A DNA stretch of 62,109 nt from Rickettsiales bacterium (GTDB taxonomy: Bacteria > Pseudomonadota > Alphaproteobacteria > Rs-D84): positions 32,001 through 94,109 of the forward strand of contig JAIRUP010000005.1 in assembly GCA_031254335.1 (NCBI GenBank), given 5' to 3'. The notes below the pieces were generated by a model. It saw nothing but the letters and a program-made list of their open reading frames with translations, did not search any database and had not been told where the DNA came from. How positions within the stretch are numbered: the first letter of the stretch is position 1; each line of letters opens with the position of its first letter. The position numbers and the translations under genes are program-made. Shown here piece after piece: positions 1 to 62,109 of this stretch.

Positions 1-2
1 TC

Positions 3-815
3 CAAAGGGGATATGCCGAGCTTGCCAAGCAAAGGTTCTTCGCGACCGAGCGCGGATGGCTCGTTTCGGCGTTCTTGGGCCTTTATTTCCAAAAATTTGT
101 CGCCGTCGACTTCACCGCCGGCATGGAGGACCAGCTGGACGAGGTTTCCAACGGAGGCTTGGAATGGGTTGCCGTTTTAAGCGACTTCTGGAAAATCTTT
201 TCCGCGAGTATTAATGATGTAAAAGACATCAATAATCAAGAAGTTATGGTCGAAATGAATAAGATTCTGGCAAGCCATATTTTCAAGGACCAAAGCACTG
301 TTTGTCCAGAATGCAAGAAGGGAAAATTAAGCCTTCGACTGAGCAGATTCGGCGGATTTTTGGGCTGCGACCGCTATCCCGAATGCAAATATATCAAGAA
401 TCTTGCGTCCGCCGCCGAGGGCGGCGAAGGGGATGGGGACGCCGCCGCGCCGCGGGGCGAAACGGTCGATTTGGGCGAGGGAATCAGCTTCCGCGTCGGA
501 AGATACGGCCCTTATGTCCAGGAAGGGGACGGGAAGGACGCGAAACGTGCCTCGGCCAAGCCCGAAACAGCTGAAACCATCACTTTGGACAAGGCGAAGG
601 AGCTTCTTGCCGGCGCCGGCTTGGCCGCGCCCAAGGAATTGGGAAGCAATGCCGGGAAAAAGGTCTATTTTTACGCGAGCGGCAGGTTCGGGCCCTATAT
701 TTCGTCGGACAAGGTGAATGTTTCGGTGAAGGCCGAGCCGACATTGGATGAGGCTATTGCCCTTATCGAAAAGAAAAAGCTCTCTCCGCCCAAAAAATTC
801 TTCAAGAGAAAATAA
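3..815 (+). CDS. topA: DNA topoisomerase I, C-terminal part
   Basis: The frame is open from the left edge of the window to a TAA at 813, so this is the 3' end of a longer gene. The visible part starts in the last portion of the topoisomerase core, then has one four-cysteine zinc motif (CPEC ... GCDRYPEC, about 301-390) typical of type IA topoisomerases, followed by two TopA C-terminal repeats (GRYGPYVQ and GRFGPYIS cores) and a basic tail. Type IA topoisomerases relax negative supercoils behind RNA polymerase. A low-complexity Gly/Ala/Asp linker (about 412-460) separates the zinc motif from the repeats. dnaG follows 12 bp downstream, so the two are probably co-transcribed. Confidence 0.93.
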   Translation, partial: QRGYAELAKQRFFATERGWLVSAFLGLYFQKFVAVDFTAGMEDQLDEVSNGGLEWVAVLSDFWKIFSASINDVKDINNQEVMVEMNKILASHIFKDQSTVCPECKKGKLSLRLSRFGGFLGCDRYPECKYIKNLASAAEGGEGDGDAAAPRGETVDLGEGISFRVGRYGPYVQEGDGKDAKRASAKPETAETITLDKAKELLAGAGLAAPKELGSNAGKKVYFYASGRFGPYISSDKVNVSVKAEPTLDEAIALIEKKKLSPPKKFFKRK

Positions 816-827
816 CGGGAGGCCGCT

Positions 828-2399
828 TTGGCAACCGATTTCAAGTCTTTCCGGGAAGATTTGCTGTCCCGCGCCAGCATTGTGGACATAGTGTCCAAAA
901 AAGTCCCCTTAAAGCCAAAGGGCAAGGACTTTTGGGGCTGCTGCCCGTTCCATAACGAGAAAACCCCGTCATTTTCCGTGAACGAGGACAAGGGATTCTA
1001 CCATTGCTTCGGCTGCGGCGCGCACGGCGGCGCGCTTGACTTCATCATGAAAACCGACAATCTGCCGTTCATGGAAGCCGTGGAATATCTGGCCGGAATC
1101 CTTGGCGTGCAGGTTCCGTCCTTCAAGCCCGTGGACCCCGCGCAGCAGCAGCGCGCGCTTGGCTATCTGGACATAATGTCCGGCGCGGCCGAGCTCTATT
1201 CCAAGGCTTTGTTCGATTCCGCCGGGGCCGAGGCCTTGAAATACTTGCGCGGCCGCGGCATTACGGACGACATAATAAGGCAGTATCAAATCGGCTTCGC
1301 GCCGCGCGGAAACTCTGTCTCTAACAAATTCGCAGCCAAGGCGAAAGACGCCTTATACGCGACCCAGCTTGTGAGGAAATCGTCGGCGGGCGCTGGTGAC
1401 TACGACTTTTTCCGGGACCGCATCATGTTCCCAATCCTTGACCCTAAGGGCCGGGTCATCGCGTTTTCGGGCCGCGCGATGGGAAGCGAAGAGCCGAAAT
1501 ACATCAATATAGCCGAGACGGAATTCTTCCATAAGAAGCGGACCCTTTACGGCCTTTATTACGCCAAGAAGGGAATCCTTGAATCCAAGCGCGCCATTGT
1601 CGTCGAGGGCCAGGTGGACGCAATCCAAATGCAGGGCGCGGGCTTTTTGGAAACTGTCGCGCCGCTGGGGTCCGCCCTGTCGAGCGACCATGTTCAGATT
1701 CTTCTGAAATTGACCAGGAACATCATATTCTGCTTCGACGGCGACACGGCCGGAAAGAAAGCCGCCGCCCGGGCGGTCGATGTTGTCATGCCCTTTATGC
1801 GCTCGGACATGTCGGTTAAAATCCTGACGCTGCCCGGGGGCCTGGACCCGGACGACATCCTTAAAAAACAGGGCGCGGAAAAGATGTCCGAGCTTGTGGG
1901 CGGGGCTGTTCCGATTGTGGATTATTTATGGGATTTGGCGAATGCCGGGTTCAATGTTCAGACCCCTGCCGGCCGGGCGAACGCCGAAAAATTCCTGAAA
2001 GCCCGGACGGGCGTTATACCGGACGAGGTTTTAAGGCGGCATATTGAGCAGGCGTTTAGGAATATGGAGTGGGAAAATTGGGCCAGGAAAACCACCGGGG
2101 CCAAAGCGGGGCCGATGCCGGGAAAGCCGAAATCGCCGGACGAGATTATGGGCGAAATCATCGAGGCATACCCCGGTCTTTATGAAAGGCATTTCGAGTT
2201 TCTTTCCGGCATTTCTGTTAAAAAAACCGGGAAAAAAACCGAGCTTTCCGAGCCGGAGGCCGAGCGGGTCGTCCGTATTAGGAAGGCGTCCGAATATAGG
2301 AAAAGCCTTCTTGCCGACCTTGCCCGGGCGACCGGGGACGCCGCCGAGGCACTTCGCGCCGAGCTGGAAAAGACGGAGAAGTTTTTGGAGGAAATATAA
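828..2399 (+). CDS. dnaG: DNA primase DnaG
   Basis: Makes the RNA primers for chromosome replication. The 523-residue product has the N-terminal CHC2 zinc finger (C39, H42, C60, C63), the RNA polymerase core, and a Toprim domain with the conserved VVEGQVDAI glutamate near residue 258 and the FDGD acidic cluster near 302. The start is TTG at 828, chosen because a GGGAGG Shine-Dalgarno lies just upstream and the conserved N-terminus begins there. It is shorter than the usual ~600 residues; the loss is in the C-terminal helicase-binding region, which is present only in reduced form. The rpoD that often follows dnaG is not here; a convergent gene follows instead. Confidence 0.95.
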   Translation: MATDFKSFREDLLSRASIVDIVSKKVPLKPKGKDFWGCCPFHNEKTPSFSVNEDKGFYHCFGCGAHGGALDFIMKTDNLPFMEAVEYLAGILGVQVPSFKPVDPAQQQRALGYLDIMSGAAELYSKALFDSAGAEALKYLRGRGITDDIIRQYQIGFAPRGNSVSNKFAAKAKDALYATQLVRKSSAGAGDYDFFRDRIMFPILDPKGRVIAFSGRAMGSEEPKYINIAETEFFHKKRTLYGLYYAKKGILESKRAIVVEGQVDAIQMQGAGFLETVAPLGSALSSDHVQILLKLTRNIIFCFDGDTAGKKAAARAVDVVMPFMRSDMSVKILTLPGGLDPDDILKKQGAEKMSELVGGAVPIVDYLWDLANAGFNVQTPAGRANAEKFLKARTGVIPDEVLRRHIEQAFRNMEWENWARKTTGAKAGPMPGKPKSPDEIMGEIIEAYPGLYERHFEFLSGISVKKTGKKTELSEPEAERVVRIRKASEYRKSLLADLARATGDAAEALRAELEKTEKFLEEI

Positions 2400-2457
2400 A
2401 AAGGAAGAAGGTGGAAGTAAGAAGGAAGAAGTGTTGCGTCGTCGCCTTGCGGCGACA
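2400..2457. repeat. Half copy of purine-rich inverted repeat
   Basis: A GGAAG/AGAAGG-rich tract (2400-2431) is followed by a GTCGCC-TTG-CGGCGAC hairpin. The same two parts, in the same order, make up one half of the long palindrome at 14605-14715. Here the second purine/pyrimidine arm is missing, so this looks like a truncated copy. It lies directly after the dnaG stop codon. Confidence 0.5.
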
Positions 2458-2460
2458 TTT

Positions 2461-2669
2461 TTATTACCTGGGTCCTCGGGTCAAGCCCGAGGATGACATA
2501 ATAAATAAACTCAAAAAATATTAGCGAGGTCGCGTTTTCGGCCCAAATCGTCCGAGGACCTAGGGAAGCCGACCCGAGTGTGGACTTGCCGTCCCCGAGT
2601 GGTAGGCTTCCCGAAGCGTCATTCGGCGATTTGGGCCGAAAACGAATTACCGAGATTTTATTTTTTGGC
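2461..2669. repeat. Composite palindromic element, copy A
   Basis: About 209 bp between dnaG and the convergent ftsA-rpe gene. It begins with a small hairpin (stem TCCTCGGG, 2473-2480, with CCCGAGGA, 2486-2493), continues through an AT-rich joint, then a large palindrome. The left arm 2510-2550 and right arm 2627-2669 match imperfectly; their innermost 16 bases (ending CCCAAATCG) are identical in inverted orientation. An inner stem GGGAAGCC/GGCTTCCC lies at 2563-2570 and 2605-2612. Both ends carry a T-run facing outward, so the palindrome could end transcription from both sides. The right arm contains the stop codon of the fusion gene. Copies B (34759) and C (40545) share the layout but little of the stem sequence. 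Confidence 0.75.
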
Positions 2670-4379
2670 ATTTGGTAAGAGTGAAAGAACGGCGGCTTTA
2701 AGGTCCGGGGCATGGGCGAGGTAGCTGCCGGAGACTAGGGCGTCCGCCCCGGCGTCCCAGCATAGTTTCGCAGTGTCTGGATTTATACCCCCGTCCACTA
2801 TGATTTCATATTTCAGCCTTGCTTTCCTTTTTACGGCTTTAAGCCTTCGGATTGTGTCCAGGCTGCCCGGCATGAATTCCTGGCCCCCCGCCCCCGGGGC
2901 CACCGACATCACGACGATTTTATCAAGGTGTTTTATTACGGGCCGAATCAGCGCCAAATCATGCTCGGGCGAAACGGCTATGCCGCATTTCCTTCCCGCC
3001 TGCTTGATGGCGGCGAGGTTCCGGCCGATGTTTTTGGAACCAATCGACAATATGATTGATTCCGCGCCGCCGCGGATGAATCCGCCGATTTCGCCCGCGG
3101 GGTCGCATGCCATGAGATGGGCCGACACTTTCAATTCGGACTTGCTTGTTATATGCCGGACCTCTGCCGCGCCGCCCGCCCGGGCCGGGACGAATTCCCC
3201 GTCCATGAAGTCGTAATGTATGGTCGTGATTCCGGCCGCCGTGAAAGCCCTAAGCGTGTCCGTTCCCATATCCCCGAACGCGAGCGAGCTTGGGTATATC
3301 GGGCATTTCCTTGCCGTTATTCCAAGGAGCAGCTTCCTTATGAACGCCGTCATGGGGTTTTTCCTTTGGGTTTTGGGTCTGCTTCGCATGAGTATGAGCC
3401 GCATGACGCTTTGCATGGCGGCGTCTTTGCCGAGCGTCTTGGCGTCCCGGCCCAGGGCTTCGCCGAATATGTTCCCCGCGCCTTCTATGGCCGCGCCGCC
3501 GCCGAAGAGAATCACTTTGTCCGGGATATGTGCGCCAGCGGCCTCTATGTTCCTTTTGACGGCCCGGGCCAAATCCTGGGTGAAATCGAATACAAGGCTT
3601 TTGTAATCGGCTATGCTTGCCGGGCCGATTGTCTCGAACTGGTCGCCGGGTTTCATGACCGCGCTGGAAATCCGCCTCTTTATTTTCTCGGCGTTTTCAA
3701 GGGAAATGCCGAATCTGTCCGAGAGCGCGCGCGTAAGCTCCGCCTGTCCCGCGCCGATTTCGGCCATATATATTATCCCGTTGCCGGTCGAGATGGAAAA
3801 GCGCGTCGCCGAGGCCCCTATGTTTATAAGCAGCGATTTCCCGGCCAGGGCGTTCATCGCGAACAGGATGTCGATTGCGCCCCGGGGCTCGATATAGCTT
3901 CCGCGGACATGGGACGCCAGCCGGGCCAAATGCGTCCGCGCGGCCAATACCCCGAAGAATTTGGCATGGAGCAGGCGGGCGGGCTCGCCGACCGGATTTT
4001 CGATATTCCGCGCCCTGTCCGTGTCGTATGACACCGGGACGAAATGGATTGCTTGAAGCTCGGGGTTTTTAAGCCCCGGCAGTTTGGATATAAGGCCCCG
4101 TATGTCGGCCTCCGATATTTTTCTTGTCCTGCCGAAATCGGTTTCGCCGGCCATGAGCATGGAATTGTTCCCGCCGAAAAACCCGGCTATATGGGCCTGC
4201 TTGAACCTTGTGCCCGTCTTTTCTTCCAAGGCGTCCAAAAGCGAATCCAAAGCCGCCTTTGGATTGTCCCTCGCGTCCCTTTCCATGATTATGCGCCCGC
4301 CGGCGGTATTTTCGCAAGCGGCGCGGATTTTTCGGTTTCCTATGTATAGCGCAAGAAGATATTCGCCCGTATAATTCAT
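2658..4379 (-). CDS. FtsA - ribulose-phosphate 3-epimerase fusion
   Basis: One uninterrupted frame of 573 codons joins two normally separate proteins. Residues 1-340 resemble a divergent FtsA, the actin-like membrane anchor of the division ring: the nucleotide-binding motifs are present but altered (INIGAS near 186, LFGGGAAIEG near 291). Residues 341-357 form a basic amphipathic stretch like the FtsA membrane-targeting helix. Residues 358-573 are a complete Rpe TIM barrel of the pentose phosphate pathway (HYDFMDGEFVP, SAHLMA, MSVAPGAGGQ, VDGGI, GADALVSGS). The FtsA identity is supported by ftsQ immediately upstream with a 4-bp overlap. An ATG at 3353, with AAAGGA about 8 nt before it, could also start a free Rpe from residue 343. 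No ftsZ follows. Confidence 0.8.
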   Translation of the reverse strand: MNYTGEYLLALYIGNRKIRAACENTAGGRIIMERDARDNPKAALDSLLDALEEKTGTRFKQAHIAGFFGGNNSMLMAGETDFGRTRKISEADIRGLISKLPGLKNPELQAIHFVPVSYDTDRARNIENPVGEPARLLHAKFFGVLAARTHLARLASHVRGSYIEPRGAIDILFAMNALAGKSLLINIGASATRFSISTGNGIIYMAEIGAGQAELTRALSDRFGISLENAEKIKRRISSAVMKPGDQFETIGPASIADYKSLVFDFTQDLARAVKRNIEAAGAHIPDKVILFGGGAAIEGAGNIFGEALGRDAKTLGKDAAMQSVMRLILMRSRPKTQRKNPMTAFIRKLLLGITARKCPIYPSSLAFGDMGTDTLRAFTAAGITTIHYDFMDGEFVPARAGGAAEVRHITSKSELKVSAHLMACDPAGEIGGFIRGGAESIILSIGSKNIGRNLAAIKQAGRKCGIAVSPEHDLALIRPVIKHLDKIVVMSVAPGAGGQEFMPGSLDTIRRLKAVKRKARLKYEIIVDGGINPDTAKLCWDAGADALVSGSYLAHAPDLKAAVLSLLPNAKK

Positions 4380-5062
4380 TGTTTGACCAGGATTCGCGCG
4401 GGGTCCCTAAGGTCGATTAGGGCCGCCTTCTTGTCCATGACCCCGAGGCTGTCAAGCCGGGCGAGCGCGGCCGCCAAATCCCCCTCGGGCAGCATGATTT
4501 TCGCGCCGCTTTTGGAGTATATGTTCCATCTGCGGCCCTCGACCTGCTCGATTGTCTTCATGCGCCGCCTGACATCCGGGAACTTGTTCAGGACTTTTAT
4601 GACGCCCGCCGGGTCTTTCGGCTTGCCGCCCGAGAATACGACGCTTCCCTGCGGGACCCTGTCTATCCTTTTTTCCATGACGCCGCCGCTTGCGGACAAT
4701 GGATAATGCTCTTTGCCGTCGAACCAGACGGCGACCGCCGCCTTTTCCGATATTATGACATACATCTTGCCGCCCGGCTCCCTTTTTATGGCCGCGTCGG
4801 AAATTTCGGGGATTTTAAGAAGGTTGGCCCTCATCTCTTTTATATTGTATTCGTAGATGGGCGAATTGGCCGAAACCCCGAGCGCGACCATAATCTTGGA
4901 CTGCGGGACGAGTTTCGGAGCGGGGACGATTAGGACCTGTTTTATCGCGCTGGCCCCGTCTATGCCGGAAAAAGTCGTAATCGTGCGCGCCCCGGCGTAA
5001 AGGCCCAGGATTAGGACGAGAAAAGCCGCCGCCCAGAAGAGGATTTTATTGTCTTTGTTCAT
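4376..5062 (-). CDS. ftsQ: Cell division protein FtsQ
   Basis: Bitopic inner-membrane protein linking the early and late parts of the divisome. The 228-residue product has a short cytoplasmic N-terminus, one membrane segment (about residues 8-26), a POTRA-like domain and a beta domain, and is of usual length for the family. Identification rests on this architecture and on the position directly before the ftsA-like gene (ATGA overlap 4376-4379). The start lies only six bases downstream of a TATAAT box, so the mRNA may be leaderless; it could also be read through from the glycosyltransferase gene upstream. Confidence 0.78.
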   Translation of the reverse strand: MNKDNKILFWAAAFLVLILGLYAGARTITTFSGIDGASAIKQVLIVPAPKLVPQSKIMVALGVSANSPIYEYNIKEMRANLLKIPEISDAAIKREPGGKMYVIISEKAAVAVWFDGKEHYPLSASGGVMEKRIDRVPQGSVVFSGGKPKDPAGVIKVLNKFPDVRRRMKTIEQVEGRRWNIYSKSGAKIMLPEGDLAAALARLDSLGVMDKKAALIDLRDPARILVKQ

Positions 5063-5068
5063 GGTTTG

Positions 5069-5097
5069 ATTATATCACAACTTTGAATATATTTCTA
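5069..5097 (-). promoter_or_regulatory. Promoter of ftsQ, probably leaderless
   Basis: TATAAT (5069-5074) is 17 bp from a weak -35 TAGAAA (5092-5097). Only six bases separate the -10 box from the ftsQ ATG, so transcription should begin at or next to the start codon. There is no Shine-Dalgarno. Confidence 0.5.
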
Positions 5098-6016
5098 TAT
5101 ACTCTTCCGCCGTCTTCTTGATGGACAGGAACTCCCGCGCGTATTTCGCGTTCTTGGTCATGATTCTTTCGATTTCCACTTCGGTAAGGTCCAGGGCCGC
5201 GTTTATGGCGAGCGCGAGCTCATACGGGTCGTCCGGCGGCACAAGCCAGTTGACGGCCAGTTCCCCGGCGAATTCCGTGTCCGTCGCGATGGTCGGAGTT
5301 CCTATCGCAATCGACGCCGCCAGATGCTCGTGCTCTTCGGTGGAGACCGTCGCGTATGCCGATTTCATGAGGGACGGTATGTCCGGCTCGTCTCCGATGA
5401 ATATGACCTTGCCCCGGACATCCTTTTCCTCCGCGCTGCGCATCATTTTGCCCGCGCGCATGCGGGCCGCGTTGCCGAGCATGGCGATTATGAAGTCGTC
5501 CCGGTTTATAAGCCTTGCCGCCGCGGTTATGAGCGGAAGGCTGAGCGCGACCGGACTGGAACACACAATCATTTTCCTGTCGTGCGGGATATTGTATTTG
5601 CTGAGTATGTCGGTCTGCCGTCTTGCGGGTATGGCCTCGGGGTTGAAAATATCCAGGTTCAGTCCCGGGAATATGACGGTTTTGATTTTCCAAAGGCTTG
5701 CTATATAGCGGGATGTGGCCACAAGCTTCGCGCCGCGGAGGGCCGATTTCTGCATTATTCTTCCGATGAAGTTTTCCGCCGGTTCTTCGGAAATCGTTAT
5801 GACCTTCGGGGCCGGGCTTCTTCGCGCGGCCCGGGCGGCCGAAAGCCCGAAGCAATGCGCGATTGAATTGGCGGCGGCCGGAATCCTTTCGCCGATTTTA
5901 AGCGAAATCGCCTGGACCCTTTGGATTGAAAGCGCGCGCAGAAGGGGCGCGACGCTTCGCGCCAGCGGATTTTCCGAGACCAGTATGACCTGCTTTGAAA
6001 AATTGACTATTCCCAT
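5075..6016 (-). CDS. Glycosyltransferase, GT4-like
   Basis: A 313-residue protein without membrane segments that I read as a two-domain GT-B glycosyltransferase. The C-terminal half has the family 4 pattern: an SPVALSLPLI region, a short VIFIGDEPDIPSLM segment where activated-sugar enzymes usually show the IPxLM motif, and an acidic STEEHEHLAASIAIGTPTI stretch matching the E-x7-E nucleotide-sugar site. The N-terminal half is divergent. The acceptor is unknown; envelope glycan or lipopolysaccharide synthesis is likely from the family. It lies between a lipoprotein gene and ftsQ, where ddl or murB would be expected in a classical division cluster. Confidence 0.7.
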   Translation of the reverse strand: MGIVNFSKQVILVSENPLARSVAPLLRALSIQRVQAISLKIGERIPAAANSIAHCFGLSAARAARRSPAPKVITISEEPAENFIGRIMQKSALRGAKLVATSRYIASLWKIKTVIFPGLNLDIFNPEAIPARRQTDILSKYNIPHDRKMIVCSSPVALSLPLITAAARLINRDDFIIAMLGNAARMRAGKMMRSAEEKDVRGKVIFIGDEPDIPSLMKSAYATVSTEEHEHLAASIAIGTPTIATDTEFAGELAVNWLVPPDDPYELALAINAALDLTEVEIERIMTKNAKYAREFLSIKKTAEEYIEIYSKL

Positions 6017-6017
6017 G

Positions 6018-6398
6018 TTATGAAGCCCTTAGTAGATAACCTTTGCCGAACATGCACCTGCGGTATGTTCCGACGGTGTTGCTGGACATGTTGCTTGGAG
6101 CAGACAGCAGCACGCGCTGGCCGACCCCTTGAAATTCGTTGGATTGGAATGTGACCCAAAGGCCGTCCCATTCGGGAAGGGTCTGGACCTGTTCCGGCAT
6201 CAATATCTGCGAGAAGCGGCTTCTCGGCTGGTTTATGTCGCGCTTGATTCCCAGGCACGCCTTGTGGTCCTTCACGAACTGGCTTTGCGTAACCGTTTCG
6301 TTCTCCCAGTGGAGCACGGTCGCGTTGTCCAGGTCCCCGCGGTTGGGCGCGGAGCATGCGAACAATAGGGCCGGCAAAAATAGGAACGCTTTGCTCAT
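6018..6398 (-). CDS. Putative lipoprotein, unknown function
   Basis: A 126-residue protein with a hydrophobic signal sequence ending in a lipobox (LLFAC), so it is probably lipid-modified at Cys14 or close to it. I do not recognise the mature part, which has two further cysteines, in CLG and RCMFG. It ends one base before the start region of the glycosyltransferase gene on the same strand. A near-consensus promoter (TTGCCA-17-TATAAT) lies so close that its ATG would be at the transcription start. Confidence 0.65.
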   Translation of the reverse strand: MSKAFLFLPALLFACSAPNRGDLDNATVLHWENETVTQSQFVKDHKACLGIKRDINQPRSRFSQILMPEQVQTLPEWDGLWVTFQSNEFQGVGQRVLLSAPSNMSSNTVGTYRRCMFGKGYLLRAS

Positions 6399-6404
6399 GC
6401 TTGG

Positions 6405-6433
6405 ATTATAACTAAAAATCTATTGATTGGCAA
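6405..6433 (-). promoter_or_regulatory. Leaderless promoter of lipoprotein gene
   Basis: TTGCCA (6428-6433), a 17-bp spacer and a perfect TATAAT (6405-6410). The ATG at 6398 is seven bases beyond the -10 box, which predicts a leaderless transcript. It overlaps a divergent promoter. Confidence 0.65.
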
Positions 6434-6451
6434 GCCGGGATTTTGCATAAT
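6423..6451 (+). promoter_or_regulatory. Promoter of small gene and secretin-like operon
   Basis: TTGATT (6423-6428), a 17-bp spacer and CATAAT (6446-6451). The predicted start of transcription is near 6458. This excludes the upstream in-frame starts at 6423 and 6450 and supports the ATG at 6474. Confidence 0.55.
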
Positions 6452-6473
6452 GAATCCAAAAGGACGGGGGACT

Positions 6474-6779
6474 ATGGACGCATCCCAAGGATTTCTTAGG
6501 CTGGCCGATTTATACGAGGCTGCAAAACCCATGGTGGCCGCCATTTGCGCCGTAAAGGGCGGCCTTGACCGCGACAATTACGCGGGCCGGATGTTCGTCC
6601 ACGACCTTTTGGAGCTGGCCGTCGCTTTCGGCGAAAAAGCCGGCGCGCAAACGCCCCGCCTGGACAAACTTAAAAAGGAATTGGCGAAAGTCGGCGGCGA
6701 CACCACCCCGAGCGCCAAGCCAATCTACGAGATGAGCATGGCCGAATTCCTTAAATCGTTGGATATATCCGAAAAATGA
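6474..6779 (+). CDS. Small protein, unknown function
   Basis: A 101-residue, probably cytoplasmic protein; I do not recognise it. The start at 6474 is preceded by AGGACGGGGG, which gives a Shine-Dalgarno at proper distance, and fits the promoter. The sequence is largely helical with a central basic region and no signal peptide or membrane segment. Its stop overlaps the start of the secretin-like lipoprotein (ATGA at 6776), so the two are translationally coupled and may act together. Confidence 0.65.
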   Translation: MDASQGFLRLADLYEAAKPMVAAICAVKGGLDRDNYAGRMFVHDLLELAVAFGEKAGAQTPRLDKLKKELAKVGGDTTPSAKPIYEMSMAEFLKSLDISEK

Positions 6780-8077
6780 AGAAGATTTTAACAGCCCTTT
6801 TGCTTCCGTTGCTCTTGGCTTCCTGCGCCAGCAGGAACTATGATGTCGTGGAAGTCCAGACTGTCCAGAATTTCGTAATCGACGCGAATTCCGTTCCGAT
6901 TTTCCCGAGGAAGGCCGCGCTTACGACCGACATCGCGCGCCGCTTCTCGATTGATTTGCCGAAAAGATGCCATGTCGATTGGGACAACCAAAGCGTCTTG
7001 TCCGTCCTTCCGTTCGAGGAAATCGACATATTCAGGACCGACCGCGGAGACCCGCTTCCGGACTTGCTTGTGAGCGATTACAAGTTCGAGAAGAAGAAGA
7101 CCGCCGAGGCGGTCGCCGGCCTGATTAAGGGGACGGGCATTACCGTCGTCGTGGACGATTCCATCGAGACCGTTATTTCGGGCGAAATCAAGGCCGGGAA
7201 CCTTTCCGACGCAATCGACCTTATATCGCGCCTTGGGCGCGTCTATTACAGCTATGACGCCTTCGCCAAGGAAATCCATCTTGCGACGCGCACCCAGTGG
7301 CTTATGAAAATGCCGCGCGACCAGTATATGATTATGGCCATCATGGACGCCATGAGGGGCATGGACATCAGGAACCTCGTTGTCAACTGGGAGGACAAGA
7401 CCATGATGTTCGAGGGCGATTTCGCCACCGAAAAGGTCGTCCGCCGCCTTATGTCCGAGCTTGGGGCGAAGAAGATTCTGGTCGCCTGGGACATGGACAT
7501 ATACCGCGTTTATCCGAAGAACAACGACGCAATCCGCTGGATGGACATCATGCCCGCCTTCGGCCAAAGCAATGTGAAGATGTCCATCCCGGGCGTCGTG
7601 GGCCGCATGCTTGTGGTGTCGCCGGAAATCAACACCAAGACCCTTCAAGAATTCCTGCGCAGGCAGTCCAATTCCGTTTTGATTTCGCAGGGAACATTCG
7701 TGATTCCCAACGGCTGGAACTCTCGCTTCGACATAGGCCAGTGTTCCAAGGAAGACCGCTTGGAGACCGAACTCATCGTCGGCGCGACCGGCAAATATGG
7801 CGATTTCGCCGACCAGGGAAAGAAGAAAATCGACGCGAACATCGTCCTTTACACCAAGCGCGGCGAAATCGCGTCCTTCCGCGTCCCGAGCAACTTGGGC
7901 GACAATTATGTCATAATCGGAATCCCGACGCATTCCTTCGTGACGGACGCGGCGACCTTGATTTCGCCGTTCGCCGAGCTTGTGGTCTTCATAAGCCCGC
8001 GCGTCATATCGATTCTTCCGCCCGACGATTCCGGCCTTGAAAATGTCCGGGGCTTGGGCGAATTCCTGGCGGATTGA
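6776..8077 (+). CDS. Secretin-like outer-membrane lipoprotein
   Basis: A 433-residue protein with a lipoprotein signal (LLLASCAS), an STN-like short domain (GITVVVDDSIETVISGEI region, about residues 120-160), a middle part, and a C-terminal region resembling the secretin beta domain that ends with AELVVFISPRVISI. This mirrors the type IVb pilus secretins of the PilN/BfpB group, which are lipoproteins. The resemblance is to architecture and the final motif; the typical PxLGxxPxLGxLF motif is not evident, so it is divergent. No other pilus or type II secretion genes are next to it. It precedes lolC by one base, which suggests one transcript with the lipoprotein-release genes. Confidence 0.55.
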   Translation: MKKILTALLLPLLLASCASRNYDVVEVQTVQNFVIDANSVPIFPRKAALTTDIARRFSIDLPKRCHVDWDNQSVLSVLPFEEIDIFRTDRGDPLPDLLVSDYKFEKKKTAEAVAGLIKGTGITVVVDDSIETVISGEIKAGNLSDAIDLISRLGRVYYSYDAFAKEIHLATRTQWLMKMPRDQYMIMAIMDAMRGMDIRNLVVNWEDKTMMFEGDFATEKVVRRLMSELGAKKILVAWDMDIYRVYPKNNDAIRWMDIMPAFGQSNVKMSIPGVVGRMLVVSPEINTKTLQEFLRRQSNSVLISQGTFVIPNGWNSRFDIGQCSKEDRLETELIVGATGKYGDFADQGKKKIDANIVLYTKRGEIASFRVPSNLGDNYVIIGIPTHSFVTDAATLISPFAELVVFISPRVISILPPDDSGLENVRGLGEFLAD

Positions 8078-8078
8078 C

Positions 8079-9326
8079 ATGCTGGAAAGATTCATAGCTT
8101 TAAGGTTTTTGCGCTCCCGGAACAAGGACGGCTTCATATCCCTTATATCGGCGATTTCGTTCCTTGGAATCATGCTTGGCGTCGCGACGCTTATAGTCGT
8201 CATGTCGGTCATGGGCGGATTCCATAAGACGCTTCTTGGACGAATCCTTGGGATGAACGGCCACATGGTTGTCTATCATTCGGACGGCGCGGTCAAAGAC
8301 TTCGATTTCCTTATAGGGAAAATGCAGGGGAACCCGGTTGTAAAGGCCCGGACGACGGGCATAATTCCCATCGCCGAGGGCCAGGTTATGGCAAGCGCGA
8401 ACGGCGCGTCCAAGGGCGCGATGCTTCGCGGCATAAGGATGTCGGACCTGGACAAATTCACCGAGGTGGGCCGCAGCGCGTATGGAACCGACATATCGAA
8501 AATCAAGGAGGGCCAGCTTGTCATGGGAATGGTTCTGGCCAAGAACCTTAAAATGTATCACGGCAATCCGGTGACGCTTATGTCGCTTTCCGGCGGCCGG
8601 GAGACGGCGTTCGGAATCATGCCGCGCGTCCAGTCCTATCCCGCTATGTCCACTTTCAAGATAGGCATGTATGAATACGACGGCGGATTTATATTCATGC
8701 CGCTTGAAACGGCCCAGACATTCCTGAATATTCCGGGCGCGGCGACCCATATCGACCTTTTCCTTAAAAATCCCGAGGACACGGCTAGGGTCCGCGCCGC
8801 CCTGAGCGATTTATTGCCGCCGGGCTTTGTGGTCCGCGACTGGCGGGAACTCAATAGCGGCTTCGTGGGCGCGCTGGAAGTGGAGAAGAATGTCATGTTC
8901 CTTATCCTTATGCTGATTATCATAGTCGCCGCGTTCAACATAGTGTCGTCGCTTGTCATGATGGTGAAGGACAAGGGCAGGGACATTGCGATTATGCGCA
9001 CAATCGGAATGGGCCGCCGCCAAATCATGAGAATCTTCGTCATAAACGGAACGCTTACGGGCCTTATAGGCGCGGCGCTCGGAACCGGCATCGGCGTCCT
9101 GTTCGCGGAGTATATAGAGCCGATAAGGCAGTTCCTGCAAAGGACGACGGGCCGCGACCTTTTCCCGGCGGAAATATATTTTCTGAGCGAGCTTCCGACC
9201 GAATTGGACCCCTTGACTATCGCGGCCATATTCTTTTTCGCGGTCGCGTTGTCGTTCCTTGCGACCCTTTATCCCGCGCGCCGCGCCGCCAAATTGGAAC
9301 CGGCGGAGGTATTGAAGTATGAGTAG
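8079..9326 (+). CDS. lolC: Lipoprotein-releasing ABC permease LolC/LolE
   Basis: Inner-membrane component that extracts outer-membrane lipoproteins and hands them to LolA (a lolA lies at 58244). The 415-residue product has the family layout: one N-terminal membrane helix (about 22-45), a large periplasmic domain, then three C-terminal helices, with the FIALRFLRSR start typical of LolC/E. The ATG at 8079 is chosen over the in-frame 8037 because the conserved N-terminus begins there and it avoids a 41-bp overlap. lolD overlaps its end. Only one permease is present, as in organisms with a single LolF-type subunit. Confidence 0.92.
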   Translation: MLERFIALRFLRSRNKDGFISLISAISFLGIMLGVATLIVVMSVMGGFHKTLLGRILGMNGHMVVYHSDGAVKDFDFLIGKMQGNPVVKARTTGIIPIAEGQVMASANGASKGAMLRGIRMSDLDKFTEVGRSAYGTDISKIKEGQLVMGMVLAKNLKMYHGNPVTLMSLSGGRETAFGIMPRVQSYPAMSTFKIGMYEYDGGFIFMPLETAQTFLNIPGAATHIDLFLKNPEDTARVRAALSDLLPPGFVVRDWRELNSGFVGALEVEKNVMFLILMLIIIVAAFNIVSSLVMMVKDKGRDIAIMRTIGMGRRQIMRIFVINGTLTGLIGAALGTGIGVLFAEYIEPIRQFLQRTTGRDLFPAEIYFLSELPTELDPLTIAAIFFFAVALSFLATLYPARRAAKLEPAEVLKYE

Positions 9327-10029
9327 TCTTATAAAGTCCCTTTCATCGGCCGCGAAGCCCAAATTCGTTTTGGAAACGCGCGGAATCACGAAAATATTCA
9401 AGGATTCCAGCCGCGCCTTGGCCATCCTTCGCGGCGGAAGCATAGCGGTGAAACCCGGCGAAATAGTCGCCCTGGTGGGGCCTAGCGGCTGCGGCAAATC
9501 GACATTTTTGCAGGTCGCGGGGCTTCTCGATAAAGCGACGGCGGGGACCGTTTCCGTGGGGGGCGTTCTGTCGGCGGGTCTAAGCGACGCCGAGCGGACC
9601 AAGCTGCGCCTTTATAAAATCGGCTTCATATATCAGAAATATAATCTGTTGGGCGATTTCACCGCGCTTGAAAATGTCATGATGCCGATGCTTGTGGCGG
9701 GCGCGGCCAAATCCGAGGCGCGCGTTCGCGCCGCGAAACTGCTGAAAGCGGTGGGGCTGGCCGCGCGCGAAAGCCACAGGCCCGGCGAGCTTTCCGGCGG
9801 AGAGCAGCAGCGGGTCGCGCTTGCCCGCGCGCTTGCGAACAATCCTGACATAATAATGGCGGACGAGCCGACGGGGAACCTTGACCCCGCGAACGCCCGC
9901 GCCGTTTTCGATTTGATTCTAAGCCTTGCGAGAAGCACGGGCATGGCGATGCTTATCGTGACCCACGACAAGGACATAGCGTCCCGCTGCGACCGCGAAA
10001 TCACCATTAAAGACGGGATTGTGGGATAA
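9319..10029 (+). CDS. lolD: Lipoprotein-releasing ABC ATPase LolD
   Basis: ATPase that powers the lipoprotein transfer with the permease encoded just upstream (8-bp overlap). The 236-residue sequence has Walker A GPSGCGKS near residue 54, the ABC signature LSGGEQQR, Walker B IIMADEPTGNLDP and the switch histidine in VTHDKD. All motifs are intact and the length is typical. The stop codon is directly followed by the repeat-like sequence GACAAAAAAT. Confidence 0.93.
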   Translation: MSSLIKSLSSAAKPKFVLETRGITKIFKDSSRALAILRGGSIAVKPGEIVALVGPSGCGKSTFLQVAGLLDKATAGTVSVGGVLSAGLSDAERTKLRLYKIGFIYQKYNLLGDFTALENVMMPMLVAGAAKSEARVRAAKLLKAVGLAARESHRPGELSGGEQQRVALARALANNPDIIMADEPTGNLDPANARAVFDLILSLARSTGMAMLIVTHDKDIASRCDREITIKDGIVG

Positions 10030-10099
10030 GACAAAAAATCCAACCTCGGCGATTTGTCCTCGAAAACGCGATTGTTTTATTTGCTTATATTTTTTGTCT
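10029..10099. repeat. Short inverted repeat, reduced form of composite element
   Basis: A perfect 11-bp inverted repeat, AGACAAAAAAT (10029-10039) and ATTTTTTGTCT (10089-10099), spans the end of lolD and the convergent DUF805 gene. The first arm and the bases after it (TCC...CTCGG...GAAAACG) match the right arm of the composite elements at 2627, 34976 and 40723 read on the other strand. The inner hairpins are absent. T-runs on both sides suit a bidirectional terminator. Confidence 0.55.
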
Positions 10100-10672
10100 G
10101 TATTTATTATCAACAAGTTTGCTTCGCGTAAGCAAAAGCGCAAGAAGATACACGGACACGGCAATCATCAGAATCGTCGCGACGAGCGTCAGGCTGCTGC
10201 TGGCCGGAGTGGATTGCCAAACGACTGCCTCTATATCCATTCCGTCCTTGTTCGTGAGAATTGTCGTTGTCTTGATTTTCATGCGCCAGGCAAATGCCAT
10301 AAGGATATAAAACAGCAGGCTGCCGCCGATTTCGACGCCGTAGAAATGCCAGCCGGATTTGCCTATGTCGTGCATTCTGCGTATGGTCAGCATTATGAAG
10401 GGGATTGTTATCGCAAGCAGGAAAAGCCCCACGAACATCAGCCCCACGATGGAACCCGTGAATATCGAAAGCCCGATATACGCCGCCAAAACCATCCACC
10501 AGTATTCGGCGCGGGTCGAGACCCCGCGCCAATCGAAATAGCCGTTGAAAAAGTTGCCGAGCGCGTCCATGAAGCCCACGAATTTCGGCTGGTCGCATTT
10601 GGCTTGCGGGGCTGGCGCCGCCGCGGGCTTACTGTTGATTGTCGGTCGTTTCGATTTCTTTTTCGGTGCCAT
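10085..10672 (-). CDS. DUF805 family membrane protein
   Basis: A 195-residue inner-membrane protein of the DUF805 (YhaH) family. It starts with a Lys/Ala/Pro-rich stretch (1-27), then the family pattern WRGVSTRAEYWW, two or three membrane helices, the conserved IRRMHDIGKSGW near residue 98, and a final helix. The function of the family is unknown. The start at 10672 has AAGGAG seven bases upstream and lies 44 bp inside the end of gyrA in another frame, so the gene is coupled to gyrA. Confidence 0.8.
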   Translation of the reverse strand: MAPKKKSKRPTINSKPAAAPAPQAKCDQPKFVGFMDALGNFFNGYFDWRGVSTRAEYWWMVLAAYIGLSIFTGSIVGLMFVGLFLLAITIPFIMLTIRRMHDIGKSGWHFYGVEIGGSLLFYILMAFAWRMKIKTTTILTNKDGMDIEAVVWQSTPASSSLTLVATILMIAVSVYLLALLLTRSKLVDNKYRQKI

Positions 10673-13343
10673 CGTTTTCTCCTTCGATTGTTTCCTCTTC
10701 CGCCGCGTCCGTCGCGATTGCGGAAACTATTTTCTCGCCCGATTCGGTTTTGAACAATGTTACGCCCTGGGACGCCCTTCCGGCAATACGAATGGAATCC
10801 GCGGGTATTCGGATTATCTTCCCGCCGTCGGACACCATCATTATGTCCATCTCATGGCCGACCGGGAAGCTGGCCGCGACCGCCGTGTTCTTGCCGCCGA
10901 GCTTGATGGCGGCGTATCCGCCGACGCCCCTGTGCGTAGTCCTGTATTCATAGCCGCTGCTGCGCTTGCCGAAGCCGTTTTGCGAGACCGTGAGGATAAA
11001 CTGCTCGGCCGCCTTCATTTCCGCGTATTTTTCCGGGCTAAGCTGTATTTCCGCCGCGGTTTCGTCGTTTTCTTCGGGGATTTCCTCGTCCCTGCGCTCC
11101 ATGCGGGACTGCTTGATATAGGCCGTCCGCTCTTCCGCCGAATAATCCTGGCGCGCTATGACCGCCGCGCTTATGACCTTGTCGCCGGCGCCGAGTTTCA
11201 CCCCGCGGACGCCCTCCGAGCTGCGGCCGGCGAATACGCGGATTTCATCCACATTGAACCTTATGCAGCGGCCGAGCTTGGTCGATATGAATATGTCCTG
11301 CGTTTTTTCGTCGCATATAAGGACATCGACCAGGGATTCGCCGCTTTCCAGCTTCATGGCGATTTTGCCGCTTGCGCGTATGTTCTCGAACGCCTCGGCC
11401 TTGTTGCGGCGGACATTGCCGCCCGATGTTATGAACATAAGGCTTTTGTCGCCCATGTCTTCCGGCACCGGAAGTATGGTTGTTATGGTTTCCCCGGCTG
11501 TGAGAGGCAGAAGGTTCACAAGGGGCTTGCCCTTGCCCGCGGCCGCGCCGACCGGCAGCTTGTATGTTTTCATGCGGTAGACTATGCCCCTGTCGGAAAA
11601 GAACATGAGCGGCGTGTGGGTGTTGGCCACGAACATATTGGACACGAAGTCCTCGTCCTTGGTCGTCATGGCGTTCCGTCCCTTGCCGCCGCGCTTCTGG
11701 GCGCGGTAGGTGGCGGCGGCGACGCGCTTGATGTATCCCGTGCTGGATACGGTGACCACCATGTCTTCCTTGGCAATCAGGTCTTCGATGTCTATGTCGC
11801 ATTCCTGGTCGGAAATTTCCGTGCGCCTTGGGCGCGCGAACTGCGTCATGATATGCGCGGTCTCGTTCCTTATGATTTCCTTAATCTTGTCCTTGTTCCC
11901 GAGGATGTCCAAGAGGCGGCGGATTTCTTCCCCAAGATTCGTCAGGTCGCCGTGAATCTTTTCGCGCTCCAAGCCGGTCAGTTTATGGAGCCTGAGTTCC
12001 AATATGGCCTTTGCCTGCTCTTCCGACATGTAAAATAATCCGTCGCGGAAGTCCGTGTTCGGGTCGGCGATAAGCTGTATATAGTCGGCGATGTCGCTTG
12101 CCTTCCAGCCGCGGCCCATAAGGCCCGCTTTCGCCGCGTCAGGCGTGTCGGAGCCCTTTATAAGGGCGATGATTTCGTCCAGGTTCCCGACCGCGACGGA
12201 AAGGCCGAGCAGCGTGTGCGCCTTGCTTCTGGACTTGTTGAGCTCGAATATCGTGCGCCGCCTTATCACATCGAAGCGGAAGTCTATGAAAGCCTCCAAA
12301 ACCTTTTTGACGCTGAACAGGGCGGGGCGTCCGTGGTTTATGGCCATCATATTGACCGGGAAGCTCACCTGCATCTGGGTCATGTCGAAAAGCTGGTTCT
12401 GGACCACTTCGGCCACGGCGTCGCGCTTTAATTCGATTACGACGCGCACTCCGTCGCGGGACGACTCGTCGCGCAGGTCCGATATGCCCTCTATCGCCTT
12501 TTCCTTGGCCAGCTCGGCTATTTTAATCACAAGCTGGGACTTGTTCACCTGATACGGTATTTCGGTTATGATTATGGCTTGGTGGTCCTTGTAGTCCTCT
12601 ATCTCGGTCCGGGCGCGGAGCATGACGCTGCCCTTGCCGGTCGAATGCGCCTTATACGCCCCGGCGCGTCCCATGATTATGCCGCCGGTCGGAAAGTCCG
12701 GCCCGGGGATTTTAAGGAACAGCTCGTCTTCCTCTATCTCGGGATTGTCCAGGACCGCGAGCAGGCCGTCGCAAACCTCCGTCAGATTATAGGGCGGGAC
12801 ATTGGTCGCCATTCCGACCGCGATTCCGTTGCTTCCATTGACCAGGAAATTCGGGAATTTGGCGGGCAGAACCTCCGGCTCCAATAAACTGTCGTCGAAG
12901 TTGGGCCTGTAATTCACGGTTTCCTTGTCCAAATCGTCCATAAGCTGGTTCGAGATTTTGGCGAGCTTCGCCTCGGTATAGCGCATGGCCGCCGCGCCGT
13001 CGCCGTCCATCGAGCCGAAGTTTCCCTGGCCCGCGACAAGCATTTCCGACATCGAGAAGTCCTGGGCCATTCGGACCAGGGCCTCGTAGATGGAGCTGTC
13101 GCCGTGCGGATGGTATTTTCCCATGACATCGCCGACGATGCGCGCGCATTTGACATTGCTTTTGGCGACTTCGTTCATGACGAAGAGAATCCTGCGGTGG
13201 ACGGGCTTGCAGCCGTCGCGGACATCCGGCAGGGCGCGTTCCACTATGACCGACATGGCGTAGTCCAGGAACGAGCTTTGCATTTCCTTTTCAATAGCCG
13301 AAACCGGCACGCCTTGCGCGTTGTTCTTATCGAATTCAGACAT
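10629..13343 (-). CDS. gyrA: DNA gyrase subunit A
   Basis: Breakage-reunion subunit of gyrase, 904 residues. It shows the catalytic tyrosine in AAMRYTE, the quinolone-determining region [17 protein letters not shown], and the GyrA box in the C-terminal wrapping domain (QKRGGKG), which separates it from ParC. In the quinolone region the residue equivalent to E. coli Ser83 is serine and to Asp87 is glutamate. The acidic Glu/Thr-rich tail overlaps the start of the DUF805 gene. The start has AAGGA upstream and a promoter about 30 bp further out. Confidence 0.97.
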
Positions 13344-13372
13344 TATTTTTCCTTATTTTTTGGAGCATGGAA

Positions 13373-13401
13373 AGACTAGCATTTCCCTATGGTAAAATCA
13401 A
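13373..13401 (-). promoter_or_regulatory. Promoter of gyrA
   Basis: TTGATT (13396-13401), a 17-bp spacer and TAGTCT (13373-13378), with a TG one base before the -10. The predicted start is about 25 bp before the gyrA ATG at 13343. Confidence 0.5.
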
Positions 13402-13474
13402 GTTTTTTAACCCCGAAAATCGCTTTATTTTTGCGATTGACAAAAGGGAATATTTCAAGTATTTTTGTCTTGTT

Positions 13475-13615
13475 ATGATGAATATTGCGAACACTTCGAC
13501 GATGATATGGGCGGGCTTTTCCCAGCTGGTCGCCCTGCTGTTTCTTTTCGCGGCCATGATTAAGTTTTGGGAATACATCGCCGACGCGCTTGTCGGCAAA
13601 ACAAAGTCCAAATAA
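13475..13615 (+). CDS. Possible small membrane protein
   Basis: A 46-codon frame with one hydrophobic segment (MIWAGFSQLVALLFLFAAMI) and a Lys-rich end. It lies in the 330-bp gap between gyrA and rpmH. There is no Shine-Dalgarno at the ATG at 13475 or 13478. A TTGACA at 13437 with TATTTT 17 bp later would put transcription only a few bases before it. I cannot tell whether it is translated; the hydrophobic composition is the main support. Confidence 0.3.
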   Translation: MMNIANTSTMIWAGFSQLVALLFLFAAMIKFWEYIADALVGKTKSK

Positions 13616-13619
13616 TTGT

Positions 13620-13648
13620 TTGATTTTTTTATAAGTCTGTGTTTTAAT
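13620..13648 (+). promoter_or_regulatory. Promoter of rpmH-rnpA
   Basis: TTGATT (13620-13625), 17-bp spacer, TTTAAT (13643-13648). The start of transcription would be near 13655, about 20 bases before the rpmH ATG, with a TAAAGGA ribosome-binding site in between. Confidence 0.5.
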
Positions 13649-13675
13649 GCACGGACAAATTAAAGGAATATTGCC

Positions 13676-13828
13676 ATGGCTACCAAAAGAACATATCAGC
13701 CCTCTAAGACGCGCCGCGTCAAAACGCACGGATTCCGCGAGAAAATGGAAACCCGCGGGGGAAGGGCCGTCCTGAACCGCCGCCGCGCCAAGGGCCGGAA
13801 ACGCCTTGCCGTGTCCGCGGTGAACTAA
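13676..13828 (+). CDS. rpmH: Ribosomal protein bL34
   Basis: A 50-residue basic protein starting [14 protein letters not shown] and containing the conserved [27 protein letters not shown]-type core; length and sequence are typical of bL34. It is part of the large ribosomal subunit. AAAGGA lies eight bases before the ATG. rnpA starts seven bases after its stop, the usual arrangement near many bacterial origins, although dnaA is not seen here. Confidence 0.95.
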
Positions 13829-13835
13829 GGCCGAT

Positions 13836-14177
13836 ATGGCTAAGTTCCGCGCGACTTTCAAGGGAAGGTCGGATTTCGAGCGACTCAAAGTTAGCCGCGC
13901 CGCGATTAAGGCGCGGTTTTTTATCGCCAACGCCGCGCCCGCGTATTCCATGCCCGCAAGGTATGGCCTTGTGGCGACGAAAAAGTCGTTCGAGACGGCC
14001 GTCAAAAGGAACCGCGCGCGCCGCCTGGTTCGGGAATGGCTTCGGTTGTCCGCAAGCGCGCTGGACCCCGCTTTGGATTATTCCTTCGTCCTGCGCCCGC
14101 TGATTTTGGACGCGTCCCGCGAGGACGGAATCAAGGAACTTAAAAAAACGCTCCTGAAATTAAAGGAAATGATATGA
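13836..14177 (+). CDS. rnpA: Ribonuclease P protein component
   Basis: Protein subunit of RNase P, which trims the 5' ends of tRNAs together with its RNA. The 113-residue product has the family's central signature KRNRARRLVREWLR (about 54-67), preceded by the RYGLVATKK strand. It follows rpmH closely. The next gene overlaps its end by 4 bp (ATGA). The usual yidD and yidC partners do not follow; a lipoprotein takes their place. Confidence 0.92.
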   Translation: MAKFRATFKGRSDFERLKVSRAAIKARFFIANAAPAYSMPARYGLVATKKSFETAVKRNRARRLVREWLRLSASALDPALDYSFVLRPLILDASREDGIKELKKTLLKLKEMI

Positions 14178-14611
14178 GAATCTTGGCGGTTGTATTTGCG
14201 CTGGCTTTGTCGGCCTGCTCGTCCGTTATCATAAAGCCTGGGACATTGGATAAAAAGGAAAGCGTTCTTGTCGAACAGGGTGGATTTTCCATGAAGCACG
14301 CGGTGAAGCATTCGTTGGAGGAAAGAGGATATGATGTCAGATTGGGCAGGCTTATAAGAAAGGGCGGCGATGACGACGGATACGGGAACAAGATAGATTT
14401 CAATTCGAGATATATAGTCAAGGTAAGCGAAAGGGACCGCTCTTTCTCGCCTGTCCTTTGTTTCGCCGGAGGTTTTTATTGGTGGAACTTCTCGATGTCC
14501 GTATGGGACAATATTACCGAGAAGGAAATTTTAAGCTGGACCGCCCGGGGCTGCGCGAATACCATGCTTCGGAAGCTTGACCGCTATCTGGACGAATTGG
14601 AGAATAAGTAA
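14174..14611 (+). CDS. Putative lipoprotein, unknown function
   Basis: A 145-residue protein with a lipoprotein signal (LALSACSS), translated from an ATG overlapping the rnpA stop codon. The mature part holds a hydrophobic CFAGGFYWWNFSMSVW segment and is otherwise polar. I do not recognise it. Its position in the rpmH-rnpA operon is odd, since yidD/yidC are expected. Its last codons run into a long palindrome. Confidence 0.65.
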   Translation: MRILAVVFALALSACSSVIIKPGTLDKKESVLVEQGGFSMKHAVKHSLEERGYDVRLGRLIRKGGDDDGYGNKIDFNSRYIVKVSERDRSFSPVLCFAGGFYWWNFSMSVWDNITEKEILSWTARGCANTMLRKLDRYLDELENK

Positions 14612-14715
14612 GAAGGATGAAGGCAGAGGGAAGAAGGGCGGATATTGATTATTAATTTGTCGCCGCTTTGCGGCGACGCGACGATTCTTCCCTCTGCCTT
14701 CATCCTTCTTACTTA
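14605..14715. repeat. 111-bp palindrome with 31-bp perfect arms
   Basis: Arms at 14605-14635 and 14685-14715 are exact inverted repeats of 31 bp, purine-rich on the left and pyrimidine-rich on the right. Between them is a smaller hairpin, GTCGCCG-CTTTG-CGGCGAC (14659-14677). The left arm contains the stop codon region of the lipoprotein gene and the right arm ends ten bases before lrgA. A half copy is at 2400-2457. It could form a very stable stem in RNA between two genes on the same strand. Confidence 0.85.
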
Positions 14716-14725
14716 AAGGGAACTA

Positions 14726-15109
14726 ATGAAATACTTGAATCAGTTTTTATTGCTTCTTGCCTTCGTCTTAATGGGAGAGGTCGTCCATGCGCTGGTCCCG
14801 CTGCCTATTCCGGCGAGCATATGGGGCATGTTCCTGCTCTTCCTTGCCCTCATCGCCAAAATCGTGAAATTGCGTCATATAGAGGACGCGGCGGATTTCA
14901 TCCTTAAAGTCATACTTGTCCTTTTCGTGGTGCCCGCCGTCGGAGTCATGGATTCTTTCGCGGAATTGGCCGGAATATGGTATTTCGTCGCCGCCATAAT
15001 AGTCATAACATATCTGGCGGCCTTCGCGTCCACCGGATACATCGCGGACTTCCTATTGCGATTCAAAAATAAAAAAAGGGCCGGGTTTAGGGGGGAGAAG
15101 AATGATTGA
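14726..15109 (+). CDS. lrgA: LrgA/CidA family holin-like protein
   Basis: A 127-residue membrane protein with about four hydrophobic segments and the family motif LPIPASIWGMFLLFLAL. Members are thought to act as holin-like or metabolite (pyruvate) transport proteins with LrgB/CidB, which is encoded next and overlaps by 8 bp. The tail is Lys/Arg-rich. It lies right after the long palindrome. Confidence 0.85.
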   Translation: MKYLNQFLLLLAFVLMGEVVHALVPLPIPASIWGMFLLFLALIAKIVKLRHIEDAADFILKVILVLFVVPAVGVMDSFAELAGIWYFVAAIIVITYLAAFASTGYIADFLLRFKNKKRAGFRGEKND

Positions 15110-15797
15110 TTTTGCATCCGATTCCATCTATTTCGGCTTCTTCCTGACCCTGCTTGTCTTCGCCGCGGCCGTAAAGCTGAACAGGAAATACAATGTTTCC
15201 ATCACGACGCCTTTGCTCACATCCACCGTCGCCGTAATACTGCTTCTGAAATTGACGGGCATCCCATATTCCGCCTATAACGAGGGCGCGAAATACCTCT
15301 ATTATTTCATGGCCCCGGCCATAGTCTGCTTCGCCGTCCCCATATATCGCCAGATTAGGCTTATAAGCGAATACAAATGGGTCGTTATGGTGTCGATACT
15401 TGTCGGAAGCGTTGTGTCCGTCGCGTCGGTCGCGCTGCTTTCGAAATTGTTCGGCCTGGGCGACATAATCATGAAATCCCTGGTGACCGTATCCACCACC
15501 GCGGCCATAGGCGCGGATATAACGAAGGAACTTGGCGGCATAGTGGGCTTCACTATATTCGCCACCATCTCGACGGGCGTTTTGGGCAATGCCGTCGGGC
15601 GCCAGCTTGCCGGATTTTTGGGTTTGAGGGACCCGGCGGCCAAGGGCCTTGCCATGGGCAATTCGTCCCACGCGGCGGGCACGGCCAAAGCATTGGAGAT
15701 GGGCCGGGTCGAAGGCGCGTTCAGCAGCCTTTCGGTCGGCGTATCCGGCCTTATAACGGCGTTCATGGTGCCGGTTATAATTTGGTTGTTTTCTTAA
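15102..15797 (+). CDS. lrgB: LrgB/CidB family membrane protein
   Basis: A 231-residue inner-membrane protein with six to seven hydrophobic segments. It shows the LrgB pattern: NVSITTPLLTSTV near the N-terminus, KSLVTVSTTAAIGADI in the middle, and GNSSHAAGTAKALEMG towards the end. It forms a pair with the LrgA-like protein upstream. Family members influence autolysis and pyruvate uptake in Firmicutes; the role here is not known. Confidence 0.87.
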   Translation: MIDFASDSIYFGFFLTLLVFAAAVKLNRKYNVSITTPLLTSTVAVILLLKLTGIPYSAYNEGAKYLYYFMAPAIVCFAVPIYRQIRLISEYKWVVMVSILVGSVVSVASVALLSKLFGLGDIIMKSLVTVSTTAAIGADITKELGGIVGFTIFATISTGVLGNAVGRQLAGFLGLRDPAAKGLAMGNSSHAAGTAKALEMGRVEGAFSSLSVGVSGLITAFMVPVIIWLFS

Positions 15798-15814
15798 AAG
15801 CCCGTCCTTATAAT
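15786..15814 (+). promoter_or_regulatory. Promoter of leuS operon
   Basis: TTGTTT (15786-15791), a 17-bp spacer and a perfect TATAAT (15809-15814), overlapping the end of lrgB. The -10 box covers the in-frame ATG at 15813, so the leuS start must be the next ATG at 15840. Confidence 0.6.
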
Positions 15815-15839
15815 GGGCCTTGATAATAAAGGCTCTGGT

Positions 15840-18107
15840 ATGGACTTCAAGATTTATGAAAAAAAATGGCAGGAAAGGTGGTTCGGTTCCGATGTTTTCA
15901 CGGCGGGCCTTCCCGAGAACGCGGGTAAGGAAAAGAAGTATGCCCTGGTCGAGTTCCCGTTCCCGAGCGCGGACGGCCTTCACATGGGCCATATGTTCTG
16001 CTTCGCCGGGATGGACGCCGTCGCCCGCTTTTGGCGCATGAACGGCAAGGATGTCCTGTTCCCCATAGGTTTCGACGCGCAGGGCATTTCCGCCGAGGCT
16101 TACGCCGTCAAAAAGAAGGTTCACCCGAGAGAGGCCGTTCGGCTCGCGTCGGAAAATTTCACGCGCCAGATGAAGGGCATGGGTCTTTCCTTCGACTATA
16201 AGAAAATCATATCCACGACCGACCCCGAATATGTCAAATGGACCCAGTGGCAGTTTATTCAATTCTTCAAGATGGGCCTTTTATACAAGTCCCCGCTTCC
16301 CATCAACTGGTGCCCGTTGTGCCGCACCACCATGACGAACGAGGAATTGGAGGACGGAAACTGCAACCGCTGCAAGGGCCCGATGGAAAAGAAGATGAAG
16401 GAGCAGTGGAATTTCAGAATCACGAAATACGCGGACCGCCTTGTGGACGACCTCGCGCTTGTGGACTTCCCCGAGAATGTGAAGGAAGCCCAAAGGAACT
16501 GGGTGGGCCGCTCGACCGGCGCGGAAATCGACTTTGGAATATTCAAGGTTTATACGACGCGCCCGGACACCGTCTTCGGCGTCTCGTTCTGCGTTGTCGC
16601 GCCCGAGCATGAATTGCTTGAAGAATGGCTGGCCGCGGGAAAAATCCTTAACGCGGACGAGGTCAGGGCCTATATGAAGGCCGCCGCCGCCAAAACGACC
16701 ATCGAGCGCACCGACATCACCAGGGAAAAGACAGGCGTCATGCTGAAAGGAATCTTGGCGACCAATCCTTACACCGGGGAAAAAGTCCCTGTCTTCGCCG
16801 CGGATTATGTCATTGCGAACTATGCGACGGGAACCGTCATGGCCGTGCCGGCCGGGGACGAACGCGACAGGGAATTCGCCCTTAAATACAATCTGCCGAT
16901 TCCGCCCATAAAGGAAATCTCCATAGAGGACGCGCTTAAAAACCCTGCGGCGAAAGCGGCGACCAAATACAAGATGACCGACTGGGGCTTTTCCCGCCAG
17001 ATGTATTGGGGCGAGCCGATTCCGTTGGTTTATTGCGAGAAGCACGGCTGGCAGCCCGTGCCGGACGGGGAGCTTCCGCTTTTGCAGCCTTATATGGACG
17101 ATTTCAGGCCGACGCCCGAAGGCGAATCCCCGCTGGCCCGCGCGGCGGACTGGGTGAAAACCATTTGTCCGGTTTGCGGCGGCCCGGCGATGCGCGAAAC
17201 CGACACCATGCCGCAATGGGCCGGTTCATGCTGGTATTATCTGCGCTATTTCGACCATAAGGACATCCATGCGTTTTCCGCGCCGGAAAAAATCGCGCGA
17301 TGGATGCCGGTGGACCATTACAACGGCGGATTCGAGCATGTGACCCGCCATATGATTTACGCCCGCTTTTGGTATAAGGCCTTGTTCGATTTGGGGCTTG
17401 TGCCGTCGCCGGAGCCTTTCGCAAAGCGCACCATCAACGGGCTTATAATGGGGACCGACGGGCATAAGATGTCGAAATCCCGCGGCAACGGCATAATACC
17501 CGATGAAATGGTGGCCGAGCATGGCGCGGACGCAAGCCGGCTTTTCATTCTGTTTTTGGGGCCGTGGGACGCGAACTCGGTCCCGAATTTCGAGGTTATA
17601 ACCGGCGTCAAAAGGTTCCTGCAAAAGGTGGAGAACTTGCTGCCGAAAGTCGCGGACATCCCCGCGGACGAAAAGGCGCGCGCCGGATTCTTGAAGGACA
17701 TAACCGAACGGATTCCCGAAATGCGCCTTAACACTTCGATTGCCCGCATGATGGAATACGCGAACGGGCTGGCGAAATTGCCCGAAGTCCCGCGCCGGAA
17801 TTTCGAGCCGCTTGTGAAGGCCTTGTCGCTTTTCGCGCCGCACTTCGCGGAAGAGGTTTGGGAAAGGCTGGGCAAGAAGACCATGCTGGCGGCGGAGTCT
17901 TGGGACGAATTCGACCCGGCCTTGGCCTCCGCCGGCGACATTGCCGTCGCCGTGTCCGTGAATGGAAAACGCCGCGCGGAAATAACGGTTTCGCCGGATG
18001 AGAAAGACATCGAAACCCTCGCGGGCAAAGCGGTGGAAAAATTCATAACGGGACCGGTTTCGCGCGTCGTGGTCGTCCCGAATAAAATGGTTAATTTTGT
18101 GGTATAG
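15840..18107 (+). CDS. leuS: Leucyl-tRNA synthetase
   Basis: Charges tRNA-Leu. The 755-residue protein has the HIGH-type signature (GLHMGHM near residue 47), the connective editing domain (TTRPDTVFGVSF, ATGTVMAVPAGDERD), the conserved WGFSRQMYWGEPIP block, and KMSKS in DGHKMSKSRGNG. It is about 100 residues shorter than common LeuRS. Part of the loss is after ATGTVMAVP, where the segment leading back to the catalytic domain is short. Start chosen from the promoter and the MDFKIYEKKWQERW N-terminus. It heads the leuS-lptE-holA series common in Proteobacteria. Confidence 0.93.
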   Translation: MDFKIYEKKWQERWFGSDVFTAGLPENAGKEKKYALVEFPFPSADGLHMGHMFCFAGMDAVARFWRMNGKDVLFPIGFDAQGISAEAYAVKKKVHPREAVRLASENFTRQMKGMGLSFDYKKIISTTDPEYVKWTQWQFIQFFKMGLLYKSPLPINWCPLCRTTMTNEELEDGNCNRCKGPMEKKMKEQWNFRITKYADRLVDDLALVDFPENVKEAQRNWVGRSTGAEIDFGIFKVYTTRPDTVFGVSFCVVAPEHELLEEWLAAGKILNADEVRAYMKAAAAKTTIERTDITREKTGVMLKGILATNPYTGEKVPVFAADYVIANYATGTVMAVPAGDERDREFALKYNLPIPPIKEISIEDALKNPAAKAATKYKMTDWGFSRQMYWGEPIPLVYCEKHGWQPVPDGELPLLQPYMDDFRPTPEGESPLARAADWVKTICPVCGGPAMRETDTMPQWAGSCWYYLRYFDHKDIHAFSAPEKIARWMPVDHYNGGFEHVTRHMIYARFWYKALFDLGLVPSPEPFAKRTINGLIMGTDGHKMSKSRGNGIIPDEMVAEHGADASRLFILFLGPWDANSVPNFEVITGVKRFLQKVENLLPKVADIPADEKARAGFLKDITERIPEMRLNTSIARMMEYANGLAKLPEVPRRNFEPLVKALSLFAPHFAEEVWERLGKKTMLAAESWDEFDPALASAGDIAVAVSVNGKRRAEITVSPDEKDIETLAGKAVEKFITGPVSRVVVVPNKMVNFVV

Positions 18108-18152
18108 GCCCCATGCCTGCCCTGCGCTTCGCTTGCTCGGCATGGGGGCCCC
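18107..18152 (-). repeat. GGGG-N-CCCC palindrome, copy 1
   Basis: Read on the minus strand this has the family's GGGG/CCCC head (18145-18152), a stem GGCATGGGG (18139-18147) pairing with CCCCATGCC (18109-18117), and a 21-base inner part. The 39-base core is, on the other strand, identical to the two outer pieces of the nested element inside nrdG (38842-38934). It sits between the leuS stop codon and the lptE ribosome-binding site. Confidence 0.8.
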
Positions 18153-18167
18153 GAAAAAAGGAAAAAG

Positions 18168-18665
18168 ATGAAGAATATTATTTTGATTTTCGCCGTCCTT
18201 CTATCCGCCTGCGGATGGAGTCCGATGTATCAGTCGGATGACGGAAGGACCCAGCTTGAATATTCCGTCCGGATAAATCCGATTTCGGGAACCGACGGCA
18301 TAGAGCTTAGGAACAAGCTGCGCGTCCAGCTGAATCCGTTCGGGGAACCGGCGAATCCCCTGTATGTTTTGACCGTTAAATTCCTTCCCCGGCAGAATAT
18401 ATTGAAGGGCATCCAGCGGACGGGCGACGCCACATGGCAGGAAATCCGAATCTCGGTTTCATTCGACCTGGCGGACGCCGAAACGGGGAAGAAAATACTG
18501 TCCGGCTCGGACAGCGTTTCGGAATCCTATACCTTCGTCCAGAACCTTGTGGCGGCGGACTCCGCCGCGGCAAGCGCAACCGGGTCGGCGCTTAGAATCC
18601 TGTCCGAGAAGGTAGGGGCCCGCGTCAAAGTCTTTATCCAAAGCCGGGAGGCTGCCGCCGAATGA
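18168..18665 (+). CDS. lptE: LPS-assembly lipoprotein LptE
   Basis: Outer-membrane lipoprotein that plugs LptD in lipopolysaccharide export. The 165-residue protein has a lipoprotein signal (VLLSACGWSPMY) with the CGW/CGF-x-P motif typical after the LptE cysteine, and a C-terminal helix with charged residues. The position between leuS and holA is the classical one. It overlaps holA by 4 bp. Confidence 0.85.
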   Translation: MKNIILIFAVLLSACGWSPMYQSDDGRTQLEYSVRINPISGTDGIELRNKLRVQLNPFGEPANPLYVLTVKFLPRQNILKGIQRTGDATWQEIRISVSFDLADAETGKKILSGSDSVSESYTFVQNLVAADSAAASATGSALRILSEKVGARVKVFIQSREAAAE

Positions 18666-19660
18666 AATGGAAATCGCCGGATTTCGAGAGCGCGCTGGCG
18701 AATAAATTCGCCGGGATTAAGGGCGTCCTGCTTGCCGGGGCCGATTCCGGCCAAATATCCGAAAATGCCGGGAGAATTATCAATGCGCTCGGCGTCCAAA
18801 AGGACTGCCTGATTAAATGCTCGCTGCCGGAATTGAAGGGGGACAGCGACCGGTATTTCGCCGAGGCCTGCTCGAAATCCCTGTTCGGGGACAAGCGGGC
18901 CATGATTGTATCCGAGCTTTCGGCGACCAAGGGCGACGCCTCGGTCGTGCGCGACCTGTGCGAAAATCCCTCGCTTGACGCCTTTCTTATCCTCTTGGGC
19001 GAAGGCCTTAAAAGGGACGCCGAAATAAGGAAGATTTTCGAGGCCCCGGGCGGCGGTTTCGCCGTCTTGGAACACTATCTCGACACCGAGCGCGACCTTC
19101 CCAATATTATCCGCCAAACACTCTCCGATTCCGGGGTCATAGACATATCCCGGGACGCGATGGTCTATATGTCCAAATCCCTTGGCGGCGACCGCGGCAT
19201 GACCCGCCGCGCTTTGGAAAAGCTGGCCATGTTCGTGCGCGGAAAATCGAAGGTGTCCTTGGAAGACGCCGAGGCCTGCATCGGGGACTCGGGCGAGGCC
19301 GATTTGGACCGCCTTTTATATTCCATAACCGCGGGCCGCGGAACGGAGGTCTGCGTCGCCCTGGACCGCCTGTTCGAGAACAAGACCATGCCCGCGCGCA
19401 TAATCCGCGCCTTGTCCCGCCACCTTAAAAATCTTCTGGCGTCGAAATCGGCGGGAAGCAAACCCGTCGCCTTTTGGAAATACAAGGATTTGCTGGACGA
19501 GGCTTGGAATCTTTGGACCGTGGACCGCCTGGCGCAGGTTTTGGCGAAGGTCCCGGAAACGGAAAAGCAGCTTCGCGGCAGCAAGTCGGAAGAGGCGGCT
19601 CTGTCGAAATTCTGCCTGGATATTTCAAGCTATATATCCCGCTATAAAAGGAGGCCCTGA
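18662..19660 (+). CDS. holA: DNA polymerase III subunit delta
   Basis: Clamp-loader wrench that opens the beta clamp. The 332-residue protein has the HolA layout: a P-loop-like domain without Walker A (VLLAGADSGQ), the acidic EGLKRDAE region, the long ETEKQLRGSK helix near the C-terminus and the three-domain length. Context (leuS-lptE-holA) supports this. Its stop overlaps the map start codon. Confidence 0.88.
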   Translation: MKWKSPDFESALANKFAGIKGVLLAGADSGQISENAGRIINALGVQKDCLIKCSLPELKGDSDRYFAEACSKSLFGDKRAMIVSELSATKGDASVVRDLCENPSLDAFLILLGEGLKRDAEIRKIFEAPGGGFAVLEHYLDTERDLPNIIRQTLSDSGVIDISRDAMVYMSKSLGGDRGMTRRALEKLAMFVRGKSKVSLEDAEACIGDSGEADLDRLLYSITAGRGTEVCVALDRLFENKTMPARIIRALSRHLKNLLASKSAGSKPVAFWKYKDLLDEAWNLWTVDRLAQVLAKVPETEKQLRGSKSEEAALSKFCLDISSYISRYKRRP

Positions 19661-20427
19661 TGCTGCCGAGCGTTTATGCCCCGAAGGACTGGAAGAGAAT
19701 CCGCGCGGCCGGGGACATCGTGGCGCGGGCGTTGGATTATGCCGCGGAACTGGTTCGGCCCGGAATATCGACCGCCGAAATAGACGCTGGGATTGCCGCC
19801 TTCCTGAAAGAAAACGGCGCGAAGTCTTCGTGCCTTGGATACAAGGGATACCCCAAATCGATTTGCGCGTCGGTGAACGACACAATAGTCCACGGCATAC
19901 CGCGCGCCGACGAAATCCTGAAAGAGGGCGATATAGTGAATATCGACCTTACGGCGGAATACAAGGGCTTTCACGCCGACTCTTCCCGGATGTTTTCTGT
20001 CGGACGCGTATCCGACAAGGCGCGCAAAATCTCGGAAGCGTCGCGGGACTGCATGAACGCCGCCATTGGAATATGCGCGCCGGGCGTCCCCTTGTCCGAA
20101 ATCGGCCGCGTCATAGAGGAACTCGCCAAGGCGCGCGGATTTTCGGTGTCCAGGGATTTCGTCGGCCACGGCATAGGGAAGGTTATGCACGACAATCCTC
20201 AAATCCTTCATTTTTACGACAAAAGGCAGGAATCCGTCCTAATGGTTCCGGGCCTTGTATTCACAATCGAACCCATGCTTTGCGAACATTCCGCCGCCTG
20301 TAAAATCGATTCCGACGGCTGGACGGCGCGGACGAAGGACGGCGGCCTTTCGGCCCAGTGGGAGCACACAATCGGCATAACCGAAAGCGGCCCCTTTATA
20401 TTCACCGAGCGCGCGGCCCATGACTGA
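19660..20427 (+). CDS. map: Methionine aminopeptidase, type I
   Basis: Removes the initiator methionine from new proteins. The 255-residue protein keeps all five metal ligands of the pita-bread fold: two aspartates in NIDLT and HADSS, His in GHGIG, and glutamates in FTIEPM and QWEHT. The start at 19660 has an AAAAGGAGG Shine-Dalgarno. It overlaps holA (TGATG) and radC (8 bp), so it belongs to the same transcript. Confidence 0.95.
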   Translation: MLPSVYAPKDWKRIRAAGDIVARALDYAAELVRPGISTAEIDAGIAAFLKENGAKSSCLGYKGYPKSICASVNDTIVHGIPRADEILKEGDIVNIDLTAEYKGFHADSSRMFSVGRVSDKARKISEASRDCMNAAIGICAPGVPLSEIGRVIEELAKARGFSVSRDFVGHGIGKVMHDNPQILHFYDKRQESVLMVPGLVFTIEPMLCEHSAACKIDSDGWTARTKDGGLSAQWEHTIGITESGPFIFTERAAHD

Positions 20428-21145
20428 CAATGCGAAACGCCTGTCGGGCCACAGGGACAGGGTCAGGGAAAAATTCAGGAAATCCCCGGATTCCTTCTAT
20501 GAATACGAAGTCTTGGAAATCGTCCTTTCGGGGCTTATTCCGCGGCGGGACACCAAACCCCTGGCCAAGGAATTGATTGAGCGGTTCGGCGGCGCGCCCG
20601 CCGTGTTCATAACGCCTTATGAAAAACTTGTCGAAGTCCCCGGTATCGGTCCCGCTGTCGCCGTCGCGCTGAACGCAATCGGGAACATCTATGGCAGGAA
20701 GCTGGTTCTGAACATGAAATCCCAGCCCGTTTTCCACGATTACGGCGACGCCATGAACTGGTGCCTTATGAATCTGGCGTTCGAAAGGGAGGAGGTTTTC
20801 GTCGTGCTTTATCTGGACAGCGGCAGGAAGCTTATCGATGTGTTCGAGCATGCCCGGGGGACAATCGGTTCCTGCGCGACATACGCGGATAAAATCGTCC
20901 GGCATGCCGCGAAGCTCACGGCGTCCCATGTAATCATAGTCCATAACCACCCGAACGGCGTGGACAGTTTTTCCGAGGACGACATCCGCGCCACGATAAA
21001 CATACAGGATATGCTGAATGTCCAGGGGGCGGATGTCTACGACCATATCGTTGTGGCGGACGGCCGCGCCGTTTCCGGCAGGAACGGCTTTCTTTTCCAG
21101 GAAATGGAGCAATTCAGGAAACGCCCGAAATCAGACTCTAAATAG
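20420..21145 (+). CDS. radC: RadC family JAB-domain protein
   Basis: A 241-residue protein with an N-terminal helix-hairpin-helix region (VEVPGIGPAVAVAL) and a C-terminal JAB/MPN metallo-domain with the motif HNHPNGVDSFSEDD. The family is widespread and its biochemical role is unsettled. It is the last gene of the leuS operon and overlaps the convergent addB by 15 bp. Confidence 0.9.
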   Translation: MTDNAKRLSGHRDRVREKFRKSPDSFYEYEVLEIVLSGLIPRRDTKPLAKELIERFGGAPAVFITPYEKLVEVPGIGPAVAVALNAIGNIYGRKLVLNMKSQPVFHDYGDAMNWCLMNLAFEREEVFVVLYLDSGRKLIDVFEHARGTIGSCATYADKIVRHAAKLTASHVIIVHNHPNGVDSFSEDDIRATINIQDMLNVQGADVYDHIVVADGRAVSGRNGFLFQEMEQFRKRPKSDSK

Positions 21146-23617
21146 ATGGTCGGCGGTATGGTATTTGGCGTCGCTTGTCCCGAAGCGCGGGACGAAATTG
21201 TATTCCGCGCCGTCTTTCGCGTATTTATTGAATATTTCCCGGCACCTTTCGATGGTCTTCGCCATTATAAGGGCGGCGTCGAACGGCTTTATGCGGTTGT
21301 CTTTAAGGTCCAGGAATACGATTGATTCCGCCGCGCGCTTCTCTATGCCGGAAAATCCGCCGGCCTCCAATATATAGGCCGTAATCGGCAGCTGGGGGGA
21401 ATTGCCGGCGTCCAGGCTTTTCTTTGTGGGCGCGCCGCCGGTCTTTATGTCTATGACGCTTGCGCCGGATATTCTGTCCGCGCGCGCTTTGACCGTGCGG
21501 CCCGCAAGCTCCGCGCTTCCCTTGATTTCCGTTTTGGCGGCGGGATACAGGGCCAGCATTTCCATTATGACCGGGACGGACTCGGCGAACCTTTTCTTCC
21601 AAAAGAAAAGGCCGCTTGGGTTCCCGCGCATAAGCCCTTCCGCGCCGGTATTGAATTCGGCGGTAAGATTGTCCGAATTCTCTATTGCCTTATGGGCGAG
21701 GTTCCCGTAATCCCGCGCGTCCGGCGCGCTCCGTATCCGCTCGAACGGCCTGAGTTTTAGGATATGCTTCGCGTAAAATTCGAACGGATTATGGAACAGG
21801 GTGTCCAAAGCCGTCGCATAAACAGGGAAATTCTGCGCGGGCGGCGCGGGCGCGGGCGCGGGAAGCGGTGCGAATTCGGGTATTTTTGGACGCCAGTTTT
21901 CGCGGATTATGCGCCGCTCTTTGTCGGCGGCCTCCATCCGCGACAGAAACCTTGACTGGATGCTTGGCGCGCGGCCCATGACGCGGGAACGCGTCCAGTA
22001 GACATCCGCCGCGCATGAAAGGTTTATGAAGTCCATGGCCATAAGTCCCGCCTTTCTTCCCGCGCCGGGCAAGCCCGCCTTTTCGGACAAGGCGGGCGGC
22101 AGCCATGGGAAAAGGAATCCCTTTTTGGGAAACATCCCCTCGTTAAGCCCGCATATCACGACCGTATCGCTTGGAATCATGCGCGCCTCTATCGTCCCGA
22201 GCACCGAAATCTTCGCCGCCGGGGTCGCGGCCGGCCGGACGCTTTCGTTGTTCAAGAGATAAATGAATTCGGCTTTCCAGTCGGCAAGCTCGCCGCCGCC
22301 CGCTTTCATAAGGGCGTTCCAAACGATTTTGCTTTCGTCCGAAAACAGTTCGGGATGGGTGTCGGTTATATACTCCGCCGCGGCGGTCAGCCGCCCGGCG
22401 AAATCCCCCCGGGGCGCGCTGAGAATTTCGAACAGGACGGGGTCCAGGTTTTCCAAATCCGAAAACTGCCCGGGCTTGTCCCTGAAATTTTCCTTTATGA
22501 ATTCGTCCAGCCCCGGGCGATTTCTTGCTAGCTTGTGTTTCAGGATTCCGATGGCGTTCATCGTCTTGTCCCGCCCGCTCCATATTTCCAAAATCGAAAT
22601 TAGAAGCCGCGCCAGGGGAAGCATGCCCGCGGGCTGCCCGATTGAAAGGTCCGCGGCTATGCCCATGCGCCCTAAATTATGCATGAGGCGATACGACGCG
22701 CTTATGTCCGGCGAGATTACAAGGACCGATTTGTCCCCCTGGCCGGCCCTTTGGATTATGTCCGCCGCGGCGTCCATTTCTTGGCTCTCCCGCTCGCATT
22801 CAATCAGTTTCGGCGGTGTATGTATTGCCGTCGTGTTTCCGGGCGTCCAAGCCGAATTCAGGAAGTCGATGTTGGAAATTCCCGTATCGATTGTCCCGAC
22901 CTGGCCGGCCTTGATTCCGCATTTTTCCAGGAGTTTTCCCTGGGCCCAGTATGGGTGTCCTTCCGGCATTTCGCCCGGCATTTTTGTAATTTTGCCGGGA
23001 AGAACAACAGTCCCGTTCGGCATTTTTGCTATATGCGCCAAAAGGTCGCGCGTCGCGGGTATGCTGCCGGTCGAGCCGCAGGCGAAAACTCTGGCCCAGG
23101 ACCCTGTATTTAGCGTCCGAACCCATCCCCTGATGTCGGCGACTCTTTTTTGCGCCTCGGAAAATTCGGTCGGTTTTGCCAGTTCGAGAAGCCTTGCCTT
23201 GGCCGAAAAATGCCCGCCGAAACTGTCCGGGATTATCTTCCCCCAGTCGGGCCGCGGGACCTCTTCCGTGTCGATATAGTCCGCCGTCTGGACAAGCATG
23301 GAGGCTGTCTGAATGGCCCCGTCCATGTCCCCGCCGGCCCAGTCCCGGACCCTTTTCGCAAGGGCGAGGACGCGGTCGGTTTTAGGGACCGGCTCTTCCT
23401 CGAAATCCCCTCCGTCCCCTTGCCCGAGCGGAACCATTTTTGGGAGTAGGACCGCCCCGCCAGTTTTCTGGACAATCGTCTTTTCGAATGCCTGGATGCT
23501 GCGCCTTGACGGCATGAAGATAATGGTGTCGGAATAGTCCCGGCAGCCGTCGCGTCCGACCAGGCCCCAAAGGCCCTCTAAAATTTTCATTGGGTTGGTG
23601 CAGCAGAAAACGCTCAT
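21131..23617 (-). CDS. addB: Double-strand break repair protein AddB
   Basis: Subunit of the AddAB helicase-nuclease that processes broken DNA ends for RecA. The 828-residue product is of the alphaproteobacterial type: an N-terminal degenerate helicase half (IIFMPSRRSIQAFE) and a C-terminal RecB-type PD-(D/E)XK nuclease with VIDIKTGG near residue 720 and the downstream PQLPITAYI helix. Cysteines for the Fe-S staple are not clear to me. addA is not in the window. engB overlaps its start by 4 bp. Confidence 0.85.
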   Translation of the reverse strand: MSVFCCTNPMKILEGLWGLVGRDGCRDYSDTIIFMPSRRSIQAFEKTIVQKTGGAVLLPKMVPLGQGDGGDFEEEPVPKTDRVLALAKRVRDWAGGDMDGAIQTASMLVQTADYIDTEEVPRPDWGKIIPDSFGGHFSAKARLLELAKPTEFSEAQKRVADIRGWVRTLNTGSWARVFACGSTGSIPATRDLLAHIAKMPNGTVVLPGKITKMPGEMPEGHPYWAQGKLLEKCGIKAGQVGTIDTGISNIDFLNSAWTPGNTTAIHTPPKLIECERESQEMDAAADIIQRAGQGDKSVLVISPDISASYRLMHNLGRMGIAADLSIGQPAGMLPLARLLISILEIWSGRDKTMNAIGILKHKLARNRPGLDEFIKENFRDKPGQFSDLENLDPVLFEILSAPRGDFAGRLTAAAEYITDTHPELFSDESKIVWNALMKAGGGELADWKAEFIYLLNNESVRPAATPAAKISVLGTIEARMIPSDTVVICGLNEGMFPKKGFLFPWLPPALSEKAGLPGAGRKAGLMAMDFINLSCAADVYWTRSRVMGRAPSIQSRFLSRMEAADKERRIIRENWRPKIPEFAPLPAPAPAPPAQNFPVYATALDTLFHNPFEFYAKHILKLRPFERIRSAPDARDYGNLAHKAIENSDNLTAEFNTGAEGLMRGNPSGLFFWKKRFAESVPVIMEMLALYPAAKTEIKGSAELAGRTVKARADRISGASVIDIKTGGAPTKKSLDAGNSPQLPITAYILEAGGFSGIEKRAAESIVFLDLKDNRIKPFDAALIMAKTIERCREIFNKYAKDGAEYNFVPRFGTSDAKYHTADHLFRV

Positions 23618-24138
23618 AAGCGAAGGGCCTTCAAGATTTCGTCCATGCCGGTTTTTTTGGCGGACGATGTCTTTATTATGTCCGCGCCGATAAGGGAGAG
23701 TTCCGCCTTTGGAACCTTGTCCGTTTTTGTGAATGCGATTTGGTGCGCTATGCCCATCTTGTCAAGCGCGGCGATGGCGTCCCCGTCGATGGGCATTATT
23801 CCGCGCCGCGCGTCCACGAGGACGAAGACCTTTTTAATGCGTCGGCTTGAAATATATCCGTTCAAGGTCTCGTTCCATGCGCGGATGTCGGCCCTGCCGC
23901 CGGCGGCGAATCCGTATCCGGGCAAATCGACTATAATCTTTCCGTCCCATTCGAACATATTGATTCCGCGCGTCCGCCCCGGGGTGTTCGATACGCGCGC
24001 CAGTTTGGAAAATCCCGTAATCGCGTTTATAAGGGACGACTTTCCGACATTGGACCGTCCGACGAACGCGAATTCCGGAAGGCCTGTTTTGGGAAGCTGG
24101 CCCGCGTCGGTGAAGCTGCCGATAAATTTTGGCGTCAT
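23614..24138 (-). CDS. engB: Ribosome biogenesis GTPase EngB (YsxC/YihA)
   Basis: Essential GTPase for large-subunit assembly. The 174-residue protein has G1 GRSNVGKSS, the TPGRTRG switch region, G3 DLPGYG, and G4 TKTD, all intact. The frame is open further upstream, but the conserved start MTPKFIGSF at 24138 overlaps the rsmI stop codon in the ATGA fashion, so the longer reading is rejected. Confidence 0.95.
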   Translation of the reverse strand: MTPKFIGSFTDAGQLPKTGLPEFAFVGRSNVGKSSLINAITGFSKLARVSNTPGRTRGINMFEWDGKIIVDLPGYGFAAGGRADIRAWNETLNGYISSRRIKKVFVLVDARRGIMPIDGDAIAALDKMGIAHQIAFTKTDKVPKAELSLIGADIIKTSSAKKTGMDEILKALRL

Positions 24139-24947
24139 CGCTTGGCCCCCAGTGCTTTTGTGTATGCTTCGGATTTGGAAATTCCGCCGCGCTTTGCGAT
24201 TTCCCCGGCGGCGTCCTTTGTGGATTTGGCAGATTTCACGACATCCTCTACGATTTCCCTTATGTCCTCGTCCGAGAGTTTGGGTTTTGCCGCAGGCTCG
24301 ATAAGCAGGACGATTTCGCCCTTTGCGGTGAATTCCGGGAAGTCGGCGGGGTATCCCGTTATGACCTCCTCGTGGATTTTGGTGAGTTCCCGCGCGACCG
24401 CGAGCCTGCGCTCGGGCATGATTGCGGCCAGCTCGCCAATCGTTTCCTTTATGCGGTTGGGGCTTTCGTAATATATAAGCGTTCCGGGCAGCCGCGCCGC
24501 GCCTATAAGTTCCGTTTTGCGCGCGGCGTCCGCGGATGGCAAAAACCCGAGGAACGAGAACCTGTCGGTCGGAAATCCGGAAATTGATAAAGCCGCCGCG
24601 AATGCGGTCGGGCCGGGGACGGCGAATACCGGGACGCCCGCTTCGCGCGCCGCGCGGACAAGCCTGAACCCGGGGTCGCTTATGGTCGGCATGCCGGAAT
24701 CGGACGCCAGGGCGACGGCCTCGCCGCCTTCCATTTTCTTTATAAGGTCTGGAACGGCTTCCCGCTCGTTGTGCTCGTGTAATTGGGCCCGTCGCGTCTC
24801 TATGCCGAATTTGGCGGCAAGCGTCCCGAAAACCCGCGTGTCCTCGCAAAGGACAAGGTCCGCGCTTTTCAATGTTTCCAATGCCCTGGGGGATAAATCC
24901 CCAAGGTTTCCAATCGGCGTTCCGACAATATATAGTCCGGCTTGCAT
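24135..24947 (-). CDS. rsmI: 16S rRNA cytidine-1402 2'-O-methyltransferase
   Basis: Methylates C1402 in the ribosomal P site using SAM. The 270-residue protein begins MQAGLYIVGTPIGNLGDLS, the RsmI hallmark, and carries the CEDTR, SDSGMPTISDPG and VPGPTAF blocks of the tetrapyrrole-methylase fold. The ATG at 24947 has AAAGGAA at proper distance; the in-frame start at 24995 is less likely. It is divergent to the LpoA-like gene, a pairing common in Proteobacteria. Confidence 0.95.
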   Translation of the reverse strand: MQAGLYIVGTPIGNLGDLSPRALETLKSADLVLCEDTRVFGTLAAKFGIETRRAQLHEHNEREAVPDLIKKMEGGEAVALASDSGMPTISDPGFRLVRAAREAGVPVFAVPGPTAFAAALSISGFPTDRFSFLGFLPSADAARKTELIGAARLPGTLIYYESPNRIKETIGELAAIMPERRLAVARELTKIHEEVITGYPADFPEFTAKGEIVLLIEPAAKPKLSDEDIREIVEDVVKSAKSTKDAAGEIAKRGGISKSEAYTKALGAKR

Positions 24948-24995
24948 TTTCGATTCCTTTGGTATAATCTTAAAGGAATATAAAGGAAATATCAA

Positions 24996-26750
24996 ATGAA
25001 CTTTGCCGGAATTCTTTCAATAATGTCGCTTTGCCTTTTGTCCGCCTGCGGCGGCCTCTCGAATTTTCAAAGCAGGGACGCGGGGCCGCTTCCGCCCGCC
25101 TCGGCGAAGCCCGCGGACTTGGCTTACGGCTGGCACCCGGGGATAATCGGGGACGCGGCGTCCATGTATGGTTCCCCGGCCAGGACCCGCGCGAAAATAG
25201 CGGCGGTTCTGCCGCTTACGGGCAAATACGCGGCCGCGGGGACAAGCATGCAGCGCGCGATGGAAATCGCCGCGCTTAAAGCGGGCGATTCCATTTCAAT
25301 CGAATTCTTCGATATAGGCGTCGCGGATAAAAAGGCCGCTATGGACGACGCGGCGGACAGCGGCGCGGACATAATCCTGGGGCCGCTTTTCGCGGACGAT
25401 GTCGCCGTGATGAGGGAAAGGAACGGCCGCATCCCGGTAATCGCCTTTTCAAGCGATTCGGACGCTTTGGGCGGCGGCGTGGTGTCGCTTGGCGTCGCGC
25501 CCAAGCAGCAGGCCGAGCGCATAGTCCGATATGCCGCCGCCATGTCCAAAAGGAATATGCTGATAATCGCGCCGGACACGAAATCGGGCAGGATTCTCGC
25601 GGCCAATTCCCGCGCCGCCGCCGAAATGTATGGCGTGGAAATCGTGGGCCTTTATTATCACGACGAGAACGAGCGACCGGATTCGCTTCGGGAGCTTGCC
25701 AAGAAGCTGGCCTATCACAAGGCGCGTTCGGAAGCCAATACCGAAGCCAAGGGCATATTGTCCGAAGTCCTGAATCAGGGCGGACTGTCCGCGGAGGAAA
25801 GAGCCGACCTGACGGAGCAGCTTAAAACGCGGACGGGAAGCGACACTTTGGGAAATTTGCCTTATGATTCCGTCCTGATTCTTTCCAACGCGAACGATTC
25901 CAAAAGCATGGCGTCGTTCCTGCGCTATTACGATGTGGCCGCGGGCGCCGTGCAGTTCTTCGGGACCGCCGCCTGGGACGCGGACAGCGTTCGAAGCGAC
26001 ATGATTTTGGCGGGCGCGGCGTTCCCGGGGCTTCCGATGAATTCGCCGGATTTCATATCGTCTTACCGCGCGCTTGACGGCAAGGACCCGTCGCGGGCCG
26101 CGGGCGCGGGCTATGACGCGGTCATGATAGCGGCGAAGATTATCCGCGGCGATGTTCCGGCCAAAATCGCGCTGGGCGATTCGGCGGGCTGGCGCGGCGT
26201 CGACGGCATAGTCCGCTTCCGCGCGAACGGCGAATCCGAAAGGGGGCTTGCGATATACAGGCTTACCGGGACAAGCAGGATGTCCGTGTCGGACCTTCCG
26301 CCCGAAAACTTCATGAAGCAGCTTTACAAGCTGGGTCCCGTGTCCGTCGCTCTCGGCAACAGAATCGATTTGCCTTCGTTGGAAATCGAGCCGATGGATT
26401 ACATAAATATTCCGGCGAGATTCGCGGGAAAGCACAGGAAGGCGCGCGCCGCTTCCGGCGATTACAGCCCGGCTGTGAAGGAGCAGAGGGTTTTCTATGT
26501 GGACGACGCGCCGAGCGAGAGTTTCGTGGACGACGCCTTCAAGTTCGAGGCGAGCGAGAAGGTCGAGCAGAAATTGTTGGAGAATGTCCGGATTACCGAG
26601 CGGGTCAAGACGGCCCCGAAGCCTGCGGCGAAGAAGCCGGCCGCGCCCAAACAGGCCGCCGCCGCGCCGGCCCCGAAACCCGCGCCCAAACCGGGAACCA
26701 AGACCAAACCCCTTCCGCCCGCCGATTATATGGATGTCGAACCGTTTTAA
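24996..26750 (+). CDS. Penicillin-binding protein activator, LpoA-like
   Basis: A 584-residue lipoprotein (LLSACGG lipobox) whose body is a type 1 periplasmic binding protein fold, starting with IAAVLPLTGKYAAAG. In Proteobacteria such proteins next to rsmI are LpoA-like activators of peptidoglycan synthases. After the binding domain (to about residue 455) there is a Pro/Ala/Lys-rich tail. The N-terminal TPR part of E. coli LpoA is missing, as usual in Alphaproteobacteria. An AAAGGAA ribosome-binding site precedes the ATG. Confidence 0.8.
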   Translation: MNFAGILSIMSLCLLSACGGLSNFQSRDAGPLPPASAKPADLAYGWHPGIIGDAASMYGSPARTRAKIAAVLPLTGKYAAAGTSMQRAMEIAALKAGDSISIEFFDIGVADKKAAMDDAADSGADIILGPLFADDVAVMRERNGRIPVIAFSSDSDALGGGVVSLGVAPKQQAERIVRYAAAMSKRNMLIIAPDTKSGRILAANSRAAAEMYGVEIVGLYYHDENERPDSLRELAKKLAYHKARSEANTEAKGILSEVLNQGGLSAEERADLTEQLKTRTGSDTLGNLPYDSVLILSNANDSKSMASFLRYYDVAAGAVQFFGTAAWDADSVRSDMILAGAAFPGLPMNSPDFISSYRALDGKDPSRAAGAGYDAVMIAAKIIRGDVPAKIALGDSAGWRGVDGIVRFRANGESERGLAIYRLTGTSRMSVSDLPPENFMKQLYKLGPVSVALGNRIDLPSLEIEPMDYINIPARFAGKHRKARAASGDYSPAVKEQRVFYVDDAPSESFVDDAFKFEASEKVEQKLLENVRITERVKTAPKPAAKKPAAPKQAAAAPAPKPAPKPGTKTKPLPPADYMDVEPF

Positions 26751-26758
26751 TAAAAGGA

Positions 26759-26782
26759 ATCGCCCGCTGAAAAGCGGGCGAT
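26759..26782 (-). terminator. Hairpin terminator between convergent genes
   Basis: A perfect 10-bp stem ATCGCCCGCT/AGCGGGCGAT with a four-base loop. On the minus strand it is followed by CCTTTTATT, so it fits a terminator for trxA-dksA. On the plus strand the T-run is weaker and begins about 14 bases later. Confidence 0.75.
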
Positions 26783-26801
26783 AGTTCCCTGCATTGGCCT
26801 T

Positions 26802-27224
26802 TTATTTTTCGTCTTTCTCTTTCGCTTCTTGCTCTGCGATGGTGAGTTCCGCGATTGGCCGGGCCATGAGGCGTTTGATTCCGATTTCATCCCCCGAAAC
26901 CTTGCTGAAACCGTATTTTCCGTTTTCCAGCCTTTTAAGCGCGTCGTCGTAGCGTTTCAAGAGATTGTTCAGGCGCGAAGCCGTCTTGATGGCGAGCTTG
27001 GATTCGATTTCCGTTTCCGCATTGTCGGATATGTCGCCGACCGGAGAGCTTTTCGTCGCGGCCACGGCCCGGTTTTTAAGCTCGTTCTCTTCGTCGAAAA
27101 GCTCCTGTCTTTGCTGGTTCAGAAGCTGGAAGAAGAAGGCCTTTTGCTCGTCGCACATATACGGCTCCGAGATTTTGGGCTTGTAGCCCGCGGGAAGTTC
27201 CAGGGTCTTGTAGTCTTTGCTCAT
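26802..27224 (-). CDS. DksA/TraR family protein without zinc cysteines
   Basis: A 140-residue protein with the DksA layout: N-terminal helix, coiled-coil with the acidic tip GDISDNAETE, and C-terminal part YGFSKVSGDEIGIKRLMARPIAELTI. DksA binds RNA polymerase and, with ppGpp, adjusts rRNA and amino-acid promoters. In the canonical protein this last region carries four zinc-binding cysteines; here all four positions are Ser, Val, Thr or Ala-type residues. It therefore resembles the zinc-independent DksA2 type. It overlaps trxA by 4 bp. Confidence 0.85.
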   Translation of the reverse strand: MSKDYKTLELPAGYKPKISEPYMCDEQKAFFFQLLNQQRQELFDEENELKNRAVAATKSSPVGDISDNAETEIESKLAIKTASRLNNLLKRYDDALKRLENGKYGFSKVSGDEIGIKRLMARPIAELTIAEQEAKEKDEK

Positions 27225-27529
27225 TGGAATGCCTCTTTTATGAAGTTCTCGAACGACGCGGGGTCCATCGCGCCGCTTCTCGCCAGTTTAAGCTCTCCGT
27301 CCTTGAACGCCAGCAGCGTGGGGATGGAGCGGATTCCGAATTGGGCCGCTATGCCCTGATGCTCGTCCACATTCACTTTGCCGAAATTGATGTCGGGATG
27401 GATTTTGCCCGCCGCCTCGAAAATCGGTCCGAAGGCCTTGCACGGCCCGCACCAGTCGGCCCAGAAATCGGCGATTACCTTGCCGCCTGCGGTTTCAGAC
27501 TTGAAGTTGGACTCGGTGAATTCCTTCAT
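27221..27529 (-). CDS. trxA: Thioredoxin
   Basis: A 102-residue small redox protein with the WCGPC active site (residues 26-30), cis-proline segment IPTLLAFKDG and typical length. It would be reduced by the TrxB at 35009. It precedes the dksA-like gene with an ATGA overlap, so a redox protein and a transcription factor are made from one mRNA. Its promoter overlaps that of sufS. Confidence 0.95.
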   Translation of the reverse strand: MKEFTESNFKSETAGGKVIADFWADWCGPCKAFGPIFEAAGKIHPDINFGKVNVDEHQGIAAQFGIRSIPTLLAFKDGELKLARSGAMDPASFENFIKEAFQ

Positions 27530-27540
27530 CTTTTATCCTC

Positions 27541-27569
27541 TTGTTCTTTTGCTGGCGAGGCATTATAAT
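27541..27569 (+). promoter_or_regulatory. Promoter of sufS-sufT-sufE
   Basis: TTGTTC (27541-27546), 17-bp spacer, TATAAT (27564-27569). It faces the trxA promoter, and the two -10 boxes share the palindrome ATTATAAT. Confidence 0.6.
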
Positions 27570-27590
27570 TGCTGACGGACCAACAATCAA
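27562..27590 (-). promoter_or_regulatory. Promoter of trxA-dksA
   Basis: TTGATT (27585-27590), 17-bp spacer, TATAAT (27562-27567), read on the minus strand. The -10 box overlaps that of the divergent suf promoter, so RNA polymerase can occupy only one of them at a time. Confidence 0.6.
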
Positions 27591-27600
27591 TAGGTTTTTA

Positions 27601-28698
27601 ATGAGGAACGGTTTCGGGCTTCTTTCGGGAATATACGCGGACGGCGCGGCAAGCGCCTTGAAGCCGGACGCGGTCCGCGCCGCGGAATCGGAATTTTATG
27701 CGAAGGGATACGCGAACGCGGGCAGGGGAATCTGCCCCCGGGCGTCCGTCGTCGACGATATGGTCGCGCGCGTTCGCGCCGAAACCGCGGAATTCATCGC
27801 AGCGGCGCGGCCGGAGCAAATCGTGTTCACGCATGGCGCGACCGAGGGGCTGAACCGGCTTGCCGATATGCTGGAACTTAAACCGGACGATGTCGTCATA
27901 GTATCCGACCTTGACCATCATTCCGCGCGGCTTCCGTTCATGAAGAGATGCAGGACGGAAGTTTGCCCGCTGGACGCCAATTTTGATTTGGACGCGGCTT
28001 GGCTTGCGGCGCGCTGCAAAAAAGGCGGTGTTCGTGCCGTCGTCATAACCGCCATGTCCAATGTTTTGGGCCGCGCCCAGGATTTGGAAAAATTGGTCGC
28101 CGCCGCGGGCGGCGCTTTCACAATCATAGACGCGGCGCAGTATATCGCGCATAAAAGACTGGCGGTCGGCGGTGCGGGCGCGGTTGTTTTTTCGGCCCAT
28201 AAAATGTATGCCGGAACGGGGCTTGGCGTTTTATATCTGAAAAACCCGGACGCGCTGAAACCCGATTTTATTGGCGGCGGAGCGGTCGCCTGGGTGGACG
28301 GCGCGGATTGGGAATTTCCGCCCGCGCCCGAAAAGTTCGAGGCCGGGACATTGCCGCTTGCCCAAATCGCGGGCTTTGGCGCGGCGTTGGAGTTCCTTGG
28401 AAAAAACGATTTCGAGGATTCCGCTTTGGCCGATTATCTAAGGGAAGGACTGGAAGAAATTCCGGGCGTGAAAATCGTGTCGGCCCCGGGCGCGTCCTTG
28501 GTAAGTTTCCATTCCGAAAGCGCGCATGCTTTGGACATCGGCGCGAGCCTTGGCGCGAAGGGAATCTGCGTCCGCGCGGGCGCGATGTGCGCGAGCTGGA
28601 TTCATAAGTATTTGGGAATATCGGGGACCGTCCGGGTGTCGCCGGGCCTGTGGAACGACAAGGCGGACATGGACGCGATATTGAAGGCTTTGAGATGA
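27601..28698 (+). CDS. sufS: Cysteine desulfurase SufS
   Basis: PLP enzyme that takes sulfur from cysteine for Fe-S cluster building. The 365-residue protein has the HGATEGLN entry region, the PLP lysine in SAHKMY (about residue 201) and the persulfide cysteine in RAGAMCASW (about 328). It is about 40 residues shorter than usual SufS. The ATG at 27601 is the first with a family-like N-terminus after the promoter. It overlaps sufT by 4 bp; the sufBCD scaffold genes are not in the window. Confidence 0.9.
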   Translation: MRNGFGLLSGIYADGAASALKPDAVRAAESEFYAKGYANAGRGICPRASVVDDMVARVRAETAEFIAAARPEQIVFTHGATEGLNRLADMLELKPDDVVIVSDLDHHSARLPFMKRCRTEVCPLDANFDLDAAWLAARCKKGGVRAVVITAMSNVLGRAQDLEKLVAAAGGAFTIIDAAQYIAHKRLAVGGAGAVVFSAHKMYAGTGLGVLYLKNPDALKPDFIGGGAVAWVDGADWEFPPAPEKFEAGTLPLAQIAGFGAALEFLGKNDFEDSALADYLREGLEEIPGVKIVSAPGASLVSFHSESAHALDIGASLGAKGICVRAGAMCASWIHKYLGISGTVRVSPGLWNDKADMDAILKALR

Positions 28699-29003
28699 CC
28701 GAGCTTGATATTATAAACGCCGTGAAGACCGTCTATGACCCGGAAATCCCGGTGAATCTTTACGACCTTGGCCTTATATATAAAATCGCTCTAAAAGGCG
28801 GAAAAGTCCAAATCGATATGACGCTTACCTCGCCGGCCTGCCCCATGGCGGACGATCTGCCGAAATGGGTCGAGGACGCCGTCATGAAAGTTCCCGGGGT
28901 CGCCGAAGTTCATGTGAAACTTGTATGGGAGCCGGCCTGGAATCTGGACATGATGTCGGACGAGGCGCGGTTTCAGCTTGATTTGACGAAGGAGGGCTGG
29001 TGA
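28695..29003 (+). CDS. sufT: MIP18 family Fe-S assembly protein SufT
   Basis: A 102-residue protein of the MIP18/DUF59 family, implicated in Fe-S cluster maturation. It has the conserved VYDPEIPVNLYDLGLIY and the LTSPACPMAD motif with the family cysteine. It lies between sufS and sufE with 4-bp and 1-bp overlaps, which supports the SufT assignment. Confidence 0.88.
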   Translation: MTELDIINAVKTVYDPEIPVNLYDLGLIYKIALKGGKVQIDMTLTSPACPMADDLPKWVEDAVMKVPGVAEVHVKLVWEPAWNLDMMSDEARFQLDLTKEGW

Positions 29004-29365
29004 TGGAAAAATTCGAGGATATAGAGCGGACTATGGAATCGCTTCCCGGGGACGAGGACAGGTTGGAGTATTTGTTGGAGCTTGGCGGAAAATTGCCGCC
29101 CATCCCCGCGGGCGGGAAAGGCGATGAAATCAGGGGCTGCTCTTCCCGGTTGGAAATCCTTAGGCGCGGAAGCGATTTCTTCGCCGCCGCCGATTCAAGG
29201 ATGGTCGCGGGCCTGGCTTACATCGCGCTTTCGATTGCGGGCGGCAAGACCCCCGAAGAAATACGGAATACCGATTTCATGGCGAAGATTTCTTCCCTGA
29301 ATCTTCCCATCGGACAAAGCCGCGTCGTTGGCCTTAAATCTATGGAAGCCTTTATTAAAAAGTGA
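29003..29365 (+). CDS. sufE: Sulfur acceptor protein SufE
   Basis: Accepts sulfur from SufS and passes it on. The 120-residue protein has the SufE core with the acceptor cysteine in EIRGCSSRLE (about residue 46) and the RVVGLKSMEAFI C-terminus. The ATG at 29003 is used because GGAGGG lies at the right distance; GTG at 29000 is an alternative. The stop is 12 bases before ftsL. Confidence 0.92.
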   Translation: MEKFEDIERTMESLPGDEDRLEYLLELGGKLPPIPAGGKGDEIRGCSSRLEILRRGSDFFAAADSRMVAGLAYIALSIAGGKTPEEIRNTDFMAKISSLNLPIGQSRVVGLKSMEAFIKK

Positions 29366-29377
29366 TATGATTGAACC

Positions 29378-29659
29378 ATGGAAAACCATGGAAAAATATT
29401 ATTCAACCTTATGATTGTGTCGCTTATAGCGCTGGCCTTCGCGTCCATCATATTGCAGGCCGCGGTCACCGGCGCGTCGCGGCGCGTCCAGTCCCTGAAC
29501 GCGGAAAGCGTCCGCCTGGACAAGTCGGTTAAGGCCGCGCAAAGCGAATTTTCCAGGCAGCTGTCTGGCCTCTCCGCGGTTCAGGCCGGGATGTTCCCCG
29601 AATTCGCGCCGATTAAGCCGGGCAGCAGAATCAGCAAAGAAAGAATCGGGGAAAAATAG
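29378..29659 (+). CDS. ftsL: FtsL-like division protein
   Basis: A 93-residue protein with a single membrane helix (about 8-31) followed by a short coiled-coil-like segment rich in Ser, Arg and Leu. FtsL proteins are poorly conserved and are recognised by this build and by lying directly before ftsI, as here (3 bp apart). I cannot exclude another small bitopic protein. The usual rsmH is missing upstream; the SUF genes are there instead. Confidence 0.6.
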   Translation: MENHGKILFNLMIVSLIALAFASIILQAAVTGASRRVQSLNAESVRLDKSVKAAQSEFSRQLSGLSAVQAGMFPEFAPIKPGSRISKERIGEK

Positions 29660-29662
29660 AAT

Positions 29663-31258
29663 ATGTTCGAGGCCGGGGCGGATATAGCGGCGGGGATTGG
29701 AAATCGTGCGGCGGCCCGCCCGCCCCGGCTGCTTGCCGCGCTTTGGGTTCTGCTTTTCCTTTTCGCGTATTCTTCGCTTAGGCTCGCCATGCTGGGGCTG
29801 GAAGATTCCAAGACAAGGCGCGGGGCCGCCGGCGCGAGCGAATGGACCGCGCGCGCGGACATAACCGACCGCTCGGGAGAGCTTCTCGCGTCAAGCGTCG
29901 CCGGATTCAAAATCAAAATCTATCCGGGCAAAATGCCGCCGACCTGGGAAAGTGCGGAAATTCTTATGGAAATCGACCCGTCCCTGGATAGCGACGCCAT
30001 AAACGGCGTAATGCTGTCGAGCAAGGGCGGCGTTTATCTCGGCGGATGCCGCCCTCTGCCCGATTACGCCGATATGCTTGCCGCGGCGCGGAAATTCCGC
30101 CGCGACTGGAATGAAATCGAGGAATGCCGCATAAGGCGGTATGCCAAGGGCCGCGCGGTTTCCCATATAACGGGCTTTGTCGACGCATACGGCGACGGCG
30201 CGGCCGGGGTTGAAAAATTCCTTGATAAGAAACTTAAAGGCGGCGAGCCCGCCGTCCTGTCCTTGGACTTCCGCGCCCAGGCCATAATGCGCCGCGAATT
30301 GGAGCAGGCGAAAGCCGCCCACGGCGCGAAGCTCGCGGCTGGAATCCTGATGGATTCCCTGAACGGCGAAATAATCGCGGCGGTGCAGCTCCCGGACTTT
30401 GACCCCGAAAGCGCGGGAAGCGCATGGGACGATTCCAAGACATTCTGGCCCGCGCAGGGGACTTACGAGATGGGAAGCATTTTCAAGATATTCAACACCG
30501 CGCTTGCTTTGGAAAGCGGCCTGTCCCGGACGAAAAAATACGATGTGTCCAAGCCATTCGGAACCATACGCGACAAGGGCGCGTCGAAAAACCGCCCGGA
30601 CGCCATGACCATCGATGAAATCATGCTGCATTCGTCGAACATCGGCTCGGCTAAAATCGCATTGTCCCTGCCAAGCGGCGCGCAGGCGGAATTCTTCAAG
30701 AAAATCGGCCTTCATTCGCCTTTGGAAATAGATGGTATGGGCAAGACGCGCGCCAACGCGGCGCGCAAAAACCCCCAGGACATAGAAATCGCCACCATGG
30801 CTTACGGCCACGGCATAGCGGTTTCCATGATGAACCTAATCGCGGCCGTGAATGCTGTTGCGAACGGCGGGATATGGGTCGCGCCGCGCCTGACGAAAAT
30901 ACCCGACGGCGCGGAAGTCTCGGGCCGCCGCGTGGTTTCCATCGAAACTTCCAAGCGCGTCCGGGAAATCATGTTCCGGGTGTCGGAAGAAACCACGGGG
31001 CGGCTTGCGCGCATATCGGGAATCAATATCGGAAGCAAGACCGGAACCGCCGAAAAAAGGGACGGCAAAGGCTATTCGGCGTATCGGAACTTCAATACAT
31101 TCGTCGCGGTCTTCCCAATCGAAAGCCCGCGCTATATAATGCTTGTGGCTTTGGACGAGCCTGACGCCGTCCCCGGGGTTTCGCGCACCGCGGCGCACAA
31201 TGTGGTCCCCATGACGGGCCGGATTCTTGAACAAACCGTGTCCCTGCTGCTTAAATAA
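29663..31258 (+). CDS. ftsI: Penicillin-binding protein FtsI (PBP3)
   Basis: Septal peptidoglycan transpeptidase. The 531-residue product has a cytoplasmic N-terminus, one membrane anchor (about 24-42), a pedestal domain and a transpeptidase domain with SIFK (near 271), SSN (near 324) and KTG (near 457). These three motifs are intact and correctly spaced. The neighbouring FtsL-like protein fits a division role rather than PBP2 of elongation. Confidence 0.9.
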   Translation: MFEAGADIAAGIGNRAAARPPRLLAALWVLLFLFAYSSLRLAMLGLEDSKTRRGAAGASEWTARADITDRSGELLASSVAGFKIKIYPGKMPPTWESAEILMEIDPSLDSDAINGVMLSSKGGVYLGGCRPLPDYADMLAAARKFRRDWNEIEECRIRRYAKGRAVSHITGFVDAYGDGAAGVEKFLDKKLKGGEPAVLSLDFRAQAIMRRELEQAKAAHGAKLAAGILMDSLNGEIIAAVQLPDFDPESAGSAWDDSKTFWPAQGTYEMGSIFKIFNTALALESGLSRTKKYDVSKPFGTIRDKGASKNRPDAMTIDEIMLHSSNIGSAKIALSLPSGAQAEFFKKIGLHSPLEIDGMGKTRANAARKNPQDIEIATMAYGHGIAVSMMNLIAAVNAVANGGIWVAPRLTKIPDGAEVSGRRVVSIETSKRVREIMFRVSEETTGRLARISGINIGSKTGTAEKRDGKGYSAYRNFNTFVAVFPIESPRYIMLVALDEPDAVPGVSRTAAHNVVPMTGRILEQTVSLLLK

Positions 31259-31264
31259 AACCGC

Positions 31265-31293
31265 TTGATTGGCTTCCCTATTTTTCCTAGTAT
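31265..31293 (+). promoter_or_regulatory. Promoter of yajC-secD-secF
   Basis: TTGATT (31265-31270), 17-bp spacer, TAGTAT (31288-31293), just after the ftsI stop. The yajC ATG is 26 bases beyond and has an AAGGAG ribosome-binding site. Confidence 0.5.
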
Positions 31294-31318
31294 ATTCTTG
31301 ATAAAAAAGGAGTGTCGA

Positions 31319-31606
31319 ATGGAAGAAGTGGTTGTAAATAATGGCAACGGAATGGGCGGACTGATTGTATGGGTTGTGCTGCTTTTCGCGTTCATGTGGT
31401 TCTTCATGCTGCGCCCGAACAAAAAGCGCATGGAGGAAATCCAAAAAATGCAAAGCGGCCTTAAAGCGGGCGACCGCGTCGTAGCGGCGGGCGGCATAGT
31501 GGGAGTCGTCAAGAAAATCGAGTGCGACCGTGTTAAAATCGAGCTGGCCAAGGGCGTCGAGATAGAAGTCCTTAAAGCCGCGGTTTCGGGCTTGGACAAG
31601 AAATAA
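31319..31606 (+). CDS. yajC: Preprotein translocase subunit YajC
   Basis: A 95-residue single-span inner-membrane protein of the SecDF-YajC complex. It has one helix (about 13-31), the FFMLRPNKKR motif and the GDRVVAAGGIVGVV fold. AAGGAG (31307-31312) decides the start. It is followed by secD and secF in the standard order. Confidence 0.93.
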   Translation: MEEVVVNNGNGMGGLIVWVVLLFAFMWFFMLRPNKKRMEEIQKMQSGLKAGDRVVAAGGIVGVVKKIECDRVKIELAKGVEIEVLKAAVSGLDKK

Positions 31607-31616
31607 GGATTTTGCG

Positions 31617-33197
31617 ATGTTTAAGAAGCTGCTGATAATTGCAACTGCCGTATTCGGCTGTCTGCTGGTCGTGCCTACGGTGTTCCCGGGTGCGGGCGCG
31701 TTCCTGCCTTCGTTCATCCAGCCGATTCCATTGGGCCTTGACCTTAAAGGCGGCGCGCATCTTCTGATGGCCGTCGATTCGGACGCCATGGCGAAAGAGC
31801 AAAGCGACGCGCTTCTGGCGGGCGTCCGCGCCGCGATGGTAAGCCGCGACAAGGGCCTTATCAGGTTTTCCGACCTTAAAGAAAAGGGCGGCTCGGTGTC
31901 CCTTGTCGTCCGCGACGACAAGGAAGTGTCCGCCGCGCGCGGCCGCATCCGCTCCGAATTCGGGGAAAGCGTCGATATAAAATACAACGGGAATAAAATC
32001 GAGGTTTCGTTTTCCGCCAAGGCGCGCGAGCAGAAATTGTCCGACGCCATAGACCGCTCCATCGAAATCATCCGCCGCCGCATAGACGCCATCGGGACCA
32101 AGGAGCCGAGCATTCAGCGGCAGGGTTCGCAGTATATCCTTGTGCAGCTTCCCGGCGTGGACAATCCGGAGCGCATAAAGGAGCTGATTGGAAAGACCGC
32201 CAAGATGAGCTTTCACCTTGTGAATGAAAAGGTGTCGCCGGAACAGCTTCGCGCCGGCCGCGCCCCCGCCGGAACCGAATTTTTGCCCTATTTGGAAAAC
32301 CCGGGCCAGTTCGTCCCGGTGTTTTCGCGCGTCGAGGTTTCCGGCGAAAGCCTGACGGACAGCCGGGCGTCGTTCGACCAAAGCACCAATATGCCCGTCG
32401 TGACGACCGTCTTCGACGGCGTCGGCGCGCGCCGCTTCGCGAAGCTGACGACCCAGCATGTCGAGGAGAGGTTCGCCATAGTCCTGGACGGTCAGGTCCT
32501 GAGCGCGCCCGTCATAAGGGAGCCGATTGTCGGCGGCCGCGGCCAGATTTCGGGCGGATTCACATTGCAGGGGGCCAAGGATTTGGCGGTGCTGCTTCGT
32601 TCGGGCGCGCTGCCCGCGCCGCTGATTGTGGTGGAGGAAAGGACGATTGGCCCGGGCCTTGGCGAGGATTCCATCCGCGCGGGAAAGCTGGCTGCGGCCC
32701 TGGGTTCGCTTTTCATAATGCTCTTCATGGTTCTGGTCTATCGCCGCTTCGGAATTTTCGCGAACTTCGTCCTGGTCGTGAACCTTGCGATGCTGGTGGG
32801 GCTTCTTGCCTTGTTCGGCACGACCCTGACGCTTCCCGGAATCGCGGGCATAGTTTTGACCCTTGGCATGGCGGTTGACGCGAACATCCTTCAATACGAG
32901 CGGGCGCGCGACGAAATGCGGCAGGGCGCGTCTTCGCTTCGCGCAATCGACGCCGGATTCAAGCGCGCGCACAAGGCGATTTTGGACGCGAACCTTACGA
33001 CGCTTATATGCTCCCTGGTCCTGTTCCAGTTCGGAAGCGGCCCGATTAAGGGCTTCGCCGTCGTCATGTCGGTCGGCGTGTTCACGACGCTTTTCACATG
33101 CGTTCCGCTGGCGCGCCTTGTGATAGACGCATATATGAATGGAAAGAATAAAAGGCTGGATTTCGTCCGGGACGCGGCCCAAAAGAAGGAGTTCTGA
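31617..33197 (+). CDS. secD: Protein translocase subunit SecD
   Basis: Uses the proton gradient to pull exported proteins through SecYEG. The 526-residue product has the N-terminal helix, LGLDLKGGAHL motif, the P1 periplasmic domain, and five C-terminal helices including LTLGMAVDANIL and a positively charged end. Length and motifs are typical. Confidence 0.95.
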   Translation: MFKKLLIIATAVFGCLLVVPTVFPGAGAFLPSFIQPIPLGLDLKGGAHLLMAVDSDAMAKEQSDALLAGVRAAMVSRDKGLIRFSDLKEKGGSVSLVVRDDKEVSAARGRIRSEFGESVDIKYNGNKIEVSFSAKAREQKLSDAIDRSIEIIRRRIDAIGTKEPSIQRQGSQYILVQLPGVDNPERIKELIGKTAKMSFHLVNEKVSPEQLRAGRAPAGTEFLPYLENPGQFVPVFSRVEVSGESLTDSRASFDQSTNMPVVTTVFDGVGARRFAKLTTQHVEERFAIVLDGQVLSAPVIREPIVGGRGQISGGFTLQGAKDLAVLLRSGALPAPLIVVEERTIGPGLGEDSIRAGKLAAALGSLFIMLFMVLVYRRFGIFANFVLVVNLAMLVGLLALFGTTLTLPGIAGIVLTLGMAVDANILQYERARDEMRQGASSLRAIDAGFKRAHKAILDANLTTLICSLVLFQFGSGPIKGFAVVMSVGVFTTLFTCVPLARLVIDAYMNGKNKRLDFVRDAAQKKEF

Positions 33198-33198
33198 A

Positions 33199-34071
33199 AT
33201 GGCTACGAATTTCAAGTTCATGAAGTATGGCCGCCTGTCGTATTTCGTTATGCTGGTGCTGGTCGCGCTTTCGGCGGTGTCCTTTATAACGCGCGGCATG
33301 AATTACGGCATAGACTTCACCGGCGGAATCCTGATGGAGGTCGCTCCCAAATCGGGCGAGGTCCAGATAGACCGCATGAGGGCGGAGCTGGCGGCCTTTA
33401 AGCCCGAGCTTCAAAGGGTGTCGGGTTCCAACTCGGTCATGCTTAAAGTGGGGCTTACCAAGGGCGCGGACGATGCGGCGGAAAATCGCCGGGTTTCCGA
33501 AATCAAAGCCATTCTCGGCGACAGATACGAATACCGCCAGACCCAAATCGTGGGGCCGCGCATAGGCGCCGAGCTTATAACGGCGGGCCTGCTTGCCATC
33601 GCGTTTTCGTTCCTTGGCATGGCTGTTTATATTTGGATAAGGTATTCGGGCGGATATGCGGTCGGCGCGCTTGTGTCCCTTGTCGTGGACTTTTTCATAA
33701 TGTTCGGGTTCTTTTCAATCGCGGGCCTTGAATTCAATCAGACGGCCATAGCGGTCATACTTCTCGCCATGGGATACTCCATCAACGACAAGGTCGTGAA
33801 TTACGACAGGATAGACGAGAACGCCATGAAATACAGGAAGATGCCGACGGACGAGCTTATCGACCTTTCCGTGAACGAAATGCTTGGCCGGACCTTCATG
33901 ACATCCGTCAGCACCATGCTTGCGATGCTTGCGCTGGCGGTTTGGGGCGGCGAGGTCCTGCGCGAATTCGCCTATGCCATGTCGTTCGGCATAGTGCTTG
34001 GGACATTCACCTCGATTTGGATGTCGAACGCGCTTCTTAAAAACTTCGACATTAGAAAGCAGATGGTTTAG
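33199..34071 (+). CDS. secF: Protein translocase subunit SecF
   Basis: Partner of SecD, 290 residues, six membrane helices, with YGIDFTGGILMEV near the N-terminus and the MGYSINDKVVNYDRI and MTSVSTMLA motifs. The ATG at 33199 lies two bases after the secD stop and AAGGAG precedes it; a longer in-frame reading from 33139 overlaps secD and is rejected. Confidence 0.95.
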   Translation: MATNFKFMKYGRLSYFVMLVLVALSAVSFITRGMNYGIDFTGGILMEVAPKSGEVQIDRMRAELAAFKPELQRVSGSNSVMLKVGLTKGADDAAENRRVSEIKAILGDRYEYRQTQIVGPRIGAELITAGLLAIAFSFLGMAVYIWIRYSGGYAVGALVSLVVDFFIMFGFFSIAGLEFNQTAIAVILLAMGYSINDKVVNYDRIDENAMKYRKMPTDELIDLSVNEMLGRTFMTSVSTMLAMLALAVWGGEVLREFAYAMSFGIVLGTFTSIWMSNALLKNFDIRKQMV

Positions 34072-34082
34072 GGGAAGGATAT

Positions 34083-34751
34083 ATGTTTCTGATAGACGAT
34101 TTCAACCGTTTGAGCTTGCCGAGAATCCTTGCGGGGGCCGGTGCTGTGGCCGCTTTCGTGTTCCTTGGGATTTGGTTTTTGGATTATCCGCTTTTCACCG
34201 TCATGCGTTATGCGGGCGGCTGGTTCTGGGAAATCCTGGCCGCGTTCGGAAGCGCGAAATTCATGCTTTTCGCGTCCTTCGCCCTGTTCCTTTTTAAGAT
34301 GTGGTCCACTGGCATTTGGGGGAAGAATCCGAAAGACATGGCCTGGTTCATAATGTCGGGCCGAAGCGATTTTCTGACCGTCGGCGCGGGCATCTTTTCC
34401 GCGGTCTTCATGGCGCTGCTTGTATCCTTACCGCTTAAATTTTTCATAGGCCGGCTTCGCCCCGTGTTTTTCGAGAGCATGTTCAGCACCGGGTTTTATC
34501 CGATGTCCCTGGGCGACCAGTTTCATTCCTTGCCGTCGGGCGGCGCGGCCGCCGGATTCGCGGCGTTGGTTCTGCTGGGCCTGTTCTTCCCGGACATCAA
34601 GAAATACGCGTGGGCTTTGGCTGTTCTGCTTGGCGTCGCGCAAATCGTCGTCGGCGCGCATTTCCCGAGCGATGTCGTGCTTGGCGCGTTTATAGGAATG
34701 CTTAGCGCAGATATTATTTACCTTACATTCAAACGCGCGGCGTATAGTTAA
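34083..34751 (+). CDS. PAP2-like membrane protein, altered active site
   Basis: A 222-residue protein with about six membrane helices and the order of motifs of PAP2 lipid phosphatases: KFFIGRLRP, SLPSGG and GAHFPSD. Two catalytic positions differ: the His of PSGH is Gly, and the SR of the third motif is AQ. The nucleophile His and the Asp remain. It may therefore be inactive or use a changed chemistry. In active relatives the substrates are undecaprenyl or lipid A phosphates. It follows secF by 11 bp with an AAGGA site. Its stop is followed by GGACAAAAT, as in the composite repeats. Confidence 0.75.
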   Translation: MFLIDDFNRLSLPRILAGAGAVAAFVFLGIWFLDYPLFTVMRYAGGWFWEILAAFGSAKFMLFASFALFLFKMWSTGIWGKNPKDMAWFIMSGRSDFLTVGAGIFSAVFMALLVSLPLKFFIGRLRPVFFESMFSTGFYPMSLGDQFHSLPSGGAAAGFAALVLLGLFFPDIKKYAWALAVLLGVAQIVVGAHFPSDVVLGAFIGMLSADIIYLTFKRAAYS

Positions 34752-34758
34752 GGACAAA

Positions 34759-35009
34759 ATTACCTGGATGGTCGGGTGGGGCCCCGACCATGACAGTTTA
34801 ATTAATAATCTCAAAAAATCCATAGTTCGGTCGCAAAATCGAGGATAGATTTTCGAGGAACAAGAAAAACCGCCGCGCGTCTATACTGGCTGTATGCGAC
34901 CCCGGGCCCCGGAACATGCGAAGCATGTTCACGGGTGGGGATGGCGGTTTTTCGCAGTTAATCGGAAATATAGACCGATTTTGAAATACCGAACTAGGAT
35001 TTTTTGTCC
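34759..35009. repeat. Composite palindromic element, copy B
   Basis: Fills the 257 bp between the convergent PAP2-like and trxB genes. First comes a hairpin with stem ATGGTCGGG (34768-34776) and CCCGACCAT (34783-34791), then the large palindrome: left arm 34810-34841, right arm 34976-35009. The outer stem letters AGTTCGGT occur in both arms, whereas copy C has AGGGGTGT in both. The core 34866-34899 (AAAAACCGCC...TATGCGA) is nearly identical to copy C. A second palindrome of 43 bp is inserted at 34900-34942. The right end touches the trxB stop codon. T-runs face outward on both sides. Confidence 0.8.
34900..34942 (+). repeat. GGGG-N-CCCC palindrome, copy 2, inserted in copy B
   Basis: A 43-base GC-rich palindrome with head GGGCCCC, stem AACATGC-GAA-GCATGTT and tail GGGGA. 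It splits the hairpin of composite copy B. Copy C has a single A at the same place between TATGCG and GGCGG, so copy C represents the empty site. Confidence 0.75.
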
Positions 35010-35908
35010 TATCCAAGGTATTCGTTGGCTTCCATGGCGGCCTGCGCGCCTTGCCCCGCGGCGACGATTGCCTGTTTGGGGCTGCCGCTGCGGACATCGC
35101 CCGCAGCGAAAATCCCGGTGCCTTCTATTTGCGTTTTGTTCGGAATCGTTATAAGCCGCCCGTCCGCGTCCAAGGGAAGGCCGCCCGGCAGAAAGCCCGT
35201 GTTCGGAATGTGTCCGATTGCTATGAAGACGCCGTCCGCCGGAATTTCGCGCCCGTCTTTCATGATGACCTTTTGGACGAAATCCCCGCCCGCGATTTCC
35301 GCGATTTCGGAATTGAATTCCACGCGGATGTTCGGGCGCGACGCGACGCGGTCATTTAGGATTTTTTCGGTCCTGGAAAATTCGCCCTTGCGGTATGATA
35401 TTATGACGGATTTTGCGATATGCGACAGATGCAGGGCCTCTGATAACGCGGAATTGCCGCCGCCGACCACTATGACGGTCATGTTCTTATAGAAATTCCC
35501 GTCGCATGTCGCGCAAAAACTCACCCCGCGGCCCGTGAATTCAGCCTCTCCCGGGACGCCCAGGCGGCGGGCTTCCGCGCCGGTGGCGACGATTACCGCC
35601 CGGGCCTCTATTTCATTGCCGAGGGTCGTCTTTATTATATAGGATTCTTTTCCCTTTTGTATATTCTCGGCCGAATCGCCCATGAATTCCGCGCCGAAGC
35701 CAACTGCTTGATTTTTCATGGTTTCGAACAGGTCCATGCCCGAAATCCGGCCGTGTGTTCCGGGATAGTTTTCAAGCTCGGCGATTCGCCCCATCTGGCC
35801 CCCTGGCGTGCCGCCCAAGATGGAAACTTTCCTGCCCGCGCGGCTCGAATACAAGGCAGAAGCCAGTCCCGCGGGACCGGAGCCTAAAATGACTATGTCG
35901 AATTTCAT
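35009..35908 (-). CDS. trxB: Thioredoxin reductase
   Basis: FAD/NADPH enzyme that reduces thioredoxin. The 299-residue protein has the FAD motif GSGPAGLASA at the N-terminus, the redox pair CATC (about residue 130), the NADPH motif VVGGGNSA and the second FAD motif GIFAAGDV. Length is slightly below average. Its stop codon TAG is the last part of composite repeat copy B. It serves TrxA and, by inference, the class III reductase if that uses thioredoxin. Confidence 0.95.
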   Translation of the reverse strand: MKFDIVILGSGPAGLASALYSSRAGRKVSILGGTPGGQMGRIAELENYPGTHGRISGMDLFETMKNQAVGFGAEFMGDSAENIQKGKESYIIKTTLGNEIEARAVIVATGAEARRLGVPGEAEFTGRGVSFCATCDGNFYKNMTVIVVGGGNSALSEALHLSHIAKSVIISYRKGEFSRTEKILNDRVASRPNIRVEFNSEIAEIAGGDFVQKVIMKDGREIPADGVFIAIGHIPNTGFLPGGLPLDADGRLITIPNKTQIEGTGIFAAGDVRSGSPKQAIVAAGQGAQAAMEANEYLG

Positions 35909-36202
35909 AAAATTTGCCCTCTGTTTCGGTAAATATTAATCATTTTTACAGGGCTGGGCAAGCCAAACTTGCCAAAACGGATGGTTTTTATTAAAAGAAT
36001 TGCCAAAACAGGGGTTTGTTTTTCTAAAATTCCCAATAAAAAATCCCATAAGTTATTGTTTTTTCTAACATCAAGGGAAAAAAGTGAAAAAATGAAAAAA
36101 TTCCTCATGCGAATCGCCTTAAAATACTACATATTGTGTTGGAAGGGCCAAAAGTCGTCTATATCTTGATTTTTGGCGGAAATGCGAAGAAAAAGGCTGC
36201 AA
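35909..36202. other. AT-rich intergenic region upstream of nrdD
   Basis: This 290-bp gap between divergent trxB and nrdD is much richer in A and T than its surroundings, with many A- and T-runs. I see no convincing gene in it. It holds one likely NrdR box (36124-36139). A short frame starting with ATGAAAAAATTCC near 36092 lacks a good ribosome-binding site and is probably chance. Confidence 0.5.
36124..36139 (+). promoter_or_regulatory. Putative NrdR box
   Basis: ATACTACATATTGTGT agrees at 14 of 16 positions with the NrdR consensus (ACACWATATATWGTGT). It lies about 60-80 bp before the nrdD start, where NrdR represses ribonucleotide reductase genes in many bacteria. A second box is expected about 30 bp away; near 36154-36169 only a poor match around CTATAT is present. 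No nrdR gene is in the window. Confidence 0.5.
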
Positions 36203-38227
36203 GTGGTTAAATTCAAGACTGCGATACCGAAAAATATCATAAAACGCGACGGAACCGTCGTGCCTTTCGATGTTTCCAAGATTTCCCATGCCATAGATTT
36301 GGCCGGCCGCGCCACGACTCCCTTCGCGGAAGACCAGGTCGCCGAACTTACCAACAAGGTCATAGACATAATCAACCATAAATACAAGGCGGACCAGGCC
36401 GTCTTCATAGAAAAGATTCAGGACATCGTCGAGCAGGTCCTTCTCGCCGCGGGACACTATGAAACCGCGAAGGACTATATCCTTTACCGCGAGAAGCGCA
36501 CCCAGGCGCGCCAGATGGTGGATGTCGAGAAATCCGTTTCCGATTATTTGAACCAGATGGATTGGCGCGTCAAGGAAAACGCGAATATCGGCTATTCCCT
36601 TGGCGGCATGATTCTTAACATTTCGGGCAAGGTTATCGCCAATTACTGGCTGAGCTGCATTTATCCAAGCGAAATCGGCGAGGCGCACAGGAACGGCGAT
36701 TTTCATATACACGATTTGTCCATGCTGTCGGGATACTGCGCCGGCTGGTCGCTCCGCATGTTGTTGGAAGAAGGCTTCAACGGCGTCCCCGGCCATATAG
36801 AGGCCGGCCCCGCCAAACATCTTTCCGCCGCCGTCGGGCAGATGGTCAATTTCATGGGGACTTTGCAGAACGAATGGGCCGGCGCGCAGGCTTTCAGCTC
36901 GGTCGACACATATCTCGCGCCCTATGTCCGTTTGGACGATATGGATTACAAGGAAGTCCGGCAGAAGATTCAGGAGCTTGTGTTCAATCTTTCGGTCCCT
37001 TCCCGCTGGGGAACCCAGACGCCTTTCACGAACTTCACATTCGACATGGTCTGCCCGGCCGACTTGGCCTCGCAAAAGCCCAAAATCGGCGGAAAATTCT
37101 GCGACTTCACCTATGGCGAATTGCAGAAGGAAATGGACATGATTAACAAGGCCTATATCGAGGTCATGACGACGGGGGACGCCAAGGGCCGCCCCTTCAC
37201 ATTCCCCATGCCGACATACAATATCACCCCCGAATTCAAATGGGAGGGCGAGATTCCCGACATGATTTTCGAGATGACCGCGAAATACGGAATGCCTTAT
37301 TTCTCGAACTTCATAAATTCCGACATGAAGCCCAGCGATGTCCGTTCTATGTGCTGCCGCCTGCGCCTCGATGTGCGCGAGCTGTTGAAGCGCGGAAACG
37401 GCCTTTTCGGTTCGGCCGAAATGACCGGCAGCATCGGCGTCGTAACCGTCAACTGCGCGCGCCTGGGCTATATTTACAAGGGGAATTTGGACGGGCTTTA
37501 CTATCGCTTGGACCAGCTGATGAACCTGGCCAAATCGTCGCTTGAAATAAAGCGGAAGACCGTGCAGAAACTTATGGACGCGGGGCTTTATCCTTTCACC
37601 AAAAGATACCTTGGGACTTTGCGCAACCATTTCTCGACCATCGGAATCAACGGCATAAACGAGATGATTCGGAACTTCACGGACGACGCGTTCGATTTGA
37701 CCGACGCGAAGGGACAGAAGATGGCGCTTGATTTCATGGACCATATGCGCGAAAAGATGCAGGAATTCCAGGCGGAGACCGGGCATATGTATAATCTGGA
37801 AGCCACCCCGGGCGAAGGCAGCACATATCGCTTCGCCAAGGAAGACGCGAAGCTCTACGGCGGCAAAATCCTTCAAGCGGGTCCAAAGGACGCGCCGTAT
37901 TACACGAATTCTTCCCAGCTTCATCCGGGCGCGTCCGACGATATGTTCGAGGTTTTGGACTTGCAGGACGAATTGCAGACCAAATACACGGGCGGCAGCG
38001 TCCTGCATTTGTATATGGGCGAACGCCTGTCCAGCGCGGACGCGGCCAAGAAAATCATAAGAAAGATATTCGAGAATTACCGCGTGCCGTATATAACGCT
38101 TACACCGACATTCTCGATTTGCCCCAAGCACGGGTATATCGCGGGACAGCACGAATACTGCCCGACCTGCGACGCCGAGACTTTGAAACAAACGAACGCA
38201 TGCAACTGCGACAACATAGGAGAGTGA
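36203..38227 (+). CDS. nrdD: Anaerobic ribonucleotide reductase NrdD, lacking radical tail
   Basis: Class III reductase making deoxynucleotides without oxygen. It begins with an ATP-cone (KRDGTVVPFDVSKI), continues with the ten-stranded barrel of NrdD, and ends with the zinc ribbon (CPKHGYIAGQHEYCPTC). A normal NrdD continues with the glycyl-radical segment (RVxGY-type). Here TGA at 38225 ends the frame 20 codons after the last zinc cysteines; the radical segment is in the next ORF in another frame. Start uncertain: GTG 36203 has AAAGG at good distance, ATG 36182 and TTG 36173 are alternatives. The main frame has no other damage. Confidence 0.9.
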   Translation: MVKFKTAIPKNIIKRDGTVVPFDVSKISHAIDLAGRATTPFAEDQVAELTNKVIDIINHKYKADQAVFIEKIQDIVEQVLLAAGHYETAKDYILYREKRTQARQMVDVEKSVSDYLNQMDWRVKENANIGYSLGGMILNISGKVIANYWLSCIYPSEIGEAHRNGDFHIHDLSMLSGYCAGWSLRMLLEEGFNGVPGHIEAGPAKHLSAAVGQMVNFMGTLQNEWAGAQAFSSVDTYLAPYVRLDDMDYKEVRQKIQELVFNLSVPSRWGTQTPFTNFTFDMVCPADLASQKPKIGGKFCDFTYGELQKEMDMINKAYIEVMTTGDAKGRPFTFPMPTYNITPEFKWEGEIPDMIFEMTAKYGMPYFSNFINSDMKPSDVRSMCCRLRLDVRELLKRGNGLFGSAEMTGSIGVVTVNCARLGYIYKGNLDGLYYRLDQLMNLAKSSLEIKRKTVQKLMDAGLYPFTKRYLGTLRNHFSTIGINGINEMIRNFTDDAFDLTDAKGQKMALDFMDHMREKMQEFQAETGHMYNLEATPGEGSTYRFAKEDAKLYGGKILQAGPKDAPYYTNSSQLHPGASDDMFEVLDLQDELQTKYTGGSVLHLYMGERLSSADAAKKIIRKIFENYRVPYITLTPTFSICPKHGYIAGQHEYCPTCDAETLKQTNACNCDNIGE

Positions 38228-38228
38228 G

Positions 38229-38420
38229 ATGGAACTGCTGAAAACGATTGAAAACTGCCAGAGAACCCGATGTGAAGTCTGGTCGCGCGCCATGGGATAT
38301 ATGCGTCCGACATCGAACTTCAATCCGGGCAAGAAGTCGGAATTCAACGATAGGAAATATTTCAAGGAATCCGTTGCGGCCGCGAAGGAATTCTGCGTTT
38401 GCGAAAAGATGGCGGCGTAA
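38229..38420 (+). CDS. Separate glycyl-radical domain of NrdD
   Basis: A 63-residue ORF one base after the nrdD stop, in a different frame, with its own AGGAG (38218-38222) six bases before the ATG. It contains RCEVWSRAMGYMRP, followed by an FNPGKKSEFNDRKYF segment. This matches the C-terminal glycyl-radical segment of class III reductases; the radical glycine would be Gly23 in RAMGY. It also has a CVC near the end. Either it is made as an independent radical polypeptide, like GrcA for pyruvate formate-lyase, or a frameshift joins it to NrdD. A single-base sequencing or assembly error in 38220-38228 is the main alternative. Confidence 0.8.
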   Translation: MELLKTIENCQRTRCEVWSRAMGYMRPTSNFNPGKKSEFNDRKYFKESVAAAKEFCVCEKMAA

Positions 38421-38423
38421 TCT

Positions 38424-38467
38424 TCCCCAAAAATTCGATTCCTGCGGAATGGATTTTCGGGGGCCCC
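38424..38467 (-). repeat. GGGG-N-CCCC palindrome, copy 3
   Basis: On the minus strand: head GGGG-CCCC (38460-38467), stem AAAAT..ATTCC with loop GCA and return GGAAT..ATTTT, tail GGGGA (38424-38428). It lies between the glycyl-radical ORF and nrdG and might form a stem between the two cistrons. Confidence 0.7.
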
Positions 38468-38487
38468 GAAATAAAAAAGGATTCGAA

Positions 38488-39339
38488 GTGAACTGTCCTG
38501 TTGCCGGGGGCATGACCCCCTTTACTACTATCGACTATCCGGGCAAAATGGCGGCCGTGGTGTTTCTGAAAGGCTGCCCTTGGAGATGTAAATACTGCTC
38601 CAATCCCGTCCTGTTCGGGGCGGACCGCGCTCCCAAGGCGGATGTGAAGAATTGGGAAAAAATAATCGAATTCTTAAAAAAACGCGCAGGTCTCTTGGAA
38701 GCCGTTGTCTTCTCGGGCGGCGAGGCGACCATGCAGGCCGACGCCCTGATTCCCGCTATTGAAGAGATTAAGGCGATACATAACTCCCCCCTTGCGGGGG
38801 AGTCTAAACCGCAAAGCGGTTTAGGTGGGGGGACAAGGGGTCCCCATGCCGAGCAAGCGACCGGGTTCCCGCGACCGAGCAAGCAAAGCGAAGCGCAGGT
38901 CGTGGGACGCGGGAAGCGCAGGGCAGGCATGGGGGGATACTTCATCGGGCTTCACACCAACGGCGCGCTGCCGGAAAATCTGAAAAAATTATTGCCGCAT
39001 GTCGATTGGGTGGGCTTGGACATCAAGGCGGACAAGGCGAATTACGACGCGCTGACGGGCGCGAAAAACTCTTGGGAAAACGCGGTGGAAAGTTTGGACG
39101 CCATTATTGCATGGGGCGGCGAATTCGAGGTTAGGACGACCCTTGACCCGCGCTTTATATCGAAAGAATCCCTGATGGAATTGGCGGAATTCCTGCGCGC
39201 CCGGGGCGTCAAAAATTACGCCGTTCAGAAATTGAACCAAGTGGGGTTGGCGGGGAACGATGCGCCCGCCGCCTTTTACGAATTGTTCGACGAGGACAAG
39301 CTGCGCGCCATGTTCGCCAAGTTCGAGGTCAGGGGATAG
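38488..39339 (+). CDS. nrdG: Anaerobic NrdD-activating enzyme NrdG, with repeat insertion
   Basis: Radical SAM protein that creates the glycyl radical on NrdD. It has CPWRCKYC for the 4Fe-4S cluster (Cys30, 34, 37) and the FSGGE motif (75-79), with the later GLHTNG and VGLDIKA strands. The start is GTG 38488 (AAGG upstream); ATG 38512 is possible. Residues 99-150 do not belong to the family: they are encoded by a cluster of palindromic repeats inserted in frame between the first SAM motif helix and the GLHTNG strand, raising the length from about 230 to 283. The frame is intact, so the protein may still work if the insert loops out. Confidence 0.9.
   Translation: MNCPVAGGMTPFTTIDYPGKMAAVVFLKGCPWRCKYCSNPVLFGADRAPKADVKNWEKIIEFLKKRAGLLEAVVFSGGEATMQADALIPAIEEIKAIHNSPLAGESKPQSGLGGGTRGPHAEQATGFPRPSKQSEAQVVGRGKRRAGMGGYFIGLHTNGALPENLKKLLPHVDWVGLDIKADKANYDALTGAKNSWENAVESLDAIIAWGGEFEVRTTLDPRFISKESLMELAEFLRARGVKNYAVQKLNQVGLAGNDAPAAFYELFDEDKLRAMFAKFEVRG
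38783..38937. repeat. Nested palindromic repeats inside nrdG
   Basis: Three parts. (1) ACTCCCCC-CTTGC-GGGGGAGT (38783-38803). (2) CTAAACCGC-AAA-GCGGTTTAG (38804-38824), both perfect. (3) A GGGG-N-CCCC element (copy 4, 38837-38937) with stem CCCCATGCC (38842-38850)/GGCATGGGG (38926-38934). Removing 38860-38913 from part 3 leaves exactly the 39-base core found after leuS (18109-18147, other strand). The removed 54 bases, 18 codons, form a palindrome of the same kind (TTCCCGCGACC ... GGACGCGGGA). So one repeat has gone into another and the reading frame was kept. Confidence 0.85.
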
Positions 39340-39341
39340 TT

Positions 39342-39944
39342 TTATTTTTTGGCCGCTGTGGTTGTCGCGTTTGCGGCGGCAATGGATGCTTGAAGTTTAG
39401 CCAGCTTTTTCTTGACCTTTTGCGCTAACGCTGCGAATTTGGCTCGTTCTTTCCAGTCCCAAGCTTGTTTTTTTTCGATTCCTATCGTATCTATTGCATC
39501 GTAAAGCAAGGTTTCGAATTTTTCGGACAATTTCTCGGCGACCTTATCGGCGTTGTCCACGCATTGCTCCATAATATTCTCGCATGACGAAACGGCCAAA
39601 TCGAAATCGACTTCCTTGCCTTTGTCCCCGGTCGTGCATAGGATAAATCGGTCGCCGCAGTGTTTTTCAAGGCATGCCACGGTCTTGTCGAAGCATTGTA
39701 TTGCATTGTATCTGTTCATATTGGCGATGACTTCGCGCGCCATGTCGGCGGCCTTGCCCATATAGTCGTCGTGGCGCAGGCATGTCTTCATATTGAATGT
39801 GGATTTCTGGTCTATGCATTTTTCCAGGTCGGAAATCGAATACAGTATGCGCCCGGCTTCGATAAGGGGCGTCGCGTGTCCCGCGTCCGGTATCAGGACG
39901 AAGGCAATCAGCGCGGCGGCGAAGGCGGATATGTATTTCAGCAT
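39342..39944 (-). CDS. Secreted cysteine-containing protein, unknown
   Basis: A 200-residue protein with a signal peptide ending in GHATPL, then a region with eight cysteines (CIDQ, TCLRH, QCFDK, ACLEKHC, LCTT, SCEN, QCVDN) that could form disulfides in the periplasm, and a Lys/Ala-rich helical tail. I do not recognise the family. It ends three bases from the convergent nrdG. The ATG is six bases after a TATAAT box, so the mRNA may be leaderless. Confidence 0.65.
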   Translation of the reverse strand: MLKYISAFAAALIAFVLIPDAGHATPLIEAGRILYSISDLEKCIDQKSTFNMKTCLRHDDYMGKAADMAREVIANMNRYNAIQCFDKTVACLEKHCGDRFILCTTGDKGKEVDFDLAVSSCENIMEQCVDNADKVAEKLSEKFETLLYDAIDTIGIEKKQAWDWKERAKFAALAQKVKKKLAKLQASIAAANATTTAAKK

Positions 39945-39950
39945 AAGGAT

Positions 39951-39979
39951 ATTATATCATAAAACTTGGACCGTGTCCC
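39951..39979 (-). promoter_or_regulatory. Leaderless promoter of secreted protein gene
   Basis: TATAAT (39951-39956) preceded by TATGA, 17 bp from a weak -35 GGGACA (39974-39979). The ATG is at 39944, six bases beyond the -10 box. The promoter lies inside the end of the hydrolase gene. Confidence 0.55.
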
Positions 39980-40533
39980 GGGATAATATTGAAGCCGCGC
40001 ATATCCGTCGCGCGGAACCGTTCAAGGGATTTATTCATGGCCGCCGGGTCGCCGCCCGGCAGGTCGGTCCGGCCGATTGCGCCGCCCTTGAATATAAAGT
40101 CGGCGGACAGGAAGACCTTTTCTTTTTGGAACAGGAAGCACATCTGTCCCGGCGAATGCCCGGGGAAATTCATGACTTGGCACTGGACGCCCGGAAGGAT
40201 TCCGAGGTCGCCGGACGCCAAATCGAGCGTCGGAAGAAGGGCGGGGTATCCGGCCTGCGCCAGCACCATATTGCTGAAATTTTGGACTGTCGGTTTGTCC
40301 GCGCCCGACATATAAACGGGAACGCCCCAATCGTTCGCGGCCGAGATATGGTCGAAATGCCCGTGGGTAAGATAGACCGCGCGAAGTTTCTTGCCCGCAA
40401 GGGCCGCCTGTATTTTGGACGGCTCTCCGTTCGGGTCGATTAGCGCGGCGTCCGCGCCGTTGGAAATGATTATTGTATTCGTGTCAAACCCCGGCACGAA
40501 TTCGGTCTTTATGATTTGGAATGTCGCGGTCAT
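39952..40533 (-). CDS. Metallo-beta-lactamase fold hydrolase
   Basis: A 193-residue protein of the glyoxalase II-like group (YcbL type). The metal ligands are visible: THGHFDH, the histidine in FPGHSPGQ, the aspartate in SADFIFKG and the final histidine in IPGHGP. Substrate unknown; thioester hydrolysis is common in this group. The ATG at 40533 with AAGGGGG upstream is the start; the frame extends to 40578 only because the hairpin of repeat copy C is open. Confidence 0.85.
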   Translation of the reverse strand: MTATFQIIKTEFVPGFDTNTIIISNGADAALIDPNGEPSKIQAALAGKKLRAVYLTHGHFDHISAANDWGVPVYMSGADKPTVQNFSNMVLAQAGYPALLPTLDLASGDLGILPGVQCQVMNFPGHSPGQMCFLFQKEKVFLSADFIFKGGAIGRTDLPGGDPAAMNKSLERFRATDMRGFNIIPGHGPSFMI

Positions 40534-40544
40534 TGATTTCCCCC

Positions 40545-40757
40545 TTATTACCTGGATGGTCGGATTAAATCCGACCATGACAATTTAATGATAATAAATA
40601 AACTCAAAAAATATTAGGGGTGTCGCAAAATCGAGAACAGATTGTTCAGTATCAAGCAAAACCGCCGCGCGTCTATACTGGCTGTATGCGAAGGCGGTTT
40701 TGCGAAGATAATGGACGATATGGGCCGATTTTGAAAAACACCCCTTTTTTTTTGTCC
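40545..40757. repeat. Composite palindromic element, copy C
   Basis: Fills the gap between ftsK and the hydrolase gene. Hairpin ATGGTCGG (40556-40563)/CCGACCAT (40571-40578), AT-rich joint, then the large palindrome with outer stem AGGGGTGT (from 40615) and ACACCCCT (40737-40744 region). Inside is AAAACCGCC (40658-40666)/GGCGGTTTT (40693-40701) around the 25-base core shared with copy B. The AAAATCG/CGATTTT step is kept in both. The right end runs through a T-run to within a base of the ftsK stop codon. No insertion is present in the core. Confidence 0.8.
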
Positions 40758-42884
40758 TTACCTGATATGCCTTTTGCCGTTGCCGTCGGGGGCGGTTATT
40801 ATGCCGTCCTTCTCCATGCGCTCTATAAAGGTCGCGGCCTTGTTGTATCCGATGCGAAGGACGCGCTGGACATAGCTTACGGTCGGCTTCTTGTCGCGGA
40901 CGACGGCCTCGACCGCTTGGTTATACAGCGCGCCGTCCTTGTCGTCCTTGGACGGTTTCATGCCAGGTATGACAAGGCTGGCCGCGCCGTCCTCGTCCTC
41001 TCCGATTCCTTCCATGTATTCGGGCTCTCCCTGCTTTTTCAGGAATTCCGCGACGGCGTGCGCCTCGGGGCCGCTGACGAAGGCCGCGTGTATTCTGACC
41101 GGCGCGCGCCCTCCCTCCAAATAAAGCATGTCGCCCGCCGGCAGAAGCTGTTCCGCGCCCTTGGTGGCGAGTATGGTTATGCTGTCCACGGCGGATAGGG
41201 TCTGGAAGCTTATGCGGGTCGGGAAATTCGCCTTGATGACGCCGGTTATGGTTTCGACGCTTGGCCGCTGGGTTGCGATTACGACATGGATTCCGGCGGC
41301 GCGCGCCTTTTGGGCAAGCCTTTGCAGGCAGGCCTCGACTTCCTTGCCGCCCGTCATCATAAGGTCGGCCATCTCGTCTATGATTAGGACAAGGTATGGC
41401 ATGTCGGCCAAATCCATGGGGCGGGTTTCGTATATCACGCCGCCGGTTTCGGAATCGGTGCCGCAGGCGACTTGTTCCGTTAACACCTCGCCGCTGTCGC
41501 GAAGCTCGGCCATCTTTTCGTTATAGGTCGCGAGGTTCTGGACGCCGTGCTTTTTGAGTTTATTGTATCTGTTCTCCATTTCGGCGACGGCCCATTTAAG
41601 GGTCTTCACCGATTTCATCGCGTCCGTCACCACCGGGGTCAAAAGGTGCGGTATGCCGTCCCAAAGGGTGAAGTCGACGCCCTTGGGGTCGATTAGTATC
41701 AGCTTGCATTCGTCGGGCCGGAACTTATACAGGACGGACAGAATGATGGATTGGATGAAGACCGATTTGCCGGTCCCGGTCCTTCCCGCAATCATAAGGT
41801 GCGGCATCCGGGCCAAGTCGGCATAAACGGGCTCGCCCCCTATGCTGACGCCGAGGGCGATTGGAATCCCCATTTTGCTGTCCGTGAATTTGGGGTTCGC
41901 CATAAGGTTTTGGAGGCGCACCGTCTGGCGGGTTATGTTGGGAAGCTCTACCCCGATGACGGTGGTTCCGGCGATATGCGCCATGCGGATATTTTCCGAC
42001 GCCATGACCCGGGTTATGTCTTTGACGGTCTCGGTAATTTTGGTCGTCTTGACGCCCCGTCCCGGCTCGAACTCGTAAAGGGTCACAATCGGCCCGGGCT
42101 TTATTCCGACGACCGAACCCTCGACCCCGAACTCCATCAGCTTGTCTTGGAGCGACACGGCGGCCTGGCGTTGCTGGGGTCCCACGGTCTGTTTCGCGGC
42201 GACCCCTTTTTCCAAAATGGACAGGGGCGGATACTGATAGTTCTTTGCCGGCTTTTTCGCCGATTTTGCCGGTATTTTGCGCGGCTGGCTGCGCGCGGCC
42301 GGGGCGGCTTTCTTGAATATCGATTTGCGCGTTCTCGCCGGGCGGCATTCTTCCGGCGTTTCCGTGAATTCGTCGGCATTGTCCCGGCCGAAAAGATTGA
42401 AAAGCCATGCTATATGCCGGGACTTGATTCCGCCGAGTATCGTGAATATGGCGAGGCTTGCGGCTATCAGCGGCAGGCCGACCAATAGGCCGAGCGCGGG
42501 CATTATGCCGGATATATCGTGCCAGGCGACCGCCCCAAGGACCCCCCCGAACGCCCCCCGGGTGACAAGCCCCGTCCCGAACGACGCCAGCATGACGGAT
42601 AGGGTGCCTAGCAGGACCGGCAGCTGGATGTCGGCGAGGCGGACGGTCTTCCATAAAAGGATATATCCCCCCTTGAAGGCGTAAAGGCAAAGTATGAGCG
42701 CGGCGAAGGTCCCGACCGAGTTCCTGAACGCTTCGGCTATGGACGAGAGGAGGCTGGTGTCGGACACATCGTAGAATGCGAGGGCCAGCACCACGACCAT
42801 GCCGGATACGATTGCGGCGAAACCCAGCGCGGCCGAAAGCGTCCGTTTTATAAAATCCCGAAAAGCGTTGGGTAGGAATTGCAA
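40758..42884 (-). CDS. ftsK: DNA translocase FtsK
   Basis: Pumps chromosome ends through the septum and activates XerCD (xerD is at 50518). The 708-residue protein has four N-terminal membrane helices (about 15-165), a short basic Pro/Lys linker (175-230), the motor with Walker A AGRTGTGKS near 370 and Walker B LVLIIDEMADL, and a C-terminal gamma winged helix (YVQRVLRIGYNKAATFIERME) that reads KOPS. The start is TTG at 42884 with AAAAAGGA upstream. The linker is short compared with E. coli. Confidence 0.94.
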   Translation of the reverse strand: MQFLPNAFRDFIKRTLSAALGFAAIVSGMVVVLALAFYDVSDTSLLSSIAEAFRNSVGTFAALILCLYAFKGGYILLWKTVRLADIQLPVLLGTLSVMLASFGTGLVTRGAFGGVLGAVAWHDISGIMPALGLLVGLPLIAASLAIFTILGGIKSRHIAWLFNLFGRDNADEFTETPEECRPARTRKSIFKKAAPAARSQPRKIPAKSAKKPAKNYQYPPLSILEKGVAAKQTVGPQQRQAAVSLQDKLMEFGVEGSVVGIKPGPIVTLYEFEPGRGVKTTKITETVKDITRVMASENIRMAHIAGTTVIGVELPNITRQTVRLQNLMANPKFTDSKMGIPIALGVSIGGEPVYADLARMPHLMIAGRTGTGKSVFIQSIILSVLYKFRPDECKLILIDPKGVDFTLWDGIPHLLTPVVTDAMKSVKTLKWAVAEMENRYNKLKKHGVQNLATYNEKMAELRDSGEVLTEQVACGTDSETGGVIYETRPMDLADMPYLVLIIDEMADLMMTGGKEVEACLQRLAQKARAAGIHVVIATQRPSVETITGVIKANFPTRISFQTLSAVDSITILATKGAEQLLPAGDMLYLEGGRAPVRIHAAFVSGPEAHAVAEFLKKQGEPEYMEGIGEDEDGAASLVIPGMKPSKDDKDGALYNQAVEAVVRDKKPTVSYVQRVLRIGYNKAATFIERMEKDGIITAPDGNGKRHIR

Positions 42885-42901
42885 GTTTCGGTTCCTTTTT
42901 C

Positions 42902-43018
42902 AACTCCCCCCTTGCGGGGGAGTATGAATTTGCGAAGTAAATTCAGGCGGGGGGATAAATACCGCATTGTCCCCCCACCGGCTCCTTCGTCGCCGGCTCC
43001 CCCGCAAGGGGGGAGCTG
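42902..43018. repeat. Repeat cluster between tatA and ftsK
   Basis: ACTCCCCC-CTTGC-GGGGGAGT (about 42903-42923) is the same hairpin as in nrdG at 38783. Its inverted partner CTCCCCC-GCAAG-GGGGGAG lies at 42997-43015, so the whole cluster is also a large palindrome. Between them are TGAATTT/AAATTCA (42924-42944) and GCCGG/CCGGC-type hairpins. The cluster fills the tatA-ftsK gap on the minus strand. Confidence 0.75.
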
Positions 43019-43020
43019 AT

Positions 43021-43197
43021 TTATTTTTTCTTGGTTTTCTGCGGTTTTTTGGAAGTTTCGGGCTTGGCCTTCACTTCTTTCTTGAAGATTTTGACGCCCT
43101 CCGCCAGATTCCTCATCATGCCCGGTATTTTGGCCGAGCCGAACAGTATTATAATCAGGGCCGCGATTAGTATTATTTCCCATATTCCTGGACGCAT
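43021..43197 (-). CDS. tatA: Twin-arginine translocase subunit TatA
   Basis: A 58-residue protein with an N-terminal membrane helix (WEIILIAALIIILFG), the FG-S-AK-IPG hinge of the TatA family, an amphipathic helix (LAEGVKIFKKEV) and a basic tail ending KKPQKTKKK. Many copies form the pore for folded proteins with TatB and TatC, whose genes are together at 58887-59997, so tatA has been separated from them. AAAGGAG precedes the ATG; TATAAT at 43223-43228 (minus) right after a terminator is a likely -10 box. Confidence 0.88.
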   Translation of the reverse strand: MRPGIWEIILIAALIIILFGSAKIPGMMRNLAEGVKIFKKEVKAKPETSKKPQKTKKK

Positions 43198-43230
43198 TGG
43201 TTCACTCCTTTGTTATGTGTTTATTATAAC

Positions 43231-43260
43231 AAAAAACCGTGGTTTTCACCACGGTTTTTT
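43231..43260. terminator. Rho-independent terminator
   Basis: A perfect 12-bp stem AAAAAACCGTGG/CCACGGTTTTTT with a six-base loop. On the minus strand it comes 14 bases after the SPOR gene stop and ends in a T-run. It separates the SPOR gene from tatA. Confidence 0.9.
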
Positions 43261-43273
43261 AAGGCTGATATTT

Positions 43274-43948
43274 TTATTTGCCGGTGGGGACCGCATAACA
43301 GTTGAGCCCGCGCCCCGCCGCCCTTTGGCAGAAGGCGTTGGCCTCCGCGCCGGTGCTGAAATTCGGGACCCGAAGGCGAAAGGCCGCGCTTCCGTTCGGA
43401 AGCGTCGCGCTTATGATTGAAATCGTTTTTCCACTGAATAAGTCCTTGAAATGCGTCTGCAAATGCTTTTGCTCGCGCTCTGCGCTGGCGCGGTTGGAAA
43501 AGGACCCGACCTGGGCCGACCATTTTCCCGTTGCCGCAGTGGCTTTTGGCGCAGAACCCGTCTTTGCCTTGTTGCTTGACGGCATTGGTTTGGGTTTCGA
43601 GACCGAAATATTGCCCGCGTCGGGATTGAATTTCACATCTTTTCTGTCTTCGATTACGCGCTGGGAAAGTCCGTCCGGGTCGGCGTTCACCGCGTCCACC
43701 ATGTCGGCGGTGTCGGGGGCGTTTTCATCCGAATTTTCAAGGACGATTGCGGCGACTTCGTCGCGGGACCCGCTTTTTCCGGCGAGCTTGTAGACGACAT
43801 ATCCGGCGGCGACCAATGCAAGGCCCCCGACCAAAAGCAATTTCCACAGATTGCCGCCCTTGTTCTGGTTGGACGAGAACGGGCCGCAGGAATCGAGTTC
43901 CGGCAGGTCGTCGTTCAAATCAAGCAAATCGATATTGTTGTCCGCCAT
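43274..43948 (-). CDS. SPOR-domain membrane protein
   Basis: A 224-residue bitopic protein: acidic N-terminus, one membrane helix (about 35-53), a Pro/Lys/Ser linker, and a C-terminal SPOR domain (WSAQVGSFSNRASAEREQKHL ... FRLRVPNFSTGAEANAFC) that binds denuded peptidoglycan at division sites. The domain is clear; the identity within the family is not. A strong terminator follows. Confidence 0.82.
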   Translation of the reverse strand: MADNNIDLLDLNDDLPELDSCGPFSSNQNKGGNLWKLLLVGGLALVAAGYVVYKLAGKSGSRDEVAAIVLENSDENAPDTADMVDAVNADPDGLSQRVIEDRKDVKFNPDAGNISVSKPKPMPSSNKAKTGSAPKATAATGKWSAQVGSFSNRASAEREQKHLQTHFKDLFSGKTISIISATLPNGSAAFRLRVPNFSTGAEANAFCQRAAGRGLNCYAVPTGK

Positions 43949-43972
43949 GGATTTTATCTCCCGGGTGTTGTA

Positions 43973-44299
43973 TTACCAAACATTCGTGCAGGTGCTGCCC
44001 AGAATCTGCATGACTATGCCGACCGCGCCGAGCATTATGAAGCCGACCAGAAGCGCGATGCCCTTTTCCTTGGCGTCCTTCATGTCGGCCTTGCCGCCGG
44101 ATATGAATCCCCAGGCCCATCCCGCGATGACGAACGCCGCGCCGATGAAGGCGAGGTTCCGAAGAATCTTGAATATGTCGCCCATTTCCTTGCAAAGCGC
44201 CTGCATATTTACGGCCGGGGCCGCTTCCGCCGCGCCCATGAACACCGCGAGGACGAGGCCCAGGGCGGCTGTGATTTTGAGTATTTTATTGAATCGCAT
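43973..44299 (-). CDS. VirB2/TrbC-like pilin protein
   Basis: A 108-residue protein with a signal peptide (cleavage around AEAAPA) followed by two membrane segments (ILRNLAFIGAAFVIAGWAWGF and ALLVGFIMLGAVGIVMQIL) around a short charged loop. This is the build of VirB2/TrbC pilins of type IV secretion systems. No other type IV secretion gene is nearby, so either it is an orphan or the other genes are elsewhere. AAGGAG and a good promoter precede it. Confidence 0.55.
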   Translation of the reverse strand: MRFNKILKITAALGLVLAVFMGAAEAAPAVNMQALCKEMGDIFKILRNLAFIGAAFVIAGWAWGFISGGKADMKDAKEKGIALLVGFIMLGAVGIVMQILGSTCTNVW

Positions 44300-44329
44300 G
44301 GTATGCTCCTTTTATGAATCCTTCATTGG

Positions 44330-44358
44330 ATTATATCATAAAATGAGTTGCTTCGCAA
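44330..44358 (-). promoter_or_regulatory. Promoter of VirB2-like gene
   Basis: TTGCGA (44353-44358), 17-bp spacer ending TATGA, and a perfect TATAAT (44330-44335). The same TTGCGA ... TATGA-TATAAT combination is found at 61081-61109. Here, unlike there, a 24-base leader with AAGGAG follows. Confidence 0.65.
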
Positions 44359-44363
44359 TAGGG

Positions 44364-45629
44364 TTATTTTTTGGAATTGCGGAGCTTGTCCCAATATTCC
44401 GCGCGCTTTTTGATTTCTCGCTCGAAGCCGATTTCCCGCGGCTCGTAGAAAACCTCTCGGCCCATCTTTTCCGGGAAGCAGTTCTGGCCGGAAAACCCGG
44501 ATTCCGTTTCCGGCTCGTAGATATATCCCTGGCCATACCCAAGGCCCTTCATCATTTTGGTCGGCGCGTTCAGGATGTTTTTAGGGGGCGTCAAAGTTCC
44601 GTGTTTTTTTGCCGCGGCCAACGCCGCGCCCTTGGCCTTATACGCGGCCGTCGATTTGGGCGAAGTTCCGAGATAGATAATCGCATGGGTCAGGGCCAAA
44701 TCGCCTTCCGGGCTGCCCATCCGCTTGTAGGTTTCCCAAGCGGTAAGGACGACCGTCAAAGCGTGCGGGTCCGCCATGCCTATGTCTTCCATCGCGAAGT
44801 TGCTTAGCCTGCGGAATACATACTGCGGGTCCTGGCCCGATACCAGCATTCGCGCCGTCCAATAAAGCGCGGCGTCCGTGTCGCTTGCGCGAAGCGATTT
44901 ATGGATTGCCGATATGATATTGTAGTGCTCGTCCCCGTCCTTGTCGGACAAGGGCGCGCGCTTGTGGATTGCGTCCACGAGGCCCGCCGCGTCCAGTTCC
45001 TTCTTGAATTTCGCGCCGCCCAAGTATTCGGCCGTGTTAAGCAGGAACCGCGCGTCGCCGTCCGCCATCTGGCAAAGTTTTATGCGCGCGTCGCTTGCGA
45101 GCGGCAGGGGCGCGCCCGAAAATTTTTCCGCCCGCTCCAATAAAATCATAAGGTCTTCGGTATTGAGCGGTTCCAGGACGCCGATATGGCAGCGCGACAG
45201 CAAAGCGTTGTTCAGATTGAAGCTTGGGTTTTCGGTCGTCGCGCCGATGAATACGACGGTCCCGTCTTCGAGATAGGGCAGAAGCGTATCCTGCTGGGTC
45301 TTGTTGAAGCGGTGGATTTCGTCTATGAATAGAAGAGTTCCCTTGCCGATTTCGCGCAGCATTTTTGCGGATTCGACGGCCTTTTTTATATCCGCCGTGC
45401 CGCTGAACACCGCCGACATCGGCATGAATTCAAGGTCGGTCGTGGCGGCCAATGCGCGGGCGATGGTTGTTTTCCCGGTTCCCGGCGGACCCCATAGAAT
45501 CATATTTGATAGTTTGCCGGATTCCACCATGCGGCGCACTAAGCCGTTTTCGCCAAGCAATAGCTTTTGCCCGACCATGTCGTCTATGGTCTTTGGGCGC
45601 ATTAAATCGGCAAGAGGTTTTATTGTCAT
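44364..45629 (-). CDS. rarA: Replication-associated recombination protein RarA
   Basis: AAA+ ATPase of the clamp-loader family (MgsA) acting at stalled forks. The 421-residue protein has Walker A GPPGTGKT (near 47), Walker B LLFIDEIHRFNKTQQD, sensor 1 IGATTENPSF and the C-terminal tetramerisation region ending with YIYEPE. Length and motifs are typical. It diverges from mucR. Confidence 0.93.
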   Translation of the reverse strand: MTIKPLADLMRPKTIDDMVGQKLLLGENGLVRRMVESGKLSNMILWGPPGTGKTTIARALAATTDLEFMPMSAVFSGTADIKKAVESAKMLREIGKGTLLFIDEIHRFNKTQQDTLLPYLEDGTVVFIGATTENPSFNLNNALLSRCHIGVLEPLNTEDLMILLERAEKFSGAPLPLASDARIKLCQMADGDARFLLNTAEYLGGAKFKKELDAAGLVDAIHKRAPLSDKDGDEHYNIISAIHKSLRASDTDAALYWTARMLVSGQDPQYVFRRLSNFAMEDIGMADPHALTVVLTAWETYKRMGSPEGDLALTHAIIYLGTSPKSTAAYKAKGAALAAAKKHGTLTPPKNILNAPTKMMKGLGYGQGYIYEPETESGFSGQNCFPEKMGREVFYEPREIGFEREIKKRAEYWDKLRNSKK

Positions 45630-45685
45630 TTTACTTGAAGTTTATTTTAACTATATTATATTAGAACAAATAAGGGAACGAATCA

Positions 45686-46129
45686 ATGGCCAAAAACAAA
45701 AAAACAGTCGCCGCAGGCGACCGGGGCCCCCATTCCGAGGAACGCAGGAATGGGGAAAATTTGATTGCCGCCGCCGCGCAGATTGCGGCGGCGAAAATCG
45801 CAGGGAATCCGGCCTTGCGAATTGATGATGTCGTTCAGGAAGCCTTGGCCAGCCTGAAACGCGCGGCGTCCCACCAGCTGACCGCCTTGGAAATCAAGGA
45901 TTCGGTCAAACCCGATTATATAGTCTGTTTCGAGGACGGGACGAAGCACAAAATGCTTCGCCGCTATCTTAAAAGGAAATTTAATCTGACGCCGGAAGCC
46001 TACCGCGAAAAATGGAATTTGGCGGACGATTATCCGCTTGTCGCGCCGGCTTATGCCAAGGTAAGGTCTAATCTCGCCAAACGCTCCGGGCTGGGGAAAT
46101 CTTCCGTCCGCCGCCCTAGGACCAAATAA
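45686..46129 (+). CDS. MucR/Ros-family transcriptional regulator
   Basis: A 147-residue protein of the alphaproteobacterial Ros/MucR family, which binds AT-rich DNA and controls envelope and exopolysaccharide genes. The signature KHKMLRRYLKRKFNLTPEAYREKW and the DYPLVAPAYAKVRS segment are clear. In the zinc finger only the first Cys (YIVC) remains: the second ligand is Asp and both histidines are replaced (Tyr, Lys). Residues 13-24 are encoded by a palindromic repeat. AAGGGA precedes the ATG. Its end overlaps trmB on the other strand. Confidence 0.85.
   Translation: MAKNKKTVAAGDRGPHSEERRNGENLIAAAAQIAAAKIAGNPALRIDDVVQEALASLKRAASHQLTALEIKDSVKPDYIVCFEDGTKHKMLRRYLKRKFNLTPEAYREKWNLADDYPLVAPAYAKVRSNLAKRSGLGKSSVRRPRTK
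45723..45756 (+). repeat. GGGG-N-CCCC palindrome, copy 5, in mucR
   Basis: Head GGGGCCCC (45723-45730), stem CCCCATTCC (45728-45736) pairing with GGAATGGGG (45747-45755) around a 10-base loop, tail GGGGA. It is in frame and adds a GPHSEERRNGEN stretch to the N-terminus of MucR. Confidence 0.7.
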
Positions 46130-46740
46130 CGCGGCGCGGGACTTCCGAATTTATTCTTGACGGAATATCTTGTGGAAAGGCCGCTGCTTGGCGGCGTTAA
46201 TTCGTCTTTATTCAAGAGCTTGAAAATTGAATCGTTTATTTGGGTTTTGGTCCAGTCCAAATAGGAATAATGGTCGGAACCGACTATCATAAGACCGGAA
46301 GGGGAAAGATTCCTTTCCAAACCGTTCAGGAATTCCGTGCTGAGCAAGCGTCGCTTTTCATGTTTCTCCTTGGGCCAAGGGTCCGGGTGAAGGATATAAA
46401 TCATATCGAATTGGACGGGATTTTCTTCCAAATATTCGCGGGCGTCCCCGGGCCATATTCGGATTCGCTCCTCTGCCGGCGTCCCTTCGATTTTGGATAA
46501 AAGGGACGCGACGCCGTTCATGAACGGCTCCGCGCCCACGATGAAGAAATCCGGGTTTTGCGCCAGATGGACGATGTGTTCGCCGGACCCGAATCCGATT
46601 TCAAGAACCCTGATAAAGTTCCCCTCCCCGGAGGGGAACTTGGGCAATAGTGTTGGCAGAAAATTGTCCACCAAACCCTGTTGTCGCGGCGACAGCTTTT
46701 TCCCGTGGATTCGGCCGAAAGTCCTTATAAGATATTTCAT
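46051..46740 (-). CDS. trmB: tRNA (guanine-N7)-methyltransferase TrmB
   Basis: SAM enzyme that makes m7G46 in tRNA. The 229-residue protein has the SAM motif VLEIGFGSGEH and the family block ILHPDPWPKEKHEKRRL. Start at ATG 46740. Residues 34-42 (KFPSGEGNF) are encoded by a perfect 26-base palindrome (46616-46641) placed just before the SAM motif. The C-terminal ~26 residues overlap the end of mucR on the opposite strand by 79 bp and lie beyond the conserved family end. Confidence 0.9.
   Translation of the reverse strand: MKYLIRTFGRIHGKKLSPRQQGLVDNFLPTLLPKFPSGEGNFIRVLEIGFGSGEHIVHLAQNPDFFIVGAEPFMNGVASLLSKIEGTPAEERIRIWPGDAREYLEENPVQFDMIYILHPDPWPKEKHEKRRLLSTEFLNGLERNLSPSGLMIVGSDHYSYLDWTKTQINDSIFKLLNKDELTPPSSGLSTRYSVKNKFGSPAPRYLVLGRRTEDFPSPERLARLDLTLA
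46616..46641. repeat. 26-bp perfect palindrome inside trmB
   Basis: AAGTTCCCCTCC and its exact inverse, separated by CC. It encodes KFPSGEGNF. Its sequence differs from the GGGG-N-CCCC family, but the use as an in-frame coding insert is the same. Confidence 0.7.
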
Positions 46741-46741
46741 G

Positions 46742-46769
46742 TTGCGGATTCTAAACCATCGGATATAAT
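46742..46769 (+). promoter_or_regulatory. Promoter of gltX
   Basis: TTGCGG (46742-46747), 16-bp spacer, TATAAT (46764-46769). Transcription would begin near 46776, giving a leader of about 110 bases that contains the whole palindrome 46788-46879. Confidence 0.45.
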
Positions 46770-46787
46770 AAATCAAAATAATAACAC

Positions 46788-46879
46788 GGGGTCCCCGCAA
46801 ACCCGCCCAAGCGTGGACCGTGCCGCGCGATGAAATCGCGCGAAACACGGGCGAGCGTTAGGGGCGGAGTTTGTGGGGA
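46788..46879 (+). repeat. GGGG-N-CCCC palindrome, copy 6, gltX leader
   Basis: Three nested stems: outer CCCCGCAAACCCGCCC with GGGGCGGAGTTTGTGGGG, middle around GCGTGGACCGTG/CACGGGCGAGCG, inner CGCGATGAAATCGCG (about 46826-46840). The tail is GGGGA. It aligns end to end with the element before recJ (56416-56506); where the two differ in the outer stem, both strands of the stem have changed together. It lies in the predicted leader of gltX. Confidence 0.8.
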
Positions 46880-46886
46880 ATGAATA

Positions 46887-48407
46887 ATGCAAATGAGAAG
46901 CGGACTATCGAAACCTTTGATTGAAAAAATATTGGGCGGCGCGCCCGAATGGACCGTCGCGCAGTTGGAGGAAAAATTCCCGCCGCGGAAATTGCCCGAA
47001 GGCGCGGAAACGACGCGCTTCGCCCCGAGTCCCACGGGATTCATGCATATCGGCGGGCTTTATCAGGCCCTTATAGACTGGAAAATCGCGCGGGATTCCG
47101 GCGGCGTTTTTTATCTTCGCATAGACGACACCGACCAGAAGCGCGAAGTCCCGGAAGCTGTCCGAATAATAATCGATTCTTTGAATGCGTTCGGACTTGT
47201 GCCGGACGAAATCCATACCCAGTCGGAACGCAAGGACATTTATCACGCGGTCGCCGCGGATTTGCTTGGAAGGGGTTTGGCCTATCCGTGTTTCATGACC
47301 GCCGAAGATATGGAGCGCGTCCGGGCGGAGCAAAAAATGCTTGGTCATCAAACGGGAATTTACGGGGAATGGGCCAGGGACCGCGACATCACGCCGGAAG
47401 AAATCGAGGTGAAATTGGCCGCGGGCTACGCCCCGACTATCCGCCTTTATTCAACCGGCGACCCTGCGAATAAAATCTATTGCAAGGACCTTGCGCGCGG
47501 TAGTATTGCCTTCCCGGAAAATTTCGAGGATACGGTTTTGATTAAATCGGGCGACCGCCTGCCGACATATCATTTCGCGCACCTTGTGGACGACCATTTC
47601 ATGCGGACGACCACAGTCGTTCGGGCCGAGGAATGGCTGAGCAGCTTTCCGCTTCATATTCGGATGTTCCAGATGATGGGCTGGACTCCGCCGAAGTATA
47701 TTCATACCAGCACGCTTGACAAGATTGATTCAGAAACCGGGAAACAAAGGAAACTTTCCAAAAGAAAAGACCCCGAGGCCAGCGTGGAGAATTTCATAAA
47801 AGACGGCTGGCCCATTGAAGCGGTTAGGAATTATTTGTTCAATATCGCCGCCAGCGGATTCGAGGATGAAATCGCCAAAAAGCCCGAAACGAATATCGAA
47901 AACTATCCGCTGAAAATCAAGAAAATCCCGACATCGGGCGCGCTGTTCGACTGGAAGAAGCTGGAATGGTGGGCGAAAGAATTCATAGCGACGCTTAGTG
48001 TGGACGAGCTGGCGCGCCGCGTTATGGAATATGCGGCCCCGCGCGTATTCGACAAGGAATATCTGACCGCGATTTTGGGTATCGAACGCGACAATCCCAA
48101 AAGAATCCGAAAAGACTTCATAACCTGGAAGCAGACGATTGAAAACATCGAATTCTTTTTTGCCGAAGACAAGCCCGCCGGGAACGACATCACGAAAGAG
48201 TTCCTGAAAGTATATAATCCGGCGGACACGAAAGACGAATGGTGGGCGAAAATCCAAGACATCGCCGCGCGCCTTGGGGTAAAAAACGGCGATGTCGCCA
48301 TGGCGCTCCGCGTCGCGCTTTCCGGCCGGGAGCAAACGCCGGATTTGTATTCTATGATTTATGTAATGGGGCCGGAGAGGGTCGAGAAGAGGCTGAAAAA
48401 TGATTAA
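46887..48407 (+). CDS. gltX: Glutamyl-tRNA synthetase, extended type
   Basis: Charges tRNA-Glu. The 506-residue protein has the HIGH-type FAPSPTGFMHIGGLY and the KMSKS equivalent KLSKRKDPEA. In most Proteobacteria the HIGH block is within 15 residues of the start; here it is preceded by about 40 residues (ending FPPRKLPEGAETTR), as in a group of enzymes common in Firmicutes. This suggests transfer or an ancient variant. Start at ATG 46887 (or 46893). It overlaps purN by 8 bp. Confidence 0.93.
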   Translation: MQMRSGLSKPLIEKILGGAPEWTVAQLEEKFPPRKLPEGAETTRFAPSPTGFMHIGGLYQALIDWKIARDSGGVFYLRIDDTDQKREVPEAVRIIIDSLNAFGLVPDEIHTQSERKDIYHAVAADLLGRGLAYPCFMTAEDMERVRAEQKMLGHQTGIYGEWARDRDITPEEIEVKLAAGYAPTIRLYSTGDPANKIYCKDLARGSIAFPENFEDTVLIKSGDRLPTYHFAHLVDDHFMRTTTVVRAEEWLSSFPLHIRMFQMMGWTPPKYIHTSTLDKIDSETGKQRKLSKRKDPEASVENFIKDGWPIEAVRNYLFNIAASGFEDEIAKKPETNIENYPLKIKKIPTSGALFDWKKLEWWAKEFIATLSVDELARRVMEYAAPRVFDKEYLTAILGIERDNPKRIRKDFITWKQTIENIEFFFAEDKPAGNDITKEFLKVYNPADTKDEWWAKIQDIAARLGVKNGDVAMALRVALSGREQTPDLYSMIYVMGPERVEKRLKND

Positions 48408-49119
48408 TATCCTTATCCTGGCGAGCGGCGGCGGTTCGAACGCCCGGGCCGTCGTCGAATACATTCAGAAAAGCAAATACAAGATGGTCGTGAATATGAT
48501 GGCCGCCTGCAATGTCCGGGAAGAAAAGGCGGCCGTGTATGGCCGCATGAAGAAGCTGGGTGTGAATACGGCCCATATCCCGAGCCCGGGTCAAGACTTT
48601 TCCAGCTTGCGCTTCCTTCTTGATTTTGGTTTTAACGGGTTGAAGTTCGACCTGATTGTCATGGCCGGATACATGCGGATTATTCCAGCGGACATAGCGG
48701 AAGAATACAATATATTGAATATACATCCAAGCGTTCTGCCCTTCGCGCACAAGGGAAGCATGGACGCGTATAAGGACGCTTTTGCCGCTGGCAGCGCGCG
48801 GACTGGCTGCACGGTTCACAGGGTGATCCCCGAAGTCGACGCCGGCCCCGTCCTTGCGCAAATCGGATTCGATATTCCGGACGAAATCATGCGCGCGGGG
48901 GATTTGGACCTTTTGAAACAGGTCGGCCTTGCGCACGAGCACGCGCTTTATCCGGAAATCGCCCTGCGCGAGGCGGCGGATTGCGAAGAGCCGCTGGATA
49001 TGTGGGCGGTTCAGAAACGGGCGCAGAATATATTGCTTGAAAGGCGGCTGCCTTTCACGAATACTTTGATTCCGGGAACGGGCGCGGTATTCAAGATATG
49101 GAACCAAAAGGGAAGATGA
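48400..49119 (+). CDS. purN: Phosphoribosylglycinamide formyltransferase
   Basis: Third step of purine synthesis, using 10-formyl-tetrahydrofolate. The 239-residue protein has LASGGGSNARA, the MAGYMRI strand, the catalytic Asn-His in ILNIHPSVLP and the downstream Asp in VDAGPVLAQ. About 40 residues longer than E. coli PurN, with a C-terminal extension. Overlaps gltX; no other purine genes are near. Confidence 0.9.
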   Translation: MINILILASGGGSNARAVVEYIQKSKYKMVVNMMAACNVREEKAAVYGRMKKLGVNTAHIPSPGQDFSSLRFLLDFGFNGLKFDLIVMAGYMRIIPADIAEEYNILNIHPSVLPFAHKGSMDAYKDAFAAGSARTGCTVHRVIPEVDAGPVLAQIGFDIPDEIMRAGDLDLLKQVGLAHEHALYPEIALREAADCEEPLDMWAVQKRAQNILLERRLPFTNTLIPGTGAVFKIWNQKGR

Positions 49120-49120
49120 T

Positions 49121-49858
49121 ATGGAAAAAATGAAAAAGCGGAAATTGAGGGAAATCAAAAAATCCGCCCGCGGCGGCGCGCTTCTGAAAGTCCTTCGCGC
49201 CAGCGGCCTGTTCCGCTGGGAGCGCGAGCCCGCCAAGTCCGAATGGGTCATGGACATCCTGACCCACGGAATCGGAATCGGCCTTGCGATAGCGGGCCTT
49301 TGCCTGCTTGTGGTTTTCGCCGCGATTAAGGGCGACCCGTGGGCGGTCGTGTCTTCGGCGATATTCGGCGCGACCATGTTCACGCTTTATTTCGGCAGCA
49401 CCATGTGCCACGCCACGATTGGCCAAAGGTCCGAAAGTTTTTTCGAGGTCTGGGATTCGGTCGCCATTTACGCGCTGATTGCGGGAACTTATACTCCGTT
49501 TCTTCTTGTTAATATGCGCGGCGCGCTTGGTTGGACGGTTTTCGGAATCCTTTGGGCAATCACGATTTTCGGTTCCATTATGAAAATCCGAAGCCCGAAA
49601 TATCAGCCCAGATGGCTCCCGCTGTTATACCTTGCGATGGGCTGGACGCTTCTCTTGATTCTGCCCAAGGTCTTGGCGGCGGTCCCGGTGCGCGGGCTTT
49701 GGTTCATGCTTGCGGGCGGCCTGTCGTATTCCATCGGAATCATATTCTATATGTGGCGGCGCATGAAGTTCAGCCACACGGTCTGGCACTTGTTCGTTGT
49801 CGGCGGAAGCGTGTCGTTCTTCTTCGCGGTGCTTTACGGTTCGATACTTGATTTATAA
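49121..49858 (+). CDS. Hemolysin III family membrane protein
   Basis: A 245-residue protein with a basic N-terminus and seven hydrophobic helices, of the hemolysin III/TrhA (PAQR) family. Conserved marks are STMCHA, SVAIYALIAGTYTPF and the final HTVWHLFVVGGS. The family includes regulators of membrane fluidity; the toxin name is historical. It starts one base after the purN stop. Confidence 0.85.
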   Translation: MEKMKKRKLREIKKSARGGALLKVLRASGLFRWEREPAKSEWVMDILTHGIGIGLAIAGLCLLVVFAAIKGDPWAVVSSAIFGATMFTLYFGSTMCHATIGQRSESFFEVWDSVAIYALIAGTYTPFLLVNMRGALGWTVFGILWAITIFGSIMKIRSPKYQPRWLPLLYLAMGWTLLLILPKVLAAVPVRGLWFMLAGGLSYSIGIIFYMWRRMKFSHTVWHLFVVGGSVSFFFAVLYGSILDL

Positions 49859-49871
49859 CAAAGGGGAAAAT

Positions 49872-50024
49872 ATGAGGAACATATTCGTATTGGTTTTGGG
49901 ATTGGCGATTTTGGGCGCATGCTGCAACTGCAAGTCGGAACCCATAGTGGAACAGAATAAAAAGCTGATTGTTCCGCCGAACATCGGGAAAATCGTCGAA
50001 GTCCCCGCAAAACCCGCGAAATGA
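49872..50024 (+). CDS. Small lipoprotein
   Basis: A 50-residue protein: a signal sequence with lipobox LGACCNC, then a short mature part ending VEVPAKPAK. AAGGGGAAAA precedes the ATG at 49872. Small lipoproteins of this size occur in many Gram-negatives without known role; I do not recognise this one. Confidence 0.6.
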   Translation: MRNIFVLVLGLAILGACCNCKSEPIVEQNKKLIVPPNIGKIVEVPAKPAK

Positions 50025-50041
50025 AAAACGCCGGGTGTTTT

Positions 50042-50521
50042 TTAATCTTTTAAGTATTTTTCGATTTCTCTGAATGCGCTGGAAATCTGCTTGAACTTTT
50101 CGGGGCCCGAACCCGCGCCGCTGTCGGGATGGTGCTTTTTCGCAAGCTCCAAATAAGCGGTCTTTATTGTTTTGATGTCCCGCGTTGGCCGGACGCCGAG
50201 AATGCCGAACGCCTTTGTTATGTCCCGCGGGAAATTGTCCTTGTTATACAGTTCCGCCGCGTCCGTCTTGCCGGACAGGATGTCGTTTATTATGTCCTTG
50301 TAATTCCTTCGCGCGCCGCTGCCTTCTATTTCGGACCCGAATGTTCTTTTCTCCCAGTCCTTCTCGATTTCCGCCTTGGTCATGCCCTTGTAGAAATCCC
50401 AGTTCTGGTTGTATTCCGCCGCGTGCTTTTTGCAGAAGTTCCAATAGCTTTTAAGAGTCCGGCTTTTCGGCGCGCGGCAGTCTGCGGCCGCATTGCAGTT
50501 CGGATGCTCGCATTTCTTCAT
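50042..50521 (-). CDS. J-domain protein
   Basis: A 159-residue protein with a C-terminal J domain (AFGILGVRPTRDIKTIK, then the HPD motif in KKHHPDSG, about residue 132), which stimulates DnaK. The N-terminal part has CEHPNC and C-R-A-P-K-S with FCKKH, a possible metal site (Cys/His) seen in a group of alphaproteobacterial J proteins. Start ATG at 50521 overlaps the xerD stop (ATGA). Confidence 0.82.
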   Translation of the reverse strand: MKKCEHPNCNAAADCRAPKSRTLKSYWNFCKKHAAEYNQNWDFYKGMTKAEIEKDWEKRTFGSEIEGSGARRNYKDIINDILSGKTDAAELYNKDNFPRDITKAFGILGVRPTRDIKTIKTAYLELAKKHHPDSGAGSGPEKFKQISSAFREIEKYLKD

Positions 50522-51408
50522 GGCCGCCCCTTCTTTTTTGCCAGGGGATGGTGCATATTGACGGCGGACTTCAATTTTTCCGGCATTACATGGGTATAGA
50601 TTTGGGTCGTGGAAATGTCCTCGTGCCCGAGCATGGTCTGGATTGCGCGAAGGTTCGCGCCGCCCGTGAGTAAGTGCGAGGCGAATGAATGGCGGAGGAC
50701 ATGCGGGCTTACCTTTGACGGCGAAATTCCGGCCATGACGGCGCATTTTTTAAGGATTTTGAAGAAGCCGTCCCGCGTCAGGTGTCCCGACGCGCCGATT
50801 CCGGGGAAAAGGAAAGGGGACGCCTTTTTGCCCGCGGGAAAGAACGCGGGGCGGACCTTCATGTATTCCTCTATGGCGTCCAGGGCGGTTTGGTGGATTG
50901 GGACCATTCGCTCTTTGCTGCCCTTGCCGCGGACCAGCAGCTTGTCCTTTAATATCGCGGCGACGGGAAGCCCCACAAGTTCCGAAACGCGAAGGCCCGA
51001 CGCATAAAGCATTTCTATCATGGCGCGCAGCCGTTTGGAATGGCCGATGTCGTCCGTCGCGCCGATTAATGCCTCTATGTCGTCTTCGGAAAGGTATTTG
51101 GGCAGGGCCTTTGTTCTTTTCGGAAGCTCGACCGACTGCATGGGATTCCTGTCCATCAGTTTTTCCGCATTCATGAATTTATAGAATTGGCGAAGCGCGG
51201 ACGCCTTGCGCGATATGCTGCTTGGCCGGACGCCGTCCCGGAAAAGGTTCATGAAATAGCTTTGAAGCTGCGGCCCCGCAATCATGGAAAGCTCTCCGCA
51301 TTTTTGCTCGGCGTCGGTCAGGTCCAGGTTGTATGAATAAATCGTGTTTCTCGCGCGGCCCTTTTCGGCCGACAGCATTTCAAGGAAAAGTTCGATATGG
51401 TTGCTCAT
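50518..51408 (-). CDS. xerD: Tyrosine recombinase XerD
   Basis: Resolves chromosome dimers at dif with XerC, under control of FtsK. The 296-residue protein has the SAM-like N-terminal domain and a complete catalytic set: Arg in SGLRVSEL, Lys in GKGSKER, HxxR in HVLRHSF, His in LGHED and Tyr in QIYTH. Length is right for XerD. No dif site was recognised in the window. Confidence 0.92.
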   Translation of the reverse strand: MSNHIELFLEMLSAEKGRARNTIYSYNLDLTDAEQKCGELSMIAGPQLQSYFMNLFRDGVRPSSISRKASALRQFYKFMNAEKLMDRNPMQSVELPKRTKALPKYLSEDDIEALIGATDDIGHSKRLRAMIEMLYASGLRVSELVGLPVAAILKDKLLVRGKGSKERMVPIHQTALDAIEEYMKVRPAFFPAGKKASPFLFPGIGASGHLTRDGFFKILKKCAVMAGISPSKVSPHVLRHSFASHLLTGGANLRAIQTMLGHEDISTTQIYTHVMPEKLKSAVNMHHPLAKKKGRP

Positions 51409-51424
51409 CTATTTTTATTTTTTT

Positions 51425-51469
51425 GGGGACCCCAAAAACCCGTCCTGTTATGGATTGGGTTTATGGGGA
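51425..51469 (+). repeat. GGGG-N-CCCC palindrome, copy 7
   Basis: Minimal member: GGGG-A-CCCC (51425-51433), then AAAAACCCGTCC, a six-base loop, GGATTGGGTTTAT and the GGGGA tail (51465-51469). The outer stem resembles copies 6 and 9 but the inner hairpins are missing. It lies upstream of xerD. Confidence 0.7.
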
Positions 51470-51474
51470 AAATT

Positions 51475-51606
51475 TTAGGGGAATAACACGACTTCCGTAA
51501 TATGCTCCGGCGCGGAAAAGCTGATGAGCATAAGCGCGATTATTCCGGCGATTATTCCAAGCAATATAAGCCTGTTCCGAATTGTGTGTTTCTTTTTTAA
51601 CGGCAT
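51475..51606 (-). CDS. Small membrane protein (43 residues)
   Basis: MPLKKKHTIRNR followed by one hydrophobic helix (LILLGIIAGIIALMLI) and a short polar end. The ATG at 51606 has AGGAGG seven bases upstream, one of the best ribosome-binding sites in the region, and is 10 bases after the lptG stop. This makes translation likely. Unknown family; a role with LptG or the envelope is only suggested by position. Confidence 0.6.
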   Translation of the reverse strand: MPLKKKHTIRNRLILLGIIAGIIALMLISFSAPEHITEVVLFP

Positions 51607-51616
51607 TTCTGCCTCC

Positions 51617-52693
51617 TTAGTTCTTGTTGAAAGATAGGATGTATGTAAGCGAGAAAAACGCGATGGCGAGCGGCGGCATGGCCACGGCCACCCATGGCGG
51701 AAGCATTCCCGCGCTTCCCATGCTTCCGAACAGGTTGATTGTGAAATAAAGTATGAAGCTTACCAGGATTCCCATGCTGATTTTAAGGCCGAACGAATGG
51801 AACCTGCGCGCGCGGGTCTGCGAGAACGCCATCCCGAGCGCAACCATCGCCATAAGGGTCAGCGGCATGAAGAGCAGGCTTAGAAGCTGGACCAGATGCG
51901 GCCTGTTGTTCATGCCCATTTTGGAAAGGCTTTGGACGAATTCGGGCAGGTCCCAGAATGAAATCTCGGCCGGCTTCATATACCGTTCCCGCAGGTTTTG
52001 CAGGGTTATGTTTGACGGGATTCTGAATTTCTCGGCCCGGGGCATGCCGTCCATTCCATAGACCGCGACCAAGTCGCCGCCGCTGGAAAACTCGCCGTCC
52101 GAGAGAAGCAGGGTCGGAATTTGCGCGCGGGATACTTCGGTGCTTCCCTTTTTTTGGACTATGACCGTGGCGTCCGTGAATCCGGCGGTGTCCTGCCATA
52201 TGTCGAGGCGGCTTGCGCGGACTATCGTGCGGGATTCCCCGGTGTTTTCGGTAAGCCATATTTTTCCGTCGACCGTGTTGGTGTATGCGCTGCTTGCGCC
52301 CGATATATGCCTGCTGAAACTAATCGAGAGCGGATTTAATACGGTTGTGGCGAATATGCCGACCACGGCCGCCGAAAGCGCGACGGGCCTCATGATTCTA
52401 AGCGGGGACAGCCCCGCGCTTTGGATGATTACCATTTCCGAAGACCTGATAAGCTGGTATGTCATCAAAAGGACCGCAAGGAATACGACCAGCGGCAGAA
52501 AAAGCGGAGTCCATTCCAGAAGTTTGGAAATCGCCGCCGCGAACGCGCCGCCCGCGGTTTCCGCCCGGCCCAGTTCCTCGACGAAGGATATGGAAAGGAT
52601 TACGGCGGATACGATAAGCAGCACCAGGCCCAGGCTTTTCATGAACTTGCCGGACAAAAGCCGCGAAATTATGGTGCGCCAATGGATAATCAT
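51617..52693 (-). CDS. lptG: LPS export permease LptG/LptF
   Basis: A 358-residue protein of the YjgP/YjgQ family that lifts lipopolysaccharide from the inner membrane with LptB2C. Six membrane helices flank a periplasmic beta-jellyroll (about 125-235). Motifs such as VVFLAVLLMTYQLIRSSEMV are typical. Only one permease gene is present here; the partner must be elsewhere. LptG is more likely than LptF but this is not certain. Confidence 0.85.
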   Translation of the reverse strand: MIIHWRTIISRLLSGKFMKSLGLVLLIVSAVILSISFVEELGRAETAGGAFAAAISKLLEWTPLFLPLVVFLAVLLMTYQLIRSSEMVIIQSAGLSPLRIMRPVALSAAVVGIFATTVLNPLSISFSRHISGASSAYTNTVDGKIWLTENTGESRTIVRASRLDIWQDTAGFTDATVIVQKKGSTEVSRAQIPTLLLSDGEFSSGGDLVAVYGMDGMPRAEKFRIPSNITLQNLRERYMKPAEISFWDLPEFVQSLSKMGMNNRPHLVQLLSLLFMPLTLMAMVALGMAFSQTRARRFHSFGLKISMGILVSFILYFTINLFGSMGSAGMLPPWVAVAMPPLAIAFFSLTYILSFNKN

Positions 52694-52696
52694 TTC

Positions 52697-53407
52697 TCAA
52701 TATTTCTCGAAGTGGAGGTTGCCGCCGGGGTTTTGCGCGTTTGCCTCGGCGAATCCCAAATCCTTGAACTTCATGACGAAGTCGTCGACCATTTCCGGCC
52801 CGCCGCATATTATTATGTGCGTCCCGTCGCTTGGGTCCGGGTCGTGTATCATGGGATTGAAGACCGGATTTTCGAACACGCTGGAAAGGCGGCCCTGGTG
52901 GCCGTTCCAGGGTTCCCGCGACGCGACTTGGACAAGCGTCAGGTTCTTGTCCTGTATATTTCCGAATTCCTCGCGGAATCCCAAATCCGCCGCGAAGCGC
53001 GCGCCGTTGAGAAGAGTAATTTTCCTTGTTTTAAGCGCGCCCGAATCCAGGATGGACTTCATCATGGCGATTCCCGTCCCGGTCCCGATTAAAAGCAGCG
53101 GCGCGCCCGCCGGAATCTCGGACAGCCTTATATGCCCGAAGGCGCGCGGCATGATGTCGATTTCATCCCCCTCGGCCAGTTTCCAAAGTTTCGGGGTCAG
53201 CTGCCCGTCTTTGACGAGTATTATTATGAATTCCAAATAATCCTTGTCCGGCGAGCTTGCGATTGTATAGGCCCGCTTGACGCCGTCCAGTTCCAGCATG
53301 GCGAATTGTCCGGGCTGGAAATCGAATATTCCCTCGAAGGGCCTTATTCTGAAAATTCTTATGCCGGGCGTCTGTTCCTTTACCGATATTATGCTCGCGT
53401 TTGCCAT
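52697..53407 (-). CDS. Ferredoxin/flavodoxin-NADP reductase-like
   Basis: A 236-residue FAD enzyme. The FAD motif RAYTIASSP (about 46-54) and the nucleotide motif LLIGTGTGIAM, CGGPEMVDDF are intact. The C-terminus ends NLHFEKY, a pattern of bacterial Fpr-type reductases. The likely role is electron exchange between NADP(H) and ferredoxin or flavodoxin, which could feed NrdG. It is upstream of lptG with a 3-bp gap. Confidence 0.82.
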   Translation of the reverse strand: MANASIISVKEQTPGIRIFRIRPFEGIFDFQPGQFAMLELDGVKRAYTIASSPDKDYLEFIIILVKDGQLTPKLWKLAEGDEIDIMPRAFGHIRLSEIPAGAPLLLIGTGTGIAMMKSILDSGALKTRKITLLNGARFAADLGFREEFGNIQDKNLTLVQVASREPWNGHQGRLSSVFENPVFNPMIHDPDPSDGTHIIICGGPEMVDDFVMKFKDLGFAEANAQNPGGNLHFEKY

Positions 53408-53421
53408 GTATAATCCCTGTA

Positions 53422-53450
53422 TTGACTTAGATACGCCATTTTATTATATT
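53422..53450 (+). promoter_or_regulatory. Promoter of greA
   Basis: TTGACT (53422-53427), 17-bp spacer, TATATT (53445-53450). The start of transcription would be near 53457, about 30 bases before the greA ATG. Confidence 0.6.
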
Positions 53451-53487
53451 CTTTATGGAAATTCAATGAAATACTGGGGTTTGTAAG

Positions 53488-53955
53488 ATGGCTAGACCAA
53501 TATCGCAGGCAGGAATGGACGCCCTTCGCGCCGAACTTGGGAATCTTAAAGATTTCGAGAGGCCGCCCGTCATGCTTGCCGTCCAGGCCGCTCGGGACTT
53601 GGGCGACCTTAAAGAAAACGACGAATACCAGTCCGCCCGCTCGCGCCAAAGGCTTATAGACAGGCGGATTCGCGAGCTGGAATGCCTTATAAAGGATTCC
53701 CGCGTCATGGATATTTGCGGGATTGTAGGGGACGCGGTCGTCTTCGGAGCCGTTGTGGAGTTGGAGGACGAGGCTGGCAGGCGGGTTTCCTACCAGCTGT
53801 TGAGCGACACGGAATCCGACATAGCGGCGGGAAAAATCTCGGTATCCAGCCCCATCGGCCGCGCGCTTCTTGGAAAAAAGAAGGGCGATTTAGTGGAAAT
53901 CAATGTCCCGAGCGGAAAAAGGGAATTTGAGATAATTTCGGTTAAATTCGCCTAA
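53488..53955 (+). CDS. greA: Transcription elongation factor GreA
   Basis: Rescues backtracked RNA polymerase by stimulating transcript cleavage. The 155-residue protein has the N-terminal coiled-coil with the acidic tip DLGDLKENDEY (Asp and Glu of the catalytic tip kept) and the C-terminal FKBP-like domain (VVFGAVVELEDEAG, SSPIGRALLGKKKGD). The ribosome-binding site is weak. It begins the plus-strand run that leads to mutL. Confidence 0.93.
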   Translation: MARPISQAGMDALRAELGNLKDFERPPVMLAVQAARDLGDLKENDEYQSARSRQRLIDRRIRELECLIKDSRVMDICGIVGDAVVFGAVVELEDEAGRRVSYQLLSDTESDIAAGKISVSSPIGRALLGKKKGDLVEINVPSGKREFEIISVKFA

Positions 53956-53965
53956 GGGGGCCGAT

Positions 53966-54736
53966 ATGGACCTTACTTATTTAAGGAAGCAATCCGATTT
54001 CGTATCCGACCTTTCCTTGAAGGATTTGGCGAAGGTCCGCGGCATGGCGTTGCTGCGCCCGTTCTGCGGCGCGGTTTTCGACTGGTCCTTCGTCCGCATA
54101 AATTCCGAGGCCCTGTCTGCGCTGGATAAATCGGTTAATCCCGACGCGCCGCTTATGGCCGAGAATGATTTTAATTTCGGGCCGTCGCCCGAATTCGCCG
54201 ACATGGTCGTTCAAGGCGGCGGCTGTATAAAGGATTATATCGCTCTGATTCCGCTTCATAAAAGAAGCCTGGCCCGCGTGGATTTCGACATCCCGCCGCG
54301 CTCGGGCGCGGTTCTCGTCCGGGTTCATTCGGATAATTGGTTCGAATCTTTGGCGCGGGTCGTGCGCCATGCGTCGACCGCGGACTTTTTCGATGGTTTC
54401 AAGGCGGCCGCTCTTTCCCTGCCGCACCGCTCTTTGGCGCAGTTCCTTTTTTGGGAGCTTTGCGTCCGCAAAAGCGAATTCGTTCGCAGCGGCCGAAAAG
54501 TTTATGATTGGCCGTCCGATTCCCCGAGTCTTGTTTTCGCGGCCGATAAGGACGCGGCGGCCGAGCTTCTTGAAAATTCATTCGGGGATAAATCCATCGC
54601 GCTGGCAATCGGCGCATTGAATGTTTCCGAATGGATTTTTGCGAACGAATTCGCGAAATCGTTCCTTGGGGAAAATCTGAAACCGGGCAAACTTGTTCCA
54701 AAGGACATAATATCGGGGTGGAAAAATGACGGTTAG
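53966..54736 (+). CDS. Protein of unknown function
   Basis: A 256-residue soluble protein without signal peptide or membrane helix; I do not recognise it. It has an aromatic-rich middle (DNWFESLARVV), a FLFWELC segment and a C-terminal WIFANEFAKSFLG helix. AAGGGGG precedes the ATG. It overlaps mutL by 11 bp in another frame and follows greA by 10 bp, so it is co-translated with a repair operon. Confidence 0.7.
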   Translation: MDLTYLRKQSDFVSDLSLKDLAKVRGMALLRPFCGAVFDWSFVRINSEALSALDKSVNPDAPLMAENDFNFGPSPEFADMVVQGGGCIKDYIALIPLHKRSLARVDFDIPPRSGAVLVRVHSDNWFESLARVVRHASTADFFDGFKAAALSLPHRSLAQFLFWELCVRKSEFVRSGRKVYDWPSDSPSLVFAADKDAAAELLENSFGDKSIALAIGALNVSEWIFANEFAKSFLGENLKPGKLVPKDIISGWKNDG

Positions 54737-56399
54737 GGTTTTGGAAAGCAATCTTGTGAATCAAATCGCCGCAGGCGAGGTGGTGGAGCGTCCCGCGTCC
54801 GTCGTAAAGGAGCTTGTCGAGAATTCTTTGGACGCCGGAGCCGACCAAATCGAAGTCAATATTTTGGACGGTGGCCGGACCCTGATTGCGGTGTCGGACA
54901 ACGGCGTCGGAATGGCGGAATCCGACCTTGAAAAATGCGTCATGAGGCACGCGACGAGCAAGCTTCCCGAAGGCGATTTGACCGATATAAAAACTCATGG
55001 TTTTCGGGGCGAGGCTTTGCCCTCAATCGCGTCCGTTTCCGACATGACTATATCGACATTTCATGACGGGGTCGGCCTTAAATTGGATTGCGCGAATATG
55101 AAGATTTCTCCAAGTCCCATTCTTAAAGGGACGGCCGTCCGGGTGGAGAATCTTTTTATGAAAACACCCGCCCGTTTGAAATTTTTGCGGAGCGACCGGT
55201 TCGAGATTGCCGCAGCGCGCGAAGTCGTGGCCCGGCTCGCCCTGTCGCGCCCGGATGTCGGATTCGCATTCAACGACAGGGAAAGGTTCTCTAAGAATCA
55301 GTCCGTCTACGACCGCATGATTGCCGTCGTCGGAAGGGACGCCGAGGGCAAAATGAGGGCGGTGGACGCGTCCGATTCCGGGCTAAGGATTCATGGCTTC
55401 GTGTCCGCCCCAACCTTCCGCCGGGCGAGCGCGCTGGACCAATTTTTGTTCGTGAACGGCCGCCCGGTAAAGGACAAGGTTTTGGTCGGGGCCCTTCGCG
55501 CCGCCTTTTACGATGTCATGTCCGCGAGGGAGTTCCCGGTCGCCGTCCTTTACCTTGAACTGCCGCCCAAAGATGTCGATGTCAATGTCAGCCCCGCCAA
55601 AACCGAGGTCCATTTTTTGGAGCCGGGCCGCGTCCGCAGCCTGATTGTCCGGGCTGTTAGAGCTGCTATTGCAGAGCCTTTAACCGCAAACCAAGGGGCC
55701 CCCGTCAGACAGCCCTTTATCGGCTTGTCTGACGGGGATTCTCCCGGTTTTTTCGTGAAAATGCCGGAGATTGAAAATAGCTTCCAAACTATCGAAAAAG
55801 CCGGGGAAATGCCGGAGGCAAACCCCGGATTCGACCTTCCCCTGGGCCGCGCCGTCGGCCAAATCATGAGCAAATACATCCTGGCCGAGAATAAAAACGG
55901 GCTTGTCATAGTGGACCAGCACGCCGCCCACGAAAGACTGGTTTATGAGCGGCTTCGAGCCCATAAAATGCCGACCCAGCCGCTTCTGGTTCCTCGGGTT
56001 GTGGACCTTCGCCCCGATTTTACCGAGGCTGTTCTGTCTGTTTCGGGCGAACTTGCGGCGTCCGGCCTTGTTATCGAGGGTTTCGGCAATGCGTCCCTGG
56101 TCATACGCGAAATTCCCGCCGGGTGGGAGCTTGATTGGGAGGCCCTTCTGAGAACCGTGGCGGAAGAAGTTCGGGACAAGGGCGCGTCCGTCGCCTTGGA
56201 GGAAAGGCTGCATTTGAAGCTGGCGAATTTCGCGTGCCATCGTTCGGTCCGAACGGGCCGGAAATTGAGTTTGGACGAAATGAACGCCCTTCTTCGGGAC
56301 ATAGAGGCGACCGAGCGCGCCGGTCAGTGCAATCACGGACGCCCCGTCTGGAAGGAGACGAAATTGTCCGAGCTTGACGCTCTTTTCGAGAGAGTTTAA
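54726..56399 (+). CDS. mutL: DNA mismatch repair protein MutL
   Basis: The 557-residue protein has the GHKL ATPase (ELVENSLDAGA, DNGVGM, GFRGEAL) and a C-terminal domain with the endonuclease motif DQHAAHERLVYER (about 396), ACHRSVRTGRKL and QCNHGRP (about 533). It is therefore the nicking type of MutL found in organisms without MutH. The linker (about 330-370) is short and residues 324-338 are encoded by a palindromic repeat. mutS is not in the window. Confidence 0.95.
   Translation: MTVRVLESNLVNQIAAGEVVERPASVVKELVENSLDAGADQIEVNILDGGRTLIAVSDNGVGMAESDLEKCVMRHATSKLPEGDLTDIKTHGFRGEALPSIASVSDMTISTFHDGVGLKLDCANMKISPSPILKGTAVRVENLFMKTPARLKFLRSDRFEIAAAREVVARLALSRPDVGFAFNDRERFSKNQSVYDRMIAVVGRDAEGKMRAVDASDSGLRIHGFVSAPTFRRASALDQFLFVNGRPVKDKVLVGALRAAFYDVMSAREFPVAVLYLELPPKDVDVNVSPAKTEVHFLEPGRVRSLIVRAVRAAIAEPLTANQGAPVRQPFIGLSDGDSPGFFVKMPEIENSFQTIEKAGEMPEANPGFDLPLGRAVGQIMSKYILAENKNGLVIVDQHAAHERLVYERLRAHKMPTQPLLVPRVVDLRPDFTEAVLSVSGELAASGLVIEGFGNASLVIREIPAGWELDWEALLRTVAEEVRDKGASVALEERLHLKLANFACHRSVRTGRKLSLDEMNALLRDIEATERAGQCNHGRPVWKETKLSELDALFERV
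55695..55738 (+). repeat. GGGG-N-CCCC palindrome, copy 8, in mutL
   Basis: Head GGGGCCCCC (55695-55703), stem CCCGTCAGACA (55701-55711) with TGTCTGACGGG (55726-55736) and an inner GCC/GGC, tail GGGGA. The 11-bp stem is perfect. The insert is in frame and falls in the linker between the two domains of MutL. Confidence 0.75.
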
Positions 56400-56415
56400 T
56401 ATGAAAGAAAAAAAT

Positions 56416-56506
56416 GGGGCTCCCGTAAATCCACCGAAGCCGAGCCTGCGTATTGCGGGCGAAGCGCGCATGGAGCAGGCGGGCGTTAAGGATGGATTTA
56501 TGGGGA
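56416..56506 (+). repeat. GGGG-N-CCCC palindrome, copy 9, before recJ
   Basis: Head GGGG-C-TCCC (56416-56424), outer stem GTAAATCCACC with GGATGGATTTAT, an inner GCCTGC/GCAGGC stem (about 56445 and 56475) and the tail GGGGA (56502-56506). It aligns with copy 6 over its whole length. It fills the mutL-recJ gap; the ATG of recJ at 56500 lies within its right end. Confidence 0.7.
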
Positions 56507-58251
56507 AGTCTTTGCTTGGGAAAGAATGGATTGTCGCATGCCCGGACGATGCCGCGGCGGCCCGCTTGGCGGGTGAATTTTCATTGCCTTTGGATGTCGC
56601 CAGGCTGCTTGTTTCAAGGGGTGTTTCCAATGTCCTTGATTTCCTTTCCCCAAGCCTGTCGAAAACCCTTCCCGACCCCTTTGTGGTTATGGATATGGAG
56701 AAGGGGATTCTTGCCGCCGCCGAAAGCGTTTCCCGCGGGGAAAAAATCGCCGTCTTCGGGGACTATGATGTGGACGGCATAACTTCCGTCGCCGTCATGG
56801 TTAGGTATTTCAATGCAATCGGATATTCCGAAAACATAATCTGGCGTCTTCCCAGCCGCGAGGAGGAGGGATACGGTTTAAGCAAAAAGGCCGTGGACGA
56901 ATTTCATGCGGCGGGCGCGAAATTAATCATAACCGTCGATTGCGGAATCTCGGCGCATAGGGAAATAGAATATGCCCGGGCCCTTGGAATGAAGGCAATC
57001 ATAACGGACCATCACAATCAGGACGGCGGAACCGTCCCGGACGCGGTCGCGGTCATAGACCCGAAAAGGGACGGCGATACTTCCGGCCTTGATATGCTGG
57101 CCGGCGTCGGCGTCGTCTTCATGTTTCTGGTCGCGTTGAACAGAAGGCTGCGCGAAACGGGTTGGTTTAATTCGGCGCGCCCGGAACCCGATATGAAAGG
57201 TTTTTTGGATTTGGTCGCGCTTGGGACAATCTGCGACACCATGCCTTTGACCGGGGTCAATCGCGCGCTTGTGTCGGCGGGCATTTTGGTTGCGAACCGA
57301 TGGCGGAACCTTGGCCTGAAAGTTTTGGCCGAGGTCGCGGGGGCCAAATCGTTCGATGTGTATTCGGCGGGCTTTATGCTGGGGCCGCGCTTGAACGCAA
57401 GCGGCCGCCTTGGCAGCGCGGACGACAGCTTGAAACTTCTGCTGACGGGCGACGAGGCGACCGCGCGCGCTTATTCCCATCGGCTTGACGCCCTTAACAC
57501 CGAACGGAAGAACATAGAGCAGGGAATCCTGCTTTTGGCCGAGGAAATGATTGAGGGCGACCTGGCCGCGAATAAGAACTGCATATTGGTCTGCGGACGC
57601 GATTGGCACGGCGGAGTCATGGGAATCATCGCGGGCCGCCTTAAAGAAAAATACTATCGCCCCGTCTGCGTGGCGACTGTCAAAGAGGACGGCATTGCCA
57701 GCGGAAGCGGCCGAAGCGTCCCGGAAATCGACCTTGGCGGAATCATAGAGTCCGGGAAATTTATGGGAATCTTGTCCGCGGGCGGCGGGCATAAGGTCGC
57801 CGCCGGATTCAGTTTGGATGTGAAAAACATGGCCGCATTTCGCGCTCACTTGGACAAATGCGTCGCCGAGCAGCTTGCGGGCCGCGAATTCCTGCCGCGC
57901 CTGTTTGCCGACTTGGAAATCCCGGGAAGCGCGGCGACATTGGATTTTGTCCGCGGATTCGCGGCCTTCGCGCCGTTCGGCCAAGGCAACCCAGAGCCGG
58001 GCTTTGTGATTTCCGGGGTTTCGTTCGACTGGGCCGAGCCGGTCGGAAACGGCCATATCCGCGCGGCATTCGGGACCGGATTCGGAAAATTGTCCGCAAT
58101 CGGATTCGGCCTCTTGCGCACAAGCGTCGGAGAGTTTATGATGAACGAAACCAACAGGGGCCGGCCCGTCAAATTGTTCGGGAAACTGAAAGAGAATATC
58201 TATAACGGGAATTCCAGCGTGCAGCTTGTCTTGGAGGATATACATGTTTGA
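56500..58251 (+). CDS. recJ: Single-strand DNA exonuclease RecJ
   Basis: 5'-3' exonuclease for recombination and mismatch repair. The 583-residue protein has the DHH-family motifs: GDYDVDG (about 87), the VDCGI and TDHH (about 168) blocks, DHHA1 with SAGGGHKVAAGFS, and the C-terminal OB domain. The start at 56500 gives MGKSLLGKEW, the usual RecJ N-terminus, with AAGGA upstream. ATG 56401 is in frame but the added 33 residues come only from a palindromic repeat. It forms an operon with mutL and lolA. Confidence 0.93.
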   Translation: MGKSLLGKEWIVACPDDAAAARLAGEFSLPLDVARLLVSRGVSNVLDFLSPSLSKTLPDPFVVMDMEKGILAAAESVSRGEKIAVFGDYDVDGITSVAVMVRYFNAIGYSENIIWRLPSREEEGYGLSKKAVDEFHAAGAKLIITVDCGISAHREIEYARALGMKAIITDHHNQDGGTVPDAVAVIDPKRDGDTSGLDMLAGVGVVFMFLVALNRRLRETGWFNSARPEPDMKGFLDLVALGTICDTMPLTGVNRALVSAGILVANRWRNLGLKVLAEVAGAKSFDVYSAGFMLGPRLNASGRLGSADDSLKLLLTGDEATARAYSHRLDALNTERKNIEQGILLLAEEMIEGDLAANKNCILVCGRDWHGGVMGIIAGRLKEKYYRPVCVATVKEDGIASGSGRSVPEIDLGGIIESGKFMGILSAGGGHKVAAGFSLDVKNMAAFRAHLDKCVAEQLAGREFLPRLFADLEIPGSAATLDFVRGFAAFAPFGQGNPEPGFVISGVSFDWAEPVGNGHIRAAFGTGFGKLSAIGFGLLRTSVGEFMMNETNRGRPVKLFGKLKENIYNGNSSVQLVLEDIHV

Positions 58252-58882
58252 TATTAAAAAACTTTTAATCATAACTTCTTCCTTCTTCCTCATCGCGCAG
58301 GCGGGGATTACTTCTTCCTTTGCGGCGACGGATTCGCGTCTTGTGCAGAAGGCCGAGGATTACCTTAATAGTATAACGGGCCTGGAAGGCGGCTTTGTGC
58401 AGGCGGCGAATTCCGGCAAGATGGAGCTTGGGCGGTTTTATATGCTTCGCCCCGGAAAGCTGCGCCTTGATTACGACAAGATGCCCGTGCAATTGATTTC
58501 CGACGGCAGCAATATGTTCTTTTACGACAAGTCCCTGGACCAGATTACGACCATTCCGACGAACAGCACGCCCGCGAGCATATTGACGAGGAAAACCATC
58601 GATTTGACCGGCGCGGATATAAAGGTGGTCGGCACCCAAAAAACCGCGGATGGGTTTTCGTTAAGCCTTGTCCTGAAAGACAATCCCGGCTTGGGCGAGA
58701 TGAAGGTTTTGTTCTTGGACGGCCCGGCGGAATTGGCGGGCTGGGAGCTGATGGACGCGACGGGAAGCAAGACGGTTGTTTCGCTTAAAAACCTTGCGAC
58801 CCGGACGAATTTTCCGAAGGGATTCTTCAATGTCCAAAGGCACAAGGTCCCGGGCGCAGGCGGCGACAAATACTACGAGTGA
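58244..58882 (+). CDS. lolA: Outer-membrane lipoprotein carrier LolA
   Basis: Periplasmic chaperone that carries lipoproteins from LolCD to the outer membrane. The 212-residue protein has a signal peptide (to about SSFAA), then the LolA half-barrel: LEGGFVQ, GRFYMLRPGKLRLDY, and FYDKSLDQ. The ATG at 58244 has TGGAGG upstream and overlaps recJ by 8 bp. Partner permease and ATPase genes are at 8079-10029. tatB follows after 4 bp. Confidence 0.88.
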   Translation: MFDIKKLLIITSSFFLIAQAGITSSFAATDSRLVQKAEDYLNSITGLEGGFVQAANSGKMELGRFYMLRPGKLRLDYDKMPVQLISDGSNMFFYDKSLDQITTIPTNSTPASILTRKTIDLTGADIKVVGTQKTADGFSLSLVLKDNPGLGEMKVLFLDGPAELAGWELMDATGSKTVVSLKNLATRTNFPKGFFNVQRHKVPGAGGDKYYE

Positions 58883-58886
58883 TTTT

Positions 58887-59297
58887 ATGTTTGGGATAAG
58901 CATAGGCGAATTTTTATTGATTGGAATAGTCGCGCTGATGGTGATTCCAGCGCGCGACTGGCCGAAGGTTTTTCGCGCGGCTGCGCGCGCCTTCCGCTGG
59001 ATTCGTGAAACGGTTTGGAGCGTGCGGGACAAGATGGACGAGATTGCGGAGGAGGTTTCCAAATACGACCCGAGCGAGGCCCTGAGCAAAAAAACTATGG
59101 ACGACATGATGGCGACATTCGCCGAACCGGTGAAAAGGAAAAATAAAAAGGAGTCGGCTTCGCCGACAGTTCGGAAACAATCTGAGATTCCGGCCTTCGC
59201 CGGAATGACAAATAAAAAAGACGCATTGCCCCGCGTAGATAAACTAAAAAAATCGAAGCGGGGCAATGCGGACAGGGTGAAAAATGACGACCGTTAA
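58887..59297 (+). CDS. tatB: Twin-arginine translocase subunit TatB, repeat-derived tail
   Basis: A 136-residue protein: N-terminal membrane helix in FGISIGEFLLIGIVALMVIP, then an amphipathic helix (WPKVFRAAARAFRWIRETV) and a longer helical domain to about residue 85. This is the TatB build, and tatC follows with a 14-bp overlap. Residues 89-128 are encoded by three adjacent palindromes and form a polar Lys/Arg-rich tail. TatB tails are variable, so the insertion may be tolerated. The start at 58887 is the first with the family N-terminus. Confidence 0.85.
   Translation: MFGISIGEFLLIGIVALMVIPARDWPKVFRAAARAFRWIRETVWSVRDKMDEIAEEVSKYDPSEALSKKTMDDMMATFAEPVKRKNKKESASPTVRKQSEIPAFAGMTNKKDALPRVDKLKKSKRGNADRVKNDDR
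59153..59270. repeat. Three palindromes inside tatB
   Basis: GTCGGC-TTC-GCCGAC (59153-59167); ATTCCGGC-CTTC-GCCGGAAT (59187-59206), the widespread proteobacterial type, also seen at 61131; and CGCATTGCCCCGC (59222-59234) with GCGGGGCAATGCG (59258-59270), a perfect 13-bp stem. All are in frame in the tail of TatB. Confidence 0.8.
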
Positions 59298-59997
59298 AAT
59301 GCGCTTCATAGAGCATATTGCCGAGCTGCGCGCGCGGGTCTTGTGGTGCGCTTTGTTTTTCGCCGCCGCCTTCGCGGCGGGCTGGGTCGCCGCGCCGTCC
59401 GTCCGGGATTTCTTGTTGGAGCCGCTGGCCGCGTCCTGGCCGGATGGAACGGTTATGTATTCGTCGCTTACCGCGGGCTTGACCGTTCATTTGTCTTTGT
59501 CGGTTTTGACCGCGCTTGTTTTGTCCCTGCCGTTTTTCGCGTATCAGGCTTGGCGTTTCGCGCGGCCCGCGCTTGGGAAGGGCGAGGCGCGCGTCATGCT
59601 TTCCGTCGTTTGGGCGTCGCCGGTGTTCTTCGCGCTTGGCGCGGCCTTCGTCTATTTCTTTCTTATGCCGGTTATGTTCGGGTTTTTCGTGGGCTTTGCG
59701 GAGAGCGACAATTTCGCAAGTGTCCTGCTTCCCGATATGTCTGGCTATGTGGGCTTGACGCTTGGCCTTATGAAGTCGTTCGGCTTGGCGTTCCAGTTCC
59801 CGGTCGCGCTCGTGGTTATGAACCGCGTTGGAATCTTGGAGCGCGCGCCGGTTGTCAAGGCGCGCCGATTCGTTTGGGTCGGGATGTTCGCGCTTGCGGC
59901 CGTGCTGACGCCGCCGGACATAGTGTCGTGCGTCGCGCTCGCGGTGCCGCTGATTCTTCTGTTCGAGGGAAGTTTGCTTTTTATGAAAAGGGGTTAG
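59284..59997 (+). CDS. tatC: Twin-arginine translocase subunit TatC
   Basis: Receptor for twin-arginine signal peptides. The 237-residue protein has six membrane helices, the N-terminal FIEHIAELRARVLW motif (HxxELRxR of TatC), the FFAYQAWRFARPAL block and the LTPPD motif before the last helices. tatA is encoded separately at 43021. Its end overlaps the convergent gene by 4 bp. Confidence 0.94.
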   Translation: MTTVKMRFIEHIAELRARVLWCALFFAAAFAAGWVAAPSVRDFLLEPLAASWPDGTVMYSSLTAGLTVHLSLSVLTALVLSLPFFAYQAWRFARPALGKGEARVMLSVVWASPVFFALGAAFVYFFLMPVMFGFFVGFAESDNFASVLLPDMSGYVGLTLGLMKSFGLAFQFPVALVVMNRVGILERAPVVKARRFVWVGMFALAAVLTPPDIVSCVALAVPLILLFEGSLLFMKRG

Positions 59998-61073
59998 GCT
60001 GGATTGGCCATGCCTTTTAGCTTTTCTATTTTTTCGGCCCGTTCTTTTCTTATGAATTCCATGGGAATTTCGTGGCTTATTTCCATCAGATTTATGAATT
60101 CCTCGACTTTTTCATTGTATTCGGAAGCGAATTGAGCTATTTCCTCGGGTGTTTTGGCTTTTTCGATTTTCGCTATGAGCGGGTCGGTGTCCTTTTTGAA
60201 ATTGTTTATCTCGATTTTGACCTCGTCCGATATTCCGGCGATTTGCGGCGCGGCTTGTTCTTCCTTGGGAGCAGCGCATGCCGACCACCCCAAGTTGAGG
60301 CATTCCTTTGTCCAAGTCTCGTCGGTGCCGGGGCAATTGTCTGAATGCGGAGCGTATGTTTCTCCTAGTGTGTATTTAATTGGTTTTTCCCCGGTGTCGG
60401 AAAGGGCTTTTAATTCTTCAATGTTCAGCTCGCAGCATACCAGCTGTCCGTATTCGGTCATGCATTTCTTTTTCGCAGATTCGAGGTTGTCGGTTATATT
60501 TTTGACATCCTTGTTTATTTTTTTATCAATAGCTTTGGATTGTTCAGGTGTAACCAGCGAGCATTCGGCGGTCCATTTTCCGCCTTCACAATATTTTGAC
60601 CCGCCATTGGAGCATTGCATCCCGCCGGAATTTCCGCTGTTGATTTCGAACATTTCGCCGACATCTTCGATTTGGTATTTACTATTGGATAAATTTCCGA
60701 AATTCTTGTCGTTGCAGCATAATATTCTATTTTTTTCATTTATTTGTCCGGCGTTCAGGCAACTTTCAAGCGGAATATTCGGTTGTAAATCGCTTTCTAC
60801 TTTTATGCCTTGTAAATTTTGGAGAGCTTTGTTTGGTCCTCTGGGCTTTGTTCCTTGTTTGCACTCTTGTCCGTCAACTAATCCTTGTTCTTCGCATTTG
60901 CCGGTTTTGCATTCCCCTTGGACAGAAACCTTAGCCACTGGATTCGGGCCTACGAATATTTGGTTTGGCGGGCAGTCTTCGGGACCTTTCGGGGCGGCGG
61001 ACGCGGGCGGGGCCCAGACCCCTCCCGTCAGGATAAACATGGCTAAAATGCTGGCGAATCTTAATTCTCTCAT
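59994..61073 (-). CDS. Secreted cysteine-rich protein, unknown
   Basis: A 359-residue protein with a signal peptide (to about PASAAPK) and about 20 cysteines in the first 250 residues, several as CC or C-x3-C pairs (LCCND, VCCEL, GECKTGKCEEQ). The C-terminal third is a cysteine-free, charged helical segment. Disulfide-rich extracytoplasmic protein; family not recognised. The ATG at 61073 lies seven bases after TATAAT, so the mRNA may be leaderless. Confidence 0.65.
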   Translation of the reverse strand: MRELRFASILAMFILTGGVWAPPASAAPKGPEDCPPNQIFVGPNPVAKVSVQGECKTGKCEEQGLVDGQECKQGTKPRGPNKALQNLQGIKVESDLQPNIPLESCLNAGQINEKNRILCCNDKNFGNLSNSKYQIEDVGEMFEINSGNSGGMQCSNGGSKYCEGGKWTAECSLVTPEQSKAIDKKINKDVKNITDNLESAKKKCMTEYGQLVCCELNIEELKALSDTGEKPIKYTLGETYAPHSDNCPGTDETWTKECLNLGWSACAAPKEEQAAPQIAGISDEVKIEINNFKKDTDPLIAKIEKAKTPEEIAQFASEYNEKVEEFINLMEISHEIPMEFIRKERAEKIEKLKGMANPA

Positions 61074-61080
61074 GATGTGA

Positions 61081-61109
61081 ATTATATCATAAATTTCATC
61101 GAGTCGCAA
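61081..61109 (-). promoter_or_regulatory. Leaderless promoter of Cys-rich protein gene
   Basis: TTGCGA (61104-61109), 17-bp spacer ending TATGA, TATAAT (61081-61086). Seven bases separate the -10 box from the ATG at 61073, and there is no Shine-Dalgarno. Confidence 0.65.
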
Positions 61110-61130
61110 TAATGAATTATACGAATTGAG

Positions 61131-61150
61131 ATTCCCGCCTCCGCGGGAAT
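61131..61150. repeat. Short proteobacterial palindrome
   Basis: ATTCCCGC-CTCC-GCGGGAAT followed by GAC. The type is common across Proteobacteria as a dispersed repeat. It lies between the integrase-like gene and the promoter of the Cys-rich protein gene, with a T/A-rich flank, and could end transcription. Confidence 0.75.
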
Positions 61151-61161
61151 GACAAAAAAAG

Positions 61162-62109
61162 TCAGACCCTTAACCTGTCCAGAATATCGTTCATCTGGTT
61201 GCGGATGTTGCCTTCGGACAATTTGATTTGCGAGCGCAGCGTCTTGTAAATGTCCGTGATTTTTATGTCGCCGACCCCGGCGCGCGAAACCACCCTTTGC
61301 CAGGCGCGCTTCGGGTCCACCAGATGCCCGCTTGCGCCGCCCGTGTTCGGAAACACGAATTTCGATTTCTGCGGCAATGATTCCAGCAAAACCACCGCGG
61401 CGTCGGGCAGGGGTTTCTTGTTCCAAGTGTTCTGGTTCAAGTCCAAATCGTCCCACCGCATGGCGAGAATCTTGCTTTTGTTCGCGAATCCGTATATAAG
61501 CATTTTAAGGGCCGCCCGCATATTGTTGCCTTTTTCTTCCTCTATCGCGTTGGCAAGCGACAGGAATTCGCCCGGCGAAATCCGCCGCGCGCCCTTGGAT
61601 TCGGGAAATTTTTCAAGGCCCCGCGCCGGATTTTCCTTGGCATACCCTTCTTCGATGGCCATGTTGAATATCGCAGAAATCGCCTCTTTAAGCCGGTTCG
61701 CCGTGGACTTTCCGTTCGTCATTGCGATTTTAAGGTGAAGGCCCGAAAGAGTGTCCGGCGTTATCTCGGAAAGTTTCATCGGCAGGATTTCCGCCCAAAG
61801 CCGCGCGATGGACCGTTCCAGTTTTTTCTTGGATTCCGGCGCGCGGCGGATTTTGTTCTTTATGAAATTGTCCGCCATTTTTTTAAGCGTTATGCTGCCG
61901 GTTCGGACCGGCACCGGCTCTTTCATTTTGACGGCCGCCTGGGACGCCATCTCCCGCGCGTCGTCTATGTCCATGTCCGGGTATTTGCCCAAAATCTTCC
62001 GCACATCCTTCCTGCGGCTGCGCTTTCGGACGAAGAATGTTTTCGCGCCGTTCGCGGTTATATAAAGCTGCAAGTCGGGGCTGTATGAATCGCGCACGAC
62101 ATCGAACCC
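61162..62109 (-). CDS. Tyrosine integrase-like protein, degenerate, 5' end missing
   Basis: The frame runs off the right edge of the window, so the N-terminus is incomplete. It begins in a DUF4102-type arm-binding domain (LGKYPDMDIDDAREMA), has the core-binding domain, and ends with the catalytic fold. The catalytic residues are not in place: the first Arg position reads ANKSKILAMRW instead of a GxR motif, and the HxLR box reads TDIYKTLRSQ. No tyrosine in the usual LGH...Y setting follows. It may have lost recombinase activity and kept DNA binding, or be a decaying integrase. No attachment site was seen. Confidence 0.7.
   Translation of the reverse strand, partial: GFDVVRDSYSPDLQLYITANGAKTFFVRKRSRRKDVRKILGKYPDMDIDDAREMASQAAVKMKEPVPVRTGSITLKKMADNFIKNKIRRAPESKKKLERSIARLWAEILPMKLSEITPDTLSGLHLKIAMTNGKSTANRLKEAISAIFNMAIEEGYAKENPARGLEKFPESKGARRISPGEFLSLANAIEEEKGNNMRAALKMLIYGFANKSKILAMRWDDLDLNQNTWNKKPLPDAAVVLLESLPQKSKFVFPNTGGASGHLVDPKRAWQRVVSRAGVGDIKITDIYKTLRSQIKLSEGNIRNQMNDILDRLRV

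Follow-up and report, generated by a model that had tools for sequence, protein, structure and literature searches.

Can a cell division protein and a pentose-phosphate enzyme share a single polypeptide in a bacterium and, if so, what would each half be doing there? The question arises from a 62,109-nucleotide stretch of DNA from a Rickettsiales bacterium (contig JAIRUP010000005.1; hereafter the window), in which an earlier note, made from the sequence alone, described a shortened and divergent FtsA joined in frame to a complete ribulose-phosphate 3-epimerase (Rpe). It suggested that a basic amphipathic helix at the join would hold Rpe at the division site and that an internal ATG could also give free Rpe, and cautioned that the fusion may simply result from loss of a stop codon.

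The fusion gene and its two domains

The locus comprises the following features:

2658..4379, minus strand: FtsA-Rpe fusion gene, a single ATG-to-stop open frame of 573 aa (stop included in the coordinates)
3372..4379, minus strand: FtsA-derived domain, residues 1-336, actin-like fold with 1C/SHS2 insert (Pfam, fold match, dN/dS)
3309..3371, minus strand: linker, residues 337-357, with a predicted basic/amphipathic helix at residues 342-354 (3318-3356; pLDDT, hydrophobic moment)
2661..3308, minus strand: ribulose-phosphate 3-epimerase domain, residues 358-573 (Pfam/NCBIfam, fold match, active-site conservation)
3351..3353, minus strand: internal in-frame ATG (Met343), with AAAGGA at 3362-3367, 8 bases upstream
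4376..5062, minus strand: ftsQ, with FtsQ_DivIB_C and POTRA_1 (Pfam), overlapping the fusion gene by 4 bases

The two halves are read as one uninterrupted frame, as first described, and this frame recurs in the family. Pfam placed FtsA (PF14450) at residues 184-314 (40.3 bits, cut-off 31.8) and Rpe (PF00834) at residues 374-554 (136.9 bits, cut-off 21.1), with SHS2_FTSA at residues 78-141 slightly below its cut-off (24.8 vs 25.4 bits). The N-terminal half is indeed divergent, reaching 46.4 bits against the NCBIfam FtsA equivalog TIGR01174 (cut-off 175.85 bits), and was therefore filed as FtsA-derived rather than as canonical FtsA. It is also shortened, at ~336 aa vs 409-420 aa in most sister-family FtsA. 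For the Rpe half, the NCBIfam subfamily NF004076 was reached (171.2, cut-off 165), and the equivalog TIGR01163 was below cut-off (156.5 vs 212.6).

An AlphaFold2 model built from the window sequence and 19 related fusions consists of two confident domains whose mutual placement is uncertain (mean pLDDT 85.3, pTM 0.56); residues 335-357 have a pLDDT below 50, and a helix is nevertheless assigned at 342-354. In a search of the PDB with the predicted structure, residues 4-336 matched FtsA (7q6g; Z 32.5, 331 of 388 aligned, rmsd 2.8) and residues 358-571 matched Rpe (2fli_E; Z 32.9, 214 aligned, rmsd 1.5). PilM and MreB were rejected as identities of the N-terminal half, given that their fold scores are lower (24.6 and 21.6, respectively, vs 32.5 for FtsA) and that the neighbouring genes are wrong. 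Like FtsA, this half has an actin-like fold with a 1C domain (4-336), an ftsQ neighbour, and a helix predicted with low confidence near its C-terminus; unlike FtsA, it is ~80 residues shorter than most of its sisters, has no FtsZ partner, and is fused to an enzyme at its C-terminus. The other half shares the full TIM barrel and active-site residues of ribulose-phosphate 3-epimerase (PF00834), which bears out its description as complete, and differs from an ordinary epimerase in that an FtsA-derived protein carries it at its C-terminus. Among the 57 rows of the family alignment, which include six repeats of a genome and hence 51 distinct genomes, H388, D393, H421, and D529 are present in every row and D390 in 56; we take two His and two Asp of Rpe to be the catalytic residues.

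Distribution and origin of the fusion

Our first set comprised 60 genomes (own, family, order, and class), 36 of which belong to the GTDB family of the window (hereafter f1). ORF analysis showed the halves joined in an unbroken frame in 34 of the 36 f1 members, in relatives that are ~28-58% identical; the other two are G009, in which the halves end at contig ends, and G026 (72% complete), in which no match was found. A profile built from 17 fusions was then applied to 201 genomes of the order (183 from f1 and 18 others), and matched 175 of the 183 f1 genomes. The eight f1 genomes without a match are G062, G120, G127, G129, G132, G175, G189, and G026, and include G129 although it is 95% complete. 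Among the matches listed, 150 f1 rows (149 genomes, G079 appearing twice) each cover at least 587 of 590 positions, with frames of at least 588 aa. Two profile matches occur in 12 f1 genomes, including G009 with its split locus and G079 with two fusions; the second match in G021 is an Rpe-like gene, 225 aa long, that stands apart from the fusion. No other rpe was found in the window's genome, where the fusion holds the single copy. No split version of ftsA and rpe was seen within f1, so that the check proposed in the earlier note, a look for two genes with a junction stop in relatives, speaks for the fusion inside the family.

Among the 80 loci listed from a wider scan of genome contigs, 19 span both halves and the remainder match the Rpe part, a few of them starting slightly before it; further fusions may exist beyond f1. 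The named contigs carrying the fusion are alphaproteobacterial metagenome-assembled genomes, including Candidatus Enterousia scatequi and Candidatus Enterousia onthequi, and in the Rpe tree the former falls together with three g10 genomes (100/97). We infer that f1 is the Rs-D84/Candidatus Enterousia family. In GTDB terms, Enterousia has been assigned to Rs-D84 at both order and family level, a group whose genomes measure about 1 Mb or less (PMC12306168).

These distributions bear directly on whether the join is a sequencing, assembly, or frameshift artefact, or a recent stop loss in one strain. Such an error was the stated worry of the earlier note, and the adjacency of the ancestral genes would lend it some support; however, the same frame is found in 34 of 36 divergent f1 genomes, including the single-contig G035, the frames are continuous with both halves under purifying selection, and 175 of 183 genomes match the profile, leaving an artefact scarcely conceivable. 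The fusion is real, old, of single origin, and fixed in a reduced-genome alphaproteobacterial family of gut bacteria.

In other members of the order, ftsA and rpe are separate genes. They are adjacent in f2, f3, and f6, overlapping by ~1 base in f3 and f6 and separated by ~16 bases in f2, and in f4 an ABC-transporter-type gene lies between them. In the tree, Rpe of f1 makes up a single clade (100/99, 29 rows). Gene order outside f1 shows separate, adjacent genes as the apparent ancestral state, and the simplest history would have an ftsQ-ftsA-rpe cluster undergo a single fusion; we infer that an indel or read-through joined the neighbouring, nearly overlapping ftsA and rpe of this ancestral cluster. 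Loss of a stop codon is rejected as an artefact, since the fusion is family-wide, and the joining of adjacent, overlapping genes is its likely origin.

A separate open frame was noted in genome G049 of f4 (L044:1546-4170, minus strand), where Rpe ends a frame of 874 aa whose first ~660 residues have no Pfam match; it may be a shadow frame or represent a second Rpe fusion of a different kind.

FtsZ and the retained division genes

FtsZ is undetectable throughout f1, near-complete genomes included. Tubulin/FtsZ (PF00091) was found in 0 of 36 f1 genomes vs 23 of 24 other genomes in the same search, and FtsZ (TIGR00065) in 0 of 183 f1 genomes vs all 18 genomes of the order outside f1 (16 above cut-off, G041 slightly below, and G039 of f5 very weak at 31.2 bits). 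FtsZ-negative f1 genomes include G035 (one contig, 99% complete) and G012 (100% complete). With no FtsZ found anywhere in the family, Rpe cannot be pictured as anchored at a Z-ring.

The weak match in G039 is a 408-aa protein (L142:2019-3245, minus strand; 31 bits) in which no glycine-rich tubulin signature was seen by eye, and may be an FtsZ that has decayed or been repurposed in f5.

Direct inspection of the window's genome revealed FtsQ, an FtsI-like protein, FtsK, FtsW, MrdA, RodA, and MreB, with the FtsI-like protein and FtsK located in the window as follows:

29663..31258, plus strand: FtsI-like transpeptidase, no NCBIfam cut-off reached
40758..42884, minus strand: FtsK-type DNA translocase, retained in an FtsZ-less genome

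Across the 36 f1 genomes, FtsK is strong in 32, two or more SEDS matches occur in 31, and transpeptidases are present in all. MreB is strong and full-length or near full-length in 31, and weak or undetected in G001, G003, G014, G021, and G031. Because a full-strength match is missing from a few good assemblies (e.g. G021, 99% complete), MreB is not a universal stand-in for FtsZ. G021 and G003 (96% complete) have no strong MreB match and FtsZ is absent too; if this is real, their cells would be without both cytoskeletal proteins.

Strong MipZ matches were obtained in 9 of 11 f4, 1 of 2 f2, and 3 of 6 same-class genomes, and in 0 of 36 f1 genomes. Matches of this strength were likewise lacking in f5 and in two families with clear FtsZ, f3 and f6; co-loss of MipZ as a partner of FtsZ is therefore no more than consistent with the data.

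Other FtsZ-less lineages offer a comparison. Chlamydiota, Planctomycetota, and Wolbachia supergroup J, which have no ftsZ, still carry ftsK along with further genes for division or peptidoglycan (PMC10591338, PMC12283558), ftsA is listed as absent along with ftsZ in Chlamydia and Wolbachia supergroup J (PMC10591338), and ftsZ, ftsB, ftsA, and alr are lost in PVC groups, with few exceptions for ftsA and alr (PMC12283558). Unlike these groups, f1 keeps its FtsA part in nearly all members, and keeps it fused to an enzyme.

State of the two halves and their possible roles

While FtsZ is gone, the FtsA-derived half remains under selection. Among the f1 pairs listed, its dN/dS is 0.04-0.16, with synonymous sites near saturation in many pairs, and this rules out a decaying remnant, although constraint is weaker in the window's genus (0.26-0.30, and 0.30 between the window and its nearest relative), which has also lost both nucleotide-site Asp. 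These two Asp, presumably ATP-site residues of the phosphate 1 and phosphate 2 motifs, are conserved in 53 of the 57 rows and are both replaced in the remaining four, which are the four rows of the window's genus (Tyr12, and Asn or His186; Asn186 in the window), which makes an ATP-dependent FtsA polymer doubtful there. Against PDB FtsA, the f1 FtsA-half profile gave 1.5e-18 and the sister-family profile 2.6e-87, and the two profiles align with each other over 316 columns (E 5e-40). The equivalent of E. coli R300, which we take to be the FtsZ-peptide-binding Arg, is absent among the 25 f1 motif variants listed; its loss is not diagnostic of FtsZ loss, since FtsZ-bearing f4 is also without it. 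In f1, FtsA has outlived FtsZ and has diverged strongly. Retained genes and gene order indicate that the FtsA half most likely still serves the septal machinery via FtsQ, FtsW, and FtsI.

The C-terminal basic amphipathic stretch of FtsA is a membrane-targeting helix, and sister-family FtsA mostly end in basic, amphipathic-looking stretches (e.g. KVKKWIDDNF). For the fusions, 53 junction sequences were reduced to 48 distinct ones, whose mean hydrophobic moment peaks at 100-110 degrees, the helical period; this family mean differed from shuffled sequence with p 0.026 when the helix window was shuffled and p 0.16 when the whole region was. In single sequences, including that of the window, linker amphipathicity is mostly not significant, the helix is absent in genus g9 (L031, L033, L034, L035), and junction identity is 0.30-0.65 among the pairs listed, the linker being poorly conserved. 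The proposed basic amphipathic helix thus stands as a family tendency, with a low-confidence predicted helix at 342-354, and not as a significant property of the window sequence itself. The linker helix is a possible remnant of the FtsA membrane anchor, and anchoring of the protein to the membrane through it would be plausible.

As for the suggested internal start, the ATG at 3353 and its AAAGGA are present, but the combination is not conserved outside the window's genus. An ATG with a Shine-Dalgarno-like motif occurs in 3 of 57 junctions (the window, L003, and L004, all of that genus) vs 4.7% of 493 control windows, and 16 of the 57 junctions have no ATG at all, so that a conserved internal start was rejected. 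Production of free Rpe from this ATG, which would supply the cell with soluble enzyme in addition to the fusion and for which the window and its two congeners speak, is very unlikely in view of these counts.

Constraint on the Rpe half is strong, with dN/dS of 0.04-0.11 where computable among the f1 pairs listed (window genus apart) and 0.19 for the window against its nearest relative. The window's genome has transketolase, as do 170 of 183 f1 genomes, and a non-oxidative pentose phosphate pathway without transaldolase has been reported for most Rs-D84 genomes (PMC12306168); together, these suggest that Rpe likely performs its ordinary metabolic role. Four f1 genomes that are at least 90% complete (G147, G159, G081, and G012; loci L143-L146) have no transketolase match and nevertheless keep the fusion with an intact Rpe site, which is a poor fit to a purely metabolic passenger and leaves room for another role.

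Taken together, we consider it reasonably probable that the fusion is a bifunctional, membrane-associated protein, in which Rpe would epimerise as usual and the FtsA-derived part would serve an FtsZ-free divisome. With FtsZ gone, the FtsA part would no longer tether a Z-ring; it would stay membrane-associated through the basic helix of the linker and may act as an FtsZ-free scaffold for FtsQ, FtsW, and FtsI, perhaps with MreB. Rpe, the sole copy in the window's genome, would carry out normal ribulose-5-P/xylulose-5-P epimerisation as a passenger near the membrane. Coupling of metabolism to division, as raised in the earlier note, is possible, if unsupported, and we make no claim that division is under the control of the enzyme.

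Neutral compaction is a serious contender, if short of probable: adjacent genes would have fused once and never re-split, leaving two independent domains and a join without consequence for either. Genes are tightly packed in the order, the ~1 base overlap of ftsA and rpe already exists in f6 and f3, the linker is flexible as well as poorly conserved, and neither an internal start nor any other coupling signal was found. Retention in 175 of 183 genomes with no split version in f1 argues against it, although weakly, as a single origin and irreversibility could explain the same pattern.

If, alternatively, Rpe were an oligomerisation or metabolite-sensing module, self-assembly of the barrel would take over from FtsZ by clustering the FtsA part at the membrane, and pentose phosphates might gate the process. 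The absence of FtsZ while the FtsA part is under purifying selection would fit, as would the intact Rpe site of the four genomes without detectable transketolase, and the many chains in Rpe crystals (12 in 2fli and 12 in 7b1w) provide a hint only, since chain counts are not oligomeric states. Against such a module, which we regard as unlikely, stands the retention of transketolase by 170 of 183 genomes, in keeping with the needs of ordinary metabolism. An extended form, in which the FtsA-Rpe hybrid would be the only division-specific cytoskeletal element of a tubulin-free divisome, with Rpe self-assembly giving FtsZ-like clustering and the pentose-phosphate site setting the engagement of FtsA with FtsQ, FtsW, and FtsI, is decidedly unlikely.

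FtsA has been defined by its work with FtsZ, and a large, well-sampled FtsZ-less family with a selected FtsA domain allows one to ask what FtsA does without it, and how reduced-genome cells with FtsW and FtsI place their septum. Metabolic enzymes have been implicated in division elsewhere, as with UgtP in Bacillus and, reportedly, Ga5DH in Streptococcus suis. The idea of an enzyme at the division machinery is common to these cases, but UgtP and Ga5DH are separate proteins, whereas f1 has a covalent fusion and no FtsZ was found; the covalent tie to a pentose-phosphate epimerase offers a natural way of testing whether metabolism and division are linked. Our searches of a literature library found no work linking FtsA, ribulose-phosphate 3-epimerase, and fusion, none linking Enterousia and ftsZ, and one that mentions Rs-D84 and cell division a single time each; in the text of PMC12306168 on Rs-D84, the words FtsZ, FtsA, and division are all absent.

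Two further observations were made around the locus. A small lipoprotein-like protein without a Pfam match (window 6018-6398, minus strand; L065:6884-7264, plus strand) has the motif DNAT.L.WENE.VT in common between distant genera, in both cases near the ftsQ cluster. Between dnaG and the fusion gene, positions 2534-2644 form a long, near-perfect inverted repeat, the minus strand of which folds at -73.8 kcal/mol (z -8.15). Rfam returned no family at threshold anywhere in the window and the repeat arm has no other occurrence there; candidate readings are a terminator, a small mobile element, or a structured RNA.

Follow-up and report, generated by a model that had tools for sequence, protein, structure and literature searches.

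The stretch of DNA analysed here, referred to as the window, comprises 62,109 nucleotides of contig JAIRUP010000005.1 from a Rickettsiales genome; coordinates without a contig label are those of the window, C1 to C14 denote the contigs of the host genome (G000), G002 and G003 are genomes of the same genus, and L-numbers designate loci fetched from the host genome or its relatives. On the plus strand at 38488-39339, downstream of its neighbour nrdD (36173-38227), lies nrdG, a gene with a GTG start whose 283-residue product is the activating enzyme of an anaerobic ribonucleotide reductase. Its assignment to the NrdG2 type is based on a match to TIGR02495 well above the cut-off (170.6 bits against 131.15), on the radical SAM cysteine motif GCPWRCKYC and on the adjoining nrdD. 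This gene is interrupted at 38782-38937 (plus strand) by 156 nt, or 52 codons (residues 99-150), through which the reading frame stays open with no stop codon, in agreement with the original prediction of an in-frame insert in an essential-type radical SAM enzyme. The extent proposed there, 38783-38937 and about 50 residues, was nearly right; the borders were set by G002, which reads ATG AAT / TAT where the host reads ATA CAT, the 52 codons and TAC.

The search of relatives covered 118 genomes, 62 of which had a match above the threshold used. None of these matches crossed residues 98-143 of the query, and a gap was observed at the insert site in every aligned relative locus; in G002, query residues 1-97 and 150-282 directly adjoin. 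The insert, missing in the aligned relatives, is therefore a recent, lineage-specific gain, and the alignment of relatives that had been proposed as a refutation check left the reading as an insertion standing. The nrdG of the congeneric G003 carries its own 44-residue insert (KSNHPAACGGTPP...) at another turn, which is likewise a chain of hairpins. Both of these independent inserts fall where a helix leads by a turn into the following strand, and in a radical SAM barrel such turns face away from the active site. A single-sequence AlphaFold2 model, weak as a whole (mean pLDDT of 43) and too poor to place the loop, assigned its lowest confidence to the insert, which follows helix 84-98 and precedes strand 150-157, and agrees with the insert being probably an unstructured stretch between these two elements.

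Three parts were recognized in the insert, namely a two-hairpin repeat termed element A and two palindromes, P1 and P2, the latter lodged at the apex of the former. The 156 nt fold much better than dinucleotide shuffles (z = -5.5, 0/200). Element A occupies 38782-38836 on the plus strand and is composed of a conserved hairpin (38783-38803), a variable hairpin (38804-38824) and a G-rich 3' end (GGTGGGGGGACAA). The two perfect hairpins previously noticed at this place are both real, the second with nine perfect pairs, and they constitute one recurring unit rather than two. On the same strand, the left part of P1 (GGGGTCCCCATGCCGAGCAAGCG) is found at 38837-38859, P2 at 38860-38913, and the right part of P1 together with the final bases of the insert at 38914-38937. 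As originally claimed, removal of 38860-38913 restores a 39-mer (CCCCATGCCGAGCAAGCGAAGCGCAGGGCAGGCATGGGG) that is the perfect reverse complement of 18109-18147, where P1 stands alone on the minus strand, between leuS and an lptE-like gene, and represents the nested element in its empty form. The excised piece has 54 nt, corresponding to 18 codons, so that its loss preserves the frame, and it is largely self-complementary, also as stated. Cuts at 38859-38912, 38860-38913 and 38861-38914 all give the same 39-mer because GA stands at either end of the piece, and this GA on both sides of P2 could be a 2-bp target duplication. A further hairpin with P1-like ends (GGGGGCCCCGAAA) and another stem was read by eye at 38425-38478, in the gap between nrdD and nrdG.

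The P1+P2 nest had been taken as direct evidence of successive insertions into nrdG, a claim that did not hold, since the full composite occurs again, at C14:51771-51863, in an intergenic position and with 91 of 93 nt identical. Moreover, P1 has at C14 the full T6CGGGGCC end (TTTTTTCGGGGCC) that is also present in the leuS copy and is missing in nrdG. As the whole composite is also found between genes, its origin need not lie in nrdG; formation elsewhere and arrival in complete form are quite possible and were judged likelier than an origin in place. The alternative is that A and P1 were inserted into nrdG and P2 subsequently into P1, all in frame, with C14 as a later copy. This is consistent with the lengths of P2 and of P1 alone (39 nt, 13 codons), which would leave the intermediate open, and with the identity between the nrdG P1 freed of P2 and the leuS copy, two changes being present in the copy at C14. 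It is opposed by the distribution of the P1 end, retained in the C14 and leuS copies and not in nrdG; by the A|P1 boundary, which divides the 156 nt as 55+101, so that the P2 step of 54 nt is the sole unambiguous multiple of three; and by the repeated nesting of P2 in intergenic palindromes, from which it follows that nest formation needs no coding context. Stepwise insertion within the gene thus appears unlikely.

This nesting was observed in several palindrome families. When P2 was excised together with its ends and the flanks were joined, five independent nests each matched a separate empty sibling palindrome: the nrdG/C14 nest matched the P1 at C1:50109-50152; that at C3:9509, a CCCCGGCC REP in G002; that at C12:726, a CCCCTCC element at C12:18197-18247; that at C2:9848, a GATTCCAGC REP at C14:9468-9419; and that at L134 of G003, a ATTCCCGC REP at L134:2783-2819. 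At L137 of G002, P2 lies inside a P2-like element and the sibling is weaker, and the L138 copy of P2 is not nested. The break in every nest falls at or close to the tip of the host hairpin, in alignments read by eye. The nrdG and L137 nests are arguable because P1 and P2 have a common core; the REP and CCCCTCC hosts have nothing in common with P2. Some nesting is expected by chance because the surviving nests are mostly intergenic, where other repeats are dense, but the tip position is not. A composite at G002:C41 was considered as the same nest as that of nrdG and rejected, as its outer element is of the P2 type; it is therefore a separate nest and gives no date for the one in nrdG. A mosaic also recurs at C14:42934-43035 and 51712-51863, where a CCCCTCC-type element precedes a P1-type hairpin, the ends being the same and the stems different.

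The census of element A, which covered 417 of 750 kb (about 56% of the genome, window included) and relied on a simple home-made gene caller, revealed 25 copies, 14 within called genes and 11 between them, although called genes make up 82-90% of the sequence. Exact cores of the element numbered 42 genome-wide, 11 in G002, 2 in G003 and hardly any elsewhere in the family, and the reversed control pattern gave 0 matches. The copies are found in both orientations, scattered over unrelated genes and gaps; for example, two of them lie in inverted order at 42902-43017, in the intergenic region directly upstream of an ftsK-like gene. The sequence of hairpin 2 changes between copies while its pairing is kept, with the four outermost pairs present in 24-25 of the 25 copies by means of several pair types; 7.5 pairs are formed in genic copies and 8.8 in intergenic ones, where shuffled sequences form about 4. 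Since at least four reading frames of the element are used (giving, for instance, NSPLAGES, LPPCGG, TPPLRG and DSPARGEL), it is the DNA that recurs and not a peptide.

Comparison with Rfam related element A to whalefall-1 (RF01762), described as a noncoding RNA known only from whale-fall metagenomes (PMC2864571). Six copies aligned over the full length of the model (L062:6775-6831, 15708-15760, 3279-3336 and 4947-5002; L068:464-519; and window 38781-38834, the nrdG copy, at 21.6 bits), the best with 34.4 bits and an E-value of 2.9e-5, all of them under the gathering score of 37. Both have a conserved first hairpin, a variable and covarying second one and a G-rich, GAGGAC-like 3' end; unlike whalefall-1 as described, element A is a dispersed repeat also found inside coding frames. 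It could accordingly be proposed that a functional RNA, be it a regulatory hairpin or a small RNA resembling whalefall-1, was selected at this site of the nrdG message, as the full-length matches and the covariation of hairpin 2 would suggest. Against this stand the scores under the gathering threshold, the dispersal of copies, in either orientation, among unrelated genes and intergenic gaps, and the coding strand, on which no terminator-like site was found, so that such a role is improbable. Conversely, the Rfam family itself may represent a dispersed repeat.

The intact frame would also suit an old, conserved functional feature of the NrdG protein, a reading that is refuted by the alignments, in which the segment is missing from G002, G003 and the other aligned relatives, and that is made all the less credible by the same DNA outside genes and by the several frames of element A. 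Similarly, the host genome is a draft of 14 contigs from a metagenome bin, and repeats are hard to assemble, but an assembly artefact is scarcely conceivable given that many genes, in several separately assembled genomes, have retained their frame and that the elements, at 50-160 nt, are comparable to a read in length or shorter.

The insertion of repeats into open frames is not restricted to nrdG. Such repeats were found within the called genes mnmG, polA, dnaX, infB, dusB, hemW, mtaB, a LysM/M23 gene and others, and ten repeat-carrying proteins compared with NCBIfam matched the expected housekeeping families. The frame remains open through four repeat-derived segments in hemW (C8:15453-16592) and through three in mtaB (C8:42077-43363). 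Alignments of mnmG, hemW and mtaB revealed that the host inserts are missing in some relatives, and that other relatives carry different palindromic inserts in their place, at the same or neighbouring turns; the hemW and mtaB genes of G002 and G003 carry independent inserts. Furthermore, in three further genera of the family (G004, G013 and G010), mnmG contains near-perfect in-frame palindromes of 108-174 nt (z of -10 to -11.5), all at one common turn (L078:2812-2940, L081:2893-3000 and L085:1291-1464). Other candidates were discarded: ffh is not a clean insertion, as its repeat-filled loop is also present in E. coli (net +4 residues), and the segments of cysS and addA are not palindromes, the 45-nt segment being a purine-rich repeat. 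Purine-rich, non-palindromic GGAAGAAGTAAGAAG repeats are in fact common between genes and also occur in frame in addA, whose product matches the alphaproteobacterial AddA model, and in cysS (C12:17433-17472 and C8:21169-21212). This AddA match and the leuS-lptE gene order are the basis for assigning the host to its class. A second, longer family is MITE-like: its members measure about 170-300 nt, end in sequences such as AATAAACTCAAAAAATATTAG and contain a long inverted repeat, and many copies are spread over the genome, three of them in the window (2399-2673, 34758-35016 and 40544-40763).

We consider it highly probable that a REP-like compound consisting of A and P1/P2 entered nrdG after the split from the nearest relative compared and has been tolerated as a loop. 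The spreading unit would be a DNA element and not a peptide, and the P1+P2 nest would predate its entry into the gene. Transcription and translation of the insert would be expected to yield a loop of 52 residues, probably unstructured, at a helix-to-strand turn of the radical SAM barrel, and the enzyme would tolerate this loop because it points away from the active site. Purifying selection would remove the copies that are out of frame or badly placed, leaving tolerated loops as the survivors. The selection for an open frame that had been put forward is plausible, although one gene is insufficient to establish it, since intragenic copies are detectable as inserts only when the frame is open and frame preservation is thus partly an ascertainment effect. 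Regarding mobility, no match to a Y1 transposase (RAYT/IS200, PF01797) and no IS110 transposase was found in the host genome (92.8% complete), and one Y1 match was found in G003; mobility is therefore deduced from the copies. No sequence resembling the insert was found in the plasmid and phage collections, and a search of genome contigs for related loci gave just two distant archaeal fragments. The elements would not depend on a self-encoded enzyme for their spread; some other factor would mobilise them, or they would be copied at hairpins through template switching or the insertion of single strands, and either of these latter processes would explain the presence of P2 in the tips of other palindromes. 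The wider proposal, in which P2 is a small mobile palindrome with a specific preference for the tips of other palindromes, elements of the whalefall-1 kind are mobile repeats and not RNA genes, and both have repeatedly and independently lengthened loops of housekeeping enzymes throughout this family of reduced alphaproteobacteria with no known transposase, is a tentative one and, taken as a whole, somewhat doubtful.

These repeats were compared with known systems by their features. Ten families of Rickettsia palindromic elements (RPEs) have been described, many of them in frame, and with these and the Wolbachia palindromic elements (WPEs) the present repeats have in common palindromic units in many copies, in frame in unrelated genes and also intergenic, in alphaproteobacteria with small genomes and mostly as tolerated loops (PMC3767692, PMC10969869, PMC4224334). 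The host repeats are indeed dispersed, multi-copy palindromes, unbroken within the frames of unrelated protein genes. The differences are that A, P1 and P2 are shorter units from another lineage; that element A, with its several frames, has no single conserved peptide or preferred frame, as an RPE family does; and that orthologous genes carry different inserts or none, nrdG being empty in G002 and filled elsewhere in G003, whereas most RPE sites are common to Rickettsia. The original comparison with RPEs is thus sound as to the general kind, which is broader than thought, and fails as to the conserved peptide and the shared sites. Among REPs, the CGTC type is frequent in alphaproteobacteria; RPE-4 and RPE-6 belong to it, its members may lie inside genes, and no transposase is known for it (PMC3733652). 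The CGTC and GTAG REPs (Di Nocera et al. 2013, PMC3733652) are likewise short dispersed palindromes sometimes found in frame in genes, and the GTCAT..ATGAC repeats of the host genome resemble the CGTC type. In contrast, a reading of the copies did not reveal a GTAG or CGTC tag at the stem end of all A, P1 and P2 copies: A and P1 have neither, and P2 has CGTC in the nrdG/C14 composite and not in its other copies. Because two RPE features are missing and no REP tag is present in all copies, the repeats are regarded as RPE-like in their working and are not filed as RPEs. Mobile elements are known to insert into REPs, which serve as targets of ISs (PMC1525189), and GTAG-15 dimers occur within long palindromes (PMC3733652); P2 resembles these cases as a second element lodged in a palindrome, and differs from them in being a small palindrome without genes that was seen in the tips of palindromes from several unrelated families.

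The link between element A and whalefall-1 casts doubt on that Rfam family as an RNA gene, and the tip habit of P2 makes a single-strand or template-switch mechanism testable. In the open-licence literature, in-frame palindromic insertion has so far been characteristic of Rickettsia and Wolbachia, apart from scattered cases of REPs in other organisms. The repeats described here belong to a different alphaproteobacterial lineage in which several species carry different inserts in one gene, which allows a direct comparison of insertion sites, of the turns that tolerate them and of the succession of events.
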